Positions 1 to 44,300 of a stretch of 44,300 bases of DNA are shown here, one piece after another. The stretch spans positions 1-44,300 of IMG/VR virus record IMGVR_UViG_3300000956_000057; one strand, 5' to 3'. Both the position numbers and the translations under genes were made by a program. The DNA comes from a virus. The notes under the pieces are model-generated. The model saw only the letters and a list, made by a program, of their open reading frames with translations, ran no database searches and was not told where the DNA came from. The first letter of the stretch is position 1, and every line of letters starts with the position of its first letter.

Positions 1-5
1 ATGCA

Positions 6-36
6 GGAGGGGGGTTTGTTTTGCGAGACCCCCTCC
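6..36 (-). terminator. GC-rich hairpin at the left end
   Basis: On the minus strand a G-rich arm (A8 and G9-G14 with T15 on the plus strand) can pair with ACCCCCTCC at 28-36, with one bulged base, around a loop containing CTCGCAAAACAA. It lies directly downstream of the last complete gene (stop at 57). No U-run follows within the window, so it may be only a structured 3' end. The loop contains CTCGCAA, as in the repeated promoter element, but no TATAAT follows at the right distance. Confidence 0.35.
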
Positions 37-56
37 CCCCCTACCTCACTATGTCC

Positions 57-323
57 TCAGACCTGAATGTCCATCGATGTGTTACCTTGTTCGTCGATCT
101 TTCGATGAACACCAAGAACGTTGAAGCGAACAATCTCATCGATAGCTGCTTCGATTGCGGCGCTCTGATCAGCTTCAGAAAGTTCATCTGAAGTGATTGT
201 GATTCGAGCAAGCAAGCCAGTTGTATGGTAGCCGGCCGCTTCATCGTATGCGTACCACTCATCGAAGTGTGTCCACGGATTGTGTGGATTGTCGACTGTG
301 GTTAGCATGTGCAGTGTGCTCAA
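57..323 (-). CDS. small conserved phage protein, function unknown
   Basis: An 88-residue acidic, soluble protein that I do not recognise. It has no membrane segment or signal peptide. The TTG start at 323 overlaps the stop of the RNA polymerase-like gene (TTGA) and sits 6 bases after a GGAGG site, so it is translationally coupled to that gene and is probably co-expressed. The N-terminal half is rich in His, Trp and Tyr (NPHNPWTHFDEWYAYDE); the middle is a helical stretch of Ala and Glu. The context suggests a role linked to the polymerase-like protein, but nothing in the sequence proves it. Confidence 0.75.
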   Translation of the reverse strand: MSTLHMLTTVDNPHNPWTHFDEWYAYDEAAGYHTTGLLARITITSDELSEADQSAAIEAAIDEIVRFNVLGVHRKIDEQGNTSMDIQV

Positions 324-2929
324 CCCTCACCTCCTATGGATGTCTTGAGTGTGGTCACTGAGACACCAAGGGCTGCTGCCACCTCTGCCTGGGTGTACCC
401 AGAACGAAGCATGGCCTCAGCACGATTCTGCTTACTTGGTGTCATGGTTGCTCGTTCACGTGGGGTTGCGCGTTCTTTTACATTGTCGAGATCAGCGTTT
501 GCAAGGATTCTCTCGAGCTTACTCGCTGAGATAGCACCTGCTTGAATGGCATCCCACTCACTGTCTGTGATCTCAACACGGATCTTCTTAGCACCGGTGC
601 GTGCCCGGGCCATAGCCAAGGCCTGTGCCCTAGCCTTCTTCTGATCCGATGCTTCCATGTCCGGGTTAGCGGCCCGCTTCTGGGCATAGGTGGCGTTCGC
701 TAGGACCTGGGCTTGTCTCTCAAGGGGGGCGTTCCTAAGAGCGACGTTCAACTTCGCGTTGAGGGAGGCCACTTCGTTTGCATAGGCGGTCTTTGCAGAA
801 GGCGATAGGGGGATAGCCTTCGTACGTAGTGCCGCCAACCTAGCCTGATTGGCCAGACCTTTCAGCTTATTGGAGTGGTCGGCATAGACCCTCTCGATGG
901 GGGTACCAGAAGAGAGGTCATGTGCGTTGTCTACCTCTGCTAGCTTGGTCGACTTCTGTGTCTTGGGTACGACCTTGCCTGTTCGGTCGGTGAACGTGTT
1001 ACCCGTCTCGGTAAAGATCTTTCGCCCAGTAGTGGGGTCTGTCTTGAACCCCTGCTTGCGTTCGTTCACTCGGATGTCCGAGCTTGCCCTCGAGATGAGG
1101 GTCTTGGCACCAGCCCGAGCACCACCTTGGTACTTGGACTTCAACTGAGCAATACCGTTGTCGATGGCCGACTGACGATAGTTCAGGTTGTGCTTCTCAG
1201 CATCGATGACAACCATGGAGTGCCGAACTGCTCGAGCAAGCTCGGCGTGGGTAGCGCCACGGATGGTCATGTCGGTGATGAGATTGGAGACCACACCCAT
1301 CTCGATCTGCTTGGTACGTGCGGACATGCGCGGCATTCCCTCATACGCTGCGTATGTCTTCTTTGCGTCGAAGGTCTTGAGTCCCTCGAGTGGTGGTGAG
1401 GTCTTGACTTTCCCGTGGGGATTGGGAATGACCAGCACCGTATCGCCGTCGAAGTCTGCTCCCGAAAGAACCTCAGCCACCTTGTGATGGATGCCGACCG
1501 CATCCTTTGCGTTCCCGATCGAATGCTTGGCTTCGCGGTTGTTGTTGTTCACCGTGAGTTCAGGAATCTCGAAGACGCCACCGTGAGGGTGACGAACAAG
1601 GACGACGCGCTCTCCATTCTTGAAGTTGGGCGCGTAGATCTCATGTTGTTTGATCGAGGCGATCGGAAGGATCACGTGGTTCGATGTGCGAGGAAGGCCG
1701 GCTGCTTTCAGATGTACGGCTGCCGAATCCGCATCATCAGCAAACGACTCGAGCAACTTCTTCTTGACTGTTGGGTTGTTGAGCGACATGATCTCGTCGA
1801 ACTCTCGCTGTTTGCGATCGTAGGTCATGTCGAGTTGACCCTTGGCCAGACTTTTCGACTGCTTCGACAGGAACTGAGACGACAAGGTCTTCGACCATTT
1901 ATCCCAGTCGCCTTCTTCGTTAACCACATTCATGACACCATGTTGACGTTTGATCGATGCTCCAAACGGGCTGTCCGGATCATCGCTCATCTTCTTCATA
2001 GCATCGTGCTTGTTGCCCGTGTCGCTCTTGTTGGTGTTGAAGACGACGTCCACCCCTGCAGGCAAGTCATCCTTGTACATCGCCATGCCTTTGAGGTAGT
2101 GCGTACCGTCAACGGCGATGCGCACCTGTGCATACCGGGAGCTCCCCAACGAGAGATCGTCAAGACCCGGTCGTACGTAGATGACACCATCAGCATTGGC
2201 GCCACCTTCCTCGGCGTAGCGAACCTTCACTCGCTTGGAGCTCAGAGACTTCGGAGGATGGATGGGGATGTAGCTTTTCCCGCCATCTTCCGAGACGTTT
2301 GCGATCTGTCGGATCTTGTCGCGATTCTTGAACACGTCAGAATAGGGGACGTCGGGCTTCGTCAAGACTTTCAGCGTGGTCTGTTTTCCAGTACCAAGCT
2401 GTTCCACCTTGACGTAGTGGACTTTGTAGCCTTCCTCTTTCAGACGAGCCACGGCCACGGCCAGCTTGGTCTGACTCACGCCCGTGTACAATTCTGCGCC
2501 GGCACCGATGTCGAGATATGTCTTCTTCTCGACCTCGTCCTTCAGCATGTTCGAGGTTGCCTCGAGAATGTCGGCACGATCCTTGACGCCGGGCTTCAGC
2601 AAATCGCGCACAGTGGGCTCGGGAATACCCATCTGCTTACCAATGGCAACGTTGGACATGCCCTTGTCACGGAGACGTTGCGCTTCGGTAATCCTGGCCT
2701 GCTTTTCCTCATTCTTGGCGATGGACTTCGCTGCCCGAAGCTGGGTTGTCGTGATGCCCAGGCCGTCGGCGATCTCTTTCTCCGACAGACCTTGTTTCCG
2801 AAGACCCTCCACCATGCCGAGGAAATCCCGGTTGTTCGCGTACTCCGGTCCTCCCGAGCCCCAAGGGTAGCGGCCTGACTTGCGGAGGATGCCGTAGTGC
2901 GCGAGATAGTCACCCTCGCTGATGATCAA
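320..2929 (-). CDS. single-chain two-barrel RNA polymerase-like protein (YonO/QDE-1 group)
   Basis: An 869-residue protein. The sequence SGADFDGDTVLV (DFDGD at 492-496) is the metal-binding signature of the second double-psi barrel of multisubunit RNA polymerases and of single-chain relatives such as YonO of phage SPbeta and QDE-1. The region before it (GLPRTSNHVILP at about 411, then a basic and His-rich stretch) fits the first barrel and the approach to the active site. Residues 1-30 carry a HYG...WG tag (see findings). Helix-turn-helix segments are visible at about 45-70, 85-113 and 835-866, which would let it bind DNA. The start is TTG at 2929, 7 bases after GGAGG, overlapping the upstream nuclease stop (TTGA). 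The likely role is transcription of phage genes. The DFDGD motif is clear; the remaining polymerase assignment is inference. Confidence 0.8.
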   Translation of the reverse strand: MIISEGDYLAHYGILRKSGRYPWGSGGPEYANNRDFLGMVEGLRKQGLSEKEIADGLGITTTQLRAAKSIAKNEEKQARITEAQRLRDKGMSNVAIGKQMGIPEPTVRDLLKPGVKDRADILEATSNMLKDEVEKKTYLDIGAGAELYTGVSQTKLAVAVARLKEEGYKVHYVKVEQLGTGKQTTLKVLTKPDVPYSDVFKNRDKIRQIANVSEDGGKSYIPIHPPKSLSSKRVKVRYAEEGGANADGVIYVRPGLDDLSLGSSRYAQVRIAVDGTHYLKGMAMYKDDLPAGVDVVFNTNKSDTGNKHDAMKKMSDDPDSPFGASIKRQHGVMNVVNEEGDWDKWSKTLSSQFLSKQSKSLAKGQLDMTYDRKQREFDEIMSLNNPTVKKKLLESFADDADSAAVHLKAAGLPRTSNHVILPIASIKQHEIYAPNFKNGERVVLVRHPHGGVFEIPELTVNNNNREAKHSIGNAKDAVGIHHKVAEVLSGADFDGDTVLVIPNPHGKVKTSPPLEGLKTFDAKKTYAAYEGMPRMSARTKQIEMGVVSNLITDMTIRGATHAELARAVRHSMVVIDAEKHNLNYRQSAIDNGIAQLKSKYQGGARAGAKTLISRASSDIRVNERKQGFKTDPTTGRKIFTETGNTFTDRTGKVVPKTQKSTKLAEVDNAHDLSSGTPIERVYADHSNKLKGLANQARLAALRTKAIPLSPSAKTAYANEVASLNAKLNVALRNAPLERQAQVLANATYAQKRAANPDMEASDQKKARAQALAMARARTGAKKIRVEITDSEWDAIQAGAISASKLERILANADLDNVKERATPRERATMTPSKQNRAEAMLRSGYTQAEVAAALGVSVTTLKTSIGGEG

Positions 2930-3486
2930 GAAGGCACCTCCGATCGAAGATACGTCAACTGCTTGTCGAACGTGATGATGCGATCCATGATGTGGAAGAT
3001 CTCATCAGGATCTGGAACACAGACCTTCACATCGTCGTTCTGATAGATGCGAAGCTCCATCTTGATCTCCATCGGTTTGAACCGATACTCGAGACAGAAC
3101 AGTGCTGCGTAGATCAGCAACTGTGTCATCGAGGCTTCGGTCGTTCCCGTTTTCAGATCGTGGACGCGAAGCATCATGTTTCGGAATCCGAGGGAGTCAG
3201 GGGACCCGAAACAATTGTCTGAGTAGTACAAGGTAATCTCGGACTCCATACGGAATCCGATAGCGTCGTTGACGTAGGCGTTGAGGGTCGCCGGGCTTTC
3301 CGGAAGCTTAACACCCAGTCGAATCAACTGGTGTGCCAACGCGTGCAGATCTGTTCCACGTTGTGCCGCCATAGCGGTGTGGAATACTCTCTCGAGCTTC
3401 TCTTCCGTGTAATTCACCCAGTGCGCATTGCTGGGACTCAGGAAGGCATGCCTACCGGCGAGAGTTGAGTGCTTCTCGAAGCGCAT
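2926..3486 (-). CDS. PD-(D/E)XK family nuclease
   Basis: A 186-residue protein with the order of motifs seen in RecB/Cas4-like exonucleases: a helical RGTDLHALAH segment (about 43-52), a Glu in FRMESEI, then GSPDSLGF (Asp at about 96) and VHDLKTG (about 108-114), which gives the D...(D/E)xK core, followed by a helix with a Gln (SMTQLLIYAALF). It probably degrades or trims DNA ends in replication or recombination. It overlaps the VRR-NUC gene by 35 bases upstream and the RNA polymerase-like gene downstream, so the nucleases and the polymerase form one translational unit. There is no iron-sulfur cysteine cluster, so it is not a typical Cas4. Confidence 0.75.
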   Translation of the reverse strand: MRFEKHSTLAGRHAFLSPSNAHWVNYTEEKLERVFHTAMAAQRGTDLHALAHQLIRLGVKLPESPATLNAYVNDAIGFRMESEITLYYSDNCFGSPDSLGFRNMMLRVHDLKTGTTEASMTQLLIYAALFCLEYRFKPMEIKMELRIYQNDDVKVCVPDPDEIFHIMDRIITFDKQLTYLRSEVPS

Positions 3487-3748
3487 TCAAAACTTCCGTT
3501 TCGTTTTCGGGATAGATGAAGGCAGCGAAGCCCATCTCATTCATCCGCTGAACCCACCATTCTTGGTTCGGCTGATGCAACGAAAGAGCTGAGGCTTTCA
3601 CCTCGAGCATGCCCCATCTGGGCCCGTAGAAGATGGTGAGGTCGAGGATTCCCTGTCTGTAGCCGGAATCGTTCTTCACGATCTCGCAGCCAGGGAGCAT
3701 CCGCTGGATCTTCCTGACGAGACGTCCCTGATACACGTTTTCACGCAC
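3452..3748 (-). CDS. VRR-NUC domain nuclease
   Basis: A 98-residue protein consisting almost entirely of a VRR-NUC domain: GRLVRKIQRMLPGCEIVKNDSGYRQGILDL has the Glu/Asp-containing first part (Asp in QGILDLTIF) and WGMLEVKAS supplies the ExK motif (about 47-51), followed by LHQPNQEWWVQRMNEMGFAAFI-type helices (quoted only in part). Stand-alone VRR-NUC proteins are common in phages and act as structure-specific endonucleases, for example on Holliday or replication intermediates. The start is GTG at 3748. It is the first gene after an AT-rich gap with a possible promoter. Confidence 0.8.
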   Translation of the reverse strand: MRENVYQGRLVRKIQRMLPGCEIVKNDSGYRQGILDLTIFYGPRWGMLEVKASALSLHQPNQEWWVQRMNEMGFAAFIYPENETEVLNALREALNSRR

Positions 3749-3790
3749 CGTCAGTCACTCCAGTCACTAAATGAAAAATGCTTGATCTCA

Positions 3791-3816
3791 CTCCTTCTAT
3801 TATAATCCACGAATTT
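3791..3816 (-). promoter_or_regulatory. possible promoter upstream of the nuclease genes
   Basis: Read on the minus strand this short AT-rich gap contains CGTGGATTATAATAGAAGG. A perfect TATAAT is preceded by a GTGGAT that also precedes the TATAAT of the element at 6091-6128. The CTCGC box of the repeated promoter elements is replaced by CACGT at the same distance, so this is a divergent member or an ordinary promoter. Confidence 0.4.
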
Positions 3817-4322
3817 TATACGTGTTGGTATCTTGTTGGGATGTGCGCGAAGACTTGGAAAGTGGGAAAGACGTAGGTGTGATTCATCATGGCGATATGC
3901 ATGTCGCGAACCAGTAAGCCATACTTTGTCGCGGCCGCCCAACAGTCTTCGAATATCTCGCCCGTGTTGACATCCACGAGAACGTGCTCGTGTTTTTTGT
4001 TGTATCGAAACTGTTGCTTGTACTTCCTGGCGAACCAACGAGGACGCCAAGCTAAATTTCGAGCAGCGGTATTGTAGACGTCGCCGTCGAGTTGGATTGG
4101 TGTATCAAAGGTTTCCCGATCGGGCACCCCGAGAAATGCGTTCGCAACCAGTAGGGTGACCGAACGACGATACTGCACACGTTCCCGGTAGAGACCAACA
4201 TGCAGGACGTTGTGTTGGTTCTTTGCCATCGCCAGAGTTTTTCCGGTTTCGTTGTTCCGCACCCAACCATAGTCGCTGACTGAGTAGTCGGGGAACTCAT
4301 CGATCTCGAGCCATGTTTCCAT
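3816..4322 (-). CDS. NUMOD4/HNH-like homing endonuclease relative
   Basis: A 168-residue protein. The N-terminus (WLEIDEFPDYSVSDYGWVRN, residues 4-23) is a NUMOD4-type module found in phage HNH homing endonucleases. The following LLVANAFLGVP and DTPIQLDGDVYNTAARNLAW segment aligns with the usual 'hklVA.AFL...HiDGD..NNr.eNL.W' of these enzymes. The first His of the HNH motif appears as Gln (IQLDGD), so catalysis may be lost or altered. It lies in a locally AT-rich stretch with its own flanks, which fits an inserted mobile gene. The start is ATG at 4322 after GGAG. Confidence 0.65.
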   Translation of the reverse strand: METWLEIDEFPDYSVSDYGWVRNNETGKTLAMAKNQHNVLHVGLYRERVQYRRSVTLLVANAFLGVPDRETFDTPIQLDGDVYNTAARNLAWRPRWFARKYKQQFRYNKKHEHVLVDVNTGEIFEDCWAAATKYGLLVRDMHIAMMNHTYVFPTFQVFAHIPTRYQHV

Positions 4323-4499
4323 GTGGTGCTACTCCATCTTGCCGATTTGCCAAAAATTTGTCATCTTACAAAACTTTCTATATTACATATAAGATACCAA
4401 CATTGACATTAGAGAGAAAGTTTTTCATTCAAATTTGGTTTTTTGGCAGATCGCACATCCTTTATGTCTGACTTTTCGCAAAATGCCCGAATCCAATTT
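4323..4499 (-). other. AT-rich intergenic gap
   Basis: A 177-base stretch between the helicase stop and the NUMOD4-like gene, clearly richer in A and T than its surroundings. The minus strand contains TTGGTATCTTATATGTAATATAG, which could hold a -10 sequence, and a tiny 11-codon open frame (MTNFWQIGKME) whose end carries the GGAG ribosome site of the next gene. I see no strong terminator or conserved element. It is probably promoter or leader DNA that came with the inserted gene. Confidence 0.4.
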
Positions 4500-5762
4500 T
4501 TACTTGGCCGACCCCAAAGCCTTGATATGGGCCGACTCGTTGAAGCTCCTCTTCGCATTCAAGGCCTTCAGGATCGCCTGGTCCATCCAAGAATGTGACA
4601 GCAGCATGTAATAATGCAGGTGATCGAACGGCGTATTGAGCCGATCAGTCCGCCCATGAGCCTGCCACCATGTCTTGTACGAGTACGGCAACGAGTAGAA
4701 AACCGTCGTGTCCGTCGTTACACAGTTCCAGCCTTCTGCCCCCGCCTGGTACTGCACAAGGTAGACCCATCGATCACCTTCTGGAATGTCCTGATGTTTA
4801 TGTCCATTCCATTCAGCCACTCGGAGATTCGAAATAATCTCCTTCGTCGTCGACTCCCCAAACGTATCGGATTCCATCTTCTCGGACATCGAGCTCGACA
4901 GTGACTCCGGTGATAATCCTTCCCTGAGAAGATGAAGCTCGTAGTCGAAGTTGTAGAAGACAATGAGTCTCGAGTGCTTCTGGAGTAGGGTACGAATCCC
5001 ATGGAGCCGACTGGGATCGGAATTGACAACCTTCCTCGCTACAGCGAAAAGCTCCGAGATATCCCTCAGGGGGCGGTTCTCGTAGACATGCCATCTCTCG
5101 TCCTTCACTCGTCGTAATAGAGCTTCATCATGTAGGACATCAACTGTGTGGACATGGCGTTCTGTTCTTCGCACCAGAGGCATCTCGACGAGGATAGCGT
5201 TCCGTGCTCGCACCAACTTACTGATCTTGACGTATCGATCAACTTTCGGGAATTTCGAGTAGGGACGGTAAACCACGTGCTCGCGTTTGAACTCAGTACG
5301 ATTTTTGTAGAATCCATTAGCAACGAAGACAGGGATGTAATCCATCCACACGTCGCCCGGTGTAGCGGTAAGAAGGATCCAACGATTGTGTTGGGCGATC
5401 TGGATGAATACTGTACTCCATTCCCCAGAACCAACAAGTCTCTGTTCGTCGAAGATGAAAAACGCTCCTTCCACTTCTCGATATCGGCCGATGTTATTCC
5501 ACGAGTCGACAGTAAGAGTACCGGCATCGGGTCGTGTGGTGTCCGTGGTCCGCCCCACACCGAGTCGGGCAAACTCACCTTCCCAGTCAAGGGAGTCACG
5601 TTTCTTTGCGGTCGTAATGACGTAGACATCTCGAGGCAACTCCTTCTCGACGTAGTACACAACGGCTGTCAGGGATTTTCCAGTACCGACACCACCCCAC
5701 AAGATCTTACCGTTACTCAGCTTGTTGACGGCTTCTCGCTGATGAGGGAAGAGTTCGATCAC
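4500..5762 (-). CDS. SF2 DNA helicase/ATPase (SNF2/DEAD-like)
   Basis: A 420-residue helicase from the GTG start at 5762 (GGAGG four bases upstream). Motifs in order: Q-like FPHQREAV at about 5-12, Walker A GGVGTGKS at about 23-30, motif Ib-like TVDSWNNI, Walker B FDEQR (about 103-107, Asp-Glu-Gln-Arg instead of DEAH/DEAD), motif [11 protein letters not shown], and in the second RecA-like domain [11 protein letters not shown] and the motif VI-like [12 protein letters not shown]. It probably unwinds or translocates on DNA or RNA using ATP during phage replication, recombination or transcription. It is followed by an AT-rich gap, and a terminator lies just upstream of it, so it may need its own promoter or readthrough. 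Confidence 0.85.
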
Positions 5763-5774
5763 AGATCCTCCAGA

Positions 5775-5811
5775 GAAAAACAAAAACCAAGAACCCTTGC
5801 GGGCTCCTGGC
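5775..5811 (-). terminator. rho-independent terminator
   Basis: On the minus strand CCAGGAGCCC (5801-5810) pairs with GGGTTCTTGG (5787-5796) with two mismatches around a GCAA tetraloop, followed by TTTTTGTTTTT. It sits six bases past the stop of the 85-residue gene at 5817-6074 and would end its transcript before the helicase gene. Confidence 0.75.
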
Positions 5812-5816
5812 GTTGG

Positions 5817-6074
5817 TTACTTGCGAACCAGTCTCACGACTTCGGTGTCGATCTTGTCCTGGGTGTAGCGGTACTTCTCGTCCAGCTCAGCGCGTGTCGC
5901 GAACGACCACGGGTCACTTCCGTCGGCTCCTTCGTGGAACACGATGTACCGCGGCTCGTCGTTGACGAACGTAGCAGCGGCAATCGCGCTCCGGACGGAG
6001 GCAACGGAGATGTCCTCGTAGGCAGCGATCTCGAACGCGTTGTCCTGGTGCAGCAGAATCGCGAACGTGGACAT
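5817..6074 (-). CDS. small soluble phage protein, function unknown
   Basis: An 85-residue protein with no membrane segment and no recognised domain. It stands alone as a complete cassette: a promoter-like element at 6091-6128, a strong ribosome site (AAGGAG) seven bases before ATG at 6074, the gene, and a terminator at 5775-5811. The monocistronic design suggests independent, possibly strong or early, expression. The sequence has a central ISVASVRSAIAAATF helix and a charged C-terminus (YTQDKIDTEVVRLVRK). I do not recognise a family. Confidence 0.75.
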   Translation of the reverse strand: MSTFAILLHQDNAFEIAAYEDISVASVRSAIAAATFVNDEPRYIVFHEGADGSDPWSFATRAELDEKYRYTQDKIDTEVVRLVRK

Positions 6075-6090
6075 AACGGCTCCTTCGTAT

Positions 6091-6128
6091 GAGGGGTCTC
6101 ATTATAATCCATGTTTTTCCTGCGAAAC
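6091..6128 (-). promoter_or_regulatory. repeated promoter-like element, copy 1
   Basis: Minus-strand sequence: TTCGC, 15 bases, TATAAT, then GAGACCCCTC. It matches the other copies at 17221, 18517, 20266, 20625 and 21021 in the -10 box, the GAGACCCC start region and the distance to the upstream box, which here is TTCGC rather than CTCGC. It lies 17 bases before the start of the 85-residue gene. Confidence 0.75.
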
Positions 6129-6141
6129 ATATAATGCGAGA

Positions 6142-6161
6142 GGGGACCCCGAAGGGCCCCC
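6142..6161 (-). terminator. hairpin after the MmpS-like gene
   Basis: On the minus strand GGGGGCCC (6154-6161) pairs with GGGTCCCC (6142-6149) with one mismatch around a TTCG tetraloop. It begins seven bases past the stop of the gene at 6168. No U-run follows, so termination may be weak, but position and stability suggest a transcript end just before the copy 1 promoter element. Confidence 0.6.
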
Positions 6162-6167
6162 GTTTCG

Positions 6168-6608
6168 CTACGCCACTTCCTTCTCGCACACCACCACGGT
6201 GTCGGTTCGGTTCGAGTCCTGGTCCACCAGTTTGCCGTCGAAGTACAGGTTGCACACGATAATGGGCTTCTTCGTCATCCCTCGAGGCTCGGTCACCCAC
6301 ACCATCACGTACGTACCCTTCTTCACGATCCCCAGCGACTTCCGGTAGTTCCCATCCTGGTCGACCGGGATCCCCTCGTCCGCAGACAGCTGCTCCGGCT
6401 GAGGCGCGACGTTCTGCATACGGTAGTGGACCCGCGGCTTCTCGTCGCCCGGCGCGAAGTCTCGGACGGTCACCGTGAAGGTCACGCGAACGCCGTCGTC
6501 CCCGTTGGCGTCCTTCGTCCCGCCCTTGTCCTTGTTCGAGTTGAAGAGCAGGGCTCCGGCGACCAGCGCGATGAGGATGACGAAGAACCCGTTACGAAGC
6601 GTGGTCAC
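6168..6608 (-). CDS. membrane-anchored MmpS-like protein
   Basis: A 146-residue protein with one N-terminal membrane segment (GFFVILIALVAGALLF, about 7-22), a short charged linker and an outward-facing beta-rich domain. The domain's end (KPIIVCNLYFDGK ... TVVVCEKEV) has two cysteines placed as in the MmpS-like domain of Mycobacteriales, where they can form a disulfide. It probably sits in the host membrane facing outward. The start is GTG at 6608, nine bases after AAAGG and just past the stop of the previous gene. An MmpS-like domain hints at a mycolic-acid-containing host, but this is weak evidence. Confidence 0.6.
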   Translation of the reverse strand: MTTLRNGFFVILIALVAGALLFNSNKDKGGTKDANGDDGVRVTFTVTVRDFAPGDEKPRVHYRMQNVAPQPEQLSADEGIPVDQDGNYRKSLGIVKKGTYVMVWVTEPRGMTKKPIIVCNLYFDGKLVDQDSNRTDTVVVCEKEVA

Positions 6609-6609
6609 G

Positions 6610-6852
6610 TCACTGACCTTTCCCGATCAAGCCCATGTAGGCGGCGAAGAACAGCACGACGAGCACAACACTGAGCACCTTGAAGTTGATCTTGTTGAAG
6701 ACCGCCTTCAAGACGGCCGCCATGATGATCGCGGCAATGATGGTCCAAGCCCATTGCGGAAGTCCGAGGAGGAGATCGGACGTTCCGTCAAGAACCTGGT
6801 CCTGGTCCGGTACTCCGGGGATTGGGACGTTGAGGTCGTCTCCATCACCCAT
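6610..6852 (-). CDS. small membrane protein
   Basis: An 80-residue protein with an acidic N-terminal part (about 1-30) and two hydrophobic segments (WAWTIIAAIIMAAVLKAVF and VLSVVLVVLFFAAYMGLIG). It is placed between a 28-residue membrane peptide and the MmpS-like gene, so three membrane proteins are encoded in a row. The family is not recognised. The start is ATG at 6852 after AAGGGA. Confidence 0.75.
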   Translation of the reverse strand: MGDGDDLNVPIPGVPDQDQVLDGTSDLLLGLPQWAWTIIAAIIMAAVLKAVFNKINFKVLSVVLVVLFFAAYMGLIGKGQ

Positions 6853-6868
6853 AACGATTGTGGTCCCT

Positions 6869-6955
6869 TCAGATCAACAGCAGGATGACGCCGCCCACCA
6901 GGACGAGCATGATGGCGAGGTCGGCGAGGCCTTGAACCCATCCGGGAACGCGCAT
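6869..6955 (-). CDS. 28-residue membrane peptide
   Basis: A very short gene with an excellent ribosome site (AAAGGAG eight bases before ATG at 6955). Its product is MRVPGWVQGLADLAIMLVLV followed by GGVILLLI, so it is essentially one membrane helix with an amphipathic start. It is followed closely by another membrane protein gene. The good ribosome site and the similarity in design to the 27-28 residue genes at 17380, 17472 and 18167 support it as real. Function unknown. Confidence 0.65.
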   Translation of the reverse strand: MRVPGWVQGLADLAIMLVLVGGVILLLI

Positions 6956-6980
6956 GACAAAAACTCCTTTGCGGAAGAGG

Positions 6981-7015
6981 GGCAGGGACCCCGGTGACGA
7001 CTCGAGGCCCCTGCC
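6981..7015 (-). terminator. hairpin between small genes
   Basis: On the minus strand GGCAGGG (7009-7015) pairs with CCCTGCC (6981-6987), with possible extra pairing (GCC with GG-T) inside the loop. It is located nine bases after the stop of the gene at 7024. There is no U-run, so it is a candidate weak terminator or RNA-stabilising stem. Confidence 0.45.
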
Positions 7016-7023
7016 AGCTTGGG

Positions 7024-7209
7024 TCAGGCCGGGACGAGTCCGGTCTCGATGTCCACGTTGCGGTAGTACGCCTTCTGCCCCTCGTCGAGGGACTTCCAGA
7101 ACTCGTTGAACTCGGCCACCTTGACCTCCCGGCCCGGGCAGCTGAAGGCCGCCATGAGCTCGCGGGGGCCGTTGCGGCGCTCGGTCTTCTCGGCGGTGGG
7201 CTGCGTCAT
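7024..7209 (-). CDS. small phage protein, function unknown
   Basis: A 61-residue soluble protein that starts at ATG 7209, six bases after AAGGAG. The N-terminus is polar (TAEKTERRNG) and is followed by GPRELMAAFSCPGREVKVAE and an aromatic helix (FNEFWKSLDEGQKAYYRN) typical of a small helical DNA- or protein-binding fold. It follows an 80-base gap after the replication operon and precedes a hairpin. I do not recognise its family. Confidence 0.7.
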   Translation of the reverse strand: MTQPTAEKTERRNGPRELMAAFSCPGREVKVAEFNEFWKSLDEGQKAYYRNVDIETGLVPA

Positions 7210-7288
7210 GACAAGCTCCTTAGCTAGGGGTCGGGCTGAGTTGCCCGGGAAAGGGAACCGACCGCAGCCGATTCCCCACCCGTACACG

Positions 7289-7588
7289 TCAGTCCGGAGG
7301 GTAGGACAGGTCGTACTGGACCACCGGCGCCCGCTCGAACTCCTCGAGGAACGCCTTCGGATTGTAGATCTTGTAGGAGTCACTGAACTTCAGGACGTAG
7401 TCCCCCAGATACGCCCGAGTCTGTCGAGTGTTCATCGGTCGATGTGTCCCGATGACGATGAACGGCGTACGACCTCCGTCATCGATCTTGCCGTCACACC
7501 ACTCGGCGACTTCGGCCATGTTCTTGCGTGTGACCAGCACGACCTCGACTGGGCGCGGCTTTCGCACCCACGATTCGATGTTGAGCAC
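7289..7588 (-). CDS. conserved phage protein, PGDWI-like
   Basis: A 99-residue protein related to the widespread small phage family in which an N-terminal KPVEVEAVQ-type strand is followed by a helix, an ERQTKAYVGDWVL-type core and a C-terminal F. Here these are RKPRPVEVVLVT (9-20), NMAEVAEWCDG, TRQTRAYLGDYVLKF (54-68) and FLEEFE. Function is unknown; the family is typical of phage replication regions. It is a distant paralogue of the gene at 9735-10034. The start is GTG at 7588, directly after the stop of the previous gene. Confidence 0.65.
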   Translation of the reverse strand: MLNIESWVRKPRPVEVVLVTRKNMAEVAEWCDGKIDDGGRTPFIVIGTHRPMNTRQTRAYLGDYVLKFSDSYKIYNPKAFLEEFERAPVVQYDLSYPPD

Positions 7589-7590
7589 GT

Positions 7591-8091
7591 TCAGGCCCTT
7601 TCCCGGAACACGATGCCGGCGTTGAGGAGAGAGTTGATGATGGCGTCGGTCGACCTCGAGGGGGATTCCACGAGATCGGTGTCCATCAACGAGTTCTTGA
7701 TCGCCTCGCGGACCTTGAACATCGTGCCCTCGTCGTGGCGCAGATCCTCGGGCAGCGGCGGAAGGGGCTCGTTCGGATCGTACTCGTTGGCCGAGATCGA
7801 GAAGTCGTAGCCGGCCAGCAGAAGGTCGTGACCCGTGACACCCAGCAGGTTGAATGCCGTCGCTCGATTGTCCGGCCTCACCGACACCGTCATCATCAGG
7901 CTCTGGAGCTTCGGCGCCGGTGGGTTGGAGATAGCCATGTCCAAAACCAAGCCGGGCTTGGGGGACCAAACGCTCTTCCCCTTGTGCTCGTCGCAGACGT
8001 GGATCATGACTCGCTCTGTGGCCATCGAAATGCTGATGTTCTCGATCACCGCAACGTCGTAGTCGCAGAACGGGCACGCGATGCGCTTCAC
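7591..8091 (-). CDS. conserved phage protein with N-terminal CxxC zinc-like motif
   Basis: A 166-residue protein starting at GTG 8091 (GGAGG five bases upstream, GTGA overlap with the previous stop). It begins with RIACPFCDYDVAV and has HVCDEH at about 32-37, so Cys5, Cys8, Cys and His residues could form one zinc site. The rest is a mixed alpha/beta sequence with an acidic Pro-rich stretch (DPNEPLPPLPEDL). It is coupled to the putative single-strand DNA-binding gene and lies in the replication operon. The precise function is not recognised. Confidence 0.7.
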   Translation of the reverse strand: MKRIACPFCDYDVAVIENISISMATERVMIHVCDEHKGKSVWSPKPGLVLDMAISNPPAPKLQSLMMTVSVRPDNRATAFNLLGVTGHDLLLAGYDFSISANEYDPNEPLPPLPEDLRHDEGTMFKVREAIKNSLMDTDLVESPSRSTDAIINSLLNAGIVFRERA

Positions 8092-8645
8092 GAATCCCTC
8101 CATTCACCCTCGATGATTTCGTACTCGACCTGCTGCTCTTCGGCCGCCGTGAGAGCCGGCCGCTCATTCGGACGCAGCTCCTCGAGATCCGCGTACTTGT
8201 GTTCGAAGCGGTCTTCCTGGACGGTCACGTAGATCGTCTTCAGGTAGGCCTTGATGCCCGTCTTGCCGTTGACGACCCACTTGTACGGACGAACGATGAC
8301 GTCGACGGTCTGGATATCGACCATGTCGACGAGCTCGCACAGCTCCTCCGTCAAGGGAGTACGCGTCCGAGACGTGATGAGCAGGATCCTCGGGGGTCGC
8401 GGGCCCTTGAAGCTGACCTTCACTTCGAGATATGCGTCGCCGGGCTCGTTCGAATCCGGATCCCGCTGCCTGAGGCGCTTGACGTTCCAGCCCTCGCGCA
8501 GCAGGTCCTGCGCAATCGGCTCGTCGAGGATGATGCAAAAGTTCCGGTCACCCGGCCGGTTGTACTGCTTCTCAGCGCCGGCGAAGTTCAGGAACACGAG
8601 GCGGGCGTTCTCGATCTCGAGTAGCCCAGTATCGCGGTCGATCAC
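8088..8645 (-). CDS. conserved replication-module protein, possible single-strand DNA-binding protein
   Basis: A 185-residue protein with the features of a family found near phage polymerases: LVFLNFAGAEKQYNRPGDRN (about 16-35), a DEPIAQDLLREGWNVKRL helix, and a beta-rich core VKVSFKGPRPPRILLITSRT with a final WVVNGKTGIKAYLKTIYVTV strand pair. This beta-rich, basic-core pattern is compatible with an OB-like nucleic-acid binding fold. The start is GTG at 8645, overlapping the previous stop (GTGA). No classical SSB acidic tip is seen, although the last residues are acidic (EYEIIEGEWRDS). The DNA-binding role is inferred. Confidence 0.65.
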   Translation of the reverse strand: MIDRDTGLLEIENARLVFLNFAGAEKQYNRPGDRNFCIILDEPIAQDLLREGWNVKRLRQRDPDSNEPGDAYLEVKVSFKGPRPPRILLITSRTRTPLTEELCELVDMVDIQTVDVIVRPYKWVVNGKTGIKAYLKTIYVTVQEDRFEHKYADLEELRPNERPALTAAEEQQVEYEIIEGEWRDS

Positions 8646-9322
8646 TGGTTGTCCACGACCTTCGGGGGTTCGACGGGGAAAACGCTGGGCTCGGGGGTGA
8701 GGCTCATCTCTCGAGCCTCGACATCGCTGGGGTGCATGTCCCAGTCCCCACCCGGGGCCTTGCGGGTGTCCACGCACTTGGCGTTCATCGTGCCGTCCGG
8801 CTGTTCGACGAAGAGCTCGTCCAAAGGACGATCCTTCTGCTCGGCCTCGGTGGTGTCCGCCGCCAGCTTGGCCAGCCGCTCGTAGAGGTTGTCCTGCTTG
8901 TGCGACGACTCGTGCTGCATGCCTCCCTCGAGGTAGCCCCGCATCTTCGGACTGACCTGCATGGCCGGGAGACTGTAGCCGGCGGGCTTCGTCACCGTGT
9001 GGTAGCCGGTGTCCTCGAAGTCCTTCCCGACCAGCTCCTCCTTGATCGTGACGTTGTCCATCTTGGCGTACACGTCGAGATACAGCTCGTGCTTGTCGCC
9101 GTTGTACGTCGCCTCGTAGTACCGGCCGTCGTCCACGGTGGTGGACAGCAGAGCCTTCCAGTTCTTCAGCGTCTTGCTGAACCAGACGACGTAGACGTCC
9201 GTGCCGGCCTCGATCTCCGGCTTGACGCCAGAAAGGGCGTAGTGGCTGTTGTAATACGCCGCGACGAAGGCCTTGGCGGTCTCCATCCGGTCCAGGATGT
9301 CCTTCGGAGGATGCTGATCCAT
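8642..9322 (-). CDS. DUF6275-type phage protein
   Basis: A 226-residue protein starting at ATG 9322. The first ~90 residues (AKAFVAAYYNSHYALSG, then DVYVVWFSKTLKNWKALLST, then YYEATYNGDKHELYLDVY) match the DUF6275 family of small phage proteins of unknown role. A ~130-residue extension rich in charged residues and Pro follows, which is longer than I would expect for the family, so the C-terminal part may be a lineage-specific addition. It is coupled to its neighbours by one- to four-base junctions in the replication operon. Confidence 0.7.
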   Translation of the reverse strand: MDQHPPKDILDRMETAKAFVAAYYNSHYALSGVKPEIEAGTDVYVVWFSKTLKNWKALLSTTVDDGRYYEATYNGDKHELYLDVYAKMDNVTIKEELVGKDFEDTGYHTVTKPAGYSLPAMQVSPKMRGYLEGGMQHESSHKQDNLYERLAKLAADTTEAEQKDRPLDELFVEQPDGTMNAKCVDTRKAPGGDWDMHPSDVEAREMSLTPEPSVFPVEPPKVVDNQ

Positions 9323-9323
9323 C

Positions 9324-9578
9324 TCACTGCTCCTTCGGGGGTCGAAAATTCTTCCGGAGGGTTTCCGGAAGTTGCTCTTGCATGGGGTTGGCGGGAAGCT
9401 TCGCACCGAACTCCGTGAAGCCGATGCTGAGATGCTCGAGATCAGGCTGGAGAGCCTTGCGGATCTCCGGACGGACACCAGGCCAAATGATCAGCTCTGC
9501 GCTTCCGTCCGGAGACACCACGGCCGTCCCAATCTCTTCGCCACCCTCCCACTTGAGCGGGACAACCTTCTTGTTCAT
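9324..9578 (-). CDS. small phage protein, function unknown
   Basis: An 84-residue protein beginning at ATG 9578 after GGGAG, which overlaps the end of the upstream cysteine-rich gene. It contains an early beta-rich region (VVPLKWEGGEEIGTAVVSPD) and a GFTEFGAKLPANPM segment. I see no membrane segment or catalytic motif. It belongs to the same tight operon as the polymerase. Family not recognised. Confidence 0.65.
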   Translation of the reverse strand: MNKKVVPLKWEGGEEIGTAVVSPDGSAELIIWPGVRPEIRKALQPDLEHLSIGFTEFGAKLPANPMQEQLPETLRKNFRPPKEQ

Positions 9579-9579
9579 G

Positions 9580-9735
9580 TCACTCCCGAGGCTTGATCTT
9601 CCTCGTGTCAGGGTTGCAGGGTTCCTGCAGTTGCTTCTGGTGATGACAGGTACAAGCGCCACACGACCAGCAGCCCCACGGAATATCCGAGAAACTCCTC
9701 ATGTTGTGGCTTCCGTGCACTCGAACCTCGTCCAT
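9580..9735 (-). CDS. 51-residue cysteine-rich protein
   Basis: A short gene with a TGATG overlap to the previous stop. The centre of the product reads WGCWSCGACTCHHQKQ and a fifth Cys follows in EPCNPD, giving CxxCxxCxC-HH-C. This could bind zinc as a small ribbon or knuckle. The C-terminus is basic (TRKIKPRE). The exact fit between neighbouring genes (overlap at both ends) supports translation. The function could be binding nucleic acid or a host protein; this is inference. Confidence 0.6.
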   Translation of the reverse strand: MDEVRVHGSHNMRSFSDIPWGCWSCGACTCHHQKQLQEPCNPDTRKIKPRE

Positions 9736-10034
9736 CAGACCGGCTCGTACTTCCGCTCGAACTCGAACGCCGTCATCACGTCGAACTCGCCCGTCGAGTG
9801 GTTCTTGATGATGTAGTCGCCCTGGGTGGCTCGCTTGACGCCGGACAACGTGGGGAAGTTGATCCCGACGAAGCGCCTCTTGTGATCTTCCGGATCGATC
9901 TCCTCGATCTGGACTCCCGAGCAGAAGGTGACTGCTCGCTCCACCGACTCAGGGGTGACCTTAATCGCGGTCACGTGGATCGGGATGAGCTGGTACTCGT
10001 GGGGCATGTGCGTCCTCTCCATGAGCAGAATCAT
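9735..10034 (-). CDS. conserved phage protein, PGDWI-like
   Basis: A 99-residue protein, directly coupled to the polymerase gene (ATGA overlap at 10031-10034). Its C-terminal half (KRATQGDYIIKNHSTGEFDV ... FERKYEPV) has the 'PGDWIIkg..GE.y....d.FektYepv' layout of a very common phage family, and the N-terminal half (YQLIPIHVTAIKVT) has its usual strand. A second in-frame ATG ten codons in, also behind GGAG, could be the true start. Function unknown. It is paralogous in layout to the gene at 7289-7588. Confidence 0.7.
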   Translation of the reverse strand: MILLMERTHMPHEYQLIPIHVTAIKVTPESVERAVTFCSGVQIEEIDPEDHKRRFVGINFPTLSGVKRATQGDYIIKNHSTGEFDVMTAFEFERKYEPV

Positions 10035-13000
10035 TGAACAAACTCCTCGAAGCTGCCGAACTTCTCGATGGTTGCGCGAGCCTCGTTCGCCAACACCTCG
10101 AAATACTCCATGTCGATCGCATCGAAGCCGAGCGATTCGGCCATCTCCGTCTCGACCCAGAGATATCCCTTGGTTCCGGCAACCGCGTATCGCTTGTCGT
10201 CCTGAACGCGGTACAGATTCCCACCGGAATAACCCGGCAAGACTGGAATGAAACGTCCAGTTCGTCCAACGAACCGCATGGTCGACTGCCCATCAACCAT
10301 TGCCATCGGCGTGACCCCGTCGAAGTCGAGGTACATAGCGCCCTTCGTGACCTGCTTGGTCTCGTGCAGATCCTCGAGGGACGGCTGCTCTTCCGTGAAC
10401 AGCGTCTTGTACACGTACGGGTGCTGGAACTGCGCTCCGACCGCAGTCCATTTCGTCTTCCAAGCGTCTCGGTTGCTACCCTCGAGACTCGCTGGAACGG
10501 TCTGGCGAGCGATATACACCGCTTCGTTCACCAGGCAGAACTTGTCGTAGAAATCGGTCTGGGGGTCGTATTCGAACTCGTATCCCCACTTCGCTCCGAA
10601 TTCCTTGACAAACTCGATGATCTCCGGTGTTGCGTTGGGGATCTTGATCGAGTCGGTCTTGATGTGGGCAACTGTGAACCCACGTTCCTGCACGGCGTGC
10701 TTGAGATCGATCATGAACAACGCACCGCGCTTAGCGACGATGTTGTCTTTGTTCCGAGGGTCTCGGAATGCGTTGTCGAACTTCGCCGACGTCAAGCCGT
10801 AGACGATGTTAATCACAATTTTCAGCGCGTCTGACAGGGGCTTGGTGTTGCTGGTGTCCTGCAGGAACGGTGCCAGGCGACCGTTGAGCAGCTTCCGGGC
10901 ATCGTCGAACTGCTGCCTCTTGATGGCCAGTCGAGCCTCAACCAGAGCCCAGAAGTTCGGCGTGTACTCACCGAACGCATTGAGCTCCCGGATGGACGTG
11001 GGATGCATCGATGCGACATCCAGCAATGCCACGTTGTCATACATACCCGGCTCTGCGTAGACGTAGCCGCCCTCGCCAACCTCCTCTCCGCGATATGTGC
11101 TCTTGCCCCGGTCGAAGACGTATCCTGGGAAGTCCTTCGAGAGATCCGTGTACACGAAACTCTGCTGCGGATTCCTGTCCGAACCGAAGATGATCCGGGC
11201 GGTGTGCTTGGCCGTCGTATCGTTGACCGTCAGGCCGCTCAGCTCAGCAAGGATTTGGCGAGCAACAAAATCTCCCCGGCGGGCGTTGAAGGTGGCTTCC
11301 GTAGCAAGGACGTCGTTCACACAATACTCGACGACCTTGATCCACAGATGTTCCGGAACCGGCTCATCCCATGGAATTTCGTTTTGGTCCAACTCCAGAT
11401 GATGAAGACCGAGCTCGATTTCGAACTTCTTCAGGCTCTGCTTCTTCGAACTGAAGTCGTAGATGTCCGCGTACGAGACACTGTAGGCCTCGCCGAACAT
11501 CGAACCCACCGACTTATCGTCGATGATCTTCTTCGAGAGCTTGTAGATTCCCTCGTTGTCATACCCCATGAACCGAGCCCACAGGATATGGTTGTCGTAT
11601 CGCCGGTTGTTGAACCCGACCAACTTCATCTTGAACAAGCCCTCGATATCCGCAGGCTTGGGGTTGATCATCCGAACAACGTTCGCATCCCCTTCGTACT
11701 TCCAGCACACCACCAGAAGATTGGGGTACACCTCGATATCGAAGAAGGTCACACGGTCGTCGACCTTCGAACCCTCGCCGGGATGCGTGTACGGCGGATC
11801 GAATGGGACTTCGTTGATCGGATCGTCCGACTTCCAGCGCATCTGCTGCACGATCTTCAGACACTGCAGGGGCTGATTCGAACTGTTGTTGGCGAATGCG
11901 ATGACGGCCGACCGCATATCCTCGACGTTGTACTCCATGCCGGAGAGATATGCGTCCTCGAGGATCTTCTTGATGAAGTCAATCGAGGGCTTCGTGCCCG
12001 GATGAATCTCCTTGCGAAGATTCCGAACAATCAGTTGTCGAAGGCCCTTCTCGCTCTGAATGGTGGTGGCTTGAAGCACCTTCTTCTCCTTCAGCGGGAG
12101 TCCGCTGTCGATAGTCGCGATGGGCACGCTGTTGCACCGAGACAACCGCCGGCGCAGGGAGCTGTTCCCCGTGAACACCTTGATCTCAATACCGTCAGCG
12201 TAGACTCGAGCGAGCTCGGAGGGGTCACCAGCATACCGGTAATGGAGATGGACTGCAGCGCCTGATTTAGAAAGCTCGGCGTACGTGGCCGGCCAAGCTG
12301 AGGCAGCTTCGAGGTTCTTCTCCAAAGACTTCGCACCTGACTCGTCCTCCAAGTCGAAGTCGATGACGATATGATGCTCTGGCAGCTTTACGTAATGTAG
12401 GTTCGAGGTGTCAATCTCAGCCAGAGTTGTCGTGACATCTGCCCAACGGCGTTGCGGGGTACCATCCTCCTTCGCAAGCTGGGCAGGGTGATCCGAACAT
12501 TCGAGGTCGAACAGCGATGCAGTCTCATCCAGCACCAGACTGAACGCGGCCGTCGAGTCCTTGACTGGCGATTTAAACGGATGTGCAGTAAAACCACGGT
12601 AGTAGGACCGGACGAGGTTCCCATCCACCGTAGCTCGGTCCAAGAACTCCTCGAAGTAATTCCGGAGCTCCTCACGAACCTTGTACTGAGGGAGAGGTCG
12701 CTCAATACCTGTCTCACTACAAAACTCCTTGTACAGGGTGTAGGCCTGCTTCAGAGTAGTGCCGTCTTGCTTCTTGAATACGTCGTAGTTCCACTCGATG
12801 AAGTTGAAGAAGATGTCCGTCTGGAACATCATCTCGAGTGGTTGGTAGTTGTTGTAGTAGTTCTTCCCGAGGTTTCGGTAGACCTCGAGACAGTGATGCG
12901 CAATGGCACCAAGCTCGAAGTCGATTCGCTGCATGAGCGTGTGGTAGTGGTTCGGCTGCAGCTTGATGCCGGTCGGATTCACGTCGATGAGACGACGGAT

Positions 13001-13861
13001 GATACCGGACTTGGCGTCTGAGATCTTGACTGGCTGGTTGGTACCCATCCACAACATCGCGTTCGAACGCGCTGTGTAGCTGGGGTGGTACTTTTTATTG
13101 AACGTCATGTCCTCGTGAGACACGATGGAATTCAGTTTAGTGTTGTCCGCAATCTGGGACAAATCGCCATCGTGCTGGATCGCTACCAGCGGGTTACCGG
13201 CGAATACCTCCGTCGCGAACGTCCCGTTGTTCGAGCCGAGCGCCTTGGCCTCGAATGAGGTCGTATACCCGTCGAACAGCTTCTGAATGATGTTCAGAAT
13301 CGTGCTTTTTCCGGTCCCGGCAGGACCGTAGAGGACAAGAAATTTCTGGATCTTCTTGGAATCTCCGGAAACGACCGCACCAATAGCCCACTCGATCTTC
13401 TCCCGTTCTTCAGGAGCATATAAGGTCCCCACGAGTTCATCCCAGGCAGAAATATCGCCCGGAGCCAGCGCATACGCGAGTCTGCGACTCACATAGTCTT
13501 TTTTTTTCACGGGGGTATTCGCGAACGTCAGGTTGTTGTCCAGCTGGTGCGCGTTGTCGCTGACCTGACTGAGAAATTTCCGAAAGCTCGTCCATCCGTT
13601 ACTTCCGAACGAACGCATGTACTGCACGTTGTCGATGTTGTACTTCTCGGCGTACTTACGAAGCTCGAGGTCCACGAGACGTTGAACGTCATATTCGTCA
13701 GTGGACCACAAGCCGGCTTCTTCGTCATGCACCGCATAAAACGCGCGTCCGCGAATCATGAGGTCTTCCGAACGCCCGACGATGAAATCGGGGTAAGCCA
13801 CGAGCTGGCCCTTTCTGGGACCCCGCTCAACTTCTCTCGTGTTGATCTGAAAGAAGTCCAC
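10031..13861 (-). CDS. SF3 helicase - AEP primase - family B DNA polymerase fusion
   Basis: A 1276-residue multidomain replication protein. The N-terminal third is an SF3-type helicase: Walker A GPAGTGKST (179-187), Walker B-like VAIQHDGDL (about 226), sensor 1 WMGTNQP (271-277) and an arginine pair IIRRLID (about 287). The middle has archaeo-eukaryotic primase-like signatures: VIDFDLED (499-506) and KSGAAVHLHY (532-541). The last part is a family B polymerase with proofreading exonuclease: FDIE (707-710), FNNRRYDNHIL (750-760), YCVNDVLATEA (846-856), motif A LLDVASMHPTSI (946-957), motif B KIVINIVYGLTS (1014-1025) and motif C IKTDSI (1067-1072). The start is GTG at 13861. It can plausibly prime, unwind and copy phage DNA as one polypeptide. 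Confidence 0.85.
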   Translation of the reverse strand: MDFFQINTREVERGPRKGQLVAYPDFIVGRSEDLMIRGRAFYAVHDEEAGLWSTDEYDVQRLVDLELRKYAEKYNIDNVQYMRSFGSNGWTSFRKFLSQVSDNAHQLDNNLTFANTPVKKKDYVSRRLAYALAPGDISAWDELVGTLYAPEEREKIEWAIGAVVSGDSKKIQKFLVLYGPAGTGKSTILNIIQKLFDGYTTSFEAKALGSNNGTFATEVFAGNPLVAIQHDGDLSQIADNTKLNSIVSHEDMTFNKKYHPSYTARSNAMLWMGTNQPVKISDAKSGIIRRLIDVNPTGIKLQPNHYHTLMQRIDFELGAIAHHCLEVYRNLGKNYYNNYQPLEMMFQTDIFFNFIEWNYDVFKKQDGTTLKQAYTLYKEFCSETGIERPLPQYKVREELRNYFEEFLDRATVDGNLVRSYYRGFTAHPFKSPVKDSTAAFSLVLDETASLFDLECSDHPAQLAKEDGTPQRRWADVTTTLAEIDTSNLHYVKLPEHHIVIDFDLEDESGAKSLEKNLEAASAWPATYAELSKSGAAVHLHYRYAGDPSELARVYADGIEIKVFTGNSSLRRRLSRCNSVPIATIDSGLPLKEKKVLQATTIQSEKGLRQLIVRNLRKEIHPGTKPSIDFIKKILEDAYLSGMEYNVEDMRSAVIAFANNSSNQPLQCLKIVQQMRWKSDDPINEVPFDPPYTHPGEGSKVDDRVTFFDIEVYPNLLVVCWKYEGDANVVRMINPKPADIEGLFKMKLVGFNNRRYDNHILWARFMGYDNEGIYKLSKKIIDDKSVGSMFGEAYSVSYADIYDFSSKKQSLKKFEIELGLHHLELDQNEIPWDEPVPEHLWIKVVEYCVNDVLATEATFNARRGDFVARQILAELSGLTVNDTTAKHTARIIFGSDRNPQQSFVYTDLSKDFPGYVFDRGKSTYRGEEVGEGGYVYAEPGMYDNVALLDVASMHPTSIRELNAFGEYTPNFWALVEARLAIKRQQFDDARKLLNGRLAPFLQDTSNTKPLSDALKIVINIVYGLTSAKFDNAFRDPRNKDNIVAKRGALFMIDLKHAVQERGFTVAHIKTDSIKIPNATPEIIEFVKEFGAKWGYEFEYDPQTDFYDKFCLVNEAVYIARQTVPASLEGSNRDAWKTKWTAVGAQFQHPYVYKTLFTEEQPSLEDLHETKQVTKGAMYLDFDGVTPMAMVDGQSTMRFVGRTGRFIPVLPGYSGGNLYRVQDDKRYAVAGTKGYLWVETEMAESLGFDAIDMEYFEVLANEARATIEKFGSFEEFVQ

Positions 13862-13872
13862 GTCGCCCCTTT

Positions 13873-14400
13873 CTAGGCCCCTTGCTGCACAATGTATTCA
13901 CACATCTGGTACCAGATCTCAACTTTCGTTTGGTCTTCGGCGGCCCTTCGAAGTGGAAAGAGCCCACCTTTTCCATTCCGGCGATATACTCGCCAGATCA
14001 AACGGTCCAGAATGGTGTCAACTCGGCGGACGGGCAATGTCATGTTGTCGCTGTACTGATCGAGCTCGAGGTTCTCGAGCATCTCCCAGAACCATTCCCT
14101 GGCTGGGATATCCGTTTCGAACCACAGGCGTCTCGAGAGCGCAATCAGCATCTCCAGGATCGAACATCCCAGATGGAGCCAATCGTCATCTACCGAGACG
14201 CCTGTGCTCTGCATGAACTCATGGCGCAGTTCTCGGCCGTCTTCGGCACGGTTGTCGTCATTCGGCACGAACCAGATGAACTCTTTGTTGTAGAGCTTTC
14301 TGAGCAACTCCCAATATGTCCTAGAGGGGTCTGCGATGTCGACCGAAGCGACCTGCGCGTAGAGCCATGGAAAATACAGCTCATCCGGCGGTGCGCTCAT
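13873..14400 (-). CDS. conserved actinophage protein, function unknown
   Basis: A 175-residue soluble protein that resembles a family repeatedly found beside polymerase genes of this kind of phage: LYFPWLYAQVAS at the N-terminus, a NKEFIWFVPNDDNRAEDGREL motif at about 39-58, then WLHLGCSILEMLIALSRRLWF and a C-terminal EIWYQMCEYIVQQ. It has many Trp and acidic residues and no membrane segment or known catalytic motif. The start is ATG at 14400 after GAGGAG. It is followed at 12 bases by the polymerase fusion gene, so a supporting role in replication is possible. Confidence 0.7.
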   Translation of the reverse strand: MSAPPDELYFPWLYAQVASVDIADPSRTYWELLRKLYNKEFIWFVPNDDNRAEDGRELRHEFMQSTGVSVDDDWLHLGCSILEMLIALSRRLWFETDIPAREWFWEMLENLELDQYSDNMTLPVRRVDTILDRLIWRVYRRNGKGGLFPLRRAAEDQTKVEIWYQMCEYIVQQGA

Positions 14401-14406
14401 GGCGAA

Positions 14407-15138
14407 TTACTCCTCGCGAACGAAACCCAGGACGAGCTCGGCGTACCTGCGTTGGTCGCGGATGATCTCCATATCCAGCCCAAAACGGTGGTTCCGGACG
14501 TACAGCACGTTGTCGTCGTCCGATCGATGGCCGAACCTCGGGATGTTGTCGTTCCCGACCATCTCGTCGATGTCGTCGATCTTGTCGTCCCGCTCGTCAG
14601 CAAGGACGCCGTCACCCTCGTAGTACGTCAGGGTGACCTGATTGAAGTTCTCGTCGTTCTCGTCGTACTCATGCTTGGCGATGATGTACGGAGCTTCCTC
14701 GGTGCGATTCCGCTCCTCTTCCGCGTAGTCGAAGTCCACGTCGACATGCGGCTTGGCGTCGTCGAAGATGTTGTTCTTGCGCTCGTGGGGAACCTGTCCA
14801 GCAGATACCCCGGGGGTCCATTGCCGCGTACGTTCGTAGACGGCCGGCGCCTGTCGCGGCATGGTGCTGACGATCTCCGGTTTCGGATCCACGCCCCGAT
14901 ACTCCTGTGCCGCCTTCTGTGCTTTCTGGTCGGCGTAGTACATCGCCGCTTCCTCAGGAGTAGCGAACTCCTGGCCACGGACGACCTTGTACACCTTGTG
15001 AGCCGCCGCGACCTCCTCCGCCAGACGCTCGTCGAACTTCTGCCCGAGTCGGTTCTGTGCGTACAAATATCCCGACACGAAGCCGGCTGCCGCGGCGATG
15101 GTGGCGACACCCACCACAATGCCTCGAGATGTGGCCAT
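14407..15138 (-). CDS. membrane-anchored acidic protein
   Basis: A 243-residue protein from ATG 15138 (GGAGG ten bases upstream; ATG 15147 and GTG 15165 in frame are alternatives). A single N-terminal membrane segment (GIVVGVATIAAAAGFVSGYL) is followed by a long, mostly disordered, highly acidic cytoplasmic or external region rich in Asp, Glu and Arg. Family not recognised. It is part of the membrane-protein array and precedes a soluble gene by six bases. The position suggests co-expression with the large DUF6353-type neighbour. Confidence 0.7.
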   Translation of the reverse strand: MATSRGIVVGVATIAAAAGFVSGYLYAQNRLGQKFDERLAEEVAAAHKVYKVVRGQEFATPEEAAMYYADQKAQKAAQEYRGVDPKPEIVSTMPRQAPAVYERTRQWTPGVSAGQVPHERKNNIFDDAKPHVDVDFDYAEEERNRTEEAPYIIAKHEYDENDENFNQVTLTYYEGDGVLADERDDKIDDIDEMVGNDNIPRFGHRSDDDNVLYVRNHRFGLDMEIIRDQRRYAELVLGFVREE

Positions 15139-15171
15139 GTTCGTCATTTCCTCCACGGTGGTCACGATGAC

Positions 15172-16077
15172 TCAGATCAGGTCGTAGATGGGACCGTCGA
15201 CGTTGAAGTCCAACCACACCGACTTCTCGTCGCCGCAGACGAACCGGAACCCCTCGTACACGTTGTCGGGGCGGAAAATGCCGAAGTCGACGTAGTTGTC
15301 ACTGTTGCCGCCATCCAGGACCCAGCCGACGATCTGGCCTTCCTTCGTGCGCTCCAGACCGAGGGCGTCGTACACCTCGTTCAAGAACAGGTGACCGCGC
15401 ATCCTGAGCAGGTCATTCATGTAGTTCTGGATGTTCTTCAGGAAGTTCTGGTTGTACCCTCGATCCCTCGACCAGTTCGAGGAGTGCTCGTCGAAGAATC
15501 GGCCATAGATCGACGTGCCGTGCTTGGCGATCTGCTTGGCCTCCTCGACGACCGGCCCTTCGTCGGTCTCGCGGACGATCTCCTTGGACGTCATCTCGTA
15601 CCGGTACTCGAGCTCCTTCTCGGGACCGACGTCGTCGATCACCCGCTGGCGGTAGGCCCGGAACGCCTTGTCCAGACCCGCGTAGGCGGCCGTCACCGCG
15701 GCGTATCGGCGATTCAGCGTCACGTGCGCACCCGTGAGAGCCGCGATGGACGCCGCGCCCACGAGGAAAGCCGGCCCGTACAGCTTGGCGAACTTGAGCG
15801 CGGTCTGCGTGTAGATGATGACCTGGTCGCGCCGCTTCTCCTGCTCGCTGTACTGCTCCGGCTGCACCTGCCGGAACCATTCGGTCTTCTCGATGTTGTC
15901 CTCGTGCTCGCTCAGGATCCGGTCGATCTGCAGCGTTGCCCGCGAGGCCAGCACGACGGTTGCGGCGACACCCACTGCGCCGGCCACGAACATGACCGTT
16001 GGGGAGTGCTTCCGAACGTGGAGGAGCTGTCGCCCCACCTTGCTGGTGACGAAATTGGAAATGGCCTTCAGTTTCAC
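15172..16077 (-). CDS. DUF6353-type membrane protein, copy 1
   Basis: A 301-residue protein starting at GTG 16077 (GTGA overlap with the upstream 47-residue gene; GGAG eight bases upstream). It has an N-terminal membrane segment (PTVMFVAGAVGVAATVVLAS) and a second (YGPAFLVGAASIAALTGAHV), followed by NRRYAAVTAAYAGLDKAFRA and a soluble C-terminal domain ending in VWLDFNVDGPIYDLI. The layout and the NRRYAAVTAAYAGL segment match the copy at 18785-19549 (DRRAAAMAAMYSIS at the same place). DUF6353 proteins are found in many actinophages of this gene set; their role is unknown. Confidence 0.75.
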   Translation of the reverse strand: MKLKAISNFVTSKVGRQLLHVRKHSPTVMFVAGAVGVAATVVLASRATLQIDRILSEHEDNIEKTEWFRQVQPEQYSEQEKRRDQVIIYTQTALKFAKLYGPAFLVGAASIAALTGAHVTLNRRYAAVTAAYAGLDKAFRAYRQRVIDDVGPEKELEYRYEMTSKEIVRETDEGPVVEEAKQIAKHGTSIYGRFFDEHSSNWSRDRGYNQNFLKNIQNYMNDLLRMRGHLFLNEVYDALGLERTKEGQIVGWVLDGGNSDNYVDFGIFRPDNVYEGFRFVCGDEKSVWLDFNVDGPIYDLI

Positions 16078-16217
16078 GATTTGCTCTCCTTGATGATTCC
16101 TTGCGCTTTCAAACGCATGTAGATGGCGACCACTTGGTCTTCGCCCATCTCGTCGACTTTTGCAGCCCAGAGCTTCGAACGATATGCCGCTTTGACTGCC
16201 TCGCGAGCGACGGACAT
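16074..16217 (-). CDS. 47-residue phage protein
   Basis: A short gene reading MSVAREAVKAAYRSKLWAAK and then VDEMGEDQVVAIYMRLKAQGIIKESKS. It has two predicted helices and is basic and soluble, with overlaps or near overlaps at both ends (stop of the upstream gene at 16219, GTGA with the downstream gene). Similar small proteins are often encoded next to DUF6353 genes in related phages. The ribosome site is weak, so translation may depend on coupling to the upstream gene. Confidence 0.65.
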   Translation of the reverse strand: MSVAREAVKAAYRSKLWAAKVDEMGEDQVVAIYMRLKAQGIIKESKS

Positions 16218-16218
16218 C

Positions 16219-16893
16219 TCAGTTCAGAGGCTCTGGGTGCGGGAGGTCCAGCACGTATCCGTCCCGAACACGACGGATACCCGAGTTTGTTTCGTCGAGG
16301 AGCGTCCAGCCGAACTTGTCGTCCGTATAATTCCCACTCAACCCGACCATGTCGTACACGTCGTTGATGGACACCGTTCCGTACCGCTGAATCGTGTCCA
16401 CCATCCGATTCAGCACCATGCTGGCCTCAGGACGCGTGCGGAGAACCAGCTCCTCGAACTCATGCTGGACTCGCGGTGCTCTCGGCGCCGACCGGGAGGG
16501 TTCCTCGGGTCGGCTGTAGCGAGAGGGGCCGCCCGTCTGCGACATTCGGTTGTAGTTGGTCCAGGAAGGCGATGATCCCGATCGTCCTCGGAATCGGTTG
16601 CTGGATCCTCGAGCATCGCCGAACAACGCCCGCTCGACACCTTGACTCATCATGTCGGCGATCATATCCTTCGTGGCTGGAATCACCACCTCGACGAAGA
16701 CGTACTGCAACACGCCCTTCGCGGTCGCGCCATTGAAGAACGTCTCCATGAATCGCCGCCCGACGGGCTTCTTGCGCTGCACGACGGGATTGACCGAAAT
16801 CTTTTCGATCTTTTTCTCCGTCGACGGGGTCTCTTTCGGCACGGTCGACTCTCGAGCCTTGTTGCTATTGGGCGGAAGATTGATGGGTTCCAC
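16219..16893 (-). CDS. conserved actinophage protein, function unknown
   Basis: A 224-residue protein. The N-terminal 50 residues are disordered and lysine rich. A moderately hydrophobic helix (ATAKGVLQYVFVEVVIPAT) follows, then a Ser/Arg/Pro-rich linker (about 95-145), then a compact C-terminal region (ASMVLNRMVDTIQRYGTVSI, then YDMVGL, then DDKFGWTLLD), whose 'FGW.LLDE.....R.vRdGYvL.LP' ending is also typical of the DUF6353 neighbours. The start is GTG at 16893. It is preceded by a terminator, so it starts a new transcription unit or is read through. Confidence 0.65.
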   Translation of the reverse strand: MEPINLPPNSNKARESTVPKETPSTEKKIEKISVNPVVQRKKPVGRRFMETFFNGATAKGVLQYVFVEVVIPATKDMIADMMSQGVERALFGDARGSSNRFRGRSGSSPSWTNYNRMSQTGGPSRYSRPEEPSRSAPRAPRVQHEFEELVLRTRPEASMVLNRMVDTIQRYGTVSINDVYDMVGLSGNYTDDKFGWTLLDETNSGIRRVRDGYVLDLPHPEPLN

Positions 16894-16908
16894 GAAACCT
16901 CGATCCGA

Positions 16909-16943
16909 GAAAAACTAAAAGACCTTGTGGGGTCTCCTAGTTT
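16909..16943 (-). terminator. terminator sharing GAGACCCCACAAGG with other cassettes
   Basis: Minus strand: AAACTAGGAGACC, loop CCACAA, GGTCTTTTAGTTT, then TTC. Eleven of thirteen base pairs match. It follows the stop of the gene at 16953 by nine bases. The core GAGACCCCACAAGG is repeated in the terminator at 20056-20090 and its first half equals the start region of the repeated promoter element. Confidence 0.8.
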
Positions 16944-16952
16944 GGTATCCAG

Positions 16953-17201
16953 TTACTTGGCGAAACGCGGGGTGATGTTCTCGGTCCACCATTCGGCAGC
17001 CTCGTCAATCATCTTGCTGGTGTGTTCCTTGGTGTGATGGGCGACCAACGAGCCCAACGCGGCACCACCGACGTAGATGCTGACGATGTCAGTCACCTTC
17101 TCGGGGTCTGTGTTGTTCTTGATGATGCCCACCACGATCTTGGAAACACCAGCGCCGACGACGAAGTTGACTGCGGTCTTGGCGAGGTCCAGCTTGGTCA
17201 C
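16953..17201 (-). CDS. small membrane protein
   Basis: An 82-residue protein starting at GTG 17201 (AAAGG about nine bases upstream). It has two moderately hydrophobic segments (AVNFVVGAGVSKIVVGII and DIVSIYVGGAALGSLVA), followed by a His/Lys/Glu-rich tail ending in WWTENITPRFAK. It is a complete cassette: promoter element (17221-17256), gene, terminator (16909-16943). Family not recognised. Confidence 0.75.
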   Translation of the reverse strand: MTKLDLAKTAVNFVVGAGVSKIVVGIIKNNTDPEKVTDIVSIYVGGAALGSLVAHHTKEHTSKMIDEAAEWWTENITPRFAK

Positions 17202-17220
17202 AGCGTGTTCCTTTCGTAAG

Positions 17221-17256
17221 AGGGGTCTCATTATAGGCCTGGTGTTTCTTGCGAGG
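17221..17256 (-). promoter_or_regulatory. repeated promoter-like element, copy 2
   Basis: Minus strand: CTCGCAAGA, 11 bases, TATAAT, GAGACCCCT. The distance from CTCGC to TATAAT is 15 bases. There is no TTGACA-like box at the usual position. It lies 20 bases before the GTG start of the 82-residue gene and is the first of five closely similar copies between 17 and 21 kb. Confidence 0.8.
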
Positions 17257-17318
17257 ATGGGGCGCCTGTACTCCTACCACGACGGGGGTGCGTGGACTCA
17301 CGTCGGCGGTCGTTTAAA

Positions 17319-17369
17319 GTCAGCGTCCGGATAAGAGGCCTCGACCCCTCAGAAGGACCTCTCGCTGAC
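17319..17369 (-). ncRNA. structured gap, terminator-like or leader RNA
   Basis: On the minus strand GTCAGCG (17363-17369) pairs with CGCTGAC (17319-17325) and an inner stem AGAGG/CCTCT can form, giving a two-part hairpin that is followed by TTTAAACG. It occupies most of the gene-free 120 bases between the tiny gene at 17380 and promoter copy 2. It may be a weak terminator or a structured RNA; the sequence does not decide. Confidence 0.45.
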
Positions 17370-17379
17370 TCCCCAAGGC

Positions 17380-17463
17380 TCACGGTGCTACCTTGTGCGT
17401 GAAGATATAGATGACGGCCAGCACGGTCAGGACAGCAAGTCCCAGATAGATGAACCGGTACAT
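17380..17463 (-). CDS. 27-residue membrane peptide
   Basis: The product is MYRFIYLGLAVLTVLAVIYI followed by FTHKVAP, a single hydrophobic helix with a short basic tail. ATG at 17463 is preceded by AGGTAGGTG, which also contains the stop of the neighbouring 28-residue gene (17472). The pair of tiny genes follows the conserved 202-residue gene without a gap. It probably inserts in the host membrane; function unknown. Confidence 0.6.
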   Translation of the reverse strand: MYRFIYLGLAVLTVLAVIYIFTHKVAP

Positions 17464-17471
17464 GGGTACAC

Positions 17472-17558
17472 CTACCTCGTCACGTGCTTGATGAACAGAA
17501 CGACCCACCAGATGCCACCGGTGAGAACGCCCAGGATCAGATGACCGAGGACCTTCAT
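17472..17558 (-). CDS. 28-residue membrane peptide
   Basis: The product is MKVLGHLILGVLTGGIWWVV followed by LFIKHVTR: one hydrophobic helix with two Trp and basic ends, reminiscent of small host-membrane peptides. Its ATG overlaps the stop of the 202-residue gene (ATGA), and a GGAGGTGAATTC ribosome site lies just upstream. The overlap and ribosome site make it more credible than its length alone would. Confidence 0.65.
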   Translation of the reverse strand: MKVLGHLILGVLTGGIWWVVLFIKHVTR

Positions 17559-18163
17559 GACGAATTCACCTCCTCACTTCGACTCGTGGTGTAGCGGCGC
17601 ATAGCGGCCGTGAGGGTCACCTTGGACCACTTCTTGGGGTTGGTGCCGTAGGTCTTGTCGAACTCCTCCTCGGACATGTCGACGCGCTCCTGGAGGCTGC
17701 GCAGCTCCGGATCCTTGATCGCCGCGTCCTCCATGGCGACGGGCAGCTGCGTGACCGTCATGCCTCGCGCCTTCTGGATCTCGTTGACCCGCTGCATGAG
17801 CTCCTTCGGCATGAGGCCGTTGAAGAACTCGGCGGCGGCTCCGGGCTTCCCGATCAGCTCCATCAGCAGCGCGCCGTACGCCGGAGAGTTGTAGAAGTCG
17901 TCGCGGAACGCCTCTGACTTGTCAAACCGTTTCCCGTCGTCGCTCTTCTTGCCGAGGGCCCGCAGGACGATGTCCTTCATGACACCCAGCATGGAGCGCA
18001 CGTCTTCCGCCGCGACCATCTTTTCGAGCTTCGCCTTCAGCCCGCCCTCGGTCTCGACCTCGAGCTCCATGTCGATGAGCTCCTGGATGGAGAAGTTGAA
18101 GTAGAAGTCCTCCTTGCGCGATTCGTCGTTGAGGTCGGTGTAGGCGATGGTCTTCTTCAGCAC
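17555..18163 (-). CDS. conserved phage protein, possible tail-assembly-chaperone-like family
   Basis: A 202-residue acidic, helical protein starting at GTG 18163, ten bases after GGAGG. The N-terminus (KKTIAYTDLND, then KEDFYFNFSIQELIDME) matches a phage family whose members start with a short beta strand pair and then a long helical body; the middle reads DIVLRALGKKSDDGKRFDKS and SPAYGALLMELIGKPGAAAE (quoted in part). Relatives occur near tail genes in other phages, where they can be chaperone- or structure-associated. Here it sits in the membrane-protein array, so the role is uncertain. Confidence 0.65.
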   Translation of the reverse strand: MLKKTIAYTDLNDESRKEDFYFNFSIQELIDMELEVETEGGLKAKLEKMVAAEDVRSMLGVMKDIVLRALGKKSDDGKRFDKSEAFRDDFYNSPAYGALLMELIGKPGAAAEFFNGLMPKELMQRVNEIQKARGMTVTQLPVAMEDAAIKDPELRSLQERVDMSEEEFDKTYGTNPKKWSKVTLTAAMRRYTTSRSEEVNSS

Positions 18164-18166
18164 GAT

Positions 18167-18250
18167 TTACTTACCTCCATGGGTGGCTACGAACCAGGCA
18201 GCGTAGCCAATGATGAACAACACGATCACGAAACGCAAGAACTGCCGCAC
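18167..18250 (-). CDS. 27-residue membrane peptide
   Basis: From GTG 18250 the product reads MRQFLRFVIVLFIIGYAAWF followed by VATHGGK: a basic N-terminus and one strongly hydrophobic helix. GGGGA lies five bases upstream of the start. Its stop region provides the GGAGG for the 202-residue gene. It is just downstream of a strong terminator, so expression needs readthrough or an unseen promoter; this lowers confidence a little. Confidence 0.55.
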   Translation of the reverse strand: MRQFLRFVIVLFIIGYAAWFVATHGGK

Positions 18251-18261
18251 AGCATCCCCGT

Positions 18262-18295
18262 AACAAAAAGGAAAGGACCCCAGAATATGGGGTCC
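18262..18295 (-). terminator. strong rho-independent terminator
   Basis: Minus strand: GGACCCC (18289-18295), loop ATATTCT, GGGGTCC (18275-18281), then TTTCCTTTTTGT. It is a perfect seven-base stem with a U-rich tract, 26 bases past the stop of the gene at 18321, and closes the cassette driven by promoter copy 3. Confidence 0.85.
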
Positions 18296-18320
18296 AGTCC
18301 GGACGACTACGTGCTTGGTG

Positions 18321-18497
18321 TTACCGGAGCTCGTCGGTGGTCTCGTCCGCCTTCCGCGCCTTGACCTTGTCGACGACCTTCTTCCCGAGGACGGCGGCGC
18401 CGGCGACCGTGAGGCCGACAGCGGCACCGATCAGGAAGTTCTTGTCGAGCTTGATCTTGGTGGCGGTGGTGGAGACGACGTCCGTGGCGATGTCCAT
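18321..18497 (-). CDS. 58-residue membrane protein
   Basis: A 58-residue protein (ATG at 18497; an upstream in-frame ATG at 18512 is possible). The chosen start matches the position of the start in the cassette at 20112-20246, where ATTGGA(T/C)C also lies just before the ATG. It has one glycine/alanine-rich membrane segment (FLIGAAVGLTVAGAAVLG) and a strongly basic then acidic tail (KKVVDKVKARKADETTDELR). It forms a clean monocistronic cassette with promoter copy 3 and a strong terminator. Confidence 0.7.
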   Translation of the reverse strand: MDIATDVVSTTATKIKLDKNFLIGAAVGLTVAGAAVLGKKVVDKVKARKADETTDELR

Positions 18498-18516
18498 GAT
18501 AGGTCCAATCATTAGT

Positions 18517-18553
18517 AGGGGTCTCACTATAGCCCGTGTAGATCTTGCGAGGG
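18517..18553 (-). promoter_or_regulatory. repeated promoter-like element, copy 3
   Basis: Minus strand: CTCGCAAGAT, ten bases, TATAGT, GAGACCCCT. It has the same spacing as the other copies, with TATAGT as the -10 box. It begins four bases after the stop of the gene at 18557, so there is no room for a separate terminator between them. Confidence 0.8.
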
Positions 18554-18556
18554 CGA

Positions 18557-18772
18557 CTAGTAGTCGCGGCCCTCCACCAGTTCCAGCTTCTTCTCGAGGC
18601 AGTCCTTATCCAGCCACATCTCCTCGCCGAGCGGAAGCCAGCCGTCTTTGGAAAGGTAGGTGTACATGGTCTGGATTTGCTCAGTGTCGGATATTGAGGC
18701 GTATCCCAGTTTCGGGACCGACACCTCTCGAGACGCCAGACAGCTGGCGCACTTCTGAATGATCTTCAACAA
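18557..18772 (-). CDS. small protein with CxxC, function unknown
   Basis: A 71-residue protein starting at TTG 18772, eight bases after AAGGAG. It has KCASCLAS near the N-terminus and another Cys (KDCLEKKL) near the C-terminus, so a metal site or disulfide is possible. The middle reads YASISDTEQIQTMYTYLSKD. It follows DUF6353 copy 2 by 12 bases and is probably co-transcribed. I do not recognise the family. Confidence 0.65.
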   Translation of the reverse strand: MLKIIQKCASCLASREVSVPKLGYASISDTEQIQTMYTYLSKDGWLPLGEEMWLDKDCLEKKLELVEGRDY

Positions 18773-18784
18773 GCCGAGCTCTCC

Positions 18785-19549
18785 TTAGCTCACGCGGCAA
18801 TATCCCCGAATGGGATCCACCACAAAGGTCATGACAAGTACGGGTTTCTTGTCCTCGGTGAGTGCCGCGGAGAACTGGAGCTCGAGGAGCTTGTCCGCGT
18901 TCCAGCCCACGTCGTCCGACATGCTCGTCCGAGGGAGACCGATCCGGTAGTAGAAATCGGTCAGCGAGGCGTAGTAGTTGTTGTTCACCTCGTAGTTGAT
19001 CGCGTTCTGAGCCGCCTTCAACTCTTCCATGCTACTGAGGAAGTAACGACCCGTATAGGCGTCCATGCACATCACGGAGCCTTCGCCGATGATGACCTGA
19101 CTCGAAGGCGGGTTGTCGGTCACGCGCTCCTGCGCGATCTCGTCACGATAACCCTGCTCCTTCCGCTCTCCGATCTTCTCGACGACCTTCTCCTTGTACT
19201 CGGCGAACGCGCGCTCGGAAATGGAGTACATGGCCGCCATGGCAGCCGCTCGACGATCACCGACACGATTCGCCGCGATGATGCACGCGATGCTGCAGAC
19301 ACCCACGCCGGCGGCAGGAATATACAGCTTCCAGACCTCGCGGAACTTGTCCTTGGTCCCCAGACGGAACGCCAATCCGGGCTTGAACACGTGTTCCTTC
19401 TCGGCGATCAGTTCGGCAGCCTTGAATGTCGCCTTCCCCGTCAAGTATGCCGTCGCCAGAACGCCAGCGGCCCCGAGACCGGTAAGAATCACCGGCGAGT
19501 GATCCGAGGCATACTTGATGACCTTGTGCACCAGTCCATTAACGTTCAT
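18785..19549 (-). CDS. DUF6353-type membrane protein, copy 2
   Basis: A 254-residue protein with an N-terminal membrane segment (SPVILTGLGAAGVLATAYLT) and a second (LYIPAAGVGVCSIACIIAAN), then NRVGDRRAAAMAAMYSISER and a soluble C-terminal domain ending in PVLVMTFVVDPIRGYCRVS. The arrangement and the DRRAAAMAAMYS segment mirror copy 1 at 15172-16077, so the two are diverged paralogues. The start is ATG at 19549, overlapping the upstream gene by 11 bases. Function unknown; the topology suggests an inner-membrane protein with a cytoplasmic domain. Confidence 0.75.
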   Translation of the reverse strand: MNVNGLVHKVIKYASDHSPVILTGLGAAGVLATAYLTGKATFKAAELIAEKEHVFKPGLAFRLGTKDKFREVWKLYIPAAGVGVCSIACIIAANRVGDRRAAAMAAMYSISERAFAEYKEKVVEKIGERKEQGYRDEIAQERVTDNPPSSQVIIGEGSVMCMDAYTGRYFLSSMEELKAAQNAINYEVNNNYYASLTDFYYRIGLPRTSMSDDVGWNADKLLELQFSAALTEDKKPVLVMTFVVDPIRGYCRVS

Positions 19550-19799
19550 TCAGCATGTCCTCGAGTTCCTGAAAGAATTGCTCGTCCTGAGCCATCTGAT
19601 TGACTCGACGACGAAAGCGAGTGTCGCGCTGCAGCATTTCCTTCCGAGCCAGCTTCGCCCGGCGCTTACGGATGAAATGCCGAACCTCGACTCGGATGAT
19701 GTGGAACACGATCACGATGGTGCCGATGCTCGCGATGGCCAGCGCCACGACGAACATCCACACCAGTGTCGCCAGCCCCACGAACGTGACTTCAGCCAT
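19539..19799 (-). CDS. small membrane protein with basic coiled-coil tail
   Basis: An 86-residue protein with one long hydrophobic segment (VGLATLVWMFVVALAIASIG continuing TIVIVF) and a strongly basic helical tail (RKRRAKLARKEMLQRD) ending in acidic ELEDMLNER. It overlaps the genes on both sides by 8 and 11 bases. This one-helix-plus-charged-helix design recurs in the next gene, so the two may act together at the membrane. No known family. Confidence 0.75.
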   Translation of the reverse strand: MAEVTFVGLATLVWMFVVALAIASIGTIVIVFHIIRVEVRHFIRKRRAKLARKEMLQRDTRFRRRVNQMAQDEQFFQELEDMLNER

Positions 19800-20034
19800 T
19801 GGTCTTCACCCCCATTTTCATCTCCCATCGGATCTCGGCGTCGCGAACGAGCCTCTCCATGCGCCGTCGGTTCTCCCGCTGGTCCTCCCGCATCTCTCGG
19901 AAGTTCGTGAACGTGATGGACAGCTCCTCGCAGACGAGGAAATATACGGACGGAAGGACCCAGAAGACGAAGGTGGAGATGGCGGCGATCCGAAGGGCCT
20001 GCAGAACGTAGGAGACGATGGCGACGTACAACAT
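19792..20034 (-). CDS. small membrane protein with charged helical tail
   Basis: An 80-residue protein from ATG 20034 (AAAGGATCC seven bases upstream). It has two closely spaced hydrophobic stretches (MLYVAIVSYVLQALRIAAIS and FVFWVLPSVYFLVC) followed by a highly charged helix (REMREDQRENRRRMERL). It is the first gene of a four-gene unit (20034 to 18557), directly after the terminator at 20056-20090. Function unknown. Confidence 0.75.
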   Translation of the reverse strand: MLYVAIVSYVLQALRIAAISTFVFWVLPSVYFLVCEELSITFTNFREMREDQRENRRRMERLVRDAEIRWEMKMGVKTNG

Positions 20035-20055
20035 GGCGGATCCTTTCACGAGGCA

Positions 20056-20090
20056 GTGAAAACCTAAAACCCTTGTGGGGTCTCAGGTTT
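20056..20090 (-). terminator. terminator sharing GAGACCCCACAAGG
   Basis: Minus strand: AAACCTGAGACCC, loop CACAA, GGGTTTTAGGTTT, then TC. Eleven of thirteen pairs match. It lies 21 bases past the stop of the 44-residue gene. Sequence and design are nearly the same as the terminator at 16909-16943, which suggests the terminators were duplicated together with their gene cassettes. Confidence 0.8.
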
Positions 20091-20111
20091 GATGATCTCG
20101 TAGTTGGGGTG

Positions 20112-20246
20112 TCAGTTCTCGTCTTCGGCGATGGCTCGCAGAGCGACGCCTTCCGCGACCTTCACGGCCACCACGATCACAACAGTGACGAGGGCGGTCT
20201 TGATGATCATGGGGGCGGCGATCTTAGCAACGGCCTTGAAGTTCAT
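20112..20246 (-). CDS. 44-residue membrane protein
   Basis: The product starts MNFKAVAKIAAPMIIKTALV and continues TVVIVVAVKVAEGVALRAIAEDEN: a basic amphipathic start and one valine-rich membrane helix with an acidic tail. It is flanked by promoter copy 4 (20266-20300) and a terminator (20056-20090), so it is a self-contained cassette. Function unknown; the length and charge pattern are like small holins or host-membrane modifiers, but nothing specific supports this. Confidence 0.75.
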   Translation of the reverse strand: MNFKAVAKIAAPMIIKTALVTVVIVVAVKVAEGVALRAIAEDEN

Positions 20247-20265
20247 GACGGATCCAATCCAGTAG

Positions 20266-20300
20266 AGGGGTCTCATTATAGGCCCCGTAAATCTTGCGAG
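20266..20300 (-). promoter_or_regulatory. repeated promoter-like element, copy 4
   Basis: Minus strand: CTCGCAAGA, 11 bases, TATAAT, GAGACCCCT. It starts two bases after the stop of the 81-residue gene and ends 20 bases before the ATG of the 44-residue gene. It is the copy closest to the apparent consensus. Confidence 0.8.
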
Positions 20301-20301
20301 T

Positions 20302-20547
20302 CTACCGAATCAGACCTCGTGCGGACAGGTTGACGGCGATCTTGCAGAGGGTGTCAACGACCTTGTAGCCGGCGGCGATGACGGCGACCGTGGCGACGGT
20401 CTCAACCACCATGTCGCGAACGTGCTCAATGTCGTCGAACAGCTGGTCGACACTGACCAGAGGCTTCTCGTCTCCATCGATCACGTCGACGCTCTTAGCC
20501 GGCGTCTTGACGATCTTCACCAGCAAAGAACGGTTCTTCAGGAACAT
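20302..20547 (-). CDS. small membrane protein
   Basis: An 81-residue protein with a basic N-terminus (MFLKNRSLLVKIVKTPAKSV), an acidic middle (DQLFDDIEHVRD) and one hydrophobic stretch (MVVETVATVAVIAAGYKVVD) near the C-terminus. The ribosome site CGGAGG is five bases before ATG at 20547. It is read from promoter copy 5 across a 77-base leader that contains a small hairpin with a U-run. Family not recognised. Confidence 0.75.
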   Translation of the reverse strand: MFLKNRSLLVKIVKTPAKSVDVIDGDEKPLVSVDQLFDDIEHVRDMVVETVATVAVIAAGYKVVDTLCKIAVNLSARGLIR

Positions 20548-20557
20548 CAGGACCTCC

Positions 20558-20584
20558 GAAAAATGATAGCCTTTGTTGGCTTAT
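20558..20584 (-). terminator. leader hairpin with U-run, possible attenuator
   Basis: Within the leader of the 81-residue gene, minus-strand ATAAGCC (20578-20584), loop AACAAA, GGCTAT (20566-20571) is followed by CATTTTTC. A transcript from promoter copy 5 would meet this hairpin before the gene, giving either attenuation or a short RNA of about 65 bases. The stem is only about six pairs, so the call is tentative. Confidence 0.4.
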
Positions 20585-20624
20585 GAGAATGTCCAGGTCT
20601 TGAACTCTGGGTGAATGCCATTAC

Positions 20625-20656
20625 ACTCTCATTATAGGCCTTGTAATTTTCGCGAG
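20625..20656 (-). promoter_or_regulatory. repeated promoter-like element, copy 5
   Basis: Minus strand: CTCGCGAAA, 11 bases, TATAAT, GAGAGTG. Upstream box, spacing and -10 match the other copies, but the start region is GAGAGTG rather than GAGACCCC. It is followed by the longest leader in the array. Confidence 0.75.
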
Positions 20657-20659
20657 TTC

Positions 20660-20696
20660 CAAAAATATAAGGGACGCAGCGTGTGCGCCCCTTATA
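20660..20696 (-). terminator. strong rho-independent terminator
   Basis: Minus strand: TATAAGGGGCGCA (20684-20696), loop CACGC, TGCGTCCCTTATA (20666-20678), then TTTTTGG. Twelve of thirteen pairs match. It separates the 95-residue gene from promoter copy 5, only four bases apart. Confidence 0.9.
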
Positions 20697-20721
20697 CTTT
20701 CGATGTCTGTGGGGGGTCTTG

Positions 20722-21009
20722 TTATCGGAGTTTGGAGATCATTCCGAATGCCTTCGACGTGATGACGCCGAGCTTCTCGTAGTGCAGGACCAGAAGGATC
20801 CCGAGGAGGTTTGCGCCGAGCGTCGCCCAGGTCTCCTTGCTGATGTTGTCTCCCGCACGAAGTTCGTGCCGAAGCTTTTCCAGCTTGACGATCTGAGACG
20901 ATGTTTTGTCGTATTCCTCATCGAAACCTTCGAATCCTGCGATCTCCGAGTAGAGCTCGCCGATCACCTTATCGAGGGCAGTCGTATCGATTTCCTTTTT
21001 CTTGAACAT
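20722..21009 (-). CDS. small membrane-associated protein
   Basis: A 95-residue protein resembling a common small actinophage family: acidic N-terminal helices (TTALDKVIGELYSEIAGF), a QIVKLEKLRHELR helix, then a hydrophobic end with TLGANLLGILLVLHYEKLGV and ITSKAFGMISKLR. The membrane-active part is therefore C-terminal. The start is ATG at 21009 after AAGGAG. It forms a cassette with promoter copy 6 and a strong terminator. The exact role is unknown. Confidence 0.75.
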   Translation of the reverse strand: MFKKKEIDTTALDKVIGELYSEIAGFEGFDEEYDKTSSQIVKLEKLRHELRAGDNISKETWATLGANLLGILLVLHYEKLGVITSKAFGMISKLR

Positions 21010-21020
21010 GGTTCTCCTTC

Positions 21021-21056
21021 CAGGGGTCTCACTATAAGGCTTGTAAAGCCCGCGAG
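21021..21056 (-). promoter_or_regulatory. repeated promoter-like element, copy 6
   Basis: Minus strand: CTCGCGGGC, 11 bases, TATAGT, GAGACCCCT. It is the first copy met after the virion operon and begins nine bases past the holin stop, so it would drive the small-protein array independently of late transcription. Confidence 0.8.
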
Positions 21057-21065
21057 ACCTGGAAG

Positions 21066-21428
21066 TTACTCCGTGGTTGACCCCTTGATCTTGAACACGA
21101 TCTCGTCACGCTTGTCCAGCGTTTCCGGGTCGCCGTCGAACTCGAGCGAGTAGGTCTTCTTGCCCGTCGGACTCTCCGTGACCACGATGGCACCGTCGTA
21201 CTTCGCATCGCTCTTGTTGTACCGCGTCGCAAGGAACTGGACGATCAGGCCCAGAAACGTATCCACCGCCGTAACGGTTGCGACGACCTCGTTGGGGTTC
21301 GGCAGCCCCCACGTGCCTGCCAGAGCGAAGTACAGCGTACCGAGACCTGGCAGCAGGATGAGCGCGACGAATTTGAGAGCGTCGTACAGCTTGTTACTGA
21401 GCGCTTGGGCGCTCGATGAATCGTTCAT
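21066..21428 (-). CDS. putative holin
   Basis: A 120-residue protein starting at ATG 21428 (GGAG nearby, 35-base overlap with the upstream gene). It has two membrane segments (ALKFVALILLPGLGTLYFAL and VVATVTAVDTFLGLIVQFLA) separated by a TWGLPNPNE turn, the layout of r1t/Dp-1-type holins in actinophages, and a soluble charged C-terminal tail (about 75-120) ending FKIKGSTTE. It would form membrane lesions that release the endolysin, which is encoded 20 kb upstream at 42172-42912. Confidence 0.75.
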   Translation of the reverse strand: MNDSSSAQALSNKLYDALKFVALILLPGLGTLYFALAGTWGLPNPNEVVATVTAVDTFLGLIVQFLATRYNKSDAKYDGAIVVTESPTGKKTYSLEFDGDPETLDKRDEIVFKIKGSTTE

Positions 21429-21765
21429 GTAGCACTCCACGATGATTGGTTTCGACGTAACGATTGGGGTCTCGGAACGGCAGATGCGAGATGTCTTCCA
21501 TGATGCGTTGAGCAACACCGTTACCGCCAGCAGCCGCGTACGGCTCGTACAGGTATTTGCGAAACTCTTCGTATTCGTCGGTGCTGATATAGCCCCTCTG
21601 AATATAACGCATTCCCACGTCGAGAATCTTGCTGTACGCGATTCCCAGCACGAGTTGCATCAACGCACCCTTGGCGTTCCGCCTCCGGTCCATGTAGGCC
21701 CAAAAACCGGAGGATGCAGCAACTGAAGTCAGCGCGGTTAGCACGACTTGGAACCAAGTACTCAT
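21394..21765 (-). CDS. membrane protein, possible second holin or lysis partner
   Basis: A 123-residue protein from ATG 21765 (GGGGAG eight bases upstream). It has an N-terminal membrane segment (WFQVVLTALTSVAASSGFWA) followed by MDRRRNAKG, a weaker hydrophobic stretch (ALMQLVLGIAYSKIL) and a soluble C-terminus (DEYEEFRKYLYEPYAAAGGN). The placement immediately after tail fibre genes and before a holin is typical of lysis cassettes. The role as a holin, antiholin or spanin-like factor is not shown by the sequence. Confidence 0.6.
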   Translation of the reverse strand: MSTWFQVVLTALTSVAASSGFWAYMDRRRNAKGALMQLVLGIAYSKILDVGMRYIQRGYISTDEYEEFRKYLYEPYAAAGGNGVAQRIMEDISHLPFRDPNRYVETNHRGVLHERFIERPSAQ

Positions 21766-21784
21766 AATCGTCTCCCCGCGCTGT

Positions 21785-22771
21785 TCAGTTTGTTTTCTTC
21801 CACACACCTGCCGTCCGTACCCAGGGTTCTGCGAGTTTCCAAACGCCACCGACTCTTACGTAGGGAACGGCGTCTTTCCAGACGGCGCCAACTTTGATGC
21901 GCGCTCCCGCATACGTTTTTCCAACGGCGACGGCTGACCAAGCACTCCATCCTACTACGTTTTGAGCCCGAACCCAAACGTAATATGTTGTAGCCGGCAA
22001 AAGACCTGCCAAAGTCTGTGGCGAAGGCCCCGTGACCGTGTTACTCGGGGGAAGAGCGTTGGTTGTCTTGTATCCGACTTGGAATGCCGTGATCGGACTT
22101 CCGCCGTTAAAGTTCGCGACGTAGCCCGACGCCTGCAACGAAGTCTGAGACAGCGTTGTTATCACTGCTGCGGTCGGTGCATCTGGTACACGAAGGGTTG
22201 TTGCCTGAGAGCGTACGCTCCAGGCGCCCCATCCTTGTGAGTTGTGTCCACGTCCCCAGAAATAATAGGTCGTTCCTGGGGTCAATCCACTGACGGTGGT
22301 GTTGAACGTGTTGTGCAACTCAACTTGAGGATAGTTGGGATCCGTGCCGTATCCCAAGGTCCAATCGTCAACGAAAGCACCGCCATCGCCATTTCCGCTG
22401 AAAACAGCGTGCATGGACGTCGATGTGATTGACGACAGAACGACGGGGCTTGGCGCTGGCGGAACCGTAGCACGATTCAGGTAAACCGTGAAGTCGGTAG
22501 GACCACCGAAGCCACTGGTTCCTGTATTTCCGAGATGGAACGTCACAAACCCTGAGGTTGAGACGTACGCAGTGCTTACCCGCTGCCATGCGGAATTTTG
22601 ATGGTAGTAGAACGATCCGGAATTACTACCGTTTGGAGTTGACCAACTCCAAGGAATATGGTCACTCCAGGTCGTGCTGTTGTTCGAGTTGATCCAGAAC
22701 TCAACGTTACCGCCGAGATCTCGAATCAACATGGTACCTGAACTACCGGTGCCGCGAGTGTAGTCTGTCAC
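21785..22771 (-). CDS. minor tail protein with two fibronectin type III domains
   Basis: A 328-residue protein. Residues 1-100 form a beta-rich N-terminal part (DLGGNVEFWINSN ... FTVYLNR) that resembles a jelly-roll type domain. Two fibronectin type III domains follow at about 103-193 and 196-288, each with the TVSGLTPGTTYYFWGRGHN or LAGLLPATTYYVWVRAQN signature. The last 35 residues repeat a motif three times (KVGAVWKDA, RVGGVWKLA, RTAGVWKKT). It is probably displayed at the tail tip and binds the host surface. The start is GTG at 22771 after GGAGG. Confidence 0.8.
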   Translation of the reverse strand: MTDYTRGTGSSGTMLIRDLGGNVEFWINSNNSTTWSDHIPWSWSTPNGSNSGSFYYHQNSAWQRVSTAYVSTSGFVTFHLGNTGTSGFGGPTDFTVYLNRATVPPAPSPVVLSSITSTSMHAVFSGNGDGGAFVDDWTLGYGTDPNYPQVELHNTFNTTVSGLTPGTTYYFWGRGHNSQGWGAWSVRSQATTLRVPDAPTAAVITTLSQTSLQASGYVANFNGGSPITAFQVGYKTTNALPPSNTVTGPSPQTLAGLLPATTYYVWVRAQNVVGWSAWSAVAVGKTYAGARIKVGAVWKDAVPYVRVGGVWKLAEPWVRTAGVWKKTN

Positions 22772-22779
22772 GGCACCTC

Positions 22780-23019
22780 CTAGCCAATGATCTTGAAGTA
22801 GATGTCCCCATCCGAGCCACCTGTCGGATCCGCCGTACCCGAAGTGATACCGGCAGCAGTACGATATGCCGCCTTACCAACCGGGATGAGCGCCTTGACC
22901 TGCGCGATGAAATCTCGAGTACGGTTGAGTTCACGAGCCCCCCATCGAACACGGCCTTCCTCGCCCGTATCAGGAACGAGAGGAAATCCAGCATTGGTGG
23001 CATCATCACCGATAGCCAT
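22780..23019 (-). CDS. small tail-tip protein
   Basis: A 79-residue protein starting at ATG 23019 after GGGAGG. It begins MAIGDDATNAGFPLVPDTGE and ends with a Gly/Thr-rich GTADPTGGSDGDIYFKIIG. Similar small proteins accompany the Gp37-like baseplate protein and fibres in related phages, where they are regarded as minor tail components. No domain of known function; position is the main evidence. Confidence 0.65.
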   Translation of the reverse strand: MAIGDDATNAGFPLVPDTGEEGRVRWGARELNRTRDFIAQVKALIPVGKAAYRTAAGITSGTADPTGGSDGDIYFKIIG

Positions 23020-23032
23020 ACAACCCTCCCTT

Positions 23033-24208
23033 CTACGGCTGATCCGCCCACGTCTGAGGATCCAAGTTAAGATCTTCCCACACCTGGTTAAAGTCCCATG
23101 CGCTCCAAGACCCAGGTGTGATGAACTTGTTGATGGCGAGAGTTGGGTAACGCTTCTCGCCTTCGCGATCCGAAACGAAGATTTGTTCCGTGACTTGCAT
23201 TTGGTTCGTTGCTCCGGTTGAACTTCGGAGCTCTACGAGATCGCCCAGATAATAATCGGTGCCGTACCGATATGTCGTGTACTGACCAATCTCACCATCA
23301 AAGGCCGAGAACTGACGATTCTGCGCCAGGGCTTCCTTGCCTCGTTGGATCATTCGAGCGGAAGCCGTCGCGGGAACGGTGTCAGTAATATCGTCAGCCT
23401 TGACGAGAAGAACGTTGCGTTCGAAGCCGGCCACTGATGGATCCACGTCAAGTGGATACACAACTTCATGACCGACAGGCGATACGACATACGCAACGTT
23501 CTTATACAACTCCAGCGTCGTCAGCGATTTGGTGTTGTACAGGTTATCCAGAGTCGGACTGAACACCACAGCCGGCAACGTATGTTGCTGTGTCGTTCGG
23601 TCACTTCCGGAATATACATCCCAATACAGCTGCGACGAAACAGGTTCGCGCACGAGCCGGAACCCGAAACCGTACGCATCAGCCAGCTGTTTGATGGCGG
23701 AATATACGGTCTGCGGATCCATCTCGTAGATGATGGAGTCTGACGGCTCAGCGATCGTGTCTACCGGGAATATAGAAGCTTCCGTCACGCCAGCAATAAT
23801 GTCGCCGGCATTCAAGATTCCCGTGACACAAATATCGTGATAGATCTGCCGAGCAATCGCCATCGGAAGACCTGTCAGAATCCATTTCGGATTCGTCGTC
23901 AGATCCGTCAACGCGCCCATGGCCACGCGTTGCTCAAGAATCTTCTCGAGAGAAGGGCCGGTGACCTTGAGGAGCTGAAGGCCTTCGGCGTCGGTGGTAT
24001 CCTCGACTGTCTTGATCGTCATGACACGATATGACTCGTTCATAGCCAGTTTCGTGCCTGCAACGAATCGATTACGATTCTCGTTCGTCGAGTTGACCAA
24101 CAATTCAAAATCGCCATATGCGGACATACGCTCTGTCCAGATAAGCGAATTGAATCGATCGATAACGGCGCTTCGACGATTGAGAGAGTCGAGGATATAC
24201 ACCTCCAT
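23033..24208 (-). CDS. Siphovirus ReqiPepy6 Gp37-like tail protein
   Basis: A 391-residue tail-associated protein starting at ATG 24208 (TAATG overlap). The start (VYILDSLNRRSAVIDRFNSL, then IWTERMSAYGDFELLV) and the MTIKTVEDTTDAEGLQLLKV region match the ReqiPepy6 Gp37-like family (first named in a Rhodococcus phage). The central part (DPQTVYSAIKQLADAYGFGF) and the C-terminal RYPTLAINKFITPGSWSAWD continue the match. It is the baseplate hub or tail-tip protein that follows the distal tail protein, in the position of a Tal protein. Confidence 0.8.
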   Translation of the reverse strand: MEVYILDSLNRRSAVIDRFNSLIWTERMSAYGDFELLVNSTNENRNRFVAGTKLAMNESYRVMTIKTVEDTTDAEGLQLLKVTGPSLEKILEQRVAMGALTDLTTNPKWILTGLPMAIARQIYHDICVTGILNAGDIIAGVTEASIFPVDTIAEPSDSIIYEMDPQTVYSAIKQLADAYGFGFRLVREPVSSQLYWDVYSGSDRTTQQHTLPAVVFSPTLDNLYNTKSLTTLELYKNVAYVVSPVGHEVVYPLDVDPSVAGFERNVLLVKADDITDTVPATASARMIQRGKEALAQNRQFSAFDGEIGQYTTYRYGTDYYLGDLVELRSSTGATNQMQVTEQIFVSDREGEKRYPTLAINKFITPGSWSAWDFNQVWEDLNLDPQTWADQP

Positions 24209-25029
24209 TACAGACCTCCGTACCGAGTGTTGTACTCGATGGTGTAGGGAACAGCCGCGCCATCCGCATAGACACGAATATGGTTATCGCCCTGTTCGAG
24301 TTCCATCCAATTGGCTTGCGGCGAAACGTAATCCAACGCAGACGTCGTGCTTCCCGTCCTCGTGAGGGTTGCGTATTTGTTCCCTGGCACCGTCGAGATC
24401 TTCACGACATCACCGGTTACCAGAGGAGCCTGAACGTCCATGGAACGTAGGGTTCCATCTGGAGGTCGGTGATAGATCGTGAACTCGGAGAGCGTTCGAT
24501 TCACGTTCAGGGTGAACAACACGCCAGTCTCGACAGTGCCGTCGTATGTCACCGGCGTCTCTGTGGTACTGGCCGTGGTGTTTCCCGAAAGCGTGACCAC
24601 GTCAAGATCCACAAAGTCGGGCTCGAAACACAGAATGGAAATATCCATGCCGGGTTCCTTGGCGAAGATTGTGGGTTCACATTCTTCGACTCGACCGACA
24701 ATATCGACCTCCGGGCCCTCGGTGTCGTAAAATCGAAGGCTCACCGGCGTCTTGGTCATGAAGAATTTGTACATCCGATGCCGAAGAGTTCGGACCGTGG
24801 TAGTCCCATAGTCGGGCCTGAACCGAAGCTTGAACGTGATGTTTCGCTTCTCTCGCCGGCTGGAGTGATACTGCTCTCCATCCTGTTGAGCAAAGCTTGA
24901 CGACACGATCGTTGCTTTAACCGGCCCAAGCCCTTCTACGTCTTCGAGGACGATGCCGTCGGAAATATCCTGAAGCTCCAGTGTTAGGAGGGCTCCGGCA
25001 ACATTGCGAACTTCTACCTTCCACAGCAT
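24208..25029 (-). CDS. distal tail protein (Dit-like)
   Basis: A 273-residue protein with the layout of Sipho_tail/Dit proteins: an N-terminal beta-rich ring domain (KATIVSSSFAQQDGEQYHSS, then REKRNITFKLRFRPDYG) with a helix (TVRTLRHRMYKFFMTKTPVS), and a C-terminal galectin-like beta domain (about 150-270). It connects the tail tube to the tip structure. It is placed exactly between the tape measure and the Gp37-like protein, joined by one-base overlaps (TAATG) on both sides. Confidence 0.8.
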   Translation of the reverse strand: MLWKVEVRNVAGALLTLELQDISDGIVLEDVEGLGPVKATIVSSSFAQQDGEQYHSSRREKRNITFKLRFRPDYGTTTVRTLRHRMYKFFMTKTPVSLRFYDTEGPEVDIVGRVEECEPTIFAKEPGMDISILCFEPDFVDLDVVTLSGNTTASTTETPVTYDGTVETGVLFTLNVNRTLSEFTIYHRPPDGTLRSMDVQAPLVTGDVVKISTVPGNKYATLTRTGSTTSALDYVSPQANWMELEQGDNHIRVYADGAAVPYTIEYNTRYGGL

Positions 25030-28000
25030 TACGTCGTCACCTCTCCCTTCACCTTCGACAGCTGGTTCTTCGTCTGGCGGTAGATCTCAGCTGCCGACAG
25101 AGCCTTCGGCGAGCTGTTGTACTGGTTGTAAATCGTCGTCTCCGAATGACCGGTCTCGGAGTTCTCTGCCGCGGCGTCCTGGTTCTGCTGATATCCAGAG
25201 GCTGCCGAGCGTGCTTGAGAATATGTGGCATCCACCGAGATCGGTTTCGTAGCCAACAGATCCCCAATCTGCGAAGCATTCTGCCGAATATCCGTCAGAT
25301 CCAACACAGGCTGGATTCTCGGACGGTAATCGATAGAGCCATCGATAACCTTCTGGATGCCCGCAAGCGTCTTGGTGAGAGAATCGATAGCTGCATCGCC
25401 CATGGCGATGCTCGAATCCTCAACCATATCTGCTTTGTCGTCAATACCGAGTGCCATACCCTCAGACGACCAAGCACCAAGCTTGAAGAACTCCTTCGAC
25501 GGGGATTTCACTCCCAAGAAATTCTTCGCAGCCTGCAGAGCTCTCGCAGCAACTTCTCGAGCCGCTTGAGCCACCTTACCGGCACCGCTGAACAAACCTC
25601 CAGTCATACCATCGATGATGGCAGACGCAAGATTTCGTCCCGCAGCGTTCATCCGGTCTTGGTTGTTTCGGATACCGTCAGCGAGCGCATTGACGTAGGC
25701 AATGATCAGGTTGATACCAGCTTGGACGACCTTGCCCGTATTGCTGGCAACACCGTTGATGTACGCCACGACAACGTCCGTGCCCGCCTTGACAACGCCA
25801 CCGATATTCTTGGCAACGCCATTCAAGAACCCGATCAAAATCTTCAGGCCGGTGTCCGTCATCTTGGGAACGTGTTGCAGCATCGTGTTGAGCATGAGCT
25901 CCATCAAACGATACAGCGTCGCGATGATCTTGGGCGACAACGTATCGATGGCGTTCATGAGCGATAGCAGAACCGTCGTCAAGGCGGCTGTGATTGCCGG
26001 ACCGCCGGTTCCGATAATCTCCGCAAAGCGAAGAATACCGATCGCCACCTGTTGCAGGACAAGCGGAATCAATCCCGCGAGAGCTGCAATAGCCCCAACA
26101 AGAGCTGCTGTTCCGGCCACGCCGGCAATGCTCAAAGCCGTCAAACCCGCAGAGAAGGCCAGTAGGCCAACGCCGGCCGCCAAGGTGCCGACCCCAAGAA
26201 GCAGAATCGCAGCGCCAAGACCGATCAACGTTGGAACCACGGGAGTCAGAACCGCACCAGCGACGCCGAGAACGAGGAATACGCCAGCCAGCATCAGCAA
26301 GCCTTTGCCCATTTCCTCCCACGACATCTGCCCGAACATTTGCAGAACGGGAGCCAGGATTGCTAGAGAAGCTGCTACGACAATCAATGCCGCGGCGCCC
26401 GGGAGCGCACCTGTCATGAGGTAGAGAGCCCCTGCAATAATGGCCAAAGATCCAGCCAGGGCGATCAAACCCTTGGCAATCTCTTCCCAGGACATGGAGG
26501 CCATATCCTTCAGTGCATCGCCGATCATGCTGAGCGACGCAGCCACCACCAGCACAGCCGCTGCACTGATGAGGGAAGACGGTGGGATCAAAATAAGGGC
26601 GCCGGCAACCAACGCCAGGGCCCCGGCCATAGCAGTCATACCTCGAGCGATCTCCATCCAGCTCATGCTGGACATATCCTCGAGAGCGTCGCCGATCAGA
26701 CCAAGAGAAGTCGCTACGACAAGAATTGCTGCCGCAGAAAGCACCGAAGTCGGTGGAAGTAGGTAGAGTGCCCCGGCCATCAGAGCAAGACCACCGGCCA
26801 TGGCAGTCAAACCACGTGCAATCTCAATCCATGACAAATTGCCCAGATCGGACAAAGCACTCGCCAGGATTTTGATAGCCGCCGCAAGGATTAGAAGGCC
26901 TGCGCCTTGGAGAACACCGCCCTTATCCGCCGCAGCGAACTTGGTAAACAGCGTAAGAGCTCCAAGAACAACGCCGACGCCGATCAAGCCCTTAGCAAGT
27001 TCTTCCCAGCTCAGACCGGCAAGGTCAGAAACCGCACTCGCAAGGACCTTCACTGCGGTGGCAAGAAGGATCATTGCTGCGCTCGTACCGATGAGCTTTG
27101 CTTCGTTCGGCATCAAATATACAACACCGACCATAGCGCCCAGCAGTGCCACAACGCCAGTCAGACCCTTGGCGAGCCCATTCCAGTCAAGCGCTGCCAG
27201 CTTGGTCACGGCAGATGCCAGAATATTCACGGCGATCGACAGAACCACCAATGCCGCACCGAGTGCGATCATATTGGCGATGTCTTTTTCGTTTGTGACC
27301 TTCTCGAAGATATAGAGCGCGCCGGCCAATTCACCGAACATCACAGCGATCGCCGTCAAGGCTCGAGTGAGACCTTCTGCGTTGACTTTCGACAATGCCA
27401 CTACTGCAACAGCCAAGAGAGCAATAGCTGCCGCGATCTGCAACAGGGTTGTTGCGCGCAACGTTGTCTGCATGGTCTGCAGCGTGTTGGTCAACTCGTT
27501 GAACGGCTCTGTAATGGCCTCGAGGATTCCATCGGTGCCACTTCGAAGCTTCATGATGAAACTTGTGATCGCTAGCAATACCGCCGCTAGACCACCACTT
27601 GCAAGACCATCAAATATCTTCGAGAAGTTAGCACCCTGCATAGCGTCGGCGATTTTATCGCCAATACTAGCAAAGAACGCACCAACTTTCTGTGCGAATG
27701 GAAGAAGTGTTGTGAAAGCCTTCGACACCAACTCAGGAACGCGTTCCCAGGCGTTGATGATCGCATCAGCTACTCGAGCGATCGGAGAAAGTTTTCCAAC
27801 GAATCCCGTAACCTTGTTCGCGGCGTCTCCACCGTCGAACTTGTCAAAGAGATTCCCGATCGCTTCGCCGGCCATCAGCAGCAGACGAATGGGAACAGCA
27901 AGAATCCGACCGAGGTTCTCGAAGAACTTGTGGAAGCCTTCGCCGCTCTTCAGGGCCAGACGAAGATATACGAGAAAGTCACCGATGCTTGCGGTGACAT

Positions 28001-29483
28001 CAAGAATATCGCCGGCGCCACTCCCCGCGATGCCGAACAGATCGAACAGAACCTTCGCCAGCTCTTTGACGATATCGAAGCCGATACCGAACAGAGCAAA
28101 TACGCCAGCGAACGTATGTTGTAGCTTATCCGCTGTTACACCACTGATAATCAGACGTTCGGTGAACATCCGAATGGTCGTGGTGATATCCATCAGCTGC
28201 TTGCCGGTGGTGGCCGGGAATATCTGGCGGAATGCCTGACGGATGGGTTTGATGACGGCAATGACTGCATCGAATGCGTTCTTAATCGCGTAAATCAGTG
28301 ACGTACGGCCGCCGAGCTCTTTCCAGTCAGCCAGAACGTTATTACGCGCATCAGAAGAAGCACCAATGAAGTCGTTAACGGCGTTGCTAACGCCGGTGAA
28401 CAAACCCTTAGCTTCGGCAAAGTCGCCGAAAATAATACGCCAGGTTTCGGCCCAACCGGAGCCGGCAGCTTCTCGGGCCGTAGCCAGCAAGGCCGACATC
28501 GTCTTGACTTCGGTCGCGGCATGTTTCGCCGTTTCCGCCATCTGTTGGATCGAAGCGATTTGGGCATCCTTAAAACCCATCGCCTTGAGCTGTGCGTCAG
28601 ACAGATCGCCCGTGAACTGCTTCAGCGTGTTCAGCAAGACTTCGGATGTCAGCCACGATTTCTCACCGGGCTTCGCCATGATGGAGTCACGGAACGACTG
28701 ACCGTTGATGCTCACGTTCTTCATGGAGCCGGTCAGCTTCACGACATTACTGTCGATGACTCCCATCGCAACGGCAGTCTCAGCCAGCGCTCGCTGGAAG
28801 ACCGTACCACCCATACCTGCGTTGACGACCGAGTTCCAGTCCTCGAGCGAAACCCGGCCGGAGGCAATCGCTTGTGAGAGCTGGTACATGGCCGTGGAGG
28901 CCTGCTGAGCGTTAGAGCCCGACAGAGCCGCCAGGTTGGCGATACCCTTGATGGCCTCAACCGAGGTCTTGAGATCGACACCCGCTGCGGTGAAGGTACC
29001 GATATTCCGAGCCATCTCGGAGAAGTTGTAAATGGTCTGATCCGAATAGTGATTCAGCTCATCGAGAGCCTTATTCACTTCCAGAAGTCCAGTTCCAGAA
29101 ACCTGGGTGTTCGCCAGAATCGTCTGGATGGAGTTCAGGTTGGTCTCATACTCCCGAAGACCACCGATAACCGGATCGACCGTCAACGACTTGACGAGTG
29201 TGGTTCCTGCGTGCAAAGCCGCCGTTGTGATATTCGACAGCGCCGTAATGCCAACGATCGACAATGCCTTGAATTTGTCGGCGATGGCTTGAACCCCGGC
29301 AGCAAGGGGATTCAGATTTGTCTTATTGGCTGCGGCGTCGAGGTCGTGAAACCCCTTGGCGGCGCCCTCGAGCTTGAGTGACTTATTGAGTGCATCCAGC
29401 GACGCCATCGTCTGGGCAACGCCAGATTGGAACTGTGCGTTGTTAAACTGCATGTTGACAACGCGATTATCGACACTACTCAT
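25029..29483 (-). CDS. tail tape measure protein
   Basis: A 1484-residue protein from ATG 29483 (ATGA overlap). The N-terminal part (NRVVNMQFNNAQFQSGVAQT ... LKLEGAAKGF) and the AMYQLSQAIASGRVSLEDWN ... GGTVFQRAL segment are the tape-measure domain of siphophages. Long hydrophobic helices fill the middle, where a unit of about 57 residues is repeated six times (about residues 760-1080), each with a SW-E/I-E/A-GL core. The C-terminus is a soluble region (KSPSKEFFKLGAWSSEGMAL). It sets tail length and may form a membrane channel for DNA entry. Confidence 0.9.
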   Translation of the reverse strand: MSSVDNRVVNMQFNNAQFQSGVAQTMASLDALNKSLKLEGAAKGFHDLDAAANKTNLNPLAAGVQAIADKFKALSIVGITALSNITTAALHAGTTLVKSLTVDPVIGGLREYETNLNSIQTILANTQVSGTGLLEVNKALDELNHYSDQTIYNFSEMARNIGTFTAAGVDLKTSVEAIKGIANLAALSGSNAQQASTAMYQLSQAIASGRVSLEDWNSVVNAGMGGTVFQRALAETAVAMGVIDSNVVKLTGSMKNVSINGQSFRDSIMAKPGEKSWLTSEVLLNTLKQFTGDLSDAQLKAMGFKDAQIASIQQMAETAKHAATEVKTMSALLATAREAAGSGWAETWRIIFGDFAEAKGLFTGVSNAVNDFIGASSDARNNVLADWKELGGRTSLIYAIKNAFDAVIAVIKPIRQAFRQIFPATTGKQLMDITTTIRMFTERLIISGVTADKLQHTFAGVFALFGIGFDIVKELAKVLFDLFGIAGSGAGDILDVTASIGDFLVYLRLALKSGEGFHKFFENLGRILAVPIRLLLMAGEAIGNLFDKFDGGDAANKVTGFVGKLSPIARVADAIINAWERVPELVSKAFTTLLPFAQKVGAFFASIGDKIADAMQGANFSKIFDGLASGGLAAVLLAITSFIMKLRSGTDGILEAITEPFNELTNTLQTMQTTLRATTLLQIAAAIALLAVAVVALSKVNAEGLTRALTAIAVMFGELAGALYIFEKVTNEKDIANMIALGAALVVLSIAVNILASAVTKLAALDWNGLAKGLTGVVALLGAMVGVVYLMPNEAKLIGTSAAMILLATAVKVLASAVSDLAGLSWEELAKGLIGVGVVLGALTLFTKFAAADKGGVLQGAGLLILAAAIKILASALSDLGNLSWIEIARGLTAMAGGLALMAGALYLLPPTSVLSAAAILVVATSLGLIGDALEDMSSMSWMEIARGMTAMAGALALVAGALILIPPSSLISAAAVLVVAASLSMIGDALKDMASMSWEEIAKGLIALAGSLAIIAGALYLMTGALPGAAALIVVAASLAILAPVLQMFGQMSWEEMGKGLLMLAGVFLVLGVAGAVLTPVVPTLIGLGAAILLLGVGTLAAGVGLLAFSAGLTALSIAGVAGTAALVGAIAALAGLIPLVLQQVAIGILRFAEIIGTGGPAITAALTTVLLSLMNAIDTLSPKIIATLYRLMELMLNTMLQHVPKMTDTGLKILIGFLNGVAKNIGGVVKAGTDVVVAYINGVASNTGKVVQAGINLIIAYVNALADGIRNNQDRMNAAGRNLASAIIDGMTGGLFSGAGKVAQAAREVAARALQAAKNFLGVKSPSKEFFKLGAWSSEGMALGIDDKADMVEDSSIAMGDAAIDSLTKTLAGIQKVIDGSIDYRPRIQPVLDLTDIRQNASQIGDLLATKPISVDATYSQARSAASGYQQNQDAAAENSETGHSETTIYNQYNSSPKALSAAEIYRQTKNQLSKVKGEVTT
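26300..27210 (-). repeat. tandem repeats within the tape measure gene
   Basis: Six diverged repeats of about 172-175 bases. Each encodes a core such as MSSMSWMEIARGMTAMAG, MASMSWEEIAKGLIALAG or LAGLSWEELAKGLIGVG between hydrophobic stretches. Cores lie near 26310, 26480, 26655, 26830, 27000 and 27180. Differences between units are spread through them, so the expansion is not very recent. Confidence 0.8.
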
Positions 29484-29860
29484 GCTGAGGTCACCGCCTT
29501 CCACACTCGTTCTGCGATGTCATCAAATATCGGACGCATCGCGGGGTTGATGTAATCCCGACCGGCAACATATCCTCCGGTTCCGGTACCGTAGCCGTAT
29601 TGCAGCCGGATGGCCACGGGGAAGCCATTCTCAATGTCGTTGTTCGACCAGGTGATAGATACTCCGCCACCGGTTCGAGCCACTGTATAGCTCCACGACG
29701 ACGAAGCCAAACCGGACTCAACCGGAGTGGCACTCGAGAGAGCGGCTACGCCTTGACTGCCGGCTGCGTTCAGGATTCCCGAGATATCCAGTCGAGACAT
29801 GGCTCTCAGAAAAGCTTCCGTTTTGGCAAAGGAGCCCGAAGAACTAATCGAGAATCCCAC
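29480..29860 (-). CDS. HK97 gp10-like head-tail/tail protein
   Basis: A 126-residue protein, best start GTG 29860 (AAGGAG four bases upstream; ATG 29875 is an alternative). The middle reads SGLASSSWSYTVARTGGGVS, then ITWSNNDIENGFPVAIRLQY, and the end YVAGRDYINPAMRPIFDDIA, the pattern of HK97 gp10-like proteins that take part in head-tail joining or tail completion. It lies between the collar fibre and the tape measure rather than with the other connector genes, which is unusual. Confidence 0.7.
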   Translation of the reverse strand: MGFSISSSGSFAKTEAFLRAMSRLDISGILNAAGSQGVAALSSATPVESGLASSSWSYTVARTGGGVSITWSNNDIENGFPVAIRLQYGYGTGTGGYVAGRDYINPAMRPIFDDIAERVWKAVTSA

Positions 29861-29874
29861 AAGGCTCCTTTCCA

Positions 29875-30966
29875 TCAAGTCTTGATGATGAACTTCACGG
29901 TATTGTACGGTTGGATGTTGTTGTGAGCTCCACCACCGCCTGTGTTCTGGTTGGTGGGCGTGGTGTTCTGGGTCGGAGCCGTACGAAAACCATATGTGGT
30001 CGTGGTTCCCGAAACGTTATACAACGTTCCCGCGCCACCATCGGTAAGAGCGCCACTTCCTTGAAACCCATGAAGGTGCTGGTTCTGAATATGCGTGTGC
30101 GAAGGCATTTCAGCAGAGGTCAACGTATGTGTCTTTGCTCCGCCGGTCTTGCCTCGAGTATCAAACTCGGTCTGCGTAGTATCGAATCCGACGGGAACGC
30201 GACCGCGCATATCCGGAACATTGAACGTGGTTGAGCCGTCGCCAACACCGTAGTTCGTTCCAATGAGTGCGAAAAGCGCGGCGTACGTTGTTCGACTGAT
30301 CGCTTGACCTTCGCACAAGGTCCAACCCGCAGGAGCATTTGCCGCGGGCCAGATTTTCATTTCCCCGGTTATTCCCTGGGATTCAGAATTTCCCTGCGTG
30401 CTAACCCGCTGCCACGCGGTCCATCCTCCGCCGCCTGTCGAAGTGTGATGTGTTCGGAACCACGCGTTAGCGAGTACGGTTCCGCCATTGGCGGCATACA
30501 ACGTCTGCACACATCGATCGTTGGTCTGATTGACGGTGATAATACTGCCAAATCCTGTGTTGACAGACCATCCGGATCCGGAACCGATGAGCGTAATCGA
30601 TACACCAACCGGATATGCTGATGGAAGAGCACTCTCCGCCGGCGCAGTGATTTGCGTGATGCGAGAAAGACCAGGATATGCCTCGAGCGTATCGATTCGG
30701 GCATCATAATTCGCGAGACTCGCAGGCGTAACTGCACGAGCAGCATCCGTATGCGCATCAGTTTCGGCTGTTGTTGCAAGTTCGACATAGCCGGCTTGGG
30801 TCGTACTGGCTGGGGGGACAGCAAGCAAAGCATCTCCGGCGTCGATCTCCGTACCGTTATGCTGCACTAGGATGAGGTGTCCGGAGCCGTCGATGTAACC
30901 ATCAACGATGGCGTTGTCTTCAATCGCTTGAGAACGTGCTGCCGTAAATACGTCAACAGTACCCAC
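29875..30966 (-). CDS. tail collar-domain fibre
   Basis: A 363-residue protein starting at GTG 30966 (AAGGAGG eight bases upstream). An N-terminal part with VELATTAETDAHTDAARAVT (a phage fibre repeat motif) leads to a central beta region and a C-terminal tail collar domain: MKIWPAANAPAGWTLCEGQA, then FALIGTNYGVGDGSTTFNVP, DMRGRVPVGFD, and EMPSHTHIQNQHLHGFQG, ending PYNTVKFIIKT. Such fibres trimerise and contact the receptor. Its place between the tail-tube paralogues and the tape measure is unusual. Confidence 0.85.
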   Translation of the reverse strand: MGTVDVFTAARSQAIEDNAIVDGYIDGSGHLILVQHNGTEIDAGDALLAVPPASTTQAGYVELATTAETDAHTDAARAVTPASLANYDARIDTLEAYPGLSRITQITAPAESALPSAYPVGVSITLIGSGSGWSVNTGFGSIITVNQTNDRCVQTLYAANGGTVLANAWFRTHHTSTGGGGWTAWQRVSTQGNSESQGITGEMKIWPAANAPAGWTLCEGQAISRTTYAALFALIGTNYGVGDGSTTFNVPDMRGRVPVGFDTTQTEFDTRGKTGGAKTHTLTSAEMPSHTHIQNQHLHGFQGSGALTDGGAGTLYNVSGTTTTYGFRTAPTQNTTPTNQNTGGGGAHNNIQPYNTVKFIIKT

Positions 30967-30978
30967 AGAACCTCCTTC

Positions 30979-31701
30979 CTAGAGCGAACTGATCCGATAC
31001 GTATAGCCGCTCACAAACACTACAGACGGCCAAGAAATTCGATACGTCCCGGATCCCAAATCTTGAACCGCTTCATCCGGACCTTCAATGGTGTAACTCC
31101 CATCCCCATTATCGGTCACTTTCAGGATGGAATTTTCATCGAAGAGCTCGAGAACTTGATCCGGATTTGGTAGTTGAGGTGTGTTGACATCACTGCCATA
31201 CAACAAATCCTCAAGCGCCTCAATGGTCCAAGAATATGCATCTGCAGTTTCGATCACGAGATGCGCACTGGGCCGAGCTCCTGGAATCGTGTCGGTCGTT
31301 GTCGAGAAGTTCCAAACGAACAGATCCGTTTCGGATTGTTGGTGGGAAATCCCCGCCGGGGAAATTATCACGTTGTATACCAGATGAAGTGTTGAACTTT
31401 CGCCCTTCATCGTGCGATATGACAACCCGAAAGGATCTTTACGCCAGTCGTCGCTCAACGGCTCGTACAGCGAGTCAGGATATGTATACGCCTGGATTGT
31501 TCCCGCGAACTCCTCGGGATGCCGACGGGAATATGTCTTCGCCCCGTCAATATACCGAAACGAAAGCTCCGCGCCTGAAGTGTCATCTTGGATGGAGACT
31601 AAACCGTCCCACGTCTCGCCAGGGCCGACTCGCGGGTAGAATACACCACGATCGAGACCTGTCTCATAAAGCCGTGGTTGATTCCACGTCAATCTGGTCA
31701 T
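30979..31701 (-). CDS. tail tube paralogue, copy 3
   Basis: A 240-residue protein starting at ATG 31701 (ATGA overlap with copy 2). Shared signatures with the tail tube protein at 32905: RLYETGLDRGVFYPRVGPG at the N-terminus, YIDGAKTYSRRHPEEFAGTI, DPFGLSYRTMKGE, HLVYNVIISPAGIS, and ALEDLLYGSDVNTPQLPNPD at the end. The C-terminal extension (about 50 residues, ending in SGYTYRISSL) differs. It is probably a minor tail component. Copy 2 follows the chaperone, then this copy, so the three genes are not simply adjacent. Confidence 0.75.
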   Translation of the reverse strand: MTRLTWNQPRLYETGLDRGVFYPRVGPGETWDGLVSIQDDTSGAELSFRYIDGAKTYSRRHPEEFAGTIQAYTYPDSLYEPLSDDWRKDPFGLSYRTMKGESSTLHLVYNVIISPAGISHQQSETDLFVWNFSTTTDTIPGARPSAHLVIETADAYSWTIEALEDLLYGSDVNTPQLPNPDQVLELFDENSILKVTDNGDGSYTIEGPDEAVQDLGSGTYRISWPSVVFVSGYTYRISSL

Positions 31702-32336
31702 GGCGAGAACAACGCAATGATCTCATCCGGCAACGGAAGGCGAGCAGTGTGACTGTCGTCTCCGTAGAGAATATCTTCCAACGCAGAGAGTGCAATCCCG
31801 TCGGCGTAACGAGAATCGACAACCATGTGTGCCGTAGGACGATATCCTGTGATGGCCGGCGCCATCGTCGCAATCGACCATGTCAGACGAAGCGGATCTA
31901 CACTGTTGTCGATGGTCGAGCTCGATCGCTGCGGAGGGGCAGCAAGCGCGTTATACACGACGTGGAGTTTCAATCCGAAGTCTGTCCCATCGACGTCGTT
32001 GCCGATCATCGTCCGATATGAGAATCCGAAAGGAACACGAGGTTGTTGCGTAGCGTACAGACCGTTCTGGATCGGAACGGCTCCATCACAAGGAGCGAAC
32101 TCCGGAGGGGCCGAAAACGCCGTGATGGAAGCTTCATACTCCTCGGCCGAAGACAGATTCAGGTATTTCATGCCGTCGATGTAGAACGGTCGAGGATCAC
32201 CGCCTGAAGGGTTCTCCGAAACGGACAGCAATCCCATCCATGGAACACCAGGACTCGAGCCGACGTACAAAACGCCTTGGTCGACACCAGTCTCATAGAA
32301 TCGTTGACCAGCGATTCCCCATTCAAGACGTGGCAT
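31698..32336 (-). CDS. tail tube paralogue, copy 2
   Basis: A 212-residue protein starting at ATG 32336 after GAGGAGGAG. N-terminal RFYETGVDQGVLYVGSSPG, central YIDGMKYLNLSSAEEYEASI and VPFGFSYRTMIGNDVDGTDF, and C-terminal ALEDILYGDDSHTARLPLPD follow the tail tube protein at 32905 closely. It lacks the C-terminal Ig-like domain of that protein and stops after DEIIALFSP, exactly where the extra domain would start. It may cap the tube or serve as a minor tail protein. Confidence 0.75.
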   Translation of the reverse strand: MPRLEWGIAGQRFYETGVDQGVLYVGSSPGVPWMGLLSVSENPSGGDPRPFYIDGMKYLNLSSAEEYEASITAFSAPPEFAPCDGAVPIQNGLYATQQPRVPFGFSYRTMIGNDVDGTDFGLKLHVVYNALAAPPQRSSSTIDNSVDPLRLTWSIATMAPAITGYRPTAHMVVDSRYADGIALSALEDILYGDDSHTARLPLPDEIIALFSP

Positions 32337-32348
32337 GTACTCCTCCTC

Positions 32349-32885
32349 TCATCCTCGAGTTCCCGTTTGAGCGCGACGTTGTTGGTTGAGTTCGCGATTG
32401 CGACGAGCAATCTCTTGAGGGGTCATCTTCTTTGCCGGGGTGTTCTTCAGATTACACACTCGAATAAGTGTCAACAGACGATTCAAATGCCAATGTTGAC
32501 ATTCAAATGGAATCTGCATCGTGATCATCCAGTAGTAGATGAGCTCAGCTGTGATGACTTCTCGGTTACGTTGCGTGGACTGTTTCTCAGTGAACCACGT
32601 TGCCGTCATCTTCGCCGCGATGTAGTCCTGAATCTGCTTGATGTGCTTCTCGTCCAGGTGATGCAATGTTTCAGAACAGAAGTCGGGGGAAATCACCATG
32701 AACTCAATGTAAGCCAACGTCTCTTCCGGCGTCTTGTCGGAAGCGAGGAAAGCTTTCTCGAAACGTGACTCCCATTTTGAAAGTGAGACCAAAGAATGCT
32801 CGAGCTCGAGCTTCGTGGTCTCGTAGATGAACTCTTCTTTCGCTTCATCGTACGATTCCGAAAGCGTTACTTCGAGCTCGAGCAT
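32349..32885 (-). CDS. tail assembly chaperone
   Basis: A 178-residue protein of a family placed between tail tube and tape measure genes in many phages: LELEVTLSESYDEAKEEFIY, then LEHSLVSLSKWESRFEKAFL, EVITAELIYYWMITMQIPFE and WHLNRLLTLIRVCNLKNTPA. It would coat or fold the tape measure during tail assembly. Unlike lambda G/GT, I see no clear slippery site near the 3' end, so a frameshifted longer product is not supported. The start is ATG at 32885 after GGGAGG. Confidence 0.8.
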   Translation of the reverse strand: MLELEVTLSESYDEAKEEFIYETTKLELEHSLVSLSKWESRFEKAFLASDKTPEETLAYIEFMVISPDFCSETLHHLDEKHIKQIQDYIAAKMTATWFTEKQSTQRNREVITAELIYYWMITMQIPFECQHWHLNRLLTLIRVCNLKNTPAKKMTPQEIARRNRELNQQRRAQTGTRG

Positions 32886-32904
32886 TCTTAGCCTCCCATC
32901 AGGA

Positions 32905-33777
32905 TCAGTAGGTGAACAGCCAGTCGTCGTCCACGACGTCGGGGAACACGTAGCCGGCGTTCGGACGCGCCACGACCACCTTGCTCTGGCCCGTGGTCAG
33001 CGCCGGCTGCGCACCGGTCACGATCTCGTCGTTGATGTAGTAGGTCACGCCGGTCACCGTCGGGATGGTGATGACGTGCGTGGTGCCGTTGTACGTCGGC
33101 TCCGTCGGAGTCACCTCGGTGATGGTGCCGGCGAACAGGGCGAGAACGTCGTCCGGCGACGGAAGAGACGGATCGGTGCCGACGGTGCCGTAGAGGAAGT
33201 CCTCCAGCGCCGCCAGAGCATCGGCGTCGACCTTGGTCGAGTCGATGACGATCGTCGACGTCGGCTTGCCGCCGGCCCACGGCACCGGAGTGGTGGTGAA
33301 GTCCCACGAGAACTCGACCGCCTCGGGCGAGTCGTTGATCGTGGTGTTCGCCTTCTCCGACGGCGACGCCAGGGCTCCGTACACCAGGTGCAGCTTGTAG
33401 CCGTAGTCGGGACCGAGCAGGTCGTTGCCGATCCGCGTCCGGTACGACAGACCGAACGTCTTGCGGCTCTGCTGACCGACCGTCACGCCGACCTGAGGCT
33501 CGGCCGAGCCGTCACACTGGCCGAACTCGTCCGGGTAGGTGTAGGCGGTGATCGTTCCGCCGAACTCCTCCGCGGAAACCAGGTTCAGGTACTTGATGTT
33601 GTCCGCGTACTGCGGGTTGGCCTCGGCGCCCGACGGCGAATCGGTGATGCCCGTGAGACCGTTCCAGCCGTAGCCGGCGATGTAGGCTCCGACATTGTTG
33701 GGGATGTACAGGACACCGCGATCGACACCGGTCTCGTAAAGACGCTGGCCGACCTGGTCCCAAACGACCTTGGTCAA
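32905..33777 (-). CDS. major tail (tube) protein with C-terminal Ig-like domain
   Basis: A 290-residue protein. The likely start is TTG 33777 (GGGAG six bases upstream, TTGACCAAGG), because the family begins with (A)LTKVVWDQVGQRLYETGVDR. A tube domain (about 1-205) is followed by a short linker and a C-terminal beta domain (EPTYNGTTHVITIPTVTGVT ... WLFTY), which is homologous to the last domain of the capsid fusion at 34423. The gene's GC is higher and codon use more biased than in the neighbouring connectors, as expected for an abundant virion protein. Confidence 0.85.
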   Translation of the reverse strand: MTKVVWDQVGQRLYETGVDRGVLYIPNNVGAYIAGYGWNGLTGITDSPSGAEANPQYADNIKYLNLVSAEEFGGTITAYTYPDEFGQCDGSAEPQVGVTVGQQSRKTFGLSYRTRIGNDLLGPDYGYKLHLVYGALASPSEKANTTINDSPEAVEFSWDFTTTPVPWAGGKPTSTIVIDSTKVDADALAALEDFLYGTVGTDPSLPSPDDVLALFAGTITEVTPTEPTYNGTTHVITIPTVTGVTYYINDEIVTGAQPALTTGQSKVVVARPNAGYVFPDVVDDDWLFTY

Positions 33778-33788
33778 GGTGATCTCCC

Positions 33789-34103
33789 TTAGTAATACAG
33801 GTTGAAAACGTCGTGGTTCAGGTTTTGCGCCACGTAGGACCGGTTGTACAGACACAGCGGTAGCCTGGCGAGCTTTTCGACCATGCTTGTGTCCGGAGAT
33901 CCGCTGGAAATATACGTCAGCATGTATCGTTGCTGAAACCGATACCCGAAGTTGTTCGCAAAGTCCGTACTTGCATTGTCTCGCTTGTAGATGATGCAAG
34001 GATACAGAATTTGGTCACCCGGGGGCGGTTGGAAATATACACGGTCTGAACCGAGCAAAGTCTCCAACATTGCTTGGAGACTAAGGCGTCGGGACGGGTC
34101 CAT
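33789..34103 (-). CDS. tail terminator/completion protein
   Basis: A 104-residue protein from ATG 34103 (GGGAGG eight bases upstream, 23-base overlap with the upstream gene). RLSLQAMLETLLGSDRVYFQ with PPPGDQILYPCIIYKRDNAS, then QRYMLTYISSGSPD and a final LNHDVFNLYY, match the tail terminator or completion family found just after head-closure genes. It would stop tube growth and join the tail to the head. The position directly upstream of the major tail gene supports this. Confidence 0.75.
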   Translation of the reverse strand: MDPSRRLSLQAMLETLLGSDRVYFQPPPGDQILYPCIIYKRDNASTDFANNFGYRFQQRYMLTYISSGSPDTSMVEKLARLPLCLYNRSYVAQNLNHDVFNLYY

Positions 34104-34410
34104 GATATTTTCCTCCCAACCGCAACCAGAGACGTGGCCGCCGAACGTCCACTTCGGCGACTTTCCGCAGACCCCCCTGCCACCGAATATATCGAATGGC
34201 TTGGAAGTTTTCGAACGCGTACGGATCCGCCACAATCGAGATAGCATTGCCGATAACCATTTCATCGTTAACGCTATCTGTCGACTCCCGGAGTCTGTTA
34301 GACAGTCGTTCAACGTCCCCGTAATAGGTACGCTCAACAATAGTGTCTACCCAGACTCCGGGAGCTGTTTCGACGGATTCGCCGTAACCGACCTCACCGC
34401 GAAACTTCAT
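34081..34410 (-). CDS. head closure/connector protein
   Basis: A 109-residue protein. GEVGYGESVETAPGVWVDTI at the start, then ERTYYGDVERLSNRLREST, ISIVADPYAFENFQAIRYIR and RRPRLWLRLGGKYHGPVPTP at the end form a pattern of head-closure (Hc1-like) proteins of HK97-type siphophages. It follows the major capsid gene by 12 bases and overlaps the tail terminator gene. The start is ATG at 34410 with a poor ribosome site, so translation may depend on the upstream gene. Confidence 0.75.
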   Translation of the reverse strand: MKFRGEVGYGESVETAPGVWVDTIVERTYYGDVERLSNRLRESTDSVNDEMVIGNAISIVADPYAFENFQAIRYIRWQGGLRKVAEVDVRRPRLWLRLGGKYHGPVPTP

Positions 34411-34422
34411 GGCGAGATATCG

Positions 34423-36411
34423 TTACGCAGCCGGACGAGAGAACGTCCAGGTGGTCTCCTCCGCCGGCGTGGACATGAAGTACCCGGTCGCCGGGTACGC
34501 CCGCACCGTCAGGTGGGCGCCAGCCGCCAGGGCCGACTGAGCACCGGAGGACAGCGTCGCGTTGGTCTCCGCGTTCTTGTAGGTCACGCCGGTCTGCGAC
34601 GGGATCGTGACGACGAAGGTGGAAGTGTTGAAGGTCGGCGCCGGTGCCGTCACCTGAACGTTGGTGGTGGTCGTGGTACGGATGACCATCGCCGACTTGA
34701 TCATGGTGAGTGCGCCCGACAGCCGGGTCTCGATCAGGTACTTGAACTGGTTGTAGTCGATGTCGAAGTCGTCGAACAGCGTGACCTCGCCGCCCTTGTC
34801 CGTACCGACGTTGTAGTCGGACAGGTTGACGATGACGCCGAGGATGTCGGATCCGGCCCGCTCCACGATCTGGCGCGGAACCTCCACGATCTCGTCGACG
34901 TTGAGCGCCAGGGCGAGCTCGGCCTTGTTGTTCCACAGGCGCCGGCCCAGGGTGTCCTTGGTCAGCAGCATCTCGACGATGAGCGACGGCGTCGCGTACA
35001 GCTTCGGCGAACCCGTACCCAAGTAGAACTGCCGGGCGCGGAGGATGGTCTCGACGATCTCCTCGTAGTTCGGCGTACCGGTGAGGTTGACGTACACGGG
35101 CGTCGCGAACAGCTCGTTCTCGTTCACGATCGCGCGGATGCCGGCGCCCTCGGCGGCACTTCCCGGGTCCTTGATCTTGTCCTCGTCACCGACGTCGCGG
35201 CCGTCCGAGAAGATGATGGCGGAGGCCAGCTCCTCCTCGAGCATGACGCGCATCTCGGCCTTCATGATCGGCACGATGTCGACGTCGATGTCGAGCAGGT
35301 CGTCGCGGTCCAGCTTCTGCTTCTTGTAGACCGTGGTCGGCGACGTGGTCCGACGCAGGAGACCGAACCACTCCTCCTTCTTGTAGTTCCCGGTGATGTA
35401 GCCCTTGGCCCGAGCGTCGTCCTGGGTGATGTCGGCCCAGACCGTCTTGACCCGCGAGAAGGGGCTGCGGCCCAGGCTGTTCAGCACGCCGGAGACCCAC
35501 GCCGTCTGCCGCTTGATCCACTGGAAGGTGTTGCCGTCGGGGTTCTTCGCGTCCGGGAACAGGACGTCGAGGTTGGTGATCCCGTGCGCGAGACCATAGG
35601 CCTCCACCGCGGCCTTCAGCGAGCCACGACGCTCGGCGTCGGCGAGGATCCCCTTCATGGCGTCGTGAGACAACGTGTGCTGGTCCTCGCCGGCGGCCTG
35701 ACCGGCCTGCTGCTCGAAGACGTTCCGCTTGCCGGTCATGTCCGAGTTGTTTCCTTCCTCGTGTTCGAGATTGTTGTCCGAACTGTCGGCCTGCGCCATG
35801 GCGTCGCCGTCCTGCTTCTGCCGAAGAGCTTCTCCGACCATGAAATGCAGAACCTGCTTCTCCTCGGGGAGCATGGCGTCGTAGATCTCCTGGATGGTCG
35901 CTCCGCCGGCATCCTCCGCGTGCTCGACCACCTCTGTTGCCGAGTGCTCCAGACCCTCCATCATCCGGATGACAGCCTCATCCTCCACCGTGGTGAAGTC
36001 GTTGGGGTCTTCCGAGTGTTGGACCTGTACGAAATCGATGACGGCCTTGGGGTTGGCGCCGGCCAACACAAGACTCACCTCGCGGATGATGCCATGAAGC
36101 ACCTGCTTGGCGTGCTCCTTGAGCTGGTTTGCGAAGATGGACATGGAACGAATGTCCCCATGCAGGACCATCTTCTTGGCGTGAAGGCCGCCCGGAGTAT
36201 CGTTCAGGTAGGCGTACCCGTACATGCCATCGTCACGAGCCTCGAGCTTGACGTGACCGAGGACATTCTCGACGTTGCCGTGCGTGTGCTGCCACACGAG
36301 AGGGACCGTCGCACCGTGCATGTGAGCAAATGCCTGCGGCGTGATGGTCCTACCGTCGGAGCACTTGACGCCAGCCTTCGTGACGTATCCGCTGAAGTCA
36401 GCTTCTGTCAT
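34423..36411 (-). CDS. fused prohead protease - major capsid protein (HK97 type)
   Basis: A 662-residue fusion. Residues 1-130 are an S78-type prohead protease: a His in VPLVWQHTHGN (about 42-44), DIRSMSIFAN with the catalytic-type Ser at about 91, and IIREVSLVLAGANPKA. An acidic, helical scaffold-like linker (about 130-225) follows, then an HK97-fold capsid domain from DMTGKRNVFEQQ (Met225) to about 565 (KGYITGNYKKEEWFGLLRRT, VERAGSDILGVIVNLSDYNV, TRLSGALTMIKSAMVI). The last 85 residues are an Ig-like domain (TVVTIP-type, TGVTYKNAETN). A start at ATG 35739 inside the gene, after GAGGAAGGAA, could also yield free capsid protein. Confidence 0.85.
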   Translation of the reverse strand: MTEADFSGYVTKAGVKCSDGRTITPQAFAHMHGATVPLVWQHTHGNVENVLGHVKLEARDDGMYGYAYLNDTPGGLHAKKMVLHGDIRSMSIFANQLKEHAKQVLHGIIREVSLVLAGANPKAVIDFVQVQHSEDPNDFTTVEDEAVIRMMEGLEHSATEVVEHAEDAGGATIQEIYDAMLPEEKQVLHFMVGEALRQKQDGDAMAQADSSDNNLEHEEGNNSDMTGKRNVFEQQAGQAAGEDQHTLSHDAMKGILADAERRGSLKAAVEAYGLAHGITNLDVLFPDAKNPDGNTFQWIKRQTAWVSGVLNSLGRSPFSRVKTVWADITQDDARAKGYITGNYKKEEWFGLLRRTTSPTTVYKKQKLDRDDLLDIDVDIVPIMKAEMRVMLEEELASAIIFSDGRDVGDEDKIKDPGSAAEGAGIRAIVNENELFATPVYVNLTGTPNYEEIVETILRARQFYLGTGSPKLYATPSLIVEMLLTKDTLGRRLWNNKAELALALNVDEIVEVPRQIVERAGSDILGVIVNLSDYNVGTDKGGEVTLFDDFDIDYNQFKYLIETRLSGALTMIKSAMVIRTTTTTNVQVTAPAPTFNTSTFVVTIPSQTGVTYKNAETNATLSSGAQSALAAGAHLTVRAYPATGYFMSTPAEETTWTFSRPAA

Positions 36412-37648
36412 TTTGACTGTTGCCTCCCGCTTCTGGTATTGGTGGTTGAGATGCGGTCTCCGACGGCGGAGCCGGCATGTTTGGATTCTGGAGCTTGTTG
36501 GCTTCCGGCTCCCGAGAGGGCTTCCATCCGATCACGACACGAATGTCGTTGGGCGCAGCCACCGTGTTTCGAACCAGCTTGTCGGCAATGTCGGCAATCT
36601 TGCCGATCGGAACGAGCTTGAACGGGTCACGGAAGTAGGCGATCGATTGCCCCTGCGTTCTGGCGGTCTTGGTGAGGAAAGTTCGACGCATGGCTTCAAC
36701 AACAGCTTGGATGATGGGCTCAACCGTGCTGTTGTAATAGTGCAGCATGGCTTCTTCGTTGGCGGTACCGTTCATGATCTCGGGGGTGAGACCCAACTGA
36801 CCATACAGCATGTTCGTCAGATACTCGACCGTCTTGAGAAGGTTGTTCTCGGCCGGTCGGTTCAGCTGTGTGATCTTTTCGGTACCATCAGCATAAGCAA
36901 TGCCGTACTTACTGCTCTTCAGTTGGAACTCGATTTCGGTTCGTCTCTGCTCAGCCTGCTTACGTCGAGCTTCCGATTTCACAACGTAGGGAAGCTGAAT
37001 AATGAGATCGAGTTTCCCCGAACTTGCTTGCTCATCGACGACATCCAGCAACGCCAACTTGCGGATCAATCGTTGAAGTGTCGAGTTTCGTTCATTCATG
37101 ACTGCATAGAAAGGATTCTCTACGATCGCCACGAATTTCTTCTCGAGCGTGATCTCTTCCCGACGACCAACTCGTTCGTTGTAGACACTCACCCGCACGT
37201 GATTTGGGAACCACGCTTTAATTTCACCGACACGCATCGTATTGATGTCATATCCACCGGTGATGTTCGGATTGAGTGTTGTGTCAATAGGAACGATTGC
37301 TGCGCAGCCCTTGTCGAAGAGCGTCATCACAATGTCCTGCTTGAACGCCAAAGGAGCTTGATCAAGATTCGCCTGAGTCTTGAAGCACTCGTTCAGCTCG
37401 CTTCGAATATCTTCCTTGTACCTGTCGTCTTCATCCACTCGAACATGACGAATGTCGATTGCCGCGACATCCAATGAAATACGAGTATAGATGGAAGAGA
37501 CAATGGACTGCTCGTTCGTTGCACTGAACCGAGAACGATCCGGCCTATTAGCGTAGCCGGAGTAATCGGAATATGATCGATCAAGCACGTCGTAATCAGG
37601 GTTCAGAAAGGCATTCCAAGCATGCGCCAACCGGTCTTTGACTCCCAT
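36398..37648 (-). CDS. portal protein
   Basis: A 416-residue protein starting at ATG 37648 (GGAGG four bases upstream). An N-terminal SATNEQSIVSSIYTRISLDV, then AIDIRHVRVDEDDRYKEDIR, a stem region with PLAFKQDIVMTLFDKGCAAI, and NLLKTVEYLTNMLYGQLGLT with PEIMNGTANEEAMLHYYN are the phage portal pattern (HK97-type family). The dodecameric ring sits at the head vertex, binds the terminase and passes DNA. It is followed by the protease-capsid fusion with a 14-base overlap. The Pro/Gln-rich tail is short. Confidence 0.85.
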   Translation of the reverse strand: MGVKDRLAHAWNAFLNPDYDVLDRSYSDYSGYANRPDRSRFSATNEQSIVSSIYTRISLDVAAIDIRHVRVDEDDRYKEDIRSELNECFKTQANLDQAPLAFKQDIVMTLFDKGCAAIVPIDTTLNPNITGGYDINTMRVGEIKAWFPNHVRVSVYNERVGRREEITLEKKFVAIVENPFYAVMNERNSTLQRLIRKLALLDVVDEQASSGKLDLIIQLPYVVKSEARRKQAEQRRTEIEFQLKSSKYGIAYADGTEKITQLNRPAENNLLKTVEYLTNMLYGQLGLTPEIMNGTANEEAMLHYYNSTVEPIIQAVVEAMRRTFLTKTARTQGQSIAYFRDPFKLVPIGKIADIADKLVRNTVAAPNDIRVVIGWKPSREPEANKLQNPNMPAPPSETASQPPIPEAGGNSQNDRS

Positions 37649-37680
37649 CAAACCTCCTTCCTTGGCTGACCGGCCGCCAT

Positions 37681-38097
37681 TTAACCCACGTATTGCGGCG
37701 AGTTCTTGTAGGCGTTCAGCACTTTAGTTGCGTTCTTCTTCTGCTCTCGCATTCTCGATTTGACAACGAGAACGCCAACGCCTCCAGACAGAAGAGCAGC
37801 AACGACCTTCTCGCCCGTCGTCGCTCGGCTTGCGACGGATACATCGCCACTCTTCAAGCCTTCGTCGGCGATCTTGCTGACCTTCTGAGCCAATTGCCTA
37901 CGCTTAGCCTGGCTGGCGCCGACAGACTGAGCGTTCAAGGTATGAAGTTGGTTGATTCGATCGTTGTGCCGACCACGAGCCGCGTGAATATCGGCAGTTG
38001 TCGGCTTAGGGGCTTTTCGTTCGCCCCAACGCATACCTTTCACGCCGAAGTGCATGAGCTCTTCCAGCGAGGGCTTATCATCCCTCACAATTCTCAT
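37681..38097 (-). CDS. HYG/WG-tag protein next to the terminase, copy 2
   Basis: A 138-residue basic protein from ATG 38097 (ATGA overlap with the terminase stop). Its N-terminus contains ELMHFGVKGMRWGERK (about 13-28), a motif also found in the gene at 39848. A helical, Lys/Arg-rich body (HAARGRHNDRINQLHTL ... KKNATKVLNAYKNSPQYVG) and a short hydrophobic stretch (VVAALLSGGVGVLVV) follow. Such small tag-bearing proteins are found in many phages near terminase and portal genes; their function is unknown and could be virion internal or head-associated. Confidence 0.7.
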   Translation of the reverse strand: MRIVRDDKPSLEELMHFGVKGMRWGERKAPKPTTADIHAARGRHNDRINQLHTLNAQSVGASQAKRRQLAQKVSKIADEGLKSGDVSVASRATTGEKVVAALLSGGVGVLVVKSRMREQKKNATKVLNAYKNSPQYVG

Positions 38098-39833
38098 TCG
38101 AATGCCTCCCGGAATGCCTTCCATGCGATGTAGGCGTCCATCAGAGCCGCCACATTGTCGATTTTTTCGTCTTGGCGACGTTTGAGCAATTTGCGGTTTC
38201 CGTTAGTATCTTCTAGCGTGATCGCATTGCCCATGGCGAATTGCATGAGTAACTGATCGAAGATCAACATCCGCTCTTCGCTCAAGATCTTCAATTCACC
38301 AAGAGGAACGGATTCCGTACGAGCTCCCTGAATGACCTTTTCGATGGCGTAGGGACCGTTCTCAGCTTCCCATCGAGCCACAAACTCTTTGGCGTTGTAT
38401 GGGTCGTAACCAAGAGCTCGAACGTCGTAACGTTGCTCCTCGATGAACCTATCGAGATCCTCGTAGACCTCCATCATGTCGAGAGTAGTACCCTCGAGAA
38501 TATGAAGGCTTCCTTCATTGATGAACTCTTGATACTTCATTCGCATGGCGCCCGGGAGTTTCATGAGCGTTAGCGATGTGATATAACTTCGTGTCTTGAC
38601 GCCGTACCCACGACGAAGTGGGAACAGGAACGTAAAAGCACAGAAGTCATCACCTTGGGACAAGTCTGCGCCAAGAGCACAAGGCATGTCCCAGAATTCT
38701 CGAGCCCGATGCGGAAGGGTTTCCTCGTACGTGAAGAAATACGTGTAACCTTCCATCGGAATCCCGAAACGCTTCGCTAAGATATCGTTCCTCGCGGCCG
38801 GCGCTTTCTCGGCACGTTCGACATCCAACTGATACGTCTCGTAGCTGACGGTCTTACCGAGATTCGGCTGCGCTTTAGGCCACATGCCAGGGTTGGCAAC
38901 TTCTTCCAACTCGTCCAGCTTGTAATGCCAGATCGAAACATGGGGCGCAAGGTAGTCTCCCTTCAGGATATCAGCGAGCTCCATCTTGATGGTATCGCCG
39001 GATCCGTTTCGGACCGTACCTTCCGAACTGATGGCAACGATCAGCCAGTCGTCCAACTTTGAGGCGCCCTGTTCGACAGCGCCAACCACGTCCTCCCGAA
39101 GATCACCCGACAACCATTCGTCGATGGTGGAAACCTTCGGTCGAAGACCCTGAAGCTTGTTGATGGCCATCGGACGGACCTCGAGCAGAGACCCCGTGAG
39201 GAAATTCTCAATGCCCTTCTTGGTCGAAGCGAGCTTCACTCGCAACGCCCGATTCATCGTGTTTTGCAAAGAGCCTTCGGTAAGGAACTTGAAGAGCGGT
39301 CCACGGGCTCGAGTAATCGCCGTTCGGATAGGCGAAACTACCTCGTCGGCCTGCTTCATAGTGGGGGCTGTGGTAACCTGGTGTGTGGTCGAAGTATCAA
39401 CATTCAAGAAATAACTCTGAATGCAGGATGCATACATCGACTTTGCCGCACCTCGAGCGACGATCAAATATTGCTTCGTCGTGAGGCGCTTCTTGACCAG
39501 TCGATTAACATACCGACCGCCATGATTGTCTGGACTTGGCTCGTACACGCTTCGCTCGACGAAGTAGTACCAACCAAATATCTGTTCTGCCCACAGTTTG
39601 AAGGTATCCAGCAGATGAAGATCACTGCCGTCCGTCAACGTGAGTTCGTTCTCGCAATAGAGAATGAATCCCTCTACTGCCTGATTGTCGTAGTAGATCG
39701 AGGGGTTGGCAATGAGCGCGTCAATGCGATTCATTTCCATGGTGATCTCCCGGTTTACCGGAATCTCGCCTCGAATCACTGCATCGCGAAATCGACCGTA
39801 GTAGATCGGTGTCGCGGTGTTTGACAGGACCAT
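38094..39833 (-). CDS. terminase large subunit
   Basis: A 579-residue packaging ATPase-nuclease, start ATG 39833 (GAGGAGG six to seven bases upstream; a TTG two codons earlier is less likely). The ATPase half has TKQYLIVARGAAKSMYASCI, in which ARGAAKS is a Walker A variant typical of terminases, and VSTIDEWLSGDL as Walker B-like. The nuclease half includes ALGADLSQGDDFCAFTFLFP (first acidic site) and VRALGYDPYNAKEFVARWE (later acidic site). It cuts and pumps phage DNA into the procapsid. It is flanked on both sides by HYG/WG-tag genes. Confidence 0.9.
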   Translation of the reverse strand: MVLSNTATPIYYGRFRDAVIRGEIPVNREITMEMNRIDALIANPSIYYDNQAVEGFILYCENELTLTDGSDLHLLDTFKLWAEQIFGWYYFVERSVYEPSPDNHGGRYVNRLVKKRLTTKQYLIVARGAAKSMYASCIQSYFLNVDTSTTHQVTTAPTMKQADEVVSPIRTAITRARGPLFKFLTEGSLQNTMNRALRVKLASTKKGIENFLTGSLLEVRPMAINKLQGLRPKVSTIDEWLSGDLREDVVGAVEQGASKLDDWLIVAISSEGTVRNGSGDTIKMELADILKGDYLAPHVSIWHYKLDELEEVANPGMWPKAQPNLGKTVSYETYQLDVERAEKAPAARNDILAKRFGIPMEGYTYFFTYEETLPHRAREFWDMPCALGADLSQGDDFCAFTFLFPLRRGYGVKTRSYITSLTLMKLPGAMRMKYQEFINEGSLHILEGTTLDMMEVYEDLDRFIEEQRYDVRALGYDPYNAKEFVARWEAENGPYAIEKVIQGARTESVPLGELKILSEERMLIFDQLLMQFAMGNAITLEDTNGNRKLLKRRQDEKIDNVAALMDAYIAWKAFREAFE

Positions 39834-39847
39834 CGCCAACCTCCTCT

Positions 39848-40186
39848 CTAGTTCTTCTTGATGGCCTTGTCCACCTGTTTTCCAGCGACGTCGCTGACCA
39901 CTCGGATCAGCTGCTGCTTGCCGACGCCCAGAAGGAGATCGGCGGCGAACCGAAGACCTTTCTCAGTTTTCGAAGGATTCAGACGCTTGAACTGCTGCTC
40001 CAGATTCATGCGATTGATCGCTTCCTGGAGCTGCTTGTTGCTCAGTGTCTTCAGTCCATCAGTCTTTGCTTGTGACTTTGCGGCGGCCGTGCGTGTGTGA
40101 TCTTCCGATGCCGGCGAAGTAGTTCGGTGTCCCCATCGCATACCCTTCACCCCGTAGTGGGCGAGGATATCATCAACTTCTTTCAT
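39848..40186 (-). CDS. HYG/WG-tag protein next to the terminase, copy 1
   Basis: A 112-residue basic helical protein starting at ATG 40186 after GGGGAGG. The N-terminal tag ILAHYGVKGMRWGHRT lies at residues 7-22, very like that of the gene at 37681. The body is helical (LSNKQLQEAINRMNLEQQFK), followed by LRFAADLLLGVGKQQLIRVV. No membrane segment is strong and no enzymatic motif is visible. The position just before the large terminase suggests a role in packaging or a protein packaged into the head. Confidence 0.7.
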   Translation of the reverse strand: MKEVDDILAHYGVKGMRWGHRTTSPASEDHTRTAAAKSQAKTDGLKTLSNKQLQEAINRMNLEQQFKRLNPSKTEKGLRFAADLLLGVGKQQLIRVVSDVAGKQVDKAIKKN

Positions 40187-40194
40187 GTCCTCCC

Positions 40195-40788
40195 CTACAA
40201 GAACGGAATGAAGGCGCCGGGCTTCACGGCTGCCGGGTCGGTGTACGTACTGGTGCTGTTTCCGTCAGAGCCGTTCCAAATGCAGTATGGATCGTCACCA
40301 TCGAAATATGTGCCAACAGGTTCTGGAGCGTCTTCGTAAAGGACGCTCGTGAGGAAGAAACCACTACCGCTCGTTCCATTCAACGCGTCAACGATCAGAA
40401 ATATACCGTTGGCATTAGCTGGTGCGGCCAGCGTGGTCTCCGAGGCACGAATAACATTCCCGACAGGCCCGATCGTCGGAGTATTGAAATCATAACCACT
40501 AGGATATGTTTCGCCACCCGTGGAGAGCGTATAACCGACGAAGACTTGTTTCCCGCCAGTGAGTTCGAAGTCCGTTCCGTTCTTCAAATAGAAAGAAACG
40601 GTTCGAATATCTCCTGGAGCACACAGACCTGTTGGGGTTCTGATGAAACCGTTGCCCGTCAGAACCATGCCCGTGTTCCTGAGCATCCCCGTGATGGTGT
40701 CAGTACGTGCGACCGTGGTGTTGCTACTCCACCCTGTCGCGTTGTTTTTGCACGCGGGGTTTGGGCACAAATTTGTCCGGGTCGCCAT
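40195..40788 (-). CDS. tail fibre/appendage protein with carbohydrate-binding-like fold
   Basis: A 197-residue protein from ATG 40788 (TAATG overlap with the collagen-like fibre). [20 protein letters not shown] opens a beta-sandwich-like sequence (RTVSFYLKNGTDFELTG, ... IFLIVDALNGTSGSGFFLTS) ending with EDAPEPVGTYFDGDDPYCIW, typical of phage fibre tips that resemble carbohydrate-binding modules. It is translationally coupled to the collagen-like fibre and probably cooperates with it in host surface binding. The end is Pro-rich (KPGAFIPFL). Confidence 0.7.
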   Translation of the reverse strand: MATRTNLCPNPACKNNATGWSSNTTVARTDTITGMLRNTGMVLTGNGFIRTPTGLCAPGDIRTVSFYLKNGTDFELTGGKQVFVGYTLSTGGETYPSGYDFNTPTIGPVGNVIRASETTLAAPANANGIFLIVDALNGTSGSGFFLTSVLYEDAPEPVGTYFDGDDPYCIWNGSDGNSTSTYTDPAAVKPGAFIPFL

Positions 40789-41738
40789 TAGTACCCCTTG
40801 GTGAATGCCAAGACATACCACTTATCGGCGGTGGCGTTATAAACAGCGCCCATGAAATCGTGCTTGCCGGCCGCAGTGGACAGGACAACCGCCGTGATGT
40901 CCGTACCGAACGCGAACTTACTGCCGAGCGTGATTGTCCGACTGCCTGTACCGTCTTGGATGAACTCCCAGATGACAGATTGGCCGTCCGTCATGCCGGT
41001 CGGATTCGAGAGGGTTCGGTTGCCGCCGAGGGTCACTCGAAATCGGTTACCCGTCGTGCAGTCGGTAGCGATCGTGGCTCCGTCAGTCAGGACTTGGGTA
41101 ACTCGGTTGAGATCGCCAGGGTCTCCCTGAGGGCCGGTTGCGCCAGTAGCTCCTGTTGCACCCGTAGCACCGGTTGCGCCAGTATCACCTGCAGGACCTT
41201 GAGCGCCCGTGGCTCCAGTCGCTCCGGCAGGGCCCACGAGCGAGGCGAGCCATGCGGATTCGGTACCAACGAAACCATTAGCGACCGCTACCTCGTAGGC
41301 GGATGCTCCGTCGTCACCTTGTGGTCCTTGAGATCCTGTAGCTCCTGCGGAACCCGTTGCGCCTGTCGCGCCGGTTGCTCCCGTGGCTCCAGCCGGACCG
41401 GTGTCGCCAGTGTCACCTTTGGGTCCTGCGGGACCCGTCGGACCGGTTGCGCCGGTGGCTCCTGTTGGTCCGGCTGGGCCCGTCGGACCTGCAGGACCGG
41501 GCGGGCCTTCGACTCCTTCGAGAACCGCATCCTCGAGGGCTACCTGGATGCGAACATCGATCTTGTCACGATCGATGAAGTAGGGCAAGGTGTTCCAGGT
41601 GTGAACACCATCTCCCATTTTGAACTGACCGGTGTCGATCTCAACGCCCGGTTCTCCAGCAAAGAGAACCGGATTGTCGGTCGTCCACTCAGCGGCCGGA
41701 CCTCGTCGAAGTTTGAAGGTGAATTCGGAAACAGACAC
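40788..41738 (-). CDS. collagen-like tail fibre with Mtd-type N-terminal domain
   Basis: A 316-residue protein starting at GTG 41738 (GGAGG seven bases upstream). Residues 1-70 ([40 protein letters not shown]) are the N-terminal domain known from the major tropism determinant of Bordetella phages. Two collagen-like Gly-X-Y blocks follow at about 75-145 and 170-215, separated by [22 protein letters not shown]-terminal beta domain ([20 protein letters not shown] ... [12 protein letters not shown]) closes the protein. It is predicted to be a trimeric fibre. No reverse transcriptase or template repeat of a diversity-generating system is visible in this window. Confidence 0.85.
41105..41515 (-). 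repeat. collagen-encoding short repeats
   Basis: Two low-complexity blocks (about 41105-41235 and 41320-41515) encode Gly-X-Y triplets, mostly Gly-Pro-X and Gly-Ala-Thr. On the plus strand they appear as recurring 'ggttgcgcc', 'gctcctg' and 'cccgt' units. Such DNA is prone to repeat-number change, so the fibre length probably varies among relatives. Confidence 0.8.
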
Positions 41739-41753
41739 GGATGCACCTCCTTT

Positions 41754-42158
41754 CTACGGCGCGCCGCCATCGAGGATGGTAGGAAGTTCGGTGGGAGGAA
41801 GATCGAATGGGTTCACCCAGTGCACCGACTCGCGCTCGATGTTGAGACGAACCTCGAGCTCTTCGATCTGCTTGTTCATCGCCTCAATCTGGTATGACGT
41901 CTGAGGGGGATCGAAGATCGTACGAACCTTCAGGTACACGTAGGACTTCCCCATGTTGAGCTTGGGGTCGTTTCCGAAAAAGGCATCCCACGTGGCCGTC
42001 GAGTTCTCGATCATGAACCCGCCTTCAGGGCCCAAACCCAATTGAGTCAGCGTTGAGAACGCCGAGTTCGTATGGATGATGACGTCGATGTCGAACGATG
42101 TGTCATCGGCGGCGATGTGACACATCTTCTTGACATCGTTGAGAATACTGGTGGCCAC
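41754..42158 (-). CDS. gp6-like head-tail connector/adaptor
   Basis: A 134-residue protein starting at GTG 42158 (GGAGG eight bases upstream). ILNDVKKMCHIAADDTSFDI, then DVIIHTNSAFSTLTQLGLGP, and a SYVYLKVRTIFDPPQTSYQI helix match the phage gp6-like connector family, which binds the portal. In this genome it lies between the endolysin and the collagen-like fibre instead of next to the capsid gene, so an alternative role at the tail or fibre is possible. Confidence 0.7.
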   Translation of the reverse strand: MATSILNDVKKMCHIAADDTSFDIDVIIHTNSAFSTLTQLGLGPEGGFMIENSTATWDAFFGNDPKLNMGKSYVYLKVRTIFDPPQTSYQIEAMNKQIEELEVRLNIERESVHWVNPFDLPPTELPTILDGGAP

Positions 42159-42171
42159 GTGGGATCACCTC

Positions 42172-42912
42172 CTAGTGCTTGTAGCCGTAGGCGCGAAGCT
42201 TGCCTCGGGTGATGGGCCCGACCTCGCCGTCGACGCCGATGCGAGTACGACGCTGGAACTCCCGGACCCAGGCCGTAGTCTGCGGACCGAAATCACCGTC
42301 CACCGAGATCAGCTGGCCACGCTTGACCGCGACATTGCTGCGGTAGGCGGGGAAGTTGTCTCGCAGGAACTGCTGTACCCAGCGAACCTCGTCGCCCTTG
42401 GCGCCCTGGCGAAGGACATGGTTGTCCACCGGCGGAGTCGACGGGTTGCTCGGCGTGGACGTCGATGCCCACTCCCAGTTGGTGCCCGTAGCGCCGTCAG
42501 CGGACTGGGTGAAGTCGCTGTTGAAATGCACGTGATCGTCGTGCGGGTTGCGTCCTGTGTACTCGCGCGTGACGAAGTTGTCTCGGCGATGCCAGATTCG
42601 ACGCCGGTAGATCACGTACCGGATCCACCAGAACTTGCCCTTGCGGAGGCCGGCGATCAGACGCTGAACCTCGTCTTCCATCGTGAGACCATTGGCCGAA
42701 CGGAGATCGCGATCGGCATCCCAAGCACGAACCTCGTCCTTGCCGTCGTGATCGCTGAACTCCGGCCGCCCGGACTCGTCAGGATTGTGGCTGGAAGGGG
42801 AATCCTGGTGAGCTCGATCGCCCACGAAACCCTCGGCGCCCTTCTCGCGATTCGGGTAGGCGTGGTTGAGCTGATCCCGCCCCTCGACGAGACAGGGAAC
42901 GGCAGTCCACAT
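42172..42912 (-). CDS. endolysin: peptidase-like domain with peptidoglycan-binding domain
   Basis: A 246-residue protein from ATG 42912 (ATGA overlap with the acidic upstream gene). The N-terminal part has a metal-peptidase look (M15/L-Ala-D-Glu type): SSHNPDESGRPEFSDHDGKD with WDAD, and HDDHVHFN at about 123-130, giving an H...D...H set. The C-terminal ~85 residues are a PG_binding_1 type domain (RQGAKGDEVRWVQQFLRDNF ... DGDFGPQTTAWVREFQRRT). It would cut peptide cross-links in the host wall. The holin candidates are 20 kb away, so the lysis genes are split. Confidence 0.8.
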   Translation of the reverse strand: MWTAVPCLVEGRDQLNHAYPNREKGAEGFVGDRAHQDSPSSHNPDESGRPEFSDHDGKDEVRAWDADRDLRSANGLTMEDEVQRLIAGLRKGKFWWIRYVIYRRRIWHRRDNFVTREYTGRNPHDDHVHFNSDFTQSADGATGTNWEWASTSTPSNPSTPPVDNHVLRQGAKGDEVRWVQQFLRDNFPAYRSNVAVKRGQLISVDGDFGPQTTAWVREFQRRTRIGVDGEVGPITRGKLRAYGYKH

Positions 42913-43133
42913 CAGGCGTTGTCCTCCTTGTTCTGTTCCTGGTCGACGTCCTCGTGCTGGGGACGCCAACTGCCGACGGCGTCCTGAGTCCAGGGATCCG
43001 GCTGCTCGTCACCCACATTCTCCTCGGGGTCCTCGTCGACGGGGTGGGGGTTGTTGGTCGAGACGGTGCCGTCGACCGGAGCCGAATCCTGCGGGACCTG
43101 GTCCTGCTCGGGCTGCACGTTCTCGTCGGTCAT
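42912..43133 (-). CDS. small acidic disordered protein
   Basis: A 73-residue protein full of Glu, Asp, Pro, Gln and Asn (EQDQVPQDSAPVDGTVSTNN, DPEENVGDEQPD) with no folded domain visible. ATG at 43133 follows GGAGGAG, and the stop overlaps the endolysin start. It could be a virion-associated or regulatory protein, or an inhibitor of the endolysin; nothing in the sequence decides. Confidence 0.7.
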   Translation of the reverse strand: MTDENVQPEQDQVPQDSAPVDGTVSTNNPHPVDEDPEENVGDEQPDPWTQDAVGSWRPQHEDVDQEQNKEDNA

Positions 43134-43567
43134 TTCTCTCCTCCTCTGTTACCCCATAACTTGGTATCGCCAGGCCTACGTTCGACAAGTACCCGCGGGG
43201 TAAATTGCCGATCCCCGTAGTGAATGGCGTTATGGGTCGTGTGTGAGACGCAGATCAGGAAGTCCGGTTCGAGAATATCGAGGTTGCCCTCGGTAATGTC
43301 CTGTACGACCATCGGGTTCATGTGATGAATGTACAAGCCTTGGTAAATATCGAATCCCGGAATTCCTAGATCACATCCGTTGTCTCGAGCGATGATTCGA
43401 TGGCGTAGTTGACGCCATTCTCGAGACGTGTAGAACATTTGGTTCAAATAACGATCGGGTCCAAAGGTTCGATCGCCCACTCTACCCGACAGACTAAGGT
43501 AGCGGAATCGTTCTTCGAATGTCCTCAATCGTTTCAGTTCGGTGTAGGTCCTAATCGTCGAAGTCAT
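43130..43567 (-). CDS. HNH endonuclease next to terminase
   Basis: A 145-residue protein from ATG 43567 (GGAG eight bases upstream, 17-base overlap with the small terminase). It has YIHHMNPMVVQDI (His-His of the HNH motif), a central NLDILEPDF (Asn position) and a final SHTTHNAIHYG, the classical order of HNH nucleases encoded beside terminases, where they are needed for correct cos cleavage or packaging in several phages. It starts with a helical N-terminal part (YTELKRLRTFEERFRYLSLS). Confidence 0.8.
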   Translation of the reverse strand: MTSTIRTYTELKRLRTFEERFRYLSLSGRVGDRTFGPDRYLNQMFYTSREWRQLRHRIIARDNGCDLGIPGFDIYQGLYIHHMNPMVVQDITEGNLDILEPDFLICVSHTTHNAIHYGDRQFTPRVLVERRPGDTKLWGNRGGEK

Positions 43568-43901
43568 CGGGCATCTCCAACGGAGGCTGGCCCTGATATG
43601 CCCGCATGGCATTCAAGGCGCTCTCGTAGAGCTCTTCCGTTCGCTTCGCCGAGGCGAACGAATCCACCTTAGCTTGCAGAAGCTCATTTTCGTGTCGCAG
43701 ACGTTGAACCTCAAGCCGTTCGCGCTCAGTAGCCAGCTTCAAATAATGCGTTATCACCTGAGACGACGCAGAACCATCACGAAGCTGCTGCTCTGCCAAT
43801 TGCTCGGCGAGATTGACCATCTGGTTTTCACGAGCGTGGGGAGAGGTGGCCGGCCGACGCTGCGTCGGTTCTTCCCTCGGCTCGGAAATGCGTCGAGGCA
43901 C
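43551..43901 (-). CDS. terminase small subunit
   Basis: A 116-residue protein; the preferred start is GTG 43901 (GGAGGGG upstream at a proper distance; GTG 43907 is too close to the site). It is basic at first, then a long coiled-coil-like helix (QVITHYLKLATERERLEVQR, LRHENELLQAKVDSFASAKR) and an acidic end (PPLEMPDDFDD). The composition and the position before the HNH nuclease fit the terminase small subunit that recognises the packaging site. It lacks a clear helix-turn-helix signature, so the call rests on layout and family resemblance. Confidence 0.7.
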   Translation of the reverse strand: MPRRISEPREEPTQRRPATSPHARENQMVNLAEQLAEQQLRDGSASSQVITHYLKLATERERLEVQRLRHENELLQAKVDSFASAKRTEELYESALNAMRAYQGQPPLEMPDDFDD

Positions 43902-43926
43902 AGCCACCCCTCCTTTCAGGGTTGAA

Positions 43927-44217
43927 TCACTCCGCCAGGATGCCGGCGTCGCGCATCTTGTCCAGCAGGGAGTTCAGCACGGTTCTCGTGGCCGCGTGGT
44001 CGGTCCGAAGCGCGTTGAACTCGGCCTCAGTGGGCGACTCACCGCCGGTGATCGCGGCCTGCGTGAGTGCAGCGACGTCCGCCTGGGCCGCCACCTGCTT
44101 GGGAACCGTCAGTGGATCGCCGGCCTCGTTGAACAGACAGAGCTGCATGGGACTTGAGTGAGAGGGACGGGTACTTCTGGGCACCACAGTCGCGATCATG
44201 GGCCTTGCAGTGGTCAT
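43927..44217 (-). CDS. small virion-type (head fibre-like) protein
   Basis: A 96-residue protein from ATG 44217 (GGAGGAG four bases upstream; an in-frame ATG at 44292 has no ribosome site). MQLCLFNEAGDPLTVPKQVA is followed by AALTQAAITGGESPTEAEFN and ALRTDHAATRTVLNSLLDKM, an Ala/Thr-rich helical end seen in small phage proteins annotated as head fibre or structural. It is the first gene of the long right-hand transcription unit in this window. The role is uncertain. Confidence 0.6.
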   Translation of the reverse strand: MTTARPMIATVVPRSTRPSHSSPMQLCLFNEAGDPLTVPKQVAAQADVAALTQAAITGGESPTEAEFNALRTDHAATRTVLNSLLDKMRDAGILAE

Positions 44218-44252
44218 TAGCTCCTCCAGCAGATGACTTCCGGGTGGGTTTT

Positions 44253-44290
44253 GCGGGGCAAAAAGTTTCCTCCAAAAGTCCCCGCGGGGC
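44253..44290. other. inverted repeat at the right edge, possible packaging or terminator site
   Basis: GCGGGG (44253-44258) and CCCCGC (44280-44285) form an inverted repeat around a near-repeat ACTTTTGGAGGAAACTTTTT (minus strand), and CCCCGCGGGG (44280-44289) is itself palindromic. It lies just upstream of the small virion gene and of the terminase genes, where packaging sites are often found. A terminator of an upstream gene is equally possible. Confidence 0.35.
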
Positions 44291-44300
44291 ATTTTTTTGG

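Follow-up and report, generated by a model that had tools for sequence, protein, structure and literature searches.

The DNA analyzed here (the window) is a stretch of 44,300 nucleotides, a virus record of IMG/VR. Its genes all point in one direction, and it is essentially collinear with complete Scapunavirus genomes, for example, that of Streptomyces phage RosaAsantewaa (42.7 kb). The second-last gene, preceded by helicase, HNH, VRR-Nuc, and Cas4-like genes, is an ORF of 869 codons on the minus strand that runs from 2929 down to 320, including the stop codon. Its TTG start overlaps the stop codon of the Cas4-like gene upstream. A preliminary description of the window had reported an 869-residue product with a DFDGD motif at residues 492–496, and both were found again, with the motif at 1456–1442. 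It had also placed the gene at the far end of its operon; in the genome, the gene is not the last one, because a small conserved gene follows.

57..323, minus strand: small conserved partner gene (PHROG 4303) that immediately follows the polymerase gene in 15 of 15 genomes compared
320..2929, minus strand: gene of the predicted single-chain two-barrel RNA polymerase (PHROG 4291), TTG start (ORF, profile match, models)
2926..3486, minus strand: Cas4/RecB-like exonuclease gene of the polymerase operon (phrog_3953, E = 4e-76)
3452..3748, minus strand: VRR-Nuc-type endonuclease gene of the polymerase operon (phrog_93; VRR-Nuc annotation in relatives)

The PHROG 4303 protein has 88 amino acids counted from a TTG codon, or 83 from the ATG at 308, and shows the pattern MLTTxDNPxNPxTxxDEW.... 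Few proteins of the phage group are as strongly conserved, and it is a candidate accessory subunit of the polymerase. The longest small ORF at this place (41–262, in another frame) was rejected as a decoy; the conserved frame is 57–323. The window proteins present in 13 of 13 other genomes are the polymerase, its PHROG 4303 neighbor, Cas4, VRR-Nuc, the helicase, the ssDNA-binding protein, and the DNA polymerase, as well as a DUF6353 membrane protein and PHROG 4079. Among these universally conserved proteins, only the polymerase gave a helix-turn-helix (HTH) match in the scans made.

Several other genes of the window deserve mention. Two paralogous DUF6353 (PHROG 2152) membrane proteins are encoded at 15172–16077 and 18785–19549; since one copy occurs in 13 of 13 relatives, from Streptomyces to Lactococcus phages, this protein belongs to the conserved core of the group. 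A tail assembly chaperone-like protein (17555–18163; Phage_TAC_17, E = 2e-40) is encoded remote from the tail genes, among the short genes that follow the lysis cassette. The capsid-maturation protease and the major capsid protein are fused (34423–36411; PHROG 3270), and the tail fibre gene contains collagen-like tandem repeats of 9, 18, and 36 nt (41125–41469).

Family, domains, and predicted fold of the polymerase

The protein matches the PHROG 4291 profile with E = 0 and 1330 bits (residues 4–866 on profile positions 7–906 of 909). The polymerase is matched by 250 phage records, 249 of which align over at least 80% of the protein, and the hosts of these phages are Arthrobacter, Gordonia, Streptomyces, Lactococcus, Curtobacterium, Rhodococcus, Microbacterium, and others. 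More homologues (44–58% identity) were found in prophage-like loci of many Firmicutes. The P078-type polymerases are ~39–43% identical to that of the window, and scans using distant family members returned one locus or none. Members of PHROG 4291 include CL92_gp048 of Rhodococcus phage ReqiPepy6, orf75 of Lactococcus phage 1706, and gp54 of Streptomyces phage RosaAsantewaa. They share with the window polymerase the full-length homology, the VRR-Nuc/Cas4/polymerase/small-gene neighborhood, and the promoter-like element described below; the window polymerase is an ordinary member that differs in nothing essential from the rest. The family is labeled "RNA-dependent RNA polymerase," "HTH protein" or "helix-turn-helix," and "hypothetical," with helix-turn-helix in most phage records, and our literature search found no published function for it. 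Homology had already led PHROGs and RefSeq to label the protein as a polymerase, and the predicted enzyme is of a known kind. The regions of the protein correspond to the following segments.

2594..2833, minus strand: N-terminal tandem helix-turn-helix, residues ~33–112 (Pfam HTH_23 and others; model helices)
1916..2185, minus strand: predicted first (beta-like) barrel region, residues ~249–338, with invariant Q268-V-R270 and K280-G281 (model strands, alignment invariance)
1424..1684, minus strand: predicted second (beta-prime-like) barrel region, residues 416–502, with invariant R446-x-P448 (models, alignment)
1442..1456, minus strand: DFDGD, putative catalytic metal-binding triad, residues 492–496 (sequence, alignments)
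335..439, minus strand: C-terminal helix-turn-helix, residues ~831–865 (Pfam Sigma70_r4_2/HTH_3/HTH_24)

The three HTH regions noticed earlier (residues ~33–68, 83–112, and 831–865) are backed by Pfam HTH_23 (3e-9), Sigma70_r4_2 (4e-7), and HTH_3 (6e-7), each matching two stretches, and they agree with the helices of the predicted model. Pfam thus places the fused DNA-binding parts, also part of the preliminary description, at both ends of the chain. As these HTH matches are the only Pfam matches above threshold, the protein could be taken for a catalytically dead polymerase relic retained as a DNA-binding regulator. We give this reading very little credence, because a relic would not preserve invariant catalytic residues: D492, D494, D496, Q268, R270, K280, and G281 are invariant in 95 aligned homologues and in 80 further ones reaching down to 44% identity (~175 in total, spanning several phyla), and the RxP motif is conserved in both sets. 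The invariant triad, the E value of 0 with PHROG 4291, and the coverage of at least 80% in 249 of 250 records indicate that the combination of DFDGD and HTH regions in an 869-residue protein is more than chance.

AlphaFold models of the full-length protein (pLDDT 83) and of its core (residues 228–625, pLDDT 88.5) were compared with known structures by Foldseek. The top PDB matches of the core were exclusively single-chain two-barrel RNA polymerases, in line with the initial assignment: QDE-1 (E = 1.4e-11), P32 gp64 (2.9e-11), P74 gp62 (7e-11), and RDR2 (5e-9). For QDE-1, P74 gp62, and P32 gp64, the probability was 1.00 and the query TM-score 0.49–0.59, which denotes a match at the level of the overall fold. 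The full-length model also matched QDE-1 (E = 1.7e-9). Its global TM-scores are low (0.30–0.35), and such poor superposition is expected if the domain arrangement differs. The model puts DFDGD on the loop directly before strand 497–502, with which the second barrel region ends, where the preliminary description had expected it. R270 and K280 are invariant and, by eye, ordered as in AQVR...KG of P23-45 gp64, a likeness at the level of sequence order. The kinship was seen by fold comparison because PDB sequence searches with the protein and two profiles gave no significant polymerase match. Pfam RdRP (PF05183, QDE-1/RDR) scored 15.6–17.2 bits on the window polymerase, below its gathering cut-off of 23.8; it matched 81 of 85 homologues at E < 1 (best, 2.2e-5). 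The two outcomes named at the outset as refuting the assignment, a model lacking two double-psi barrels or a DFDGD placed away from the barrel-2 loop, were looked for in the predicted models and not observed. Taken together, the models support membership of the single-chain two-barrel RNA polymerase superfamily by fold, and template-dependent synthesis is predicted.

According to its label in PHROGs and RefSeq, the enzyme would be an RNA-dependent RNA polymerase that copies RNA in the infected cell. The nearest solved relatives do include two RNA copiers, QDE-1 and plant RDR2, and the weak PF05183 match points the same way. However, the label was given by homology only, and the characterized phage members, YonO and P23-45 gp64/gp96, use DNA templates, extending RNA on DNA-template scaffolds (PMC5467207, PMC10770324). 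Moreover, QDE-1 structures have also been solved with DNA templates, and a DNA promoter-like element tracks the polymerase family. RNA copying is thus highly improbable in our judgment.

A promoter-like element that accompanies the polymerase

The element has the pattern TCGCA-N4-TTACA-N5-TATAATGA and, including a downstream GAGACCCC in close relatives, spans ~36 bp; a weight matrix and intergenic inspection gave the consensus TCGCAnGAATTACAtGGCCTATAATGAGACCCCTAC. A repeat search found six 36-nt copies in the window, all on the coding strand, intergenic, and in front of short genes. They score 30–50 bits, versus a maximum of −4.5 bits in 20 first-order shuffles. The copies located by repeat search and weight matrix, and a seventh, degenerate site, are as follows.

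6090..6125, minus strand: promoter-like element copy, 46.0 bits
17219..17254, minus strand: promoter-like element copy, 42.0 bits
18515..18550, minus strand: promoter-like element copy, 50.3 bits
20264..20299, minus strand: promoter-like element copy, 48.1 bits
20620..20655, minus strand: promoter-like element copy, 30.0 bits, GAGACCCC part diverged
21020..21055, minus strand: promoter-like element copy, 39.5 bits
3788..3823, minus strand: degenerate class-II element TATAATAGAAGG, upstream of the VRR-Nuc/Cas4/polymerase operon (same variant in relatives)

The class-II variant also occurs in Rosa, Moozy, Scap1, Pepy6, CapnMurica, and Egad, and a variant TATRATAGAAGGGA precedes the VRR-Nuc/Cas4/polymerase operon in many relatives. 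Its position before the operon of the polymerase itself suggests self-amplification. In 184 unique sites, the five positions of the TCGCA block, which lay outside the search pattern that found these sites, are conserved to 99, 100, 100, 95, and 90%, and conservation extends downstream to GAGACCCCTAC. The spacing between TTACA and TATARTR is exactly 5 in 66 cases, versus 6 cases in 13 other spacings combined. The elements of collinear genomes are concentrated in the stretch from the lysis genes to the DNA polymerase gene, where they precede short genes that often encode membrane proteins. No publication describing the element was found in our literature search. A terminator-like hairpin, GAGACCCCACAAGG(G/T)(C/T)TTTTAG-TTTT in gene sense, is repeated at 5783–5808, 16911–16936, and 20059–20084. 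The units that these hairpins follow begin with the promoter-like element, and the GAGACCCC string is common to hairpin and element.

The association was examined in both directions. A strict inner pattern occurs in at least 120 stretches in IMG/VR; a scan of bacterial and archaeal genomes (257 Gb) did not return it once. From motif to gene, a match to the polymerase family was found in 36 of 44 motif-selected IMG/VR records (≥31 kb); it was strong in 35 and weak and partial in one (E = 8e-8). The remaining eight were rejected as counterexamples since they all end before the polymerase locus; lacking the Cas4 neighbor and ending near or before the DNA polymerase gene, they are evidently truncated. 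From gene to motif, the element was found in 26 of 26 long polymerase-selected IMG/VR contigs, with ~162 coding-strand matches, compared with 2 on the opposite strand and 1 for a reversed-pattern control. Each of 16 named polymerase-bearing phages, from Streptomyces to Lactococcus, has 4–16 copies at a 14-of-18 match threshold, and the controls phiC31, sk1, part of SPbeta, and part of P23-45 gave 0, 1, 0, and 0 matches. Computation shows that the element exists and is conserved, on which strand and where it lies, and that it strictly co-occurs with the polymerase. In the flanks of Firmicutes prophage polymerases, a survey covering 6 kb on each side of the polymerase gene, TTACA-N5-TATAAT showed no enrichment in most cases (5 matches in 0.99 Mb).

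Lactococcus phage 1706 has about eleven TCGCATGTTTTACATATACTATAGTAGAAAG-like sites and P078 carries the TTTTACATACCCTATAATGARAGGA form, a contrast of TATAGTAGA versus TATAATGA. A 448-nt non-coding stretch with CTATCACGAAAAAACTTCGGGAAAACTTCGGGATTG repeats (L360:46037–46484) immediately precedes the polymerase gene of 1706. Another sequence, AATAGATGTGCTATCA(GACTATACGGGC), is conserved and recurs between genes in the two Lactococcus phages (L360:14863–14923 and 31057–31125; L155 near 35635).

Proposed reading of the element and comparison with known systems

We infer that the protein is enzymatically active on a DNA template and that it, not the host RNA polymerase (RNAP), reads the element; its expression timing is deduced likewise. 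The polymerase is the likely reader of the element. The main competing model is that host RNAP acts with a phage activator, since a good −10 hexamer is present in most copies: the element would then be a class of host sigma-A promoter with an activator box, bound by a phage DNA-binding protein (possibly the HTH polymerase itself) that recruits host RNAP, and the polymerase would do something else. The element would in that case resemble the middle promoters of phage T4, which combine a MotA box with TATAAT. The near-perfect bacterial −10 (TATAAT) in most copies, a GAGA sequence resembling the sigma-A discriminator, and TCGCA-N4-TTACA upstream, where an activator could sit, all fit this model. 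However, the 184 sites have no conserved −35 TTGACA ~17 bp upstream of the −10, their conserved blocks lying at other distances, and conservation continues downstream to GAGACCCCTAC. The universally conserved proteins scanned include no second HTH protein. Furthermore, the hexamer drifts while its flanks stay conserved. Of the two L. lactis phages, 1706 has TATAGT (9/11) and P078 has TATAAT (10/13); of the two Streptomyces phages, RosaAsantewaa has TTAAAT (3/6) and Miek has TATA(G/A)T; Pippin15 (TTTAAT, 3/5) and G050 (TAGTAA, 3/3) have also drifted. The −10-like hexamer differs by phage, not by host, which favors a phage polymerase over a host sigma factor as the reader, and its difference between phages of one host counts against the activator model since an activator would not alter what sigma reads. 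We therefore regard reading by host RNAP as unlikely. The co-occurrence itself could reflect common descent of the whole replication/early module, because other components show the same co-occurrence: the DNA polymerase, the helicase, Cas4, VRR-Nuc, the ssDNA-binding protein, the small partner, and two unknown families.

Here, we propose that the protein is probably a DNA-dependent single-chain two-barrel RNA polymerase that transcribes phage units from its own phage-specific promoter. D492, D494, and D496 of the second barrel would bind the metal for catalysis, in which the basic R270 and K280 of the first barrel would take part. Transcription of phage units would start from TCGCA-N4-TTACA-N5-TATAATGA promoters, located mostly upstream of short genes from the lysis cassette to the DNA polymerase gene. 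The promoters would probably be read by the N- and C-terminal HTH parts of the polymerase itself, perhaps assisted by the PHROG 4303 partner. The phage-specific promoter-like element lends indirect support to the earlier suggestion that the predicted enzyme may transcribe phage genes independently of a host polymerase.

In the original GenBank record of Lactococcus phage 1706 (EU081845), the orf75 homologue is called a "structural protein," and the ReqiPepy6 record repeats this label. Packaging of the polymerase in the virion is thus possible. The label reportedly stems from particle proteomics; if so, the polymerase would be present in the virion and injected, unlike P23-45 gp64. We consider it conceivable, but somewhat doubtful, that Gram-positive siphophages of 43–60 kb package and inject the polymerase for early transcription from TCGCA-N4-TTACA-N5-TATAATGA in several host phyla without host RNAP. 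Such a system would consist of one protein and one promoter and need no sigma factor, the promoter readers being the HTH parts of the polymerase itself.

For the question of how single-chain two-barrel RNA polymerases find promoters, an enzyme is now paired with a candidate promoter that is sharply delimited and deeply conserved. Since every polymerase-bearing phage checked carries the element, the enzyme and its probable start signals can be tested together, in phages whose hosts (Streptomyces, Gordonia, Arthrobacter, and Lactococcus) are easy to grow. If confirmed, the proposal would provide an orthogonal transcription system that is compact and has no relation to T7 RNAP, as well as a handle on the function of two-barrel polymerases without sigma factors, and it would explain a protein mislabeled in hundreds of genomes of little-studied Gram-positive phages.

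YonO of Bacillus phage SPbeta is likewise a phage-encoded single chain with a DxDGD triad. It has 839 residues, so the statement that the window protein (869) is considerably larger was wrong. Profile alignment of the two failed (hhalign probability 4.6%, with an off-site alignment, and 0.2%), and YonO is a functional analogue by superfamily only. YonO transcribes the late genes of SPbeta, and its promoter sequence was stated to be undetermined (PMC5467207); the SPbeta region tested holds 0 copies of the element. The nvRNAP of Thermus phage P23-45 (gp64) resembles the window polymerase in its AQVR...KG and GADxDGD motifs, and nvRNAP structures were matched by Foldseek; a single-sequence profile alignment with gp64 was weak, yet fell on the right motif (GADYDGD). 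In P23-45, too, promoter motifs, described as AT-rich and GC-rich, track the polymerase in relatives (PMC10770324). In contrast to the window polymerase, gp64 is shorter (616 amino acids) and its phage infects other hosts; gp64 is absent from virions, the vRNAP being gp96 (PMC10770324). The QDE-1/RDR silencing polymerases, which match the fold of the core best (E 1e-11), are eukaryotic, lack the HTH ends, and share 14–15% identity. The gp66 protein of crAss-like phage phi14:2 is also a phage single-chain two-barrel RNAP and is packaged in the virion, whereas it has 2166 residues and a weak fold match (E = 5.6e-4). What looks new is the promoter-like element, its co-occurrence with the polymerase across phyla, the arrangement of HTH parts on both flanks, and the conserved small partner.
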